Shown here in pieces: positions 1 through 34,440 of a DNA stretch of 34,440 nucleotides (position 1 is the stretch's first letter; each line of letters starts with the position of its first letter). Location of the stretch: contig JAFSRW010000039.1 in NCBI GenBank assembly GCA_017445925.1, forward strand, positions 1-34,440. Reading direction: 5' to 3'. Source of the stretch: Bacteroidaceae bacterium. GTDB lineage: Bacteria > Bacteroidota > Bacteroidia > Bacteroidales > Bacteroidaceae. The notes under the pieces were generated by a model, which searched no databases, was not told the origin of the DNA, and was given only the letters and a program-made list of their open reading frames with translations. Both the position numbers and the translations under genes were made by a program.

Positions 1-2
1 AA

Positions 3-128
3 GATGCTAAGCGCGTGAGAAGGCAGCAAGGAATGAGCATAAGTAAAGTCGGTAATATGATTGCTCAATGGAAAAGTCGAAACTACATATTACAGATGAC
101 AGATGACAGTTTTCAAAAAAGGAAGTAA
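3..128 (+). CDS. 3' end of an unidentified gene (5' end outside window)
   Basis: A frame is open from the left edge and ends at TAA 126-128, giving about 41 C-terminal residues. They are basic and helical, with a stretch reading MSISKVGNMIAQWKSR that resembles the recognition part of a winged-helix domain. This would suit the C-terminus of a primase/helicase-like protein of the VirE/DUF3987 kind found next to P5-like genes in Bacteroidales, but that is only inference. The last third is encoded by a 4 x 7 bp repeat array (85-112), so the tail may be a recent extension. The stop lies two bases before a GC-rich inverted-repeat element. The reading frame itself could be chance. Confidence 0.4.
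   Translation, partial: DAKRVRRQQGMSISKVGNMIAQWKSRNYILQMTDDSFQKRK
85..112. repeat. heptamer array, 4 x 7 bp
   Basis: Four consecutive 7-bp units: ACATATT, ACAGATG, ACAGATG, ACAGTTT. The array lies inside the last codons of the partial gene at the left edge. It belongs to the class of 28-bp arrays seen repeatedly in this window. Confidence 0.6.
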
Positions 129-130
129 AA

Positions 131-264
131 GACCCTCTCCCAACCTCCCCCTCTAAGGGGAGGAGGGGATTTTCACTAACCACCAAAACAATAATCAATA
201 ACTAAGACTGCCAACGGCCCCATTTGCAGTCCCTCCCCATAGAGGGGGAGGTTAGAAGGGGGTC
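131..264. repeat. REPIN-like inverted pair of GC-rich repeats
   Basis: Two copies of a roughly 33-bp GC-rich sequence face each other. The left arm (131-163) begins GACCCTCTCCCAACC and contains CCCCCTCTAAGGGG. The right arm (231-264), read on the minus strand, begins GACCCCCTTCTAACC and contains CCCCCTCTATGGGG. Each arm holds its own short C-run/G-run hairpin, and about 65 bp of AT-rich sequence separates them. The outer ends GACCC/GGGTC match the element inserted in ileS (23409-23473), so both belong to one family. The P5-like gene starts 6 bp after the right arm. Confidence 0.75.
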
Positions 265-269
265 TTATT

Positions 270-686
270 ATGGAACCAAGAGGAATACGTAATAACAATC
301 CATTGAACATTAGACGTTCTAAGGATAAGTGGCAAGGGTTAAGTACCTTGCAGGAAGACAGGGAGTTCTTTCAGTTTGTGAGTATGGAATATGGTTGGAG
401 AGCCGCTTTTGTGATTCTCTGCCGCACATACTATGGGAAGTATGGATTGAAGACCATCAGGGACATTGTGTCGCGATGGGCTCCAGCCAAGGAGAACAAT
501 ACGGAGGCGTACATTCGCCATGTTTCGGACTATACGGGAATAGGGCCTGACAGGGACTTGGGTGACCCGCAGACGCATCCGACCAACTGGCTGCTGACAG
601 GCTACGCCATGGCTGTAGTGGAAAACGGTAAAGCGCTATCGGCTGTGCCGATGATTAAGGGCTACGCCCTGGCAAATCAACCTTAA
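270..686 (+). CDS. phage structural protein P5-like protein
   Basis: A 138-residue protein with no signal peptide. It opens with RGIRNNNPLNIRRS, followed by W..L....D..F..F.....G.RA and a later TYYGKYG...I..I..RWAP motif. This pattern is typical of proteins annotated 'structural protein P5', which are common in Bacteroides/Prevotella prophage-like islands. The RNNNPLNIR start and the W-A-P segment recall lysozyme-like or virion-associated muralytic folds, so a peptidoglycan-related role is plausible but not shown. Its surroundings are repeat-rich and lack other phage genes, so it is probably an island remnant. Its TAA stop (684-686) falls inside a hexamer array. The ATG at 270 precedes the conserved N-terminus directly. 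Confidence 0.7.
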   Translation: MEPRGIRNNNPLNIRRSKDKWQGLSTLQEDREFFQFVSMEYGWRAAFVILCRTYYGKYGLKTIRDIVSRWAPAKENNTEAYIRHVSDYTGIGPDRDLGDPQTHPTNWLLTGYAMAVVENGKALSAVPMIKGYALANQP

Positions 687-712
687 CGCTAACCCTAACG
701 TTAACCTTAACC
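683..712. repeat. hexamer array, 5 x 6 bp
   Basis: Five 6-bp units in a row: TTAACG, CTAACC, CTAACG, TTAACC, TTAACC. The first unit contains the stop codon of the P5-like gene. The total length is 30 bp, the same as the hexamer array at 18510-18539. Confidence 0.8.
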
Positions 713-740
713 GTTTCAAGTTCCAGGATTCATGTTTGAC

Positions 741-805
741 CTGCGGTCGAGCCTGCTCACGCTCGGGATAATAAACAAGTTTCTTCTCCTCTCGCTCAAT
801 CGCAG
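741..805. repeat. imperfect inverted repeat
   Basis: CTGCGGTCGAGC (741-752) is matched in inverted orientation by GCTCAATCGCAG (794-805), 10 of 12 positions. About 41 bp lie between, including a smaller CTCACGCTCGGG segment. It looks like a second family of REP-type elements in the intergenic region before the lipoprotein gene. It could also act as a terminator for the converging genes, but there is no T-run. Confidence 0.45.
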
Positions 806-826
806 CCTTCAGGTTTCAAGTTAGAT

Positions 827-884
827 AAAGTCTAAGGTCGAAGGTCTAAGGTCAATAACCACTAACCTCTAACCTATAACCTTT
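827..884. repeat. two adjacent heptamer arrays, 4 x 7 bp each
   Basis: First array, 827-854: AAAGTCT, AAGGTCG, AAGGTCT, AAGGTCA. After two bases comes a second array, 857-884: AACCACT, AACCTCT, AACCTAT, AACCTTT. The second ends one base before the stop codon of the minus-strand lipoprotein gene. Confidence 0.85.
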
Positions 885-885
885 A

Positions 886-1734
886 TCAATATTCCTCATA
901 AGTGAAAGTGGAAGTAGTTGTTTTAGTTGAGTCATCTTTATAAAACACATAATCAATTATCATGTGTGTGACTTCCACCATTTCCACGATATGTCCGTCA
1001 GCAATGGTGTAAGTATAATCGTAGTCAAATAATGCGTAGATTTTGGAGTCTTTAGTTTCTGACTTTTTATGTGATTCCAGGTGCTTCGATGGCTTGCCGA
1101 AATATCCCATCATGTACAGTGGCTCATCCATAGTGGTATAAGGTGTATTCAGATAGCCGTGATCAACACTCAGTTCCGTACGCGTATAGGTATATAAGAC
1201 CGGAGACACTTCCACATCTTCCCGTTGGAAATACATCAGGTCATCACCTTCGTAATGGAAGACTGTCAAATGTTTGGCATTAGTATCTTCGATAGATAGT
1301 ATCCTGCCGTCCTTATACTGGAGATAATCAGGATACCCGGGGGTTTCTACGCCGTCTTCTATCGATGCTGACTGCACCTTGACTACCAGCCCATCATCGT
1401 TCAGCGTATAATAGTAAATATAATTACTGTTTAGATGTCTCTCAATAATGCAGTGATCTTCGTATGTGTAGGTATAATTGGCATCCACGAAAGCACCATC
1501 ACTATACTGGGTATTATAGCCCACTCTTTTAAACGAAATCAGACGTCCCTGATCATCGTACCCGTAGTCGGTGATGTAATAGGCATCGGTATTATCATAT
1601 ACCTCCTTGCGCTGTACCAGCCTGTATTTCTTCTTGGAAGGAACAGGGTTGTCACTGTTGTTATCGCACGATGTAAATACACTTGCGCCGCAGACAAGGG
1701 TGGCGGCAAGCACCAGGTTAATCATTTTTTTCAT
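886..1734 (-). CDS. putative exported lipoprotein, unknown function
   Basis: A 282-residue protein beginning MKKMINLVLAATLVCGASVF and continuing to a lipobox-like T-S-C-D (cysteine near residue 23), so it is probably a lipoprotein. The mature part is rich in Tyr, Asp and Thr and contains repeated Y-x-Y/T, DDxGR and YxxGxI segments resembling the beta-strand units of YD-repeat-like or DUF4595-type Bacteroidales lipoproteins. No catalytic motif is visible. It is a lone gene; the neighbouring kinase gene is also on the minus strand, 89 bp upstream. A signal-peptide search and a structural match would decide the fold. Confidence 0.65.
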   Translation of the reverse strand: MKKMINLVLAATLVCGASVFTSCDNNSDNPVPSKKKYRLVQRKEVYDNTDAYYITDYGYDDQGRLISFKRVGYNTQYSDGAFVDANYTYTYEDHCIIERHLNSNYIYYYTLNDDGLVVKVQSASIEDGVETPGYPDYLQYKDGRILSIEDTNAKHLTVFHYEGDDLMYFQREDVEVSPVLYTYTRTELSVDHGYLNTPYTTMDEPLYMMGYFGKPSKHLESHKKSETKDSKIYALFDYDYTYTIADGHIVEMVEVTHMIIDYVFYKDDSTKTTTSTFTYEEY

Positions 1735-1823
1735 GATATATATATTTAATGTTAGTTAGCTTAGTTTAATATCAAATTTTGAGCATTTTCTTTATTTTAT
1801 CCATTTCTTTAATTTTTGTGGCT

Positions 1824-2864
1824 TTAGTGGTTACGTAGGCGGCGTAACATTTCCTTGTTGATGGAAAGGATTCGCTGATGCTGACGGTTGATATCCTCAC
1901 GAATGACATTCAGCTCGGCATTCATATTGTTGTAAAAATCAGTGAATGCACGAATCAGAGGTGGTGTATATAACTGCTCGTTGGTATTCACCACCATTCG
2001 AATACCTTTTGGCTCAAGGCTTACCTGAATATCTGTTCCTTCGTCCTTGGGGTCGCCGTCAAAATGGATAACGCCTGGTTGGTTACGATGGATACGCATA
2101 CTCTTGCACTTGAAGGTACGGATGCGGCTGTTCTTATCGATGGTCTTATTAAATAGCTGAATAGCTATCTGTGGTGCTTCCAACATGGTGAAGGGTTCCA
2201 TGATGGTTACATCCATCAGTCCGTCCGACATACTGGCCTGAGGTGCTATGTACACATTATTTCCGTACTGACTGGCATTGGCACAGGCAATAAGGAAAGC
2301 CTTGTAATGCTGTTTCTCGCCGTCAATCTCTATCTCGTAAGTATCAGGCTTATAACGCAAGCCTTCACGCAGGGTATTCTCGATATAGGTAAGTAGGCCC
2401 CTGCGTTCGCTCTTGGCAAACATACTGCTTACAAAGGCATCAAACCCTATTCCGCAAGTACAGAAGAAAGGGGTATCGTTTATAAGACCATAATCCAGTG
2501 CCTCGATGGTACAAGTGGAAAGAACTTGCAGAGCACCCTCGGGGTTCATAGGTATAAAAAGGTGGCGAGCCAGTCCGTTTCCGCTGCCGCAAGGGATAAT
2601 ACCCAGAGCGGTAGAAGTATGAATAAGACAACGGGCTACCTCGTTAACGGTTCCGTCGCCCCCTACAGCCACACAAACATCTATCCCTTCCTCTACCGCC
2701 TGACGGGCATACTGAGCAGCATGACCACGAAACTGGGTATACAAAACCTTCACGGAGAAGCGATCTGCATCCATGTACTCAGGTATCAATTCGATAATCC
2801 GACTTTTATCGGTAGTACCCGAAATGGGGTTAACTATGAACCAAACAGAGACTCTATTTTGCAT
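1824..2864 (-). CDS. diacylglycerol kinase-family (YegS/sphingosine kinase-like) lipid kinase
   Basis: A 346-residue soluble enzyme predicted to phosphorylate a lipid hydroxyl with ATP. Visible motifs are the N-terminal FIVNPISG (residues 9-16), the nucleotide-binding GGDGTVNEV (68-76) and GIIPCGSGNGLARH (88-101), all diagnostic of the DAGK catalytic domain. The C-terminal 50 residues form a charged helical extension. A longer reading exists upstream, but ATG 2864 starts right before the conserved domain and lies about 12 bases after a -7 box (2876-2883, minus), so I chose it. The gene is divergent from serine palmitoyltransferase, which suggests the substrate is a sphingoid base, ceramide or related lipid; diacylglycerol remains possible. 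Confidence 0.85.
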   Translation of the reverse strand: MQNRVSVWFIVNPISGTTDKSRIIELIPEYMDADRFSVKVLYTQFRGHAAQYARQAVEEGIDVCVAVGGDGTVNEVARCLIHTSTALGIIPCGSGNGLARHLFIPMNPEGALQVLSTCTIEALDYGLINDTPFFCTCGIGFDAFVSSMFAKSERRGLLTYIENTLREGLRYKPDTYEIEIDGEKQHYKAFLIACANASQYGNNVYIAPQASMSDGLMDVTIMEPFTMLEAPQIAIQLFNKTIDKNSRIRTFKCKSMRIHRNQPGVIHFDGDPKDEGTDIQVSLEPKGIRMVVNTNEQLYTPPLIRAFTDFYNNMNAELNVIREDINRQHQRILSINKEMLRRLRNH

Positions 2865-2875
2865 AATTTTCTGCA

Positions 2876-2883
2876 CAAAGATA
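2876..2883 (-). promoter_or_regulatory. -7 box for lipid kinase
   Basis: The minus strand reads TATCTTTG, a full match to the Bacteroidota TAnnTTTG box, 12 bases upstream of ATG 2864. No clear TTTG -33 box was found at the right distance. Confidence 0.5.
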
Positions 2884-2979
2884 ATAAAAAGTGTATAAAA
2901 CTGAGCCGTTCTGAGGATGAATAATCTTATTAATGTGTATTTTTTCAATCCACATAACGTGATTTTTGATAAAATGTCG

Positions 2980-3015
2980 TACCTTTGCAAAAATTTTCAT
3001 GAGGGACTTACCCTC
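2980..3015 (+). promoter_or_regulatory. -7 box and leader hairpin of spt
   Basis: TACCTTTG (2980-2987) matches TAnnTTTG. In the leader, GAGGG and CCCTC (3001-3005 and 3011-3015) can form a 5-bp hairpin about 20 bases before the spt ATG. No -33 TTTG lies at 19-21 bp. Confidence 0.5.
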
Positions 3016-3034
3016 GAAACATTAAAATTCAAAC

Positions 3035-4231
3035 ATGGGATTATTACAAGACAAACTCTCTAAGCACCCTTTTTACTCCTTATCTAGGGAAATAAAGGAG
3101 AAAGGTATATACCCATACTTTCGTGAAATAGAAGGAAAGCAGGGTACCGAAGTAGAAATGGGCGGCAAGCATGTTCTGATGTTTGGCTCAAACGCATATA
3201 CCGGTCTGACGGGTGACGAGCGTATTATAGAAGCAGGATGCAAGGCTATGCACAAATACGGTAGCGGTTGCGCTGGCAGCCGTTTCCTGAACGGTACACT
3301 TGACATCCATGTTCAGCTGGAAAAGGAATTGGCTGAATATGTTGGTAAGGATGACGCATTGTGTTTCTCAACTGGTTTTACCGTTAACAGCGGTGTTATC
3401 CCCCAGTTGGTAAGCAAGGACGACTATATTATCTGCGACGACAGAGACCATGCAAGTATTGTAGACGGTAGACGCCTCTCATTTGCCACCCAGTTGCACT
3501 ACAAGCACAACGATATGGCAGACCTGGAAAGGGTGCTGCAGCGTTGTGAGCCTGATAAGGTGAAACTGATTATTGTAGACGGTGTATTCTCAATGGAGGG
3601 TGATTTGGCTAAATTGCCTGAAATCGTAGAGTTGAAGCATAAGTACAATGCCAGCATCATGGTGGACGAGGCTCATGGTCTGGGCGTATTCGGCAGACAG
3701 GGTCGTGGTGTTTGTGACCACTTTGGTGTAACAGATGACATTGACCTTATTATGGGTACATTCTCCAAGAGCATGGCATCAATTGGCGGTTTCATTGCTG
3801 CCGACCAGATTATCATTGATTCGCTACGCCACACGGCAAGAACATACATCTTCAGCGCCAGCAATACACCAGCTGCCACTGCAGCAGCTTTGGAGGCTCT
3901 GCACATTATACAGGCTGAGCCCGAAAGACTGGAGGCTCTGTGGGATGTTACCAACTACGCCTTGAAACGCTTCCGCGAAGAAGGCTTTGAGATTGGCGAG
4001 ACTGAGAGCCCCATCATCCCCTTGTATGTAAGAGATACCCGTAAGACATTTATGGCCGTTGCCATGGCCTTTGAGGAGGGCGTGTTCATCAACCCCGTAA
4101 TTCCTCCTGCATGTGGTCCACAGGACACGCTGGTACGCTACGCCCTGATGGCTACTCATACACATGAGCAGGTTGACCAGTCGGTAGTGAAACTGAAAAA
4201 GGTATTCCAGAAGTTAGGAGTGCTGAAGTGA
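3035..4231 (+). CDS. spt: serine palmitoyltransferase (alpha-oxoamine synthase)
   Basis: A 398-residue PLP enzyme that condenses L-serine with a fatty acyl-CoA to 3-ketosphinganine, the first step of sphingolipid synthesis. Alpha-oxoamine synthase features are visible: the substrate region GSNAYTGLTG (51-60), GSGCAGSRFLNGT (76-88), His139 in DRDHAS (PLP ring stacking), Asp211/His214 in VDEAHGLGVFG, and the PLP lysine in GTFSKSMASIGGF (Lys245). The start MGLLQDKL and the stretch YFREIEGKQGTEVEM are characteristic of the Bacteroides/Prevotella SPT group rather than KBL or BioF. There are no biotin genes nearby, and the divergent lipid kinase fits sphingolipid metabolism. A strong terminator follows. 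Confidence 0.88.
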   Translation: MGLLQDKLSKHPFYSLSREIKEKGIYPYFREIEGKQGTEVEMGGKHVLMFGSNAYTGLTGDERIIEAGCKAMHKYGSGCAGSRFLNGTLDIHVQLEKELAEYVGKDDALCFSTGFTVNSGVIPQLVSKDDYIICDDRDHASIVDGRRLSFATQLHYKHNDMADLERVLQRCEPDKVKLIIVDGVFSMEGDLAKLPEIVELKHKYNASIMVDEAHGLGVFGRQGRGVCDHFGVTDDIDLIMGTFSKSMASIGGFIAADQIIIDSLRHTARTYIFSASNTPAATAAALEALHIIQAEPERLEALWDVTNYALKRFREEGFEIGETESPIIPLYVRDTRKTFMAVAMAFEEGVFINPVIPPACGPQDTLVRYALMATHTHEQVDQSVVKLKKVFQKLGVLK

Positions 4232-4259
4232 ATTGACAGTTGACAATTGACAGTTGACA
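4232..4259. repeat. heptamer array, 4 x 7 bp
   Basis: ATTGACA, GTTGACA, ATTGACA, GTTGACA, starting at the first base after the spt stop codon (4229-4231). Confidence 0.9.
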
Positions 4260-4279
4260 AAAACAAAAAGATAAAGGGT

Positions 4280-4314
4280 AAGCATCTATCTGGTTGGGTA
4301 GATGCTTATTTTTT
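4280..4314. terminator. bidirectional intrinsic terminator
   Basis: AAGCATCTA (4280-4288) pairs perfectly with TAGATGCTT (4299-4307) around a 10-base loop, followed by a T-run. It lies between the convergent spt and helicase genes. The T-run overlaps the stop codon of the helicase gene, and an upstream A-rich stretch could serve the opposite direction. Confidence 0.85.
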
Positions 4315-5623
4315 AATCGGCTAAGGCAAAGATAGTTTTAATGCCCTTGATTTTATGCCCCTTAATACGAGGGAGGAGGGATTTGACCGCTTTCCTCTGA
4401 ACAGCAACGTATGACCAATTGGGAAGGACATCTATCCTGCCTATCTGCTTGCCTTCCAAGCCCCCAATCTTAGTTAGGAAACCTAAGATATCTCCCCTAC
4501 TGATTTTATCCTTCTTGCCTTTACCTATATATAATGTAGCATATAGGGGCATGGCAGGAAGAGGTAATTTATCGCGCAGCACAAACTCATCCTCTGTAAG
4601 CTGCACATATTCAGGCAGGCTTTCTTCTGGGCCTAATATCAAATAAGCATTACCTACATTCTCCCAACGAGCGGTCCTTCCGTTACGGTGAATGTACGAT
4701 TCCTCGTCGATGGGAAGATGATAATGAACGATATTATCCACATCGGGGATATCAAGGCCACGTGAAGCCAAATCGGTACAGACAAAGATATTGCAAGAAC
4801 CATTTATAAACCGGTATAATGCCCGCTCACGGTCGCGCTGCTCCATGCCACCATGAAAGATATCTGCCATAATACCCTCTTGAGCCAGATAGGAACCAAT
4901 ACGTTCCACACTTTGGCGGTGATTGGCAAAAACAAGACTCTTCTGCTCACCTAAGGAGCAGAGCAGACGCTTTAAGGTGGTAAGTTTATCCTTCTCAGGA
5001 GAAAGAACACTACGGATGGAAATACGGTCGGAACAAGGTTCTTCCTCATCAAGATAAGAAAGCCGGCAATAATCTGTTGACCCCACAAATGAAGGAATAG
5101 AAGGACAGTCTGTAGCAGAGAGAAGAATACGCCTTTCAACGGATGCCAATTGGCGAATGATCGCCTCCATATCGTCCAGGAAACCCAGTTCTAAGCATTT
5201 GTCGAACTCATCGATAACCAGATGGGTGACTGTTGCAGGAGTAACATTCTGCTTACCTATATGATCTAAGATTCGGCCTGGCGTGGCTACAATCAGATGG
5301 GGACGAAGGCCGTTTATCTGTCGGTGTTCATCCATAGCGGGCCTACCTCCATAACACGCCAGCACGCGTGCCTCGGAACAAATACGCTTTACAACATCTA
5401 CCGTCTGAATGGCCAATTCTCTTGAAGGCACTAACACCAAAGCCTGCAATTCCTCTGTCCTAGAATCTATCAATTGCAGTATAGGCAACAGATAGGCAAG
5501 CGTCTTGCCTGAACCCGTAGGGCTAAGTAAGACTAACTGGCGCTCACGACGGGCCACCTGCAACATTTCCTGCTGCATGGGATTCAGATACTCTATACCG
5601 AGTCTTGAAATATCGTATTTCAT
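4313..5623 (-). CDS. DEAD-box family ATP-dependent RNA helicase with DbpA-type C-terminal domain
   Basis: A 436-residue two-domain helicase. Domain 1 has the Q-motif region (NPMQQEM, about 14-20), Walker A SPTGSGKT (34-41), PSREL (66-70), TPGR (114-117), motif II DEFD (138-141, where the family usually has DEAD) and SAT (169-171). Domain 2 has FHGGM, the TDLASRGLDIP segment and motif VI HRNGRTAR. The last 70 residues resemble the DbpA/RBD RNA-binding domain, which in DbpA targets 23S rRNA; a role in ribosome assembly or cold adaptation is inferred. It lies 8 bp downstream of the antiporter gene on the same strand and probably shares its transcript. Many Bacteroidota homologues also carry DEFD. 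Confidence 0.85.
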   Translation of the reverse strand: MKYDISRLGIEYLNPMQQEMLQVARRERQLVLLSPTGSGKTLAYLLPILQLIDSRTEELQALVLVPSRELAIQTVDVVKRICSEARVLACYGGRPAMDEHRQINGLRPHLIVATPGRILDHIGKQNVTPATVTHLVIDEFDKCLELGFLDDMEAIIRQLASVERRILLSATDCPSIPSFVGSTDYCRLSYLDEEEPCSDRISIRSVLSPEKDKLTTLKRLLCSLGEQKSLVFANHRQSVERIGSYLAQEGIMADIFHGGMEQRDRERALYRFINGSCNIFVCTDLASRGLDIPDVDNIVHYHLPIDEESYIHRNGRTARWENVGNAYLILGPEESLPEYVQLTEDEFVLRDKLPLPAMPLYATLYIGKGKKDKISRGDILGFLTKIGGLEGKQIGRIDVLPNWSYVAVQRKAVKSLLPRIKGHKIKGIKTIFALAD

Positions 5624-5631
5624 TCAGTGCT

Positions 5632-7029
5632 TTATCTCAAGAAATAATCGACAAGGAAATAGACACCCAATGAAACAATCCAACCAACGAAGACCTTGCT
5701 TGAAATGAACTTGAAATACCACCAAATGCCTACTCCGTCATGCTTCATAAGCGCATAACCTGCAGTACATCCAATAGGCAGAAGGCAACCTCCCACACAG
5801 CCGCTTAAAGCTACCAGATGCCAATACTGACCATTCTGGGCAAAGGCTGCAAGGTAATCAGGCATACCATTCTGAACATCCACAATGGGGAAGATAGATA
5901 TAGAAGTCATTACCAAAGCGATATTATCCATCACCGCACTAACAAAACCAATTACAACAGATAGCAGGTATATGTTATGAATATAGGTGTTACACAGTTC
6001 GGCAACATGCCGCAAAGCACCAACTTCGACCAGCAAGTCCACACAAAGGCTGACACCCACAAAGAACATTATCATCTGAATCATCTCATACTGAAGAGAG
6101 CGATTACTAGTCAAGGAGATAGGCTGACCCGATAAGATACGTTTACGGTTAAACACCTCGTTAACAACCCACAGAACGCCTAAAACACACAATGCGCCTA
6201 AGAATGGAGGCAACATAGTCAGGCGATGGAATGTGGGAACAAACCATAATCCATACAAACCCAGGAATAACATAACAGCACGCTGCCATACGGGCATTGC
6301 GGCATCATCGCCGCGGAAGAATACACGGGGGCGTTTCAAATCTATATGCTCGGGAAGCATCCTACCTATAAGATAGGTGGGAATGATGGTAGCAACAATC
6401 GTGGGTATTATCAGAGCAGATGTGTAATTGGTAGGAGTAACCGCAGAACTAGTCCATATCAGTAAAGATGTTACATCTCCGATTACACCAAAACAACCAC
6501 CACAACTGGTTGCTATCACCACAATTGCACCTAAGATACGACGCTGATAGGGATTAATTACAAGTTTGCTCAGAATAGTAAGCATGATAACAGCCGAAGC
6601 TAAATTATCCAGATTGGCACTAAGCAAGAAACTGCAAGCAGCCAAAGTACAGGTCAAACGCCATTTCTTCTTAGCACGGCACCAGTCGACCATGAAATCA
6701 AAGCATTCGTTACTGGCAAGGACCTCTACAATAGCCATTGTGGCAAGCAGGTACATCACTATACAGCACATCTGCACCATGTGCTTTACAAAAACGTGCT
6801 GGTATATATATTCGTTAACAGCCCGAACACTATAAGTTCCGTCGCCCAAATAATTCATAAAATCCAGACCATGCAAAGACCTGATATAGTGTGGTCCCAC
6901 ACACATAAACATTACCCAGCCACATACACCACAAAACAGGGCGACGGTAGCTTTGTTAATTCTGGTAACATGCTCAGAGCAGATAAGAGCATACCCAAAT
7001 AACATTAAAATTACAATTGCAATGGTCAT
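5632..7029 (-). CDS. NhaD/ArsB-family sodium:proton antiporter
   Basis: A 465-residue polytopic inner-membrane protein with about 11-13 hydrophobic segments. It belongs to the ion transporter superfamily: the region SANLDNLASAVIMLTIL and the matching late motif AVMDNIALVMTSISIF are the paired re-entrant D-N repeats typical of NhaD. It probably exchanges Na+ for H+ for pH and sodium homeostasis; an arsenite-type exporter is less likely because no ars genes are nearby. It is followed by the helicase gene after 8 bp. A weak -7-like sequence lies upstream on the minus strand. Confidence 0.8.
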   Translation of the reverse strand: MTIAIVILMLFGYALICSEHVTRINKATVALFCGVCGWVMFMCVGPHYIRSLHGLDFMNYLGDGTYSVRAVNEYIYQHVFVKHMVQMCCIVMYLLATMAIVEVLASNECFDFMVDWCRAKKKWRLTCTLAACSFLLSANLDNLASAVIMLTILSKLVINPYQRRILGAIVVIATSCGGCFGVIGDVTSLLIWTSSAVTPTNYTSALIIPTIVATIIPTYLIGRMLPEHIDLKRPRVFFRGDDAAMPVWQRAVMLFLGLYGLWFVPTFHRLTMLPPFLGALCVLGVLWVVNEVFNRKRILSGQPISLTSNRSLQYEMIQMIMFFVGVSLCVDLLVEVGALRHVAELCNTYIHNIYLLSVVIGFVSAVMDNIALVMTSISIFPIVDVQNGMPDYLAAFAQNGQYWHLVALSGCVGGCLLPIGCTAGYALMKHDGVGIWWYFKFISSKVFVGWIVSLGVYFLVDYFLR

Positions 7030-7107
7030 AATACAGCCAATTTCGTACTAATAACGATTTTTTGTTATGCAAAGGAAAAAAAAATCTTTCACTTATCAAA
7101 GCATTCT

Positions 7108-7138
7108 TTTGTAATTTCACGCAAAATTTCTAATTTTG
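7108..7138 (+). promoter_or_regulatory. promoter of the small exported protein gene
   Basis: TTTG (7108-7111), a 19-bp spacer, then TAATTTTG (7131-7138). This is a full match to the Bacteroidota housekeeping promoter, 8 bp upstream of ATG 7147. Confidence 0.7.
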
Positions 7139-7146
7139 CACCTGTC

Positions 7147-7653
7147 ATGAAGAGATTAAAGGTAATCATACTATTATTCATACCTATATGCCTATACGCA
7201 CAAAAGGTGGAATTAAAGGTTATGGACAACTTTGCAATACTTACTGCCGAACAGACGCAAAGTGAACTTAAACCCGGATGGATTGTTTTCGACATTAAGC
7301 TTAAAGATAAACTCATTCATTATCTCTCCGGAGGAAGTTCTTCACAACTGACCGACGACAATATGCCAGAGTTCCATATTGTTCCTGCAGAGCATGAAGT
7401 GCTGGCTGACTATGCCATAATACGTTTGCAGAAAAAGAAATACTACAGGAAATTACCAAAAAACGAAATTCTGGAAAACGACTACAAAAAGGTGGAACCT
7501 GCGCATTTCTTTATCAAGTCCGATGGAGACGATGGGTTCATCTGCCATCCTTTAGAAGCACTCGCTAAGGGAGAATACATATTACTTAACATAAAGCAAT
7601 CCCCCATTGGAAATTTAAAAGACCTGAAAGTATATTCCTTCCAAGTTCCATAA
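7147..7653 (+). CDS. small exported protein of unknown function
   Basis: A 168-residue protein with a clear signal peptide: positive MKRLK, then a hydrophobic stretch ending LYA near residue 18. The mature part is soluble and charged, with an internal GGSSSQL loop. The C-terminal part reads DGDDGFICHPLEALAKGEYILLNI and ends in a beta-strand-like YSFQV, suggesting an immunoglobulin-like or beta-sandwich fold. I do not recognise a family. It has its own promoter and lies upstream of the trp operon, but the trp promoter in between argues that they are separate units. Confidence 0.65.
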   Translation: MKRLKVIILLFIPICLYAQKVELKVMDNFAILTAEQTQSELKPGWIVFDIKLKDKLIHYLSGGSSSQLTDDNMPEFHIVPAEHEVLADYAIIRLQKKKYYRKLPKNEILENDYKKVEPAHFFIKSDGDDGFICHPLEALAKGEYILLNIKQSPIGNLKDLKVYSFQVP

Positions 7654-7723
7654 CAGTTTGTTATCATACAGACTGATTTTTACCCAAAAACAAACGTTTT
7701 TCCCTCATTTTTGTTAACAAAAG

Positions 7724-7754
7724 TTTGCCACAAGAAGAAAATACATTAACTTTG
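7724..7754 (+). promoter_or_regulatory. trp operon promoter
   Basis: TTTG (7724-7727), a 19-bp spacer, and TAACTTTG (7747-7754) match the Bacteroidota consensus. The expected start of transcription is near 7760, giving a leader of only about 20 bases before ATG 7782. There is no room for a Trp leader peptide or attenuator. The position also rules out a longer trpB reading from 7725. Confidence 0.8.
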
Positions 7755-7781
7755 CCACGGTATTTTGTAACTAAAGGTAAA

Positions 7782-8987
7782 ATGATGAAATCGTACAAAG
7801 TTAATGACGAAGGGTTTTATGGTCCGTATGGCGGCGCATACATTCCTGAGATTTTATATAAAACGGTTGAGGACCTGAAGGCTCAATACCTTTCTATCAT
7901 TGAAAGTGAAGAGTTCCTTAAGGAGTTCTACCAACTGCTACGCGATTATGTGGGTCGCCCCTCTCCCCTATACTATGCCAAACGTATGAGCGAGAAATAC
8001 GGTTGCCAGCTTTACCTGAAGCGCGAAGACCTAAACCATACAGGTGCTCATAAGATTAACAATGCCATAGGTCAGATTCTTTTGGCACGCAAGATGGGTA
8101 AGACGCGTATCATTGCAGAAACCGGAGCCGGACAGCATGGTGTTGCCACAGCTACCGTATGCGCCCTGATGAATATGCCCTGCCGTGTATATATGGGCGC
8201 CCTGGATGTGGAACGTCAGCATGTAAATGTAGAACGTATGCGTATGCTGGGAGCCGAAGTGTTCCCCGTACAGAGTGGCAACAAGACCCTGAAGGATGCA
8301 ACAAATGAGGCGATTCGAGACTGGTGTTGCCATCCTGCTGATACCTTTTATATTATAGGAAGTACCGTAGGGCCTCATCCCTACCCCGAGATGGTTGCTA
8401 AGCTACAAAGCGTCATCAGCCAGGAGATTAAATTCCAGTTGAATGAAAAGATTGGACGCGATTATCCCGACTATCTGATAGCATGTGTGGGCGGAGGAAG
8501 CAATGCTGCAGGAACCATCTATCATTATCTGGACGACGAACGCGTAAAACTGGTTCTTGGCGAAGCTGGAGGTTTGGGAATGGATACAGAACAGACGGCA
8601 GCTTCACTTCACGTAGGTAGTACAGGAATCCTGCACGGAAGCCGTATCAAGGTGATGCAGACCGAAGACGGACAGATAATTGAGCCCTATAGCATCAGTG
8701 CCGGCCTAGACTATCCAGGCACAGGACCCATGCACTGCAACCTGTATGAAACAGGCAGGGCCAAAGTATATTCCATTAATGACAACGAGGCTTTGCAGGC
8801 TGCTTTTGAACTGACCAGACTGGAGGGTATCATTCCCGCCCTTGAAAGTAGTCACGCCCTGGCAATTTTACCTAAGATGAAATTCAAGAAAGAAGATGTA
8901 GTGGTGCTTACCGTCAGCGGACGCGGCGACAAGGACCTTACAACTTATCTTTCGCATAAAAACGAGATTGATTATGACGCCATATAA
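7782..8987 (+). CDS. trpB: tryptophan synthase beta chain
   Basis: A 401-residue PLP enzyme that joins indole and L-serine to tryptophan in the alpha2-beta2 complex. The PLP lysine is Lys91 in [11 protein letters not shown], the catalytic glutamate is Glu113 in AETGAGQHG, and the phosphate-binding GGGSNA loop and C-terminal SGRGDKD are present. The length is normal for the TrpB1 family that pairs with TrpA. I start at ATG 7782 (ATG 7785 is also possible) because the longer reading overlaps the promoter. It is first in the trp operon and overlaps trpE by 14 bp. Confidence 0.95.
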
Positions 8988-10374
8988 ATACCATACTGCC
9001 AGCCGTAAGATTCTGGGTGACCTGATAACACCCGTAAGTGCTTATCTGAAGGTTAGAGATGCTTATCCCCAGAGCGCTCTCATGGAGAGTTCCGACTATC
9101 ACGGAGGTGAGAATGCCAAGTCGTTTATTGCTGTCCATCCCATAGGAAGTGTGAGCATAGAACACGGCATAGGCATTTGCAAATATCCCGATGGCAAGAC
9201 AACAGAAACGCCTATAAACGAGCGTTTTACGTCGGCCAACCTCATCAATCAGTTTATAAACACTTTCGACATTACAGGCCCTGACAGCAATTACTGCGGA
9301 CTATATGGATATACCTCTTTCAATGCCGTCAGGTACTTCGAGAATATTGGCGTAAAGGATGAGACGCAACCCATGAACGATGCGCCCGACCTGCTGTACA
9401 TTCTATATAAGGATGTGGTTGTCTTTGACCACTTCCGTAATGAGCTTACACTGATAGAAATGCTGTCGGAAGAAGAGGAAGATGACCTGGATGTTTTGGA
9501 GCGCGACCTCAACGGACGCCCGTATCAGACATACGATTTCCACCCAGTGGGCGATTCTTGGAGTACACTTACCGATGATGAGCATCGCGAGAATATTCGC
9601 AAAGGAATTGCTCATTGTCTGAGAGGCGATGTATTTCAGATTGTTCTCTCCAGACGATTCAAGCAGCGCTATGAGGGCGATGACTTCAAGCTCTACCGTG
9701 CACTGCGCAGCATCAATCCCAGTCCGTATCTGTTCTACTTCGACTTCGGCGGCTTCCGCATCTTTGGCTCCAGCCCCGAGACCCATTGCCGCATAGAAGG
9801 CCGCAAAGCTTACATCGACCCCATTGCTGGAACAACAAAGCGTACCGGCGATGCAGAGACCGACAGGAAGAATGCCGAGTATCTGCGCAACGACCCTAAG
9901 GAAAATGCCGAACATGTGATGCTGGTGGACCTGGCTCGCAACGACCTGAGTCGTAACTGCCACAATGTAAAGGTAGATTTCTACAAAGATATGCAGTTCT
10001 ACAGCCACGTTATCCATCTGGTAAGCAGGGTGAGCGGAGAACTGGATGAAGGAGCCGACCCCATACAGGCATTCATTGACACCTTCCCAGCAGGCACCCT
10101 TTCTGGAGCACCTAAGGTGATGGCTATGCAGCTGATAAGCAAATACGAGCCGCATAATCGTGGTGCATACGGTGGCTGCATAGGATTTATCGGATTTAAC
10201 AAGAACCTGAATCAGGCCATTACCATACGTACCTTTGTAAGCAGGAACAACGAACTTTGGTTCCAAGCTGGAGGCGGTATTGTTGCCAAGAGCGATGTGG
10301 AATATGAGTTGCAAGAGGTGAATAACAAACTGGGCGCTCTGCGCAAAGCCATTGAAATTGCAGGTAAGTTATGA
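8974..10374 (+). CDS. trpE: anthranilate synthase component I
   Basis: A 466-residue chorismate-binding enzyme that, with TrpG, makes anthranilate from chorismate and glutamine. The N-terminal [13 protein letters not shown] (36-48) corresponds to the LLES-type tryptophan feedback site, so the enzyme is probably inhibited by Trp. Chorismate-domain motifs include [18 protein letters not shown]-like [48 protein letters not shown] and the C-terminal GGGIV. ATG 8974 overlaps the end of trpB by 14 bp; an upstream TTG is less likely. The stop overlaps the trpG start (ATGA). Confidence 0.94.
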
Positions 10375-10937
10375 AAATAGTTATCATAGACAATTACGAC
10401 TCCTTTACCTATAACCTGTCGCATCTGGTAAAGGAATTGGGGGCAGAGGTTACCGTTCTCAGGAACGACAAATTCCAACTGCCCGACCTTGAGAAATTCG
10501 ACAAGATTATTCTCTCCCCAGGCCCTGGCATACCCAGCGAGGCAGGATTGCTGCTTGATGTTATCAAGGCCTACGCAGACAAAAAGCCTATTCTGGGTGT
10601 TTGCTTAGGACATCAGGCTATAGGAGAAGTCTTTGGAGGCAAACTCACCAATCTGAGTTCCGTATTTCATGGCGTGGCCACTCCAACCCATATCTGTGCT
10701 GACGATTACATCTTTGACGGCCTAGATAAGACCATCGAGGTGGGGCGTTACCACTCGTGGGTGGTAGATACCAATGATTTCCCCTCTTGCCTGGAGGTTA
10801 CCAGCACCAGTCCGGAAGGCTACATCATGTCGCTCCGCCACAGAGAATATGACATCCGAGGCATTCAGTACCATCCAGAAAGCGTACTGACCAAAGAAGG
10901 AAAAACAATCATTAAAAATTGGCTCGAACACAAATGA
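10371..10937 (+). CDS. trpG: anthranilate synthase component II (glutamine amidotransferase)
   Basis: A 188-residue class I glutamine amidotransferase that supplies ammonia to TrpE. The catalytic Cys78 is in GVCLGHQAIGE, with the His-Glu pair in IQYHPESVLT near the C-terminus. The oxyanion-region motif SPGPGIPSEAG (49-59) is also present. It is a separate protein, not fused to TrpE or TrpD. It overlaps both neighbours by 4 bp (ATGA), indicating translational coupling. In some bacteria the same subunit also serves PabB; no pab gene is seen here. Confidence 0.94.
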   Translation: MKIVIIDNYDSFTYNLSHLVKELGAEVTVLRNDKFQLPDLEKFDKIILSPGPGIPSEAGLLLDVIKAYADKKPILGVCLGHQAIGEVFGGKLTNLSSVFHGVATPTHICADDYIFDGLDKTIEVGRYHSWVVDTNDFPSCLEVTSTSPEGYIMSLRHREYDIRGIQYHPESVLTKEGKTIIKNWLEHK

Positions 10938-11929
10938 AGAAATTTCTTTCACAACTCATAGAAGGCGCTACCCTCACCCGTGAGGATACCCACGCCATAA
11001 TGCTCGGGATAACAGAGCAGAAGTATAACGAGCATCAGATAGCAGCCCTGCTGATGGCGTTGCAAACCAGAGGTGTAACGGTTGACGAGATGCTTGGCTT
11101 CCGCGATGGACTCTTGGAAACGGGCAAACGAGTTAACCTCGACGATTACAACACCTTGGATATTGTTGGCACGGGAGGCGACGGCAAGAACTCCTTTAAC
11201 ATCAGTACCTGCTCTGCCTTTGTGATTGCCGGTGCTGGATATAAAGTTACCAAGCACGGAAACGGAGGCAGCACCAGCGTAAGCGGCGCCAGCAATGTGT
11301 TGGCAGGGCATGGAGTGAAATTCACAGATAACGAGGATGTGTTGCGTCGCTCTCTTGATGAAGCCAACATCTGCTACCTCCACGCTCCCCTTTTTGCCTT
11401 AGGCATGAAGTACGTTGGTCCCACCCGCAAAGCATTGGGCGTTCCCACCTGCTTTAATCTGCTTGGTCCCCTGGTTAATCCCTGCAACCCCAAGAACTCG
11501 TTGCACGGAACAGCCAACCAGAGTCAGCAGCGCCTTTACACCAATATTCACCAGAAGATTGGGGACAACTATGGTGTGATAACCAGCTACGACGGGTACG
11601 ATGAAATCTCACTCACCAGCGGCTTTAAGATTAACACCCGCTACTTTGAGAAGGTCTATACGCCCATAGACATGGGACTGAAATATGTAAAGCCTTCAGA
11701 TATTTACGGAGGTGATACTGCAGAAGAGGCCATGAAGATTTTCGACAGCGTGCTCGAGAACAAATGCACCGAGGCACAGAAGAACGTTATCCTTGCCAAT
11801 GCTGCCTGTGGTATCAGCCTTATGGATGAAGGACTCACCATAACTGAAACCATACAGATGGCACGTGAATCGTTAGAAAGTGGACGCGCTCTGCAATGTT
11901 TCCGCAAGTTCGTTGAGATAAATTCGTAA
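10934..11929 (+). CDS. trpD: anthranilate phosphoribosyltransferase
   Basis: A 331-residue enzyme that transfers phosphoribose from PRPP to anthranilate. Visible motifs are GTGGDGKNSFNIST (PRPP loop), KHGNGGSTSVSGASNVL, the GMKYVGPTRKALGVPTCFNLLGPLVNP segment of the anthranilate/PRPP site, and the late C-terminal helices. ATG 10934 is preferred over a TTG at 10919 because it gives the ATGA overlap with trpG and starts at the conserved MKKFLSQL. The gene is followed by a five-unit heptamer array before trpC. Confidence 0.94.
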   Translation: MKKFLSQLIEGATLTREDTHAIMLGITEQKYNEHQIAALLMALQTRGVTVDEMLGFRDGLLETGKRVNLDDYNTLDIVGTGGDGKNSFNISTCSAFVIAGAGYKVTKHGNGGSTSVSGASNVLAGHGVKFTDNEDVLRRSLDEANICYLHAPLFALGMKYVGPTRKALGVPTCFNLLGPLVNPCNPKNSLHGTANQSQQRLYTNIHQKIGDNYGVITSYDGYDEISLTSGFKINTRYFEKVYTPIDMGLKYVKPSDIYGGDTAEEAMKIFDSVLENKCTEAQKNVILANAACGISLMDEGLTITETIQMARESLESGRALQCFRKFVEINS

Positions 11930-11932
11930 AAT

Positions 11933-11986
11933 GGTTAGAGGTTAGCGTTGAGCGGTTAAAGGTTAGCGAATAACTTTCAATTTTCA
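11933..11986. repeat. heptamer arrays in the trpD-trpC gap
   Basis: Five units at 11933-11967: GGTTAGA, GGTTAGC, GTTGAGC, GGTTAAA, GGTTAGC. A second, weaker set follows at 11973-11986 (ACTTTCA, ATTTTCA), then ACTTAA directly before the trpC ATG. Almost the whole gap consists of these units. Confidence 0.8.
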
Positions 11987-11992
11987 ACTTAA

Positions 11993-12793
11993 ATGAAAGA
12001 CATTCTTGACGAAATAGTAGCCCACAAGCGTATTGAGGTAGCTGAGCAAAAAGAGCAGATGTCGCCTCGAACTCTCTATGCCGCAGTAGAAAAGATAATG
12101 GATGATGGCATTGAGGCCAGAAGTATGTCTATGGCTCTCAACAACGATGCTCACGGCATCATAGCCGAGTTTAAACGTAAAAGCCCGTCTAAGGGTTGGA
12201 TTATGGAAGAAGGAAAACCTGAAGTTATCCCTCCTTCTTACGAGCAGAACGGAGCAGCAGCCCTAAGCATCCTTACCGACGAGAGGTTCTTTGGCGGTAG
12301 CATGGAGTTTGTAAAAACAGCCAGACCTTTAGTGAATATTCCCATCCTGCGCAAAGACTTTATTATAGATGAATACCAACTTTTCCAAGCTCGCCAGATT
12401 GGTGCCGACGCTGTGCTTCTCATAGCTGCCGACCTAAAGAAACAAGAGGTTAAGACGCTTACCGCCCTTGCTCATGAACTGAAACTGGAGGTGCTACTGG
12501 AAATGCATTCCCTTGAGGAAGTGGAGTATGCCGAGTTGGACGTGGATATGTTAGGCATAAATAATCGTAATCTAGGGACATTCCATACTGATGTTCAGAA
12601 TTCCTTCAGTATGATTTCACGTCTGCCAGAGGATAAAGTGAAAGTTAGTGAAAGCGGAATTGGCAAACCTGAAACTATCAGGCTGCTACGTGAGGTAGGA
12701 TACCGAGGCTTCCTGATGGGAGAACACTTCATGAAACAGCCAGACCCAGGCAAAGCCTTAGGAGATTTTATCTCTAAATTGGTTATGGGTTAG
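11993..12793 (+). CDS. trpC: indole-3-glycerol phosphate synthase
   Basis: A 266-residue (beta/alpha)8 enzyme that closes the indole ring from CdRP. It shows the EFKRKSPSKG active-site lysine motif, the second lysine in ILRKDFIIDEYQ, GADAVLLIAADL, LGINNRNLGTF and the phosphate-binding SESGIGKPE, with MGEHFMK near the end. It is not fused to TrpF, unlike the E. coli enzyme. The last codons (LVMG) and its TAG stop lie inside a GGTTANN heptamer array, so its C-terminus may have been reshaped by the repeat. Confidence 0.94.
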   Translation: MKDILDEIVAHKRIEVAEQKEQMSPRTLYAAVEKIMDDGIEARSMSMALNNDAHGIIAEFKRKSPSKGWIMEEGKPEVIPPSYEQNGAAALSILTDERFFGGSMEFVKTARPLVNIPILRKDFIIDEYQLFQARQIGADAVLLIAADLKKQEVKTLTALAHELKLEVLLEMHSLEEVEYAELDVDMLGINNRNLGTFHTDVQNSFSMISRLPEDKVKVSESGIGKPETIRLLREVGYRGFLMGEHFMKQPDPGKALGDFISKLVMG

Positions 12794-12842
12794 AGGTTAT
12801 TGGTTATTGACACTAAAGTCTAACGTCTAATTGTTAATTGTT
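12781..12842. repeat. heptamer arrays across the trpC end and trpF start
   Basis: First array, 12781-12808: GGTTATG, GGTTAGA, GGTTATT, GGTTATT; the trpC stop TAG is within the second unit. Second array, 12815-12842: AAAGTCT, AACGTCT, AATTGTT, AATTGTT, continuing as AATTGAA, which contains the TTG start of trpF at 12845. Confidence 0.85.
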
Positions 12843-12844
12843 AA

Positions 12845-13468
12845 TTGAAAATAAAGATTTGTGGTATGCGCGACCCGGAAAACATACGCGCAGTAGAAGA
12901 AATGGTCCACCCCGACATGATGGGCTTCATCTTCTGGCAAGGCTCCAAACGTTATGTTTCCGAAGTGCCCTCCTATCTGCCCAAATGCACCAGAGTAGGT
13001 GTTTTTGTAAACCCTACAGAAGAGGAGGTGATGCAAAAGGTAAAGGATTTTGGTCTGAATGCCATACAGTTGCACGGAGAGGAAACTCCCGACTTCTGCC
13101 GTCGCATAAAATCAACAACTGGTCTCCCCATCATAAAAGCTATTAGCGTAGAAAAGAACGATTCTTCACTCTTCACTCTTCACTCTTCACTATGTGAAAA
13201 AATCGTGGATTTCTTCATATACGACACCAAATGCAAGTGTGTGGGTGGAAGCGGTGAACAGTTTAATTGGGATATCCTTCAGTCCTACCAAGGCAACACT
13301 CCCTTTCTGCTTTCTGGCGGAATAGGACCAGGAGATGAAGAAAAAGTCCGCCGATGGCGCCATCCCAAGTGTATAGGCATCGACCTTAACTCAAGGTTCG
13401 AAACAGCACCCGCCTATAAAGATACTGAAGCTTTAATAAAGTTTAAGCGGTCAGTGATTAGGGATTAG
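12845..13468 (+). CDS. trpF: phosphoribosylanthranilate isomerase
   Basis: A 207-residue (beta/alpha)8 enzyme that isomerises PRA to CdRP. The catalytic Cys6 is in the N-terminal KIKICGM and the catalytic Asp127 in YDTKC; GFIFWQGSKRYV, AIQLHGEE, GGSGEQFNWDIL and LSGGIGPG are also seen. The start must be TTG 12845: the conserved KICG motif begins two residues later, and the next ATG would remove it. Inside the gene, residues about 105-116 (DSSLFTLHSSL) are encoded by four perfect CTTCACT units, an unusual insertion. The TAG stop again lies in a heptamer array. Confidence 0.92.
   Translation: MKIKICGMRDPENIRAVEEMVHPDMMGFIFWQGSKRYVSEVPSYLPKCTRVGVFVNPTEEEVMQKVKDFGLNAIQLHGEETPDFCRRIKSTTGLPIIKAISVEKNDSSLFTLHSSLCEKIVDFFIYDTKCKCVGGSGEQFNWDILQSYQGNTPFLLSGGIGPGDEEKVRRWRHPKCIGIDLNSRFETAPAYKDTEALIKFKRSVIRD
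13164..13191. repeat. perfect 4 x CTTCACT array inside trpF
   Basis: Four identical copies of CTTCACT with no mismatch, in the coding region between the ISVEK strand and the catalytic-Asp strand of TrpF. The array is 28 bp, not a multiple of three, so a gain or loss of one unit would shift the frame. Confidence 0.95.
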
Positions 13469-13514
13469 AGATTAGGGATTAGATAATTTTCAACTTTCAA
13501 CTTTCAACTTTCAA
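13456..13514. repeat. heptamer arrays across the trpF end and trpA start
   Basis: 13456-13483: GATTAGG, GATTAGA, GATTAGG, GATTAGA, with the trpF stop TAG in the second unit. 13487-13514: TTTTCAA, CTTTCAA, CTTTCAA, CTTTCAA; the last A is the first base of the trpA ATG. Only three bases of the region are outside a unit. Confidence 0.92.
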
Positions 13515-14290
13515 TGAACCGAATAGACAAAACATTTCAAGAGAAGAGTTCAAACCTTCTTTCACTATACTTCTGCGCAGGACATCCCACGTTGGAGAGT
13601 ACAGGAGACATCATCAAAACTATCGAGAATAACGGTATTGACTTCATAGAAGTTGGTATTCCGTTCAGCGACCCTATGGCTGACGGTCCCGTCATTCAGA
13701 ATGCAGCCACCAAGGCATTGCGTAACGGAATGACCTTGCGCAAACTTTTCGCCCAGATTGCTGCAGTCAGAAAGGACGGCGTTAAGCTGCCACTCATCCT
13801 AATGGGTTATATGAACCCTATTTATCAAATGGGATATGAGGCATTCTTTAAGAATTGCAAGGAAGCCGATGTGGATGGTGTAATCATACCCGACCTACCC
13901 TTCCGCGACTACATGGAAGAAGTGAAGCCCATTGCCAACAAATATGATGTACGCGTGATTATGCTTATCACTCCCGAGACATCAGAGGAACGCATCCGTT
14001 TCATCGACGAGAATACTGACGGCTTTATCTACATGGTCAGTTCGGCTGCCACAACGGGTGCCCAGAAGGAGTTTGATGCAGCCAAGCAAGCTTATTTCAA
14101 TAAGGTAAACCAGATGGGGTTAAAGCATCCCCGCATGATTGGCTTTGGCATTAGCAACAAGCAAACCCTTGAGAGCGCACAGAAGAATGCTGCTGGCGCT
14201 ATCATAGGCAGTAAGTTCGTAACGCTGTTAGACGAGCTGATAAACCCTCAGAAAGCAGTTGAAGCGCTTTTGCAAGCACTCCAACAATAG
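13514..14290 (+). CDS. trpA: tryptophan synthase alpha chain
   Basis: A 258-residue (beta/alpha)8 enzyme that cleaves indole-3-glycerol phosphate to indole and glyceraldehyde-3-phosphate and feeds indole to TrpB. Catalytic Glu46 is in FIEVGIPFSDP and Asp57 in MADGP. Further motifs are LMGYMNPIYQMG, VDGVIIPDLPF, YMVSSAATTGAQ and the phosphate-site GFGISN. The length is normal. It is the last gene of trpBEGDCFA, so the operon covers every step from chorismate to tryptophan. Heptamer arrays on both sides separate it from its neighbours. Confidence 0.94.
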   Translation: MNRIDKTFQEKSSNLLSLYFCAGHPTLESTGDIIKTIENNGIDFIEVGIPFSDPMADGPVIQNAATKALRNGMTLRKLFAQIAAVRKDGVKLPLILMGYMNPIYQMGYEAFFKNCKEADVDGVIIPDLPFRDYMEEVKPIANKYDVRVIMLITPETSEERIRFIDENTDGFIYMVSSAATTGAQKEFDAAKQAYFNKVNQMGLKHPRMIGFGISNKQTLESAQKNAAGAIIGSKFVTLLDELINPQKAVEALLQALQQ

Positions 14291-14301
14291 ACCATATTTA
14301 A

Positions 14302-14431
14302 AGTTGAGAGTTGAAAGTTTATAGTTTATAGACAGTAGAAAGTTCATAGTTTAACTAGTATATTACTTCGCACTTTTCTCTATCAATTTATTAAACTGAC
14401 TCTAAACTTTAAACTCTAAACATTAAACTAT
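14302..14431. repeat. two heptamer arrays after trpA
   Basis: 14302-14329: AGTTGAG, AGTTGAA, AGTTTAT, AGTTTAT. 14404-14431: AAACTTT, AAACTCT, AAACATT, AAACTAT. The two arrays are roughly complementary in sequence (AGTTTAT/AAACTAT types) and lie between the convergent trpA and gldE genes, so transcripts might pair weakly. No classical terminator is seen. Confidence 0.8.
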
Positions 14432-14445
14432 CCATAAAGGGGAAT

Positions 14446-15777
14446 TTAGTCACCTTTATGGAAAATGACCTTCACCTTTACGATGCGGCGCTCATCCATT
14501 TCCATAATCTCAAAGGAGAAGCCCTTGTAGCTAATCTTCTCATGTAACTGGGGGAACTCGCCTTTAATCTCCAGCAAAAGTCCAGCTAGAGTGTCTGCTT
14601 CGCCTTCCACTTCCTCGAAGTACTCATCATCGAGATCGAACAGCTTCATAAAGTCGGCAAGCATAATCTTGGCCTCAAAGATGTATGTGTTCTGGTTCAG
14701 ACGCTGATAGGGTTTTTCCTCATCGTCGTACTCATCGTTAATTTCTCCTACTATCTCCTCTATGATGTCCTCCATCGTTACCAAACCGCTGGTGCCACCA
14801 AACTCATCCACCACAATAGCCATGTGAACCTTATTTGACTGGAAGTCACGTAACAGGTCGTCAATCATCTTGGTCTCAGGAACAAAATAAGGCGGACGGA
14901 TAAGACTCTGCCATCTGAAGCTGGATGGCTTGCCCAGATGTGGCAGCAAATCCTTAATGTACAACACACCTTTTATATTATCTTGCGTGCCCTGATAGAC
15001 GGGGATTCGACTATAGTTATTCTCCACAATGCACTTCAGTACCTCAGGGAAAGGCGTATTTATATCCAGTGCCACAATGTCAACACGACTGGTCATAATC
15101 TCTTTGGCCATCTCGCCGCCAAAACGGATGATACCCTCCAGCATACTGCTTTCCTGAGCAATATCCTTCTGGTCAGTCAGCTCCATTGCTTTCTCTAAAT
15201 CATCCACCGTAAGGCTCTGAGTATCAGTATGTACAAATCGTCTGGTTACAACTTTACTTCTAATAAGCATATTACTCAACGGAGACAATACCTTACTGAT
15301 TTTACATAGCTTAGGAGCGGCAAAACGACAGAAAGCCAACGTGTGCTGCGAACTATAGATTTTAGGAATTACCTCGCCAAAAAGCAGCAGCAGAAATGTT
15401 AGCACAACCGTCATCAGCAGGAACTGCAGCAACTCAGAACCGCCAAAGTCAAGCACCTTCATGAACACAAAGTCCAATAGCGTAATAATGGCAATGTTCA
15501 CCAGATTATTACAAATAAGGATGTTGGCCAGCAGGCGTTCACTATCCTCGCGCAGTGCTACGATACTTTTGTCCGAACTGTGTTTTTCTTCCTCCACCTC
15601 GTTGATATCAGAGGGAGTAAGACTAAAGAACGCTATCTCGCTTGCCGATACAAAACCACTGCACATAAGCAGAAAGAGTGATAGGCAGAGAGCTATTATC
15701 ACACCAACAGTAGGCGCATGATATGTTACGGCACTAAAAGAATCGGCAAGCGCCTGAAAGAATGAAGTTATATCCAT
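14446..15777 (-). CDS. gldE: CNNM/CorC-family membrane protein, GldE-type
   Basis: A 443-residue protein. Residues about 1-200 form a DUF21/CNNM transmembrane domain with four hydrophobic segments; about 205-330 are two CBS domains (EIMTSRVDIVALD and VHMAIVVDEFGGTSGLVTMEDIIEEIVGEI); the last 90 residues are a CorC/HlyC domain. Members transport or sense divalent cations such as Mg2+. The gene overlaps ssb by one base (TAATG), the standard ssb-gldE arrangement of Bacteroidota. GldE was named for gliding, but non-gliding gut species keep it, so a cation or envelope role is more likely here. Confidence 0.82.
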   Translation of the reverse strand: MDITSFFQALADSFSAVTYHAPTVGVIIALCLSLFLLMCSGFVSASEIAFFSLTPSDINEVEEEKHSSDKSIVALREDSERLLANILICNNLVNIAIITLLDFVFMKVLDFGGSELLQFLLMTVVLTFLLLLFGEVIPKIYSSQHTLAFCRFAAPKLCKISKVLSPLSNMLIRSKVVTRRFVHTDTQSLTVDDLEKAMELTDQKDIAQESSMLEGIIRFGGEMAKEIMTSRVDIVALDINTPFPEVLKCIVENNYSRIPVYQGTQDNIKGVLYIKDLLPHLGKPSSFRWQSLIRPPYFVPETKMIDDLLRDFQSNKVHMAIVVDEFGGTSGLVTMEDIIEEIVGEINDEYDDEEKPYQRLNQNTYIFEAKIMLADFMKLFDLDDEYFEEVEGEADTLAGLLLEIKGEFPQLHEKISYKGFSFEIMEMDERRIVKVKVIFHKGD

Positions 15778-16136
15778 TATACGTTATTTCCTTCTGTTGG
15801 TTCCTGAGACTTAGGAGTAAGCATCTCCATAGAGTCAGCCCATATTTCTGTTATGGAACGTTTAATTCCATTCTTATCGTCCCAGGTACGGGTATGTATC
15901 TGTCCTTCTATAAAGAGTTTGTCGCCTGTATGCACATATTTCTCCACCACCTCGGCCAGTTTACGCCAAAGTATGATGTTATGCCACTCTGTTCGGTCGG
16001 GCACCTCGCCCCCGTTTGGCAGTTTATATCCACGCTCTTTGGTAGCAAGTCTCACGCTTGCTACGCAAACTCCAGCGTCCACATATCTCACCTCAGGCTC
16101 TTTGCCTACGTTTCCAATTAGCATTACCTTATTCAT
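15777..16136 (-). CDS. ssb: single-stranded DNA-binding protein
   Basis: A 119-residue OB-fold protein that coats single-stranded DNA in replication, recombination and repair. It begins MNKVMLIGNVGKEPEVRY and has WHNIILWRKLAEVVEKYV, GDKLFIEGQIHTRTW and ITEIWADSMEML, all typical of bacterial Ssb. The C-terminus is short and ends EPTEGNNV. It lacks the acidic DDDIPF-type tip that usually recruits partner proteins, so this may be an accessory paralogue or a lineage variant. It has its own promoter and is coupled to gldE by TAATG. Confidence 0.9.
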   Translation of the reverse strand: MNKVMLIGNVGKEPEVRYVDAGVCVASVRLATKERGYKLPNGGEVPDRTEWHNIILWRKLAEVVEKYVHTGDKLFIEGQIHTRTWDDKNGIKRSITEIWADSMEMLTPKSQEPTEGNNV

Positions 16137-16155
16137 AATACCGAATTTAATGCCA

Positions 16156-16187
16156 CAAAGGTACGACTAAACGAGTGATTATCCAAA
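16156..16187 (-). promoter_or_regulatory. ssb-gldE promoter
   Basis: On the minus strand TTTG (16184-16187), a 20-bp spacer and TACCTTTG (16156-16163), 19 bases before the ssb ATG. This is a full consensus match. Confidence 0.75.
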
Positions 16188-16196
16188 TTTCTTTTG

Positions 16197-16204
16197 TATT
16201 TTTG
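16197..16204 (+). promoter_or_regulatory. -7 box of the esterase gene
   Basis: TATTTTTG matches TAnnTTTG and lies 21 bases before ATG 16226. No TTTG occurs at the -33 position, so the promoter may be weak or activator-dependent. Confidence 0.4.
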
Positions 16205-16225
16205 TCACCAAATTATAAGAATAAA

Positions 16226-17458
16226 ATGATGAAAGAACTTCTTCTTACAACAGCCTTGCTTTCGAGTCTAGTTACATCGCATTACGACATTGATATGACA
16301 CGCCCACAACCGTCCTATACTGATAGCCTGGGATATGGCTATGAACGTGGGACAGTTGCCTTATCCAAAAAACAGACGGCACCCATGTTTTTCTCCATGA
16401 AGGTTCCGGAAGGCGATTACAAGGTTACCGTAACCTTAGGCAGCAAGCAATATGCCGGCGTTACATCCGTTCGAAGTGAGACACGCCGTATGGTTGTGGA
16501 CAGAATAGCAACTCGAAAGGGGGAACTGCGTGATGTAACGTTCAACGTTAATGTACATACACCATATATTGATGATAAAAAGAGCGTTGGACTTCATAAC
16601 CGAGAAAAGACAGACTGGGGATGGGACGATCGTCTGACGCTTGAGTTTAACGGTGATGCCCCTGCTGTTAGCCGTATCCGTGTTGAGCCCAACACTCCTG
16701 CATGTAAAATATGGCTCTGCGGTAACAGCACTGTTACTGATCAAGACGGAGAGCCATACGCCAGTTGGGGGCAGATGCTTCCCTTCTGGTTTACAGAACA
16801 GGTTTCAGTTGAGAATATTGCCATGAGCGGACTGCGTACCACATCGTTCATTCAGCAGAACAGATTAGAGAAGATTAAGAAAGAATTGAGAAAGGGCGAC
16901 TATGTCCTCATCGAATTTGGGCACAACGATGAGAAAGACCGTCATTCAGGGAGTGGAGCATGGTATAACTTCACAACGAACCTAAAAACCTTCATTGATG
17001 ATTTGCGCCCCTTGGGTGCCCGCATCATTCTTTTAACACCCACAGAACGCCGAAATTTCCAAGACGGGAAGGCGCAGCCTACGCACGGCGACTATCCAGC
17101 CGCTATCCGTACTGTAGCAGAACGTGAGCAGATTCCGCTCATTGATTTAACAGAAGCAACTACAACGCTCTTTAATGCTATGGGTGAGGAAGGTAGCAAA
17201 CATCTGCTGGTACACTATCCCATGGGTTCTTTCCCTGGCCAGCAGACAGAACTGAAGGACAATACCCACGCCAATGCCTTTGGCGCATTTGAGATAAGTA
17301 AACTTGTTATTGAAGGCATGAAACAGCTGAACATCGACCTGATAGGCTATTTACGTAATGAATGGCCAGGATTCAGCCCTTCAAAGCCCGATGACTGGCA
17401 GCAGTTCTATTGGCCGCTAACCCCATCAGGATATACCGAGAAGCCTGCTGGTAATTAA
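16226..17458 (+). CDS. exported SGNH/GDSL esterase, rhamnogalacturonan acetylesterase-like (CE12 type)
   Basis: A 410-residue protein with a short signal-like N-terminus (MMKELLLTTALLSSLV). Residues about 20-155 form a beta-rich carbohydrate-binding-like domain. The esterase domain then starts with WLCGNSTVTD, where the nucleophile is Ser168. Block III is FGHNDEKD, and the catalytic Asp-His pair is in DNTHANAFGAFE near the C-terminus. This set matches rhamnogalacturonan acetylesterases that remove acetyl groups from pectin. The convergent GH43 gene, 19 bp away, supports a polysaccharide role. No SusC/SusD pair is in the window. ATG 16226 is chosen because it follows the -7 box. Confidence 0.82.
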   Translation: MMKELLLTTALLSSLVTSHYDIDMTRPQPSYTDSLGYGYERGTVALSKKQTAPMFFSMKVPEGDYKVTVTLGSKQYAGVTSVRSETRRMVVDRIATRKGELRDVTFNVNVHTPYIDDKKSVGLHNREKTDWGWDDRLTLEFNGDAPAVSRIRVEPNTPACKIWLCGNSTVTDQDGEPYASWGQMLPFWFTEQVSVENIAMSGLRTTSFIQQNRLEKIKKELRKGDYVLIEFGHNDEKDRHSGSGAWYNFTTNLKTFIDDLRPLGARIILLTPTERRNFQDGKAQPTHGDYPAAIRTVAEREQIPLIDLTEATTTLFNAMGEEGSKHLLVHYPMGSFPGQQTELKDNTHANAFGAFEISKLVIEGMKQLNIDLIGYLRNEWPGFSPSKPDDWQQFYWPLTPSGYTEKPAGN

Positions 17459-17477
17459 GGAGGAATCTGTCCTCAGC

Positions 17478-18467
17478 TTATTTGCGCACCTTAATCTTAT
17501 TGGCCTTAACGCCTTCGAAGGTCATCTTTACGGGTTTGATGGTACCGTCGGGGTTAAACTCCAATTTGTCGATACACGTTACTCGATGATTACCATCCGT
17601 CTCTTCCAAAGGACGGCGGTGATAGATGATGTAATACTCATCTTTGCCTGGAACCTTGATAACGCTATGATGACCAGCTCCACGAGCTATACTCTCATCA
17701 CGCTCTAATATCTTTCCAATGCGCTGGAAGGGACCAAAAGGACTATCAGCAATAGCGTATGCAACACAATAGTCGGGACCAGTCCAACCACCCTCGCTCC
17801 ACATGAAGTAATACTTTCCATTACGCTTGAGCATAAAAGGACCTTCAACGTAAGTCTGGCTGGGCGTTACCTCATGGAATTTCTGACCATCCTCCCAAGG
17901 TACTATGCTAAGAAGGTCGGGGCTGAGTTTGCAGACGTTACAATGGCGCCAGCCACCATAGAACATATAGTACTGACCATCATCATCGCGGAAGACGAAC
18001 TGGTCAATGGGTTGAGCTCCGTTCACTATCTCATTAATAAGAGGCTTACCCAACGCATCAACGTATGGGCCTTCAGGCTTATCAGAAACTGCTACACCGA
18101 TTCCACCAACTTCGCCCTCGTGAACATCATTACCACCAAAGAAGAGATAGTACTTATTGTTGGCCTCAATGATGGCTGGAGCCCACAGAGCCATATGCAG
18201 CCATGGGATGTTCTTCTGTTCCAGAACTCGCTCGTGCTTGGTCCAGTTAACCAAATCAGTACTGCTGAAAGCATCAAAGTGTAGCTGCTGTTTGTAAGGA
18301 GCACTATAGGTTGGAAAAATCCAATACTTTCCGTCAAGGACAGCACCTTCAGGGTCGGCATACCAACCCTGAGCAATGGGATTACCACTGGTTTTCTTCT
18401 TTTTGGCATCAAGTGAATTGCCTGCTACACAGAGCAGTGCCAACGCAATGATAATGGTTCTTTTCAT
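17478..18467 (-). CDS. exported glycoside hydrolase family 43 protein
   Basis: A 329-residue protein with a signal peptide (MKRTIIIALALLCVAG). It is a single five-bladed beta-propeller GH43 domain. The general base is Asp38 in GWYADPEG, the pKa modulator is Asp155 in PIDQFVFRDDDG, and the general acid is Glu208 in YVEGPFMLKRNGKYY. WAPAI and HHSVIK, also typical, are present. Members cleave arabinose or xylose side chains; an alpha-L-arabinofuranosidase is likely, with beta-xylosidase possible. The gene lies downstream of a 54-residue protein gene; the gap is filled by repeat arrays. Confidence 0.85.
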   Translation of the reverse strand: MKRTIIIALALLCVAGNSLDAKKKKTSGNPIAQGWYADPEGAVLDGKYWIFPTYSAPYKQQLHFDAFSSTDLVNWTKHERVLEQKNIPWLHMALWAPAIIEANNKYYLFFGGNDVHEGEVGGIGVAVSDKPEGPYVDALGKPLINEIVNGAQPIDQFVFRDDDGQYYMFYGGWRHCNVCKLSPDLLSIVPWEDGQKFHEVTPSQTYVEGPFMLKRNGKYYFMWSEGGWTGPDYCVAYAIADSPFGPFQRIGKILERDESIARGAGHHSVIKVPGKDEYYIIYHRRPLEETDGNHRVTCIDKLEFNPDGTIKPVKMTFEGVKANKIKVRK

Positions 18468-18481
18468 GTTGTTAATTATTA

Positions 18482-18539
18482 TTTTTCGTTTTTCGTTTTT
18501 GTTTTCGTTAGCGTTAACGTTAACGTTAACGTTATCGTT
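18482..18539. repeat. heptamer array followed by hexamer array
   Basis: 18482-18509 holds four 7-bp units (TTTTTCG, TTTTTCG, TTTTTGT, TTTCGTT). 18510-18539 holds five 6-bp units (AGCGTT, AACGTT, AACGTT, AACGTT, ATCGTT). The stop codon of the 54-residue ORF (18538-18540) is at the end of the hexamer array. The lengths are again 28 and 30 bp. Confidence 0.85.
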
Positions 18540-18702
18540 AGGTCGCCTTAAACTCTCCTCCTATCCATTCTGTAGCTTCTTCCTCTTGTTCCAGCAGATG
18601 AAAAGAAAGCAAAGTTCCGTCTTCTGCCAACTCCACCACCAAGGGACCTTCCACTACCCTGCCCTCTGGAGTCCTGAGCCTATGATATCCACGTTTAATC
18701 AT
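18538..18702 (-). CDS. small conserved-looking protein, 54 residues
   Basis: The ORF runs from ATG 18702 to TAA 18538-18540. Its start overlaps the stop of the DUF4296 lipoprotein gene (ATGA), a strong sign of a coupled gene. The protein starts MIKRGYHRLRTPEGRVVEG, then a strand-rich LVVELAEDGTLLSFHLL and an acidic tail EQEEEATEWIGGEF. It has no signal peptide or cysteines. The composition looks real rather than chance, with beta-hairpin-like alternation. Function unknown; it is the last gene of the ileS-dksA-lspA-DUF4296 operon. Confidence 0.7.
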   Translation of the reverse strand: MIKRGYHRLRTPEGRVVEGPLVVELAEDGTLLSFHLLEQEEEATEWIGGEFKAT

Positions 18703-19703
18703 AACTGGTAGCGACGGCGGACTTTCCTATTCCCTTGGTTGCGCCTTGTGTTATAGTTACGCAGCGGCTTCTCCTTGGTGACATTAATCTTCTTGTCGTG
18801 CTGCTGCATTTCACGAATCTCCAAAGGAGTGAGGCGCTTCTCGGATGAAGCCGGCAAGGTATCATGAAGTAAGGAATCAGTTGACGTAGAATCCACAGCC
18901 GTGGTATCCTTCTTCTCAGGATGCATACGAATCATGGAGATATCCTGTAAGAGGAGAACCATCAGACCTTTCTCGTTGGGCTGGAATGTAGGCATAAACA
19001 CAAAGCCGTTCATCTTGCGCAGCATAACTGTATCAAGCGGTGCAGTAGGTGTGAACCTTAAATCAAAGTTATTGTTGCCACGGATAGGCTGTGTAACACT
19101 TACAACGGAGTCGTTATCGTATTGCAAGGTAAAGACAGCGTATGTCTCGCGGTCAAATCCCTGAGTAATATACTGCGTATGGAAATGCCAGATAAAGGCA
19201 TCGCCCTTCTGGAAGGTACTATCAGAAGAGATAGTAAACTGGTAGATGTTCTGAAGCCTGTTGGGGATGATGCATGCATTGGAATGGTCTGTCCAGATGT
19301 TAGCTGTATCGCCCTGATTGGTAAGATGCGAGTACTGGTTATGTGTGGCTCGCGCATCCACGCCGAATTTCTCGGCCTGAGCCTGAACCTTCAGACTTAC
19401 ATTCTTGTATATCTCAAAGAATTTCTCGGAATGTTCGAAATAATAGACCAGCGATGAATCAAATTCCGCCTCTGTAATATGGTGCTTCTTAAAGACTGCC
19501 TGAATATATTTGTAGCGGGTGGCTTCAAGGTCTCCCTCGTTGGCAGCCTCAGCCATTCCCTGTGCCAGATGGTAGTCCACCATCACCTTCTCCATCTTTC
19601 CTTCCGAAAGGATTCCCTTAGGTCTTTTGGGCTTGCATCCCATAAGAAAGAAACAGAGTAGGCTCAGGCAAAGGAAAGCAGAAGCATTACCCATCCTCAT
19701 CAT
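18699..19703 (-). CDS. DUF4296-domain lipoprotein
   Basis: A 334-residue protein with a lipoprotein signal (hydrophobic FLCLSLLCFFLMGC, lipobox cysteine near residue 24). Residues about 34-115 show the DUF4296 pattern: ILSEGKMEKVMVDYHLAQG, then YKYIQAVFKKHHITEAEFDSSLVYY and the F-E-K-F helix. The middle is beta-rich and the C-terminal 70 residues are basic (RNYNTRRNQGNRKVRRRY). It is unusual for a lipoprotein to end so positively charged. ATG 19703 lies within the end of lspA (17-bp overlap); a TTG 9 bp upstream is less likely. Being encoded with lspA fits, since LspA would process it. Confidence 0.8.
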   Translation of the reverse strand: MMRMGNASAFLCLSLLCFFLMGCKPKRPKGILSEGKMEKVMVDYHLAQGMAEAANEGDLEATRYKYIQAVFKKHHITEAEFDSSLVYYFEHSEKFFEIYKNVSLKVQAQAEKFGVDARATHNQYSHLTNQGDTANIWTDHSNACIIPNRLQNIYQFTISSDSTFQKGDAFIWHFHTQYITQGFDRETYAVFTLQYDNDSVVSVTQPIRGNNNFDLRFTPTAPLDTVMLRKMNGFVFMPTFQPNEKGLMVLLLQDISMIRMHPEKKDTTAVDSTSTDSLLHDTLPASSEKRLTPLEIREMQQHDKKINVTKEKPLRNYNTRRNQGNRKVRRRYQL

Positions 19704-20307
19704 AGCGGACAACCTTTCTGTTATAAAAGATAAGTATTGCCATTACACCACACGATATGCAGGCGTCAGCAAAATTGAAGATGGGACTGAAAAAGATAAA
19801 ATGCTGACCATGCAACAAGGGAACCCAGGTGGGCCAATCCCACTCAACCAACGGGAAGTAGAACATATCAACCACTTTCCCGAGGAACAACTTATCGTAA
19901 CCGGTTCCCCAGCTGACAAATTCGGCCACTATGGGAGCAGGCGGATTATTAAAGATCATACCGTAAAAGACACAATCGAAAATATTGCCTGCTGCACCGG
20001 CCAGTATAAGATTCAGACAAACCAGACACCCCCATCCTATTCCCTTGCGTATATGCTTGGCAATAAAATATATAAGGTATGAAACAGCTATGATACGGAA
20101 CGAGGTAAGAAAGAACTTATCAAAGAGTTCCATACCGAAAGCCATTCCGCGATTCTCCGTAAAGACTATCTGGAACCAATCCGTTACGTGGATGCTCTGA
20201 TGCAGGTACATACTCGTCTTTACAGCTATCTTTATAAGCTGGTCGGCACAGAGCATGGCCACGGAGAATATCACGCTGAAGAGCGTCTGTTTCTGTCTGC
20301 GTGTCAT
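19687..20307 (-). CDS. lspA: lipoprotein signal peptidase (signal peptidase II)
   Basis: A 206-residue inner-membrane aspartyl protease that removes signal peptides from prolipoproteins. Four transmembrane segments are visible. The catalytic aspartates are Asp111 in AAGNIFDCVFYG and Asp181 in IFNFADACISCG; the ENRGMAFG motif (51-58) is also conserved. Compared with about 160 residues in E. coli it is longer, because of a periplasmic insertion between the two aspartates, as in other Bacteroidota. It overlaps the DUF4296 gene and lies 5 bp after the dksA-like gene. Confidence 0.93.
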   Translation of the reverse strand: MTRRQKQTLFSVIFSVAMLCADQLIKIAVKTSMYLHQSIHVTDWFQIVFTENRGMAFGMELFDKFFLTSFRIIAVSYLIYFIAKHIRKGIGWGCLVCLNLILAGAAGNIFDCVFYGMIFNNPPAPIVAEFVSWGTGYDKLFLGKVVDMFYFPLVEWDWPTWVPLLHGQHFIFFSPIFNFADACISCGVMAILIFYNRKVVRYDEDG

Positions 20308-20312
20308 AAAGT

Positions 20313-20702
20313 TTACTTGCGTTTGTCGCGGGCGTTCTTAGCCTCTATGCTGAGGGTTGCATGGGGAACCAGACGAAGGCGCTCCTTGGGAATCAGCTTG
20401 CCTGTCTCGCGGCAGATACCATACGTCTTGTTGTTGATGCGAACCAATGCCTGCTCCAAACCCTGAATGAACTTCTGGGTACGAACGGCCATGTTCATGA
20501 GCGTCTCCTTCGACAAAGCCTCTGAACCTTCTTCCAACTGATGATAGGTAGGTGCTGTATCATCAACACCATTGTCGTTACGACGTGTCAGTTGATCCAT
20601 ATAAGCTTCATAGTCACGACGTGTGACTGCCAACTTGTCCAGGATAATCTGGCGGAACTCTTCCAGTTCCTCGTCAGAATAACGTTTCTTTTCTTCTTCC
20701 AT
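20313..20702 (-). CDS. DksA/TraR-family protein lacking zinc ligands
   Basis: A 129-residue protein with an N-terminal coiled-coil region (about 8-95) and a C-terminal DksA-type fold YGICRETGKLIPKERLRLVP. Canonical DksA binds RNA polymerase and ppGpp and carries four cysteines. Here only Cys97 remains: the other positions read Thr, Ser and Ala, so a zinc finger cannot form. Bacteroidota members commonly show this loss, and some DksA-like proteins work without zinc. It may still act on RNA polymerase. It lies 2 bp from ileS and 5 bp from lspA in the same operon. Confidence 0.85.
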   Translation of the reverse strand: MEEEKKRYSDEELEEFRQIILDKLAVTRRDYEAYMDQLTRRNDNGVDDTAPTYHQLEEGSEALSKETLMNMAVRTQKFIQGLEQALVRINNKTYGICRETGKLIPKERLRLVPHATLSIEAKNARDKRK

Positions 20703-20704
20703 GA

Positions 20705-23700
20705 TTAGTTATTTTTTTTTATTGTTAGTTCTTCACCTAAAGAGATACTATCTGCCAATACCTGAGTTGTGATGTACTCGCCAAAGGTCTTTACGCATGC
20801 CTCATTATCTGCATTCGTAGGAACGGTTACAACTATGCGGTCTGTTATCTCAAGGCCAGTATCTTTACGCATCTGCTGAATGCTGCGAACCAGTTCACGA
20901 GCCACGCCTTCCAGACGCAACTCAGGTGTGATGGTGATATCCAAGGCTACAGTCAGTACACCCTCGCTGGTGACGCTCCATCCAGGCATATCCTGTGCAG
21001 AAATCTCTACATCCTCGCGTGTCAGCTCATAATCTGTACCTTCCACATTGATGGTGATGGTGCCGTTCTCCAGCTGAGCTATCTGCTCCTGACTTAGGGC
21101 GGTAACCACCTCTGCAGCAGCCTTCATCTGCTTGCCAAACTTTTTACCCATCACACGGAAATTGGGTTTCACGCTCTTCTCTACCATCTGACCCTCAACG
21201 AACTCTATCTCCTTGATGTTCAGTTCTTCCAGAATAATCTGCTTGAGGAAGATGATACCATCCTTTATGCTGCTGTCTGTAACAGGAATGGCAATACGCT
21301 GCAAGGGCTGGCGCACACCAATCTTCTCCTTCTTACGCAGAGACAGAGCCATAGAACAGATCTTCTGAACGATGTCCATATTCTGCTCGAGGGACTTATC
21401 TATAACGCTCTCGTTAGCAACGGGATAGCTATCCAGATGTACGCTTGTCTTAGCCTGACCAAAGGTTAGGTCTCTGTACAGACGGTCTGCAAAGAAAGGA
21501 GAAATAGGAGCAATCAGCTTGCTGACAGTTAGCAGACACTCATACAGGGTCTGATAGCATGCCAACTTGTCCTGCTGCAGGCCTTCGCCCCACAGACGCT
21601 TCTTGGCCAGACGTACATACCAGTTACTCAGGTTGTCGATAACAAATGTCTGAATGGCACGACCTGCACGTGTAGGCTCATAGTCGTCCAGCGCCTCTGT
21701 CACCTCTTTAATAAGAGTATTCAGCTGACTGATAATCCAACGGTCGAAAAGGGCACGCTCAGCGTATGGAACCTGAGGCTGAGAGTTGTCCCAACCATCC
21801 ACATTGGCGTACATAGCCAGTAGGCTGTAGGTCTGATGCAGTTTTACAAAGAAGCTGCCGCTGACCTCCTTTACACCATCAGGGTCGAAACTCAGATTGT
21901 CCCAAGGAGCTGAGTTGGTGACCATATACCAGCGTACAGGGTCTGTTCCGTATGTTTCGATACACTCAAACGGATTGATAACGTTACCCAGACGCTTTGA
22001 CATCTTAATACCATTCTTGTCAAGTACCAGGCCATTGCTGATAACTGCCTTATATGCTACACTATCAAACACCATGGTGGCAATAGCATGCAATGTAAAG
22101 AACCATCCGCGGGTCTGGTCTACACCCTCGGCAATAAAATCGGCAGGATAGCATACACGGCTGTCCAGCGCCTCCTTATTCTCAAAGGGGTAATGAACCT
22201 GAGCGTATGGCATAGCACCTGAGTCGAACCAAACGTCAATGAGGTCCAGTTCGCGTGTCAGCACATCGCCGTTCTTACCTACCAACTTAATATCATCCAC
22301 GTAGGGACGGTGCAGGTCTATCTTGTCATAGTTCTCCTGACTCATATCGCCAGGGACAAAACCTTTATCCTTGAACGGATTGCTGGACATAACACCAGCA
22401 GCAACAGCTTTCTCTATCTCGTTGTAGAGTTCCTCTACACTACCGATGCAGATTTCCTCCTTGGTGTCGCGATTGCGCCAGATGGGCAAGGGAGTACCCC
22501 AATAACGGCTACGGGAAAGGTTCCAATCGTTCAGGTTCTCCAGCCACTTGCCAAAACGGCCTGTACCAGTGGCTTCGGGCTTCCACTTGATAGTCTTGTT
22601 CAGTTCCACCATACGGTCCTTGCAGGCAGTAGAGCGGATGAACCAAGAATCCAAGGGATAATAAAGCACAGGCTTATCGGTACGCCAACAATGAGGATAG
22701 TTGTGTACATGCTTCTCAATCTTGAAGGCACTACCCTCTTCCTTCATCTCCAGGCAAAGTACTACGTTCAGGTCCATATCCTTGTTGGCAGCCTTCTCGT
22801 CATACTTACCATCCTGATTGTATTTGGGGTCGTAAGCGTTCTTTACATAGGCTCCGCTATGCTTCCAATAAGAATCATTAACACAAGTAGTTACAAATTC
22901 CGGATTCATATCTTCCTTCATGAAATACTTTCCCTGGAAATCAACCATTGGACGGGTATCGCCAGCCTTGTCTATAATAAATAAGGAAGGTATACCGGCA
23001 TCTTTGGCAACCTTGGCGTCATCGGCACCAAAGGTAGGAGCAATGTGTACGATACCTGTACCGTCCTCAGTAGTAACATAGTCACCAGGGATAACGCGGA
23101 AAGCCTCGGCACTCTTCTCCACCACCTTGTCGCCTTCTAATGCACATGGCTTCACCCAAGGCATCAGCTGCTGATAGTGCAGGCCAACCAAGTCTGTACC
23201 TTTACCACGCCACAGTATCTCCAGTTCCTTACCTTCTTCAGCCTGGAAATAAGCGCTCAAACGACTTTCTGCCAAGATGTAAACAGCCTCTTCACCGCTA
23301 TAGGGATTATTGCCCTTAACTGCCACATAGTCAATCTTAGGGCCAACGCACAATGCCGTATTCGAAGGCAATGTCCAAGGCGTAGTGGTCCAAGCGAGAA
23401 TGTATACAGACCCCCCATCCCCCTTAAGGGGGAGTCCTTCACCAGTATTCCCCCTTAAGGGGGTCAGGGGGTCTACCTTAAACTGCGCTGTAACCGTGGT
23501 ATCTTTCACATCACGGTAGCAACCCGGTTGGTTCAACTCGTGGCTGGAAAGACCCGTTCCGGCAGCGGGACTATAAGGCTGAATGGTATAACCCTTATAC
23601 AGCAGGTCTTTATTATAAAGTTGCTGCAGGAGCCACCACAGACTCTCAATGTACTTATTATCGTATGTAATGTACGGATGCTCCAGATCCACCCAGTAAC

Positions 23701-24121
23701 CCATCTTATTGGTTAGGTCGGACCACTCATCGGTGTACATCATCACATTCTTCTTACAAGCGTTGTTGTAATCATCCACGCTAATCTTCTTGCCGATATC
23801 CTCCTTGGTAATGCCTAAGCTCTTCTCTACGCTCAACTCTACGGGCAGTCCGTGCGTGTCCCAACCCGCCTTACGCTTTACCTGGAATCCCTGCATGGTC
23901 TTATAGCGCAGGAAAGTATCTTTGATGGTACGACCCATCACATGGTGAATGCCAGGATGTCCGTTGGCCGATGGAGGGCCCTCAAAGAAGATGAAAGCTG
24001 GGCAGCCTTCGCGTTCCGTAATGCTTCTATGGAAAAGGTCTTCACCCTTCCACTGCTCCAGAACCTCCTTATTGACATCACTGAGATTCAACTTATTATG
24101 CTCTGCAAATTTCTTGCTCAT
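20705..24121 (-). CDS. ileS: isoleucyl-tRNA synthetase (archaeal/eukaryotic-type)
   Basis: A 1138-residue class I aminoacyl-tRNA synthetase that charges tRNA-Ile and edits valine. The HIGH motif is NGHPGIHH (53-60), KMSKR is at 706-710, and the CP1 editing region contains the Thr-rich WTTTPWTLPSN just after residue 240. The GIHH signature and the C-terminal layout point to the IleRS2 clade, whose members are often mupirocin-insensitive; that is inference. Residues 217-238 are encoded by a GC-rich inverted-repeat element inserted in frame and look foreign to the family. It is the first gene of an operon with a strong promoter. Confidence 0.93.
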   Translation of the reverse strand: MSKKFAEHNKLNLSDVNKEVLEQWKGEDLFHRSITEREGCPAFIFFEGPPSANGHPGIHHVMGRTIKDTFLRYKTMQGFQVKRKAGWDTHGLPVELSVEKSLGITKEDIGKKISVDDYNNACKKNVMMYTDEWSDLTNKMGYWVDLEHPYITYDNKYIESLWWLLQQLYNKDLLYKGYTIQPYSPAAGTGLSSHELNQPGCYRDVKDTTVTAQFKVDPLTPLRGNTGEGLPLKGDGGSVYILAWTTTPWTLPSNTALCVGPKIDYVAVKGNNPYSGEEAVYILAESRLSAYFQAEEGKELEILWRGKGTDLVGLHYQQLMPWVKPCALEGDKVVEKSAEAFRVIPGDYVTTEDGTGIVHIAPTFGADDAKVAKDAGIPSLFIIDKAGDTRPMVDFQGKYFMKEDMNPEFVTTCVNDSYWKHSGAYVKNAYDPKYNQDGKYDEKAANKDMDLNVVLCLEMKEEGSAFKIEKHVHNYPHCWRTDKPVLYYPLDSWFIRSTACKDRMVELNKTIKWKPEATGTGRFGKWLENLNDWNLSRSRYWGTPLPIWRNRDTKEEICIGSVEELYNEIEKAVAAGVMSSNPFKDKGFVPGDMSQENYDKIDLHRPYVDDIKLVGKNGDVLTRELDLIDVWFDSGAMPYAQVHYPFENKEALDSRVCYPADFIAEGVDQTRGWFFTLHAIATMVFDSVAYKAVISNGLVLDKNGIKMSKRLGNVINPFECIETYGTDPVRWYMVTNSAPWDNLSFDPDGVKEVSGSFFVKLHQTYSLLAMYANVDGWDNSQPQVPYAERALFDRWIISQLNTLIKEVTEALDDYEPTRAGRAIQTFVIDNLSNWYVRLAKKRLWGEGLQQDKLACYQTLYECLLTVSKLIAPISPFFADRLYRDLTFGQAKTSVHLDSYPVANESVIDKSLEQNMDIVQKICSMALSLRKKEKIGVRQPLQRIAIPVTDSSIKDGIIFLKQIILEELNIKEIEFVEGQMVEKSVKPNFRVMGKKFGKQMKAAAEVVTALSQEQIAQLENGTITINVEGTDYELTREDVEISAQDMPGWSVTSEGVLTVALDITITPELRLEGVARELVRSIQQMRKDTGLEITDRIVVTVPTNADNEACVKTFGEYITTQVLADSISLGEELTIKKNN
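23409..23473. mobile_element. REPIN-like element inserted in frame in ileS
   Basis: A 65-bp element bounded by GACCCC and GGGGTC. It holds two copies of CCCCCTTAAGGGGG (one near each end), each self-complementary and also able to pair with the other. Its ends match the element at 131-264. On the coding strand it adds about 22 codons (D-P-L-T-P-L-R-G ... G-D-G-G-S) with no stop. No clear target duplication is visible. Confidence 0.85.
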
Positions 24122-24158
24122 ATCGCACTTTATTTAATACCTTGTTTAATTTGGGGTG

Positions 24159-24190
24159 CAAAGATAGCAAAAAACAACATAACAACCAAA
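24159..24190 (-). promoter_or_regulatory. ileS operon promoter
   Basis: On the minus strand TTTG (24187-24190), a 20-bp spacer and TATCTTTG (24159-24166). The expected leader is about 30 bases. No T-box-like structure is visible in such a short leader. Confidence 0.75.
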
Positions 24191-24300
24191 TTTTATCTGG
24201 GATTTTCATTATTCCGCCTAAAGGTGATACTAAAGGCATTTTCCCTCATTCTAAAATATAATTGTATTCGAATACTCTTCATATAATGGAAATTTTGCAT

Positions 24301-24308
24301 TATCTTTG
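24301..24308 (+). promoter_or_regulatory. -7 box of the ABC exporter gene
   Basis: TATCTTTG lies 24 bases before ATG 24333. The -33 position has no TTTG. The box overlaps a TTG that could give a longer reading, which argues for the ATG start. Confidence 0.5.
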
Positions 24309-24332
24309 CACAGCCAAAAAGATATAAGCAAT

Positions 24333-26201
24333 ATGACTAAGACGAAGGAGATGCAGAACTCAACAAGCGATGGGAACGCCAGCACCCTTAACGAAACAAC
24401 CAAAATGACCATCTGGGGGTTACTGAAAAACATCCTGCCTTATGTGCTGCCTTACCGTGGGTTAGTGGCAGTCACACTTGTGCTGACATTCATTGGCTCA
24501 CTCATGGCACAGGTGAATGCGGTGGTACTTGACCGCGCCGTAGACAGCATAAATGCACTCATACAGACACCTGGGGGATTCTCTTGGGGAAGTGCTGTGA
24601 GCATCCTAACCGTCATCAGCATCATTCTGCTGGGTAAAGAGGTGGTGGCGGCACTGGTAACCTTCTTTCAGCGTTACTATGGCGAACGAATGCGTATCCT
24701 TGTCAGTCAGGACCTCTCGCTGAAGGTGGTGGAACGTGTCTTGACATTCCGGATGGCATTCTTCAGTACTGAAGGGAATGAAACGGGCCGTCTGCAATCA
24801 CGTATCGACAGGGGTATCATGAGCCTGAGCAACACGGTCAATAACTTCTTCATTGAAATTCTGCCACTCTTCACCAGTGCCGTACTGGCTCTTGCCCTTA
24901 TGTTCATGGCCAATGTATATGTGGGACTTGTGGCCTTATGCATAGTACCTATCTATTTTTATGTCACCTATATTCAGGCAGGACGAATGAAGGGAGGGCG
25001 TAGAAGCATCTTCGGAGGTCATCAGGCTGTAAGCCAAGGCATTCTGAATATCATAGAGAGCATCAATGTCATTAAATCGTTCAACCGAGAGGAGATAGAG
25101 GCTAACCGTCAGGCCGAACTACAGCGAACCATGACTGGATTACAGATAAATATGCGCAAGCAGAGCTATATGTTCAACGGTCTGAAGAGTTTCCTTGAAC
25201 AGATAGGAACGGTGCTCATCATTATCCTTACAGCCTATCTGGTTCTTATTGATTACCCTGGCATGAGTATCGGAAAAATCATGTACCATGTAATGCTCTT
25301 TGCCAATGTAAGTGCGCCTATCCGACAGCTTCACCGCATCTATGACGATATGAACGATGCACTTATCTATGCCGAGGGTTTCTTTGGCATCTTACAGGCT
25401 AAGGAAGAGGTGGAACCTACAGGCACCTATCAGCCAGAGAAGGTGAGAGGCGACTTTGAACTCAGCCATGTTGACTTTACCTACCCAGGCGGAACCAAGG
25501 CCCTGACTGATGTATCTATGCGCATTGAAAGCGGCAAAATCACAGCTCTGGTTGGACTGAGCGGAGCGGGCAAGACCACCATCGTAAACCTGCTTGACAA
25601 ATTCTACCAGCCTCAGGGCGGCTCCATCAAACTGGATGGTACCAACCTGAATCAGTGGGACACCAGATGGCTGCGCGAGCATATAGGACTGGTATTGCAG
25701 AAGAACCACATCTTCGACGGTACCATCGAGGAAAACATAAAATACGGAAACCCTGAGGCCACACACGAAGATGTGATTTGGGCTGCCAAGCAAGCCTTCC
25801 TGTACGACCAAGTTATAGAGTTGCCAAATGGCTTTAACACCTCGGCACTACAGCTGAGCGGTGGACAGCAGCAGCGCGTGGCCATAGCCCGTATGTTCAT
25901 CAAGAACCCGCCCATCATCTTCCTTGACGAGCCAACAGCCAGTCTGGATGCCATAGCCACTGAGCAGATAAAAGCCAGCATTGATGCCATCAAGCAGGGG
26001 CGTACGGTTATTATCATTTCGCACAATATCGGCCAGATAATAGATGCCGACCAAATATATGTACTTGAACATGGCAAGGTGATGCAGGGTGGTAACCCCG
26101 ACGAGGTATATAAGCAAGGCGGGCTCTACAAGGATATCTTTGATGCCAGTGCCCGAAGTATGAATGTGGGCAAAATAGCCGAAACCATTTCAAATCCATA
26201 A
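24333..26201 (+). CDS. ABC exporter (fused permease and ATPase)
   Basis: A 622-residue half-transporter that should act as a dimer in the inner membrane. Residues about 30-330 form a type IV exporter domain with six transmembrane helices. The ATPase domain has Walker A LVGLSGAGKTT (about 406-416), the Q-loop in IGLVLQKNHIFDGTIEENI, signature LSGGQQQRVAIAR, Walker B IIFLDEPTASLD and the H-loop ISHN. It resembles the MsbA/multidrug subfamily; the substrate (lipid, peptide or drug) cannot be told. A long hydrophilic Ser/Thr/Asn-rich N-terminus precedes the first helix. It is a single gene with no partner half-transporter nearby. Confidence 0.88.
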   Translation: MTKTKEMQNSTSDGNASTLNETTKMTIWGLLKNILPYVLPYRGLVAVTLVLTFIGSLMAQVNAVVLDRAVDSINALIQTPGGFSWGSAVSILTVISIILLGKEVVAALVTFFQRYYGERMRILVSQDLSLKVVERVLTFRMAFFSTEGNETGRLQSRIDRGIMSLSNTVNNFFIEILPLFTSAVLALALMFMANVYVGLVALCIVPIYFYVTYIQAGRMKGGRRSIFGGHQAVSQGILNIIESINVIKSFNREEIEANRQAELQRTMTGLQINMRKQSYMFNGLKSFLEQIGTVLIIILTAYLVLIDYPGMSIGKIMYHVMLFANVSAPIRQLHRIYDDMNDALIYAEGFFGILQAKEEVEPTGTYQPEKVRGDFELSHVDFTYPGGTKALTDVSMRIESGKITALVGLSGAGKTTIVNLLDKFYQPQGGSIKLDGTNLNQWDTRWLREHIGLVLQKNHIFDGTIEENIKYGNPEATHEDVIWAAKQAFLYDQVIELPNGFNTSALQLSGGQQQRVAIARMFIKNPPIIFLDEPTASLDAIATEQIKASIDAIKQGRTVIIISHNIGQIIDADQIYVLEHGKVMQGGNPDEVYKQGGLYKDIFDASARSMNVGKIAETISNP

Positions 26202-26272
26202 CGGGCACAATAGTCACCAAAACGATTTTATAGAATACATGTTTTTTCATCGCCAAAAACCCCAAAAAAAGC

Positions 26273-26330
26273 TGGCTCGAGCCAAATAGGGCATTGGCTC
26301 TAGCCAAAAGGGGAAATGGCTCTAGCCATT
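26273..26330. repeat. three palindromes at exact 22-bp spacing
   Basis: TGGCTCGAGCCA (26273-26284, perfect palindrome), TTGGCTCTAGCCAA (26294-26307) and AATGGCTCTAGCCATT (26315-26330), the latter two with a two-base centre. The centres are 26278.5, 26300.5 and 26322.5. Between them are AATAGGGCAT-like spacers. The region 26202-26483 holds no gene; it contains only this array and a degenerate heptamer array at 26410-26437 (TCTTCCC, TCTTACA, TCTTACA, TCATCAG). Confidence 0.85.
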
Positions 26331-26483
26331 TTGGGCATACCCTAAAAGGCACTAAAAACATCAATTGAGTTTGGAGCCTAAATTTTCTATAGTTATAAAC
26401 ATCCTCCTTCTTCCCTCTTACATCTTACATCATCAGTTATTCAGGCTTCTTACTCATTACAAAATAAAAAAATTGTGAGGATT

Positions 26484-26515
26484 ATTGGTGGTATAAAAAA
26501 TTATACCTACTTTTG
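26484..26515 (+). promoter_or_regulatory. promoter with embedded operator, DUF4160-DUF2442 module 1
   Basis: The -33-like ATTG (26484-26487), a 20-bp spacer and TACTTTTG (26508-26515). The spacer contains a perfect inverted repeat, GGTATAA-AAAA-TTATACC (26490-26507), directly abutting the -7 box. A repressor bound there would block RNA polymerase. The second module has a related element in the same place. Confidence 0.75.
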
Positions 26516-26531
26516 CAAAAAAGATAAATGT

Positions 26532-26765
26532 ATGCCCACATTATTAACAATATTTGGACTAAGGTTTTTCTTTTACATGGATGAGCACGAACCCATTCAC
26601 GTACATGTTAGCTATGGAGGGAAAGTCGCAAAAATTGAGTTGGAACCGAACATACGTGTTATTTATAACCACGGATTAAAAGAGCAAGATTTAAGAAAAG
26701 CTGTAGACACATGTAAAACATTCAGGGAGAATTTTATAAGTGAGTGGCATAAGAGGTTTGACTAA
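26532..26765 (+). CDS. DUF4160-family protein (module 1)
   Basis: A 77-residue protein. The family pattern is seen: MPTLLTIFGLRFFFYMDEHEPIH, where E-H-x-P-x-H-x-H-V follows the aromatic strand, then K-I-E-L and a C-terminal helix with W-H-K-R. DUF4160 proteins are small, nearly always next to a DUF2442 gene, and are discussed as toxin-antitoxin-like; activity is not known to me. The His-rich EHEPIHVHV could bind metal. I start at ATG 26532, which gives the family N-terminus and follows the promoter by 16 bp. The partner gene follows after 10 bp. Confidence 0.75.
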   Translation: MPTLLTIFGLRFFFYMDEHEPIHVHVSYGGKVAKIELEPNIRVIYNHGLKEQDLRKAVDTCKTFRENFISEWHKRFD

Positions 26766-26775
26766 TTAAACTAAT

Positions 26776-27198
26776 ATGATTATGGAAACAATAAAGAATT
26801 TGTGGTTCGAAGGAAACCGAATATACATTAAGACCACCGACGACAGAATACTAAGCAGACCTTTGGAAGCATACCCCGAACTTGAGGAAGCAACTGCAGA
26901 ACAGCGAAGCAACTTTAGTTTAGAGGATGACGGACTGGCTATTAGGTGGGAGCAGATAGATGTAGACATGCATATTTCCAGTTTCTACGAAACCTCGGAG
27001 CCAAACACTCAAAACGAAGTTGCCGCAATGTTTCGTCGTTTTCCATGGTTAAATGTTTCTGAGGTGGCTCGTTATCTGAATATCAACAAAAGTTTAATGG
27101 CTAGATACATCTATGGTATTTCTAAACCCAGCGCCAAAAGAATCCAAGAAATCAGGGAGGCATTTCACTACTTTGGTCGCGAATTAGAAAGTGCTTAA
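26776..27198 (+). CDS. DUF2442 protein with C-terminal HTH (module 1)
   Basis: A 140-residue protein. Residues about 1-65 are a DUF2442-type domain (IKNLWFEGNRIYIKTTDDR, then PLEAYPELEEATAEQRSNF and IRWEQIDVDMHI). Residues about 85-130 look like an XRE-type helix-turn-helix (VSEVARYLNINKSLMARYIYG). The HTH makes it the likely DNA-binding repressor of its own operon through the palindrome in the promoter. ATG 26782 is an alternative start. The paralogue at 32757-33158 has the same two-part layout. Confidence 0.75.
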   Translation: MIMETIKNLWFEGNRIYIKTTDDRILSRPLEAYPELEEATAEQRSNFSLEDDGLAIRWEQIDVDMHISSFYETSEPNTQNEVAAMFRRFPWLNVSEVARYLNINKSLMARYIYGISKPSAKRIQEIREAFHYFGRELESA

Positions 27199-27295
27199 AT
27201 TAGTTTATTCAGGAGGGGGAATAACCAACTAGGAAACTTTTTGGTATCGATTCGACAATGCTCCGTTTCCTGGGTGTGCAACTGTCATTCATCGG

Positions 27296-27333
27296 AAAAA
27301 GTGAACGGAAATGCTCCGTTTTCGCCACTTTTG
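27296..27333. terminator. possible hairpin terminator after module 1
   Basis: AAAAGTG and CACTTTT form an outer stem, with ACGGA and TCCGT as an inner stem. The hairpin lies about 100 bp after the DUF2442 gene and ends in a short T-run. AATGCTCCGTTT also occurs about 55 bp upstream as a direct repeat. Confidence 0.4.
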
Positions 27334-27377
27334 TACACGGAATCAAAAACTATATAATCTAATGCATCAGGCATTTT

Positions 27378-27512
27378 TCAATCATCAAGGTCTTCATCCA
27401 ATTGGCACGTTAAATCATCCTCAGCAGTCCAACGACTTCTACCTTTTTTGCTTGCATTATTCAGAGCACGGGCAAAAAGAAAGAATACTATCACAGCAAT
27501 TATTATCCACAT
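27378..27512 (-). CDS. tiny membrane protein, 44 residues
   Basis: Starts at ATG 27512 and ends at TGA 27378-27380. It begins MWIIIAVIVFFLFARAL, one transmembrane helix, followed by a basic turn (KKGRSRW) and an acidic tail (EDDL ... LDEDLDD). The first residues match the 27-residue ORF at 27723-27806 (MWI-x-x-AV), suggesting a common origin. It is the third of three consecutive tiny minus-strand ORFs, 12 bp after the acidic one. Real expression is not proven. Confidence 0.5.
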   Translation of the reverse strand: MWIIIAVIVFFLFARALNNASKKGRSRWTAEDDLTCQLDEDLDD

Positions 27513-27524
27513 AGTTGATACACA

Positions 27525-27674
27525 TTACCAATCCTCATCTTCTCTATCTTCATCATCATTGTCATCATCATCTGATGAATAAAGGCTTCTATCTTCCCTT
27601 TCTCTTTCACGCTCACATTCTTCATGAGCGTCCTCTATGGCCATCACAGCCAGAAAATCTGTAAAATCTAACAT
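27525..27674 (-). CDS. tiny acidic protein, 49 residues
   Basis: ATG 27674 to TAA 27525-27527. It starts MLDFTDFLAVMAIEDAHEEC, then alternates Glu-Arg and ends in a run of Asp/Glu closing with EDW. More than half of the C-terminal 30 residues are acidic. It may be a partner of the tiny membrane proteins on both sides, which is inference from position. DNA-mimic or RNA-polymerase-binding roles are only speculation. Confidence 0.5.
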   Translation of the reverse strand: MLDFTDFLAVMAIEDAHEECEREREREDRSLYSSDDDDNDDEDREDEDW

Positions 27675-27722
27675 GATACACTTGTTTTTAGGTTACAACA
27701 CTTACTCATTACTCTCTCTCAT

Positions 27723-27806
27723 TCAGCCCTGCTGAGCTGAAACGTTTCCATTATTGTCACCAGATAAAATGAAAAGCATAAAAAACACTGCAAATACAAT
27801 CCACAT
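27723..27806 (-). CDS. tiny membrane peptide, 27 residues
   Basis: ATG 27806 to TGA 27723-27725. MWIVFAVFFMLFILSG is a single hydrophobic helix, followed by a short polar tail (DNNGNVSAQQG). Upstream on the minus strand is GTACTTTGCC, a near match to a -7 box about 30 bases from the start. Such a size and composition fits small membrane proteins, including type I toxin-like peptides, but chance cannot be excluded. Confidence 0.4.
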   Translation of the reverse strand: MWIVFAVFFMLFILSGDNNGNVSAQQG

Positions 27807-28187
27807 AATTTTATTGTTTTATTGGTTTACAGTGGCAAAGTACGATTCGGGTTGTACCATAGCGTGGCACAGTCTCGAAAAATCTTCAATTTTTCCTCAA
27901 AATTTAACTCTTTTTAAGAATTTGAGGGCTATTTTCGTCTAATTATAAGCTTTTAAGTCGTCTCCATGCACAAAATCTGGTTTATTCAGGAGGAGGAAAA
28001 ATCAACTTCGAAAAATTTTTATTTAAGCTATTTTTTGCACGGAAACAAGTTAGAAAATTATCACAAATTAGCTGCAAAAAGTTTGAAGCCTAAAATCTAT
28101 AAATAGTTGCCTTACTCATCCTCATCAATTTTTCATTTATCTTCTTCCTCAAATAAAAAAGTGGATAAGAAACAGCCCTTAATTCCT

Positions 28188-28418
28188 AAAATCTCATCAT
28201 TGAGTTCTTTTTTGAACGATTTTCCTTTGTCAATTCAGAAAAACGCCTTATATTTGCAGCAGAAAACTTAAAGTTTGACCAAAACAAGCGGGGGGGTAGA
28301 CCACGAAAGTGGAGCCTCCCGTTCCCTTTTTTATCCGTTACATTATGTAAAGAGATTATCAAGTGCTACGAAATTACCCAAATCAACCATGGTGGTAAGC
28401 AAAATGTCTAATACTCAT
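28188..28418 (+). repeat. flanking direct repeat, copy 1
   Basis: 231 bp, closely similar to 32075-32299 with a few small indels. It contains a full promoter (28226-28256). From 28289 to 28321 it contains a two-part hairpin: the outer stem CGGGGGG/CCTCCCG, then the inner stem CCAC-GAAA-GTGG with a GNRA-type loop. A T-run follows. The small ORF present in copy 2 is broken here by indels and lacks an ATG. The last 11 bp overlap the end of mcrC. Confidence 0.88.
28226..28256 (+). promoter_or_regulatory. promoter within repeat copy 1
   Basis: TTTG (28226-28229), a 19-bp spacer and TATATTTG (28249-28256). Both boxes are identical in copy 2, although neighbouring bases differ. Transcription would run rightward toward the 3' end of mcrC, antisense to it. 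Confidence 0.75.
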
Positions 28419-29895
28419 TTTCTATTTCCATTTCATTCCGAAACTTATATGGGTTTATATGGTATGTATTCGTAAGCTCCGCATAAGGGCAAAATTTCGT
28501 TAATTGTACGACACCGAACTTACATGGTTCATATTCCTTGTCACCAACAATCTTGTACAACTTATCTTCTTTGATGTCGTACAACCATTTCTTGTCGTAT
28601 TCCTCGAACCTTGCGGCTATAGTTGGCAACGGAACCGCTATTCTGTAGAAATTCCAAAGACATCGGTCTTCTTCATTTAGAAAGTCTTCCAATTGCTTAT
28701 TCTTAAAGGGATTTTCTTCCTCACCTTCAACTGGATAGATAATCACACATGGAATATTTGATTCCGGCTTTTTCGTAAATATCCATTTATCTCGACTATA
28801 TCCACTCAGTTGTCGGACAATATAAGTATCGAGGTTTCCATATTCAAACCTTGGTATGTACTTGGTATCCATTACAACTTTGGGTGAATAGCAAACAAAA
28901 TCAGGATAACCAGTATGACCATGTACCTGATAATGAATTTTTTCCCCGTAAGCTTCACGAAGCAAGCCCAATACATAATGCTCATACAACATGGCCATGT
29001 CAATCCAAAAGGCAGGACAATATTCTTCTTCAGCCGTAGTGATATTGGTAATACTGTAATCATACCGATGGAGTATCATCTGTGCAAGTTTGATGGCATC
29101 ATCGTATTCCTTGAATATTTTATGATGTTTGATTGCTTTGACTTCCCAAACCTCAATTTGATCGCTGACTTTACAAAAAGCTGACAAGCACTTATGAAGA
29201 GTGTGCTGCAAAGAGATAAGACTTTCTGAGATTCCTTCGTTCTGCAAAATATGTTGAGAGAATATCAGGGCTTTTTTTATCAACCTGTTCTCTAATGTGT
29301 CCTCAGAATATCCTTGGTAACGACAAAACACCTTGTCATATCGTTTTTTCATAATATTCATCCGCTCATTTCGAGGAATGTCAATACGTCCTCTAACTTT
29401 ATTGAGGTTCCCTTCTCGCTGGACATAGTCTTTCTTCAATCCTCTTTTGACAATCTCCTTGACGATAGAAAGGAAATGTACAACAATAAGGGGACTCAGA
29501 ACGCTTTTGAGTTCTGGTGCCTTAATACGGGGTTCCTCCATGTCAACAGCATATATCTTTGAGAACTCCTTGGCTTCAATGCCACTATTAAAACAGACGC
29601 TGAACATCTTTAGGAAGTCAATGCGATCACAGCCTTGCTTGGTTGTTATAACAAGAGGCATGGTTTTGGCTTCATCAAACCATTGTGCCCCTATGACGTA
29701 TGATGCGTAATAACCCGACTCTGAAACATCTGGTTTTTCAGAATCCTGTTCGTCAACTATTATGGAGCTATTACGCCACTGCCACTGAAAGAACCATCTG
29801 TCCAGACCTTTGCTTTGGCTTGGAAGACGCATACCTTCCCCCCAAATCTTTTGAAAGGCGAAGGAGTCGTATGGTATCTTTTCGTGTTCTTGCAT
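28408..29895 (-). CDS. mcrC: McrC-type endonuclease subunit
   Basis: A 495-residue protein. The N-terminal half has the McrC pattern, including NKVRGRIDIPRN and YQGYSEDTLENRLIKKAL. The C-terminal PD-(D/E)xK nuclease is seen as YPDFVCYSPKVVMDTKYI with Asp332, Asp343 and Lys345. With McrB it forms a GTP-driven complex that cuts modified DNA (methyl- or hydroxymethylcytosine), a defence against phage. Its start overlaps the McrB stop by one base (TAATG). Its last codons lie in the direct repeat, which suggests the cassette boundary is exactly here. Confidence 0.85.
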   Translation of the reverse strand: MQEHEKIPYDSFAFQKIWGEGMRLPSQSKGLDRWFFQWQWRNSSIIVDEQDSEKPDVSESGYYASYVIGAQWFDEAKTMPLVITTKQGCDRIDFLKMFSVCFNSGIEAKEFSKIYAVDMEEPRIKAPELKSVLSPLIVVHFLSIVKEIVKRGLKKDYVQREGNLNKVRGRIDIPRNERMNIMKKRYDKVFCRYQGYSEDTLENRLIKKALIFSQHILQNEGISESLISLQHTLHKCLSAFCKVSDQIEVWEVKAIKHHKIFKEYDDAIKLAQMILHRYDYSITNITTAEEEYCPAFWIDMAMLYEHYVLGLLREAYGEKIHYQVHGHTGYPDFVCYSPKVVMDTKYIPRFEYGNLDTYIVRQLSGYSRDKWIFTKKPESNIPCVIIYPVEGEEENPFKNKQLEDFLNEEDRCLWNFYRIAVPLPTIAARFEEYDKKWLYDIKEDKLYKIVGDKEYEPCKFGVVQLTKFCPYAELTNTYHINPYKFRNEMEIENEY

Positions 29896-31883
29896 TAATC
29901 TGCTATGTAATCGATAATGGGGCTATAGCACTCGGCGTTCTGCCATTTTTCAAAATATTTATCATCATCTGTCATACTCCTGAGAATACCATCTTTGATA
30001 TACTCCTTAATGAGTGGAACTACCTCGTAGCGCATCTTCAGTTTGAGGCTCGCCATGTCTTTTGCCATAAAGTAACTATGACCAACTTTCAAATCCTCCA
30101 ATTCAAAATCGGAAGCTTTGTGTTTCGCTATGAAAGAACTGCTATCATTTCTGCCTATGCCATTAATCTGAGCGAACAAGGCAAGTGAGGCCTTCTTTAC
30201 ATCTGATGGTACAGATTGTGAGTCACACCAGTTTTCGATAACATCGACTCTTGATTCCAATGTAACAAACGCGAAGCGACGACGCACTGCATAATCGATG
30301 GTACCCGTAGAACGGTCGGTTGTATTCATTGTGCCAATAATATACAGATTTGAAGGAACAGAAAAATCTTCCTTTGAGTAAGGCAACTTTAGACTAATAT
30401 GATGTGCGCCACCTCCACTACGCTTGTCTGCTTCGAGTAATGTGATAAGTTCTCCAAATATCTTGGAAACATTGCCACGGTTTATTTCATCGATGATAAG
30501 TACGTATGGCTTATCAGAGACTTGATTCTCCAGCTTGTACTCCTTTTTCACCGCATTGATGAAAGCCTGAGCATAATGTCGCCAATTGTTCTCTACACCT
30601 TCACCAAGAGCTTGCATCTTTACCTTCTCAATGTTAAGAGGTGATGGAGTGTACTGATCTCCTTTTTCACTCTTTGACAATACGCTGCGTGTACTGATAG
30701 TGTCGTTACCTTCTGTCCACCACACATACAGCTCTGACTTTCCTGACAATGTAGGAATAGTCTTTTTATTCTCATATCCCTTGATAGTCTGGAGATATTT
30801 GTCAATGCAAGTTGCAATGTCTGCGTTTTCTTTCGTCTGGGCTAACTCACAAATGGTTTTGAATATACCGTTCTCTACATTGTACTCTACGGCATTGCCC
30901 TTTACCTCTGGTTTCAAGCCCTCGATAAAGTCTTCATAGTCCATAGACTGATGGAATGTGCAGAAGGCTATTTGCCCTTCATTCTGCATTCTTTCATACT
31001 CAGCCATCACCTTTTGATGGTCTTCAAAATCGGAAAAAGCAGGATTGCACATACCAACAGCAATGGCAGCTGTTTTATAAGTCTTGCCTGTACCAGGTGC
31101 ACCTTGCAGGATAATCTGTTTCTTTTGTTTGAGTATTTCTAATTCCGTCATAGCAGCTAATGTCTGAATATTATTATCTTTTTGATTCTCACCCTCAATT
31201 TGTTGTTTGTCATTTTTGCGTAATTTAGTAAAGTAATTCCACATTACAGTCTGGGCAATGAGCATAGTACTCTGAATGCAACCTTCTTTTTGTATTTCAT
31301 TATTGATGGAATCCATCAGTTCTGAGTCTTTCTCAACGAGAGGAACCAAATATTGTCTTAGCAACTCATAGAAATGAACAAGCTTTTGACCAGCCTTTTT
31401 GGGCTCTACATTAAGAATACTACATAAACTGTCATATACATCACTTTTGTAGAACGTATACTTTTGAGGATTCTGTAAGGTCAAGAAACAACTTATCAAC
31501 CTCTCGTCACACATTGCACTTGTTTTTTGATTGAAATTCTTCTTAATCTTTTCGTTCCACAGAGTTTTGCACGTAGAAGTGAAAGTGTCTATACGTTGTT
31601 GCAAATCTACTTCTTCATCAAATAAAATCTTAAACGCATTTCGATAGTCTTCAGGTTCAAACTCTGCAAAATGCTTCATAGCAGTTGGCTGAGTTTTGTA
31701 ACAAAGATTCTCGAACTTAAGAGCTTTTATCTCATTTGCGAAATCTTCCGCATTGACATTTGGATGACCAATTTGTTTAGTCACCAATTTCCATTTATAT
31801 AGTTCATGTTGCATGGAATCACCATTTAGCCCATATTGTAGCTGATGATTCTTGAACGCAGTTACTATTTCGTTCAGATTCAT
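29895..31883 (-). CDS. mcrB: McrB-type AAA+ GTPase subunit
   Basis: A 662-residue protein. Residues about 1-240 form an unfamiliar mostly helical N-terminal region, where McrB proteins carry variable modified-base readers. The AAA+ domain follows: Walker A QGAPGTGKTYKT with G261-T268, the Walker B region VLIIDEINRGNVSKIFGEL, and the McrB signature MNTTDRS (519-525), which gives GTP specificity. DYAVRRRFAF is the arginine-finger region. It pairs with mcrC. The N-terminus does not obviously match DUF3578 or EVE, so the DNA target is open. Confidence 0.87.
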   Translation of the reverse strand: MNLNEIVTAFKNHQLQYGLNGDSMQHELYKWKLVTKQIGHPNVNAEDFANEIKALKFENLCYKTQPTAMKHFAEFEPEDYRNAFKILFDEEVDLQQRIDTFTSTCKTLWNEKIKKNFNQKTSAMCDERLISCFLTLQNPQKYTFYKSDVYDSLCSILNVEPKKAGQKLVHFYELLRQYLVPLVEKDSELMDSINNEIQKEGCIQSTMLIAQTVMWNYFTKLRKNDKQQIEGENQKDNNIQTLAAMTELEILKQKKQIILQGAPGTGKTYKTAAIAVGMCNPAFSDFEDHQKVMAEYERMQNEGQIAFCTFHQSMDYEDFIEGLKPEVKGNAVEYNVENGIFKTICELAQTKENADIATCIDKYLQTIKGYENKKTIPTLSGKSELYVWWTEGNDTISTRSVLSKSEKGDQYTPSPLNIEKVKMQALGEGVENNWRHYAQAFINAVKKEYKLENQVSDKPYVLIIDEINRGNVSKIFGELITLLEADKRSGGGAHHISLKLPYSKEDFSVPSNLYIIGTMNTTDRSTGTIDYAVRRRFAFVTLESRVDVIENWCDSQSVPSDVKKASLALFAQINGIGRNDSSSFIAKHKASDFELEDLKVGHSYFMAKDMASLKLKMRYEVVPLIKEYIKDGILRSMTDDDKYFEKWQNAECYSPIIDYIAD

Positions 31884-32112
31884 TGTGTTCCCTTGAAAAT
31901 TACGTTGTATAATATATTATCTTTATGATATTGATTCTCTCTCCGATATTTATTAGACTTCTATGTGTTGAACAAACTTTTCATGCCTATAAGGTAATTA
32001 AAGTCCTCTGATTATTTATTATTTTCTTTGTTTAACAATGGCTATGTTATAGTATTTATGCTGCAAAAATAATAAAAATCTTATCATTGGGTTCTTTTTT
32101 GAGCGATTTTCC

Positions 32113-32143
32113 TTTGTTAATTCAGAAGAACGCCTTATATTTG
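32113..32143 (+). promoter_or_regulatory. promoter within repeat copy 2
   Basis: TTTG (32113-32116), a 19-bp spacer and TATATTTG (32136-32143). It drives the hairpin/ORF region of the repeat; the expected start of transcription is near 32150. Confidence 0.75.
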
Positions 32144-32161
32144 CAGCAGAAAACTTAAAGT

Positions 32162-32266
32162 ATGACTATAACATGCGGGGAGTGTACCACGAAAGTGGAG
32201 CTTCCCGTTCCCTTTTTATCCGTTACATATGGAAAAGAGATTGTCAGGTGCTACGAAATCACCTAA
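32162..32266 (+). CDS. possible 34-residue protein in repeat copy 2
   Basis: ATG 32162 to TAA 32264-32266, 18 bp after the promoter. The protein starts MTITCGECTTKVELPVPF and has a third cysteine at position 30, so it could be a small zinc-binding peptide. In copy 1 the ATG is TTG, the first two Cys codons are lost and the frame is shifted, though the final KEI..CYEIT part is kept. It may be a decaying gene family or just sequence over a functional RNA. Confidence 0.4.
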   Translation: MTITCGECTTKVELPVPFLSVTYGKEIVRCYEIT

Positions 32267-32371
32267 TTCATGGTGGTAAATAAAATGTCTAATACTCATA
32301 TATAAAGAAAAGGCGATATTTGTTCAGAACAAGATATGTCGAACATAATGAAAAAGTACAAATAAAAGTGT

Positions 32372-32379
32372 TATCTTTG
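32372..32379 (+). promoter_or_regulatory. -7 box of the 90-residue ORF
   Basis: TATCTTTG ends only 4 bases before ATG 32384, so the transcript would be leaderless or nearly so. No -33 TTTG is seen. Confidence 0.5.
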
Positions 32380-32383
32380 CATC

Positions 32384-32656
32384 ATGAAAAAGAAGGAAGG
32401 CTTGTTGAAAGTTTATAATGTAGACAGTCTCTCTGCAATAGCAGATGATGAGATTTTAATGCTTGCCCAATTAGGTGAACTTGGATTGATAACCCAGAGT
32501 GCATCTTGTAAAGTATGGGCTTTCAAAAGTGAACATGAGCTTGCTGAACATATAAGAAAAGCCTTAGAACTTGGGAAAGAATTAAGCGTTTCTTTTGGTT
32601 GGGGTGAGTTTTATGGTCCAGATAAGATAACTGTTGAATTTAAAACTGATGATTAA
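32384..32656 (+). CDS. unknown 90-residue protein
   Basis: Begins MKKKEGLLKVYNVDSLSAIA and is then mixed alpha/beta: LAQLGELGLIT, SEHELAEHIRKALELGKELSV, and FGWGEFYGPDKITVEF at the end. No signal peptide or cysteine pair. It is an acidic, soluble protein. I do not recognise the family. It lies immediately right of repeat copy 2 and points toward the second DUF4160-DUF2442 module (convergent). Its position inside the accessory cluster suggests a link with defence or mobility, without direct evidence. Confidence 0.6.
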   Translation: MKKKEGLLKVYNVDSLSAIADDEILMLAQLGELGLITQSASCKVWAFKSEHELAEHIRKALELGKELSVSFGWGEFYGPDKITVEFKTDD

Positions 32657-32756
32657 AAAGTTAAATAATTGAAATACAGCTATTTAGCTTTGATTTTCTT
32701 GCTCTTTTATTTGGAAATACCATTTTTGTATCCTACAGATAGCTTACCCTCTTCTA

Positions 32757-33158
32757 TCATGCTGCCAACATCTCTTCGCCCAGTCTGTGAATATGGGAAA
32801 TGATTTCCTCTTCACGCTCTTTCGAAGGTTTTTTGAAACCATTAATATAATTTCGGAGCAAAGTGGGGTTTATGCCAATTGAACGGGCAAACTCTGCAAC
32901 GTTGATTTCTTTATGTGTCAGGAAGAAACGCTGCAAAGCACTCGGTTCGGCATCATCGTAACCGAAGCTCTCAAAACTTATGTCCTCGTCAAGGTCGCGC
33001 CAATGGATACCACCCTTTCCGAAGGTGTATTTACTGCGTTCCTCGTCGGAGGCATTACGCAACTTTGGATACCACAGCAATGATTGCTTGTACTCCTTTC
33101 CCTTTTCGCCCTTGCCGTAAATATAGTTGGCATCGAACCAAATCTTCGTAATCTTCAT
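32757..33158 (-). CDS. DUF2442 protein with C-terminal HTH (module 2)
   Basis: A 133-residue paralogue of the protein at 26776-27198. The N-terminal part (ITKIWFDANYIYGKG, WYPKLRNASDEERSKY, IHWRDLDEDISFESF) matches the DUF2442 pattern. The C-terminal VAEFARSIGINPTLLRNYINGFKKPSKE is an XRE-like HTH. It follows its DUF4160 partner by 16 bp. Sequence identity with module 1 is moderate, so the modules are old paralogues rather than a fresh duplication. Confidence 0.75.
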   Translation of the reverse strand: MKITKIWFDANYIYGKGEKGKEYKQSLLWYPKLRNASDEERSKYTFGKGGIHWRDLDEDISFESFGYDDAEPSALQRFFLTHKEINVAEFARSIGINPTLLRNYINGFKKPSKEREEEIISHIHRLGEEMLAA

Positions 33159-33174
33159 TGTTCAGCCCTCCCTT

Positions 33175-33417
33175 TTAGTCATTGTCAAAATACTCTTTCC
33201 AACGCTTAAGAATAATGTCTGCATTTTCATCAACCACCTTCTTTATCTTCTTAAAGTCGTTTGCTTTTATCCCTTCTTTTTCAACTAATACAAACTCCTT
33301 TCCGTCCCAGTCGAACTTGGCCATACCGTCATTACCTTCCACATGAATATGTGGTGGCTCATGCTCCCTGCTGTAAAAGAAGAAGGAGAAACCATAAAAT
33401 CTGAATACTTCTGGCAT
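33175..33417 (-). CDS. DUF4160-family protein (module 2)
   Basis: An 80-residue protein, paralogue of 26532-26765: MPEVFRFYGFSFFFYSREHE followed by PPHIHV, then an AKFDWDG strand and a C-terminal helix ending W-K-E-Y-F. ATG 33417 is chosen because it gives the family start and lies 31 bases after the promoter; the longer upstream reading covers the promoter. It precedes its DUF2442 partner in the same order as module 1. Confidence 0.75.
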   Translation of the reverse strand: MPEVFRFYGFSFFFYSREHEPPHIHVEGNDGMAKFDWDGKEFVLVEKEGIKANDFKKIKKVVDENADIILKRWKEYFDND

Positions 33418-33448
33418 AATCCTATTATATATTTTGTTCTTTTTGGTG

Positions 33449-33480
33449 CAAATATAGGAATTATTTTCGATACCTTCAAA
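33449..33480 (-). promoter_or_regulatory. promoter with embedded operator-like element, module 2
   Basis: On the minus strand TTTG (33477-33480), a 20-bp spacer and TATATTTG (33449-33456). The 18 bases directly before the -7 box (GGTATCGAAAATAATTCC) match the module 1 palindrome at 14 of 18 positions in the same register, though the inverted symmetry is less complete here. Confidence 0.75.
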
Positions 33481-33576
33481 TTTGTTGGCACTTTTCTTGC
33501 TTTTTTCCATCAACTATAACCGATTCAGGGGGTGTATTGTACAATAAGAGTTGACACACAAGAAAAAACGCCAAAC

Positions 33577-34016
33577 TGCCTACATGCCTACATAAAATCG
33601 TTTGAAATTCGCATGGTTGTCGAGTTTCTCTCACTTTCAAGCATACATAATGCCTACATGGAGCCTACATGATGCCTACATGTTTTTGAGGTGTTAACAG
33701 TAAGGGAACAAGAATGAAGCAACGTATTTGCATGTTATTTGCTTCTTGGTAGTAAAGGAATTCTCTAGAGAATTTAGCAGCTTCCTCGTGTAATAGCAAT
33801 TGTTTGCACGTTACTTAGCAGAAAATTCTCTAGAGAATTTCAAAACAAGCAATAAAGAGGCTTTTTGCAAACAGGCAAATTAGATTCTGCAAGCTCCTTA
33901 TCGCCCATTTTTATGTAGGCACAATGTAGGCTATATGTATGCTTTATGTAGGCTCACGAATGCAACAATCCCTGTATTCATCGTGAGTTTCGGCAAAATC
34001 ATGTAGGCATGTAGGA
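33577..34016. repeat. dyad-symmetric field of GCCTACAT/ATGTAGGC words
   Basis: Left side: five copies of (T)GCCTACAT at 33577, 33585, 33651, 33662 (as GCCTACAT from 33663) and 33673. Right side: ATGTAGGC at 33913, 33924, 33946 and 34001, plus ATGTAGGA at 34009. The two sets are in inverted orientation about a centre near 33797. No gene is seen in 33514-34301; this field fills most of it. The remainder consists of short-period repeats at 34073-34210. Confidence 0.88.
33759..33839. repeat. two identical 16-bp palindromes at the field centre
   Basis: AATTCTCTAGAGAATT at 33759-33774 and again at 33824-33839, with centres 65 bp apart. Each is preceded by a similar TTTGCAyGTTAyTT sequence. Their midpoint (33799) is almost the midpoint of the flanking GCCTACAT/ATGTAGGC field. 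Confidence 0.9.
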
Positions 34017-34072
34017 AGATTTGAGTTTTTTTGCAAAAAAAATGGAAACGGGACAATGGACTTACGGATATT

Positions 34073-34206
34073 CCAACCTTAACGTTAACGGGAACAATAT
34101 AATGGTTATAGGTTATAGGTTATAGGTTATTGACGATTTTCAATGGGAAGGATAACCTTGACCTTAACCAGTTTGAGTGGTTTAAGAAGTTTAAGATTTC
34201 AAGGAG
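34073..34206. repeat. hexamer, heptamer and nonamer arrays
   Basis: 34073-34096 hexamers: CCAACC, TTAACG, TTAACG, GGAACA. 34104-34131 heptamers: GGTTATA three times and GGTTATT. 34151-34168 hexamers: GATAAC, CTTGAC, CTTAAC. 34171-34197 nonamers: GTTTGAGTG, GTTTAAGAA, GTTTAAGAT. The unit length changes but each array stays near 20-30 bp. Confidence 0.75.
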
Positions 34207-34288
34207 TTTAAGTCCTTAATGAAGAGGCTTCACGTTGTAAAAATATGAAATAAATGGGAACCACAAAAATATTTCTCAAAAAAATGTG

Positions 34289-34296
34289 TACATTTG
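34289..34296 (+). promoter_or_regulatory. -7 box near the right edge
   Basis: TACATTTG, 5 bases before ATG 34302, so the transcript would be leaderless or nearly so. No -33 box is seen. Confidence 0.4.
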
Positions 34297-34301
34297 CATC
34301 C

Positions 34302-34412
34302 ATGTTTAAAGAGAAAGATTTCATTTTAGACGAAATATTCGGCGATCGACTGCTTATTAGTGTCAGAGCAGATCAAACAGAACTTAACGACAACATCAGG
34401 GTCGCACAATAA
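34302..34412 (+). CDS. possible 36-residue protein
   Basis: ATG 34302 to TAA 34410-34412. It starts MFKEKDFILDEIFGDRLLIS and continues with a polar helix to a VAQ end. The first half has amphipathic character; no motif is recognised. The preceding -7 box supports transcription. The ORF could be a short gene or the broken start of a longer one, as the sequence continues without an obvious new start to the window end. Confidence 0.4.
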   Translation: MFKEKDFILDEIFGDRLLISVRADQTELNDNIRVAQ

Positions 34413-34440
34413 AATAGTTAAAAAAGTACTGAGGACATAG

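What the first reader, a model, noticed from the sequence alone, without database searches (positions are those of the whole stretch)
28188..32299. McrBC cassette flanked by 225-231 bp direct repeats carrying a promoter and a hairpin
Both copies have the same orientation, opposite to mcrBC. Each holds an intact TTTG-19-TATATTTG promoter and a hairpin with a GNRA-type GAAA loop. One outer-stem pair changes A-U to G-C between the copies while the loop and inner stem are unchanged, which suggests selection on RNA. The cassette end coincides with the mcrC stop. The repeat may be an integration target, a transposable unit, or a regulatory RNA that reads antisense into mcrC. The direct repeats would also let the cassette be lost by recombination.
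Basis: partly seen in the sequence, partly recalled or inferred. Interest (0 to 1): 0.75.

Follow-up and report, generated by a model that had tools for sequence, protein, structure and literature searches.

The report
Orphan phage-toxin antidote RNAs beside McrBC
The two repeats beside a bacterial defence operon are stray copies of a tiny folded RNA that some gut and rumen phages carry next to a toxin gene, so they look like RNA antidotes, an idea still to be tested at the bench.

Summary
The repeats are real: 28188-28418 and 32075-32299, 87% identical, flanking a complete mcrBC. The meaningful unit is a promoter-driven hairpin RNA inside each. Relatives share a covarying 13-bp structure (5 pairs changed on both sides; 0 of 500 shuffles) in unrelated flanks. 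In phages this RNA lies just past the stop of MuF-type head proteins that end in a CdiA_C-like toxin domain, mostly on the opposite strand. Of intact toxins found by protein search alone, 15 of 15 have a promoter motif 42-71 nt past the stop on the opposite strand (controls 3 of 93), followed by an RNA whose type follows the toxin type. One phage backbone carries four different toxin-RNA modules. Of 13 genomes with the window-type RNA one encodes the toxin, so the window copies are orphans. A second orphan RNA beside this one in three loci also occurs as the neighbour of an LPD3-type MuF toxin. Best reading: phage toxins with RNA antidotes, and hosts keeping orphan antidote RNAs, sometimes in arrays. 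Toxin-RNA linkage is well supported; neutralisation is inferred. Integration-site, transposon and antisense-to-mcrC readings are not supported.

The parts
28188..28418 (+). repeat copy 1 (orphan RNA gene, type A)
   Evidence: 87% identical to copy 2
28226..28256 (+). promoter TTTG-19-TATATTTG of copy 1
   Evidence: read from sequence; motif scan
28288..28322 (+). type A hairpin, copy 1, followed by UCCCUUUUUU
   Evidence: R3 match 28283-28336, 67 bits, in seed; covariation
32075..32299 (+). repeat copy 2 (orphan RNA gene, type A)
32113..32143 (+). promoter TTTG-19-TATATTTG of copy 2
32175..32208 (+). type A hairpin, copy 2, followed by UCCCUUUUU
   Evidence: R3 match 32170-32222, 76 bits, in seed
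28408..29895 (-). mcrC (PF10117), with a C-terminal tail beyond the matched domain
29895..31883 (-). mcrB (AAA_5; NCBIfam McrB below its cut-off)
32064..32071 (-). TATTTTTG, possible promoter element of mcrBC, abutting copy 2
   Evidence: motif scan only

Best explanation
Each repeat is a small RNA gene. Its hairpin is the partner RNA of a toxin that some Bacteroidales phages carry as the C-terminal domain of a MuF-type head protein, presumably injected with the phage DNA. In the phage the RNA is made from its own promoter, mostly on the opposite strand just past the toxin gene. It most likely binds the toxin (a predicted RNase) and protects the producing cell, in place of the usual immunity protein. 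The two copies beside mcrBC are orphans: the host would make the antidote RNA without the toxin, beside a defence operon, and so resist phages or lysogens that deliver this toxin. Shown: structure, covariation, toxin linkage, co-swapping, orphan status as far as draft genomes allow. Inferred: transcription, RNase activity, binding, neutralisation, delivery, benefit to the host.
For: (1) 20 aligned hairpins: 99.2% of cells paired, 5 pairs changed on both sides, 0/500 shuffles reach this; pairs that are G-U in most copies fix the sense strand. (2) 15 of 15 intact toxins found by protein search alone have TAnnTTTG on the opposite strand 42-71 nt past the stop (recounted). Controls: 3 of 93 other ORF ends (its Fisher p of 5.6e-15 used 14 loci, 3 of them first found through the hairpin). 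(3) RNA follows toxin, not phage: L016, L085 and L098 share the MuF part (58-71%) and the next gene but have different toxins and RNAs; type A toxins on three unrelated N-terminal parts all have type A RNA. (4) L124, found by its toxin, carries a type A RNA with flipped pairs (40 bits, E=2e-12). (5) No immunity ORF shared by the toxins as a set. (6) Toxin in 1 of 13 genomes with the RNA. (7) The orphan RNA next to type A in L007, L015 and L029 turned up in one further viral contig, L137, in the usual slot (promoter motif 73 nt past the stop) beside a MuF protein with another C-terminal domain, LPD3.
Against: Only the most distant toxin (L083) matches a known toxin family, CdiA_C (E=2.8e-8); type A toxins tested match nothing in Pfam or PDB sequences. 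Folding of the 15 cognate RNAs is uneven: z from -0.4 to -4.8, 8 of 15 at -2 or lower, and for L097 and L098 the minimum-energy fold is not the stem I propose. A broken toxin, L107, keeps a type F RNA but its promoter is one base off. Only 10 of 19 type A RNAs caught by a regex have TAnnTTTG within 45 nt (random 3.6%); some sit past tRNA or protein genes. Most genomes are incomplete drafts. The LPD3 match is one case, and my expectation was not written down before the search. Two other units of the G686 array found no partner.
Confidence: 0.7

Rival explanations
1. The RNA is a cis-antisense regulator (type I-like) that silences or processes the toxin mRNA's 3' end in the lysogen; orphan copies are decayed leftovers.
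For: In the toxin loci examined, except L014, the RNA is convergent and abuts the toxin stop, so it would pair with read-through mRNA.
Against: Cis-antisense needs no fixed sequence, yet sequence and structure are kept beside toxins only 54-76% identical and in 12 of 13 genomes where no toxin was found. In L014 the RNA is codirectional. Orphans of different types sit together.
Confidence: 0.12
2. The RNA is a cofactor or loading signal that binds the MuF-toxin for packaging into the capsid; hosts carry leftovers of prophages.
For: RNA tracks the toxin domain; the toxins are fused to head-type proteins.
Against: It tracks the toxin domain and not the MuF part, which should carry a packaging function; about half of the type A RNAs, orphans among them, keep a promoter.
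Confidence: 0.07
3. The repeat is an integration target, transposable unit or mobile promoter that brought in mcrBC.
For: Direct repeats flank mcrBC; this mcrC has only distant relatives (24-31%) in its genus, 9 of 139 genomes counting its own, so it was probably acquired.
Against: No paired copies elsewhere; unrelated flanks; the promoter part occurs without the hairpin in L006 (by eye).
Confidence: 0.05
4. The transcript encodes a very small immunity peptide (in many type A copies an ATG opens the hairpin) and the conservation is of codons.
For: Several type A changes are synonymous in that frame (by eye on A4); short opposite-strand frames across the RNA are alike within types.
Against: By eye: the start codon is not kept (copy 1 has none, L028 and L124 have GTG), copy 1, L007 and L042 have a single-base length change, other changes alter codons in pairs that keep the stem, and the frames have no common end.
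Confidence: 0.04
5. The hairpin is only a strong bidirectional terminator spread by chance.
For: A U-run follows the hairpin; it lies between convergent genes in several phages.
Against: Conserved internal loop (GGUGUACC..GGAGCC), own promoter just upstream in many copies, toxin-specific types, orphan arrays.
Confidence: 0.02

Closest known systems
MuF polymorphic toxins of temperate phages (Jamet 2017, PMC5576092, passages seen; Bxa family, Alexei 2024, PMC11699363, abstract and section 7 seen)
   Same: MuF head part fused to interchangeable C-terminal toxins; L031 matches the Bxa PHROG in its N-terminal half (residues 165-287).
   Different: [quoted passage not shown] here an RNA gene fills that place.
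Type III toxin-antitoxin systems (ToxIN, CptIN; review PMC5086642, passages seen)
   Same: Protein toxin, here probably an RNase, paired with a small structured RNA.
   Different: RNA is one hairpin from its own promoter, past the toxin and mostly convergent; not tandem repeats upstream in one operon; has orphan copies.
CdiA-CT toxins (PF18451 CdiA_C; review PMC9086364, passages seen)
   Same: The most distant toxin relative, L083, matches CdiA_C above its cut-off.
   Different: Fused to phage head proteins, and no shared CdiI-like ORF follows. The review does not mention PF18451, so the fold class is not settled.
Orphan immunity genes of CDI and T6SS systems (arrays of them recalled, from no call)
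   Same: Antidote kept without its toxin.
   Different: The antidote is an RNA.

Membership tests
Type III toxin-antitoxin | RNA upstream of toxin in one operon with an intervening terminator | tested here: not met
   RNA is past the toxin on the other strand with its own promoter motif; codirectional but also past it in L014
Type III toxin-antitoxin | antitoxin made of short tandem repeats | tested here: not met
   one hairpin RNA at the toxin loci
Type III toxin-antitoxin | pseudoknotted antitoxin RNA | tested here: inconclusive
   a nested hairpin explains the type A covariation; pseudoknots were not searched
Type III toxin-antitoxin | RNA binds and blocks the toxin protein | not testable with these tools
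   needs binding and toxicity assays
MuF polymorphic toxins | MuF/head-morphogenesis part | tested here: met
   PF04233 in L028 (3e-17; no Pfam hit in L016, L017, L031); PHROG head families in L016, L031, L028; TIGR01641 in L105
MuF polymorphic toxins | interchangeable C-terminal toxin | tested here: met
   L016, L085, L098, L137: same MuF part, different C-termini
MuF polymorphic toxins | small immunity ORF directly downstream | tested here: not met
   (17 loci, ORFs of 50 aa or more): nearest ORFs start 30 to 702 nt past the stop, except a 63-aa ORF overlapping the stop in L099. (18 loci, 122 ORFs of 30 aa or more): shared ones are a gene common to L016, L085, L098 (and frames overlapping it), a gene shared by L028 and L124, short opposite-strand frames across the RNA itself, and one 13-residue match between L096 and L097. 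No test against known immunity proteins was made.
CdiA_C (PF18451) | profile match above cut-off | tested here: inconclusive
   met by L083 (34.2 vs 26.6 bits); no match for L031, L028, L016, L080, L082
Type I toxin-antitoxin | antitoxin acts by base pairing with toxin mRNA | tested here: inconclusive
   position allows it; orphan conservation and L014 speak against it
Transposable or integrating unit | shared ends or paired copies at other sites | tested here: not met
Any Rfam 15 family | covariance model match | tested here: not met
   none at E<=1 in window 27000-34440; gathering-level hits do not overlap these RNAs

The most novel reading that the evidence does not exclude
There is a whole layer of RNA immunity against toxins that phages inject: each MuF toxin subtype travels with its own small folded RNA antidote, the toxin-RNA module is swapped as a unit between phages, and bacteria collect the RNAs without the toxins as orphan genes or tandem arrays, some inside defence islands, an RNA counterpart of orphan immunity-protein arrays.
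Probability: 0.56. Interest if true: 0.94.

Novelty: new variant of a known kind. Interest (0 to 1): 0.87.

Why it matters
The immunity to polymorphic toxins described in the listings and passages I saw is by proteins; the paper searches listed none by RNA (open-licence PMC papers only). If the RNA neutralises the toxin, searches for immunity genes that look only for ORFs have missed a class. Intergenic hairpins then become candidate antidotes against specific phage weapons, and islands such as this mcrBC locus may hold an extra, testable layer of protection.

Tried and rejected
Antisense to mcrC, integration site and transposon: rejected (see rivals). DNA-level hairpin (attC-like or cruciform): rejected because pairs that are G-U in most copies fix one RNA strand. 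Known RNA: no Rfam match (the three hits are far under their cut-offs). Phage and plasmid collections: no convincing match (two half-length matches at E=0.4 in capsid genes; none). A looser pattern in viral contigs added nothing. Partner toxins for two other units of the G686 array (L066): one search gave three matches, none in such a setting; one search gave none. A link between the C-terminal tail of mcrC and a 64-aa ORF near the hairpin in L027 (53% identity) stays unexplained. Nearness to defence genes (restriction genes in L029, PDC-S26 in L026, a MkoA-like helicase in L030) was not compared with a control, so no enrichment is claimed. In one search the first control set wrongly held toxins; one search replaces it. 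The toxin tree supports the type A clade (100/99) but leaves types B and C unresolved. Covariation in the six type C RNAs is only suggestive (30 of 500 shuffles reach the score; 306 of 500 reach the count of doubly changed pairs).
Full report
OBSERVATION. Both have TTTG-19-TATATTTG and a hairpin with a GAAA loop. No third full copy was found in the window's genome, a draft listed as 84% complete, and only these two score as the RNA there (the next matches have E of 0.86 or more).

THE UNIT IS THE HAIRPIN. A BLAST search of 139 genomes of the genus matched mostly the hairpin or only the promoter part. A pattern scan found the hairpin in 5 viral contigs and in 9 stretches of a collection of 84,980 species, all with Bacteroidales-type titles (Sodaliphilus placed there by recall). 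Covariance models found it in 6 of 139 genomes of the genus (R1; one of the six is weak), 14 of 399 of the family (R2; eight with E<1e-12, the other six weak and by eye mostly not this RNA), 6 of 393 of the order (R3; own genome, G686 and G617 strong) and 6 of 395 of the phylum (R3; only the own genome strong). These samples overlap. Every other genome with a strong match has one copy, and the flanks look unrelated. Across 20 aligned copies 99.2% of pair cells are paired, 5 of 13 pairs have changes on both sides, and none of 500 shuffles reaches that count or the covariation score. Three pairs are G-U in most copies (14, 19 and 20 of 20), so the RNA strand is the one read from the promoter. 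Rfam has no such family.

THE TOXIN LINK. In L016, L017, L028 and L031 the hairpin lies just past, and on the strand opposite to, a MuF-type head protein; in L014 it follows the end of such a toxin on the same strand. The N-terminal parts differ but the last ~165 residues are alike. These five were found through the hairpin, so they are not independent evidence. I therefore searched with the toxin domain alone. Viral contigs gave 6, 17 and 18 loci in three overlapping searches, and 6 of 301 family genomes were positive, one of them G105 known from the hairpin. After removing contigs with the same sequence past the toxin (L088, L091, L093, L095) and loci first found through the hairpin, 15 intact toxins with enough sequence past the stop remain: L085, L086, L087, L089, L090, L092, L094, L096, L097, L098, L099, L101, L103, L105 and L124. 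All 15 have TAnnTTTG on the opposite strand 42-71 nt past the stop; L096 and L105 have a second one at 85 and 82. Of 93 other ORF ends in the same loci, 3 have the motif at 20-100 nt. Folded from the motif onwards, all 15 RNAs form a stem-loop in the minimum-energy fold, but excess stability over shuffles is uneven (z -0.4 to -4.8; 8 of 15 at -2 or lower), and for L097 and L098 the fold is not the stem that I propose by comparison. Not counted: L106, a truncated remnant with promoter motif and type C RNA; L107, a broken toxin whose type F RNA is kept but whose promoter is one base off; L122, which has an RNA of the D/E type but ends before the promoter; L123, which has no sequence past the toxin.

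RNA TYPE FOLLOWS TOXIN TYPE. Grouped by eye. Type A: L014, L016, L017, L028, L031, L124. Type B: L094, L096, L097. Type C: L085, L087, L090, L092, L101, L106. Type D/E: L086, L089, L122. Type F: L098, L107. L099, L103 and L105 have RNAs of their own. Model R3 (type A) over 41 sources at E<=0.01 hit only type A loci and none of the 16 other toxin loci included (at E<=10 it also gives a 12.6-bit match at the type B RNA of L082). L016, L085 and L098 share the MuF part (58-71% identity over about 285 residues) and a homologous next gene, but carry different toxins (43-48%) and RNAs A, C and F. Conversely the type A toxins of L016, L017/L031 and L028 sit on N-terminal parts with no BLAST similarity at 1e-5 between these three groups, and all have type A RNA. 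L124, found by its toxin, has a type A RNA in which a stem pair and the loop-closing pair are flipped.

ORPHANS AND ARRAYS. Among 13 genomes with a type A RNA, only G105, which carries the prophage, has a match to the toxin domain at E<=0.01; two of the twelve others are listed as 100% complete, the rest are less complete drafts. L032 has a type F hairpin just upstream of its type A hairpin, preceded by a third hairpin behind a promoter motif. L007, L015 and L029 share another RNA-like element upstream of type A. I expected it to be a toxin partner too (not written down beforehand). The last viral scan found it in one further contig, L137: the same MuF part as L085, L098 and L016 (77, 72, 63%), by eye the same next gene, but a different C-terminal domain, LPD3 (PF18798, E=1.7e-16), with the RNA in the usual slot and TAnnTTTG 73 nt past the stop. 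One phage backbone thus carries four toxin-RNA modules: A, C, F and this one.

WHAT IT DOES. The toxin domain has no Pfam or PDB sequence match for the closer members tested, but the most distant, L083, matches CdiA_C. The CdiA-CT toxins of BECR fold reviewed in PMC9086364 (passages) are tRNases with one exception; that review does not name PF18451, so RNase activity here is a prediction. LPD3 occurs in the same context as predicted PBECR RNase domains in Helicobacter phage proteins (PMC5512222, passages). No ORF shared by the toxins as a set follows them, whereas MuF toxins usually have a small ORF there (PMC5576092, passages; PMC11699363, abstract and section 7). The simplest reading is that the RNA is the antidote. 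It works like type III toxin-antitoxin pairs but is not a member: not one operon, not upstream, not tandem repeats (PMC5086642, passages). The window copies are then orphan antidote RNAs beside McrBC. Why there are two, and what the conserved ~80 bp after the hairpin do, is open. Two near-identical units stand in tandem in L066, so duplication of such units may not be peculiar to this window.

LIMITS. Everything here is sequence evidence. Transcription, neutralisation, RNase activity and delivery are inferred. No structure could be predicted. The literature searches cover only open-licence PMC papers, and I saw listings, passages and the sections named, not whole texts.

Noticed in passing
L066 9000-10200: Tandem run of about six short units by eye, most with a promoter-like TAnnTTTG and a GC-rich stretch, two of them near-identical, one being the type A RNA.
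   Followed up: partly
L032, minus strand about 5480-5206: A promoter motif followed by three hairpins in a row: an unassigned one (z -3.7), type F, type A.
   Followed up: partly
L027 4993-5187: 64-aa ORF 53% identical to the C-terminal tail of the window's mcrC, about 120 bp upstream of a type A hairpin; the tail has no other match in the 139 genomes of the genus at E<=1e-5.
   Followed up: partly
28337-28418 and 32223-32299: The part of the repeat after the hairpin is also conserved between the copies, but no match to it was seen in the BLAST searches.
   Followed up: no
26475-27198 (+) and 32757-33513 (-): Two DUF4160-DUF2442 gene pairs in opposite orientation on either side of the mcrBC region.
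   Followed up: no
33563-34031: Inverted arrays of an 11-bp unit (GCCTACAT-like / ATGTAGGC-like) around a central gap.
   Followed up: no
L006 1501-1550: The promoter part of the repeat alone, 88% identical, just past a gene that looks like hsdR by eye, followed by a different hairpin-like stretch and U-run: possibly another small RNA.
   Followed up: no
L030 4540-4726: Type A hairpin 66 nt after a tRNA gene (Rfam tRNA).
   Followed up: no
L087 3982-4135: RT-3 RNA (Rfam RF03068) about 500 bases past a type C toxin-RNA module in a viral contig.
   Followed up: no
L063 and L065 1501-1549: In two other Bacteroidia genomes a weakly matching promoter-hairpin unit (GCGGGTATACGACGAAAGTTGTATGCCCG) in similar surroundings; may be an unrelated small RNA.
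   Followed up: no
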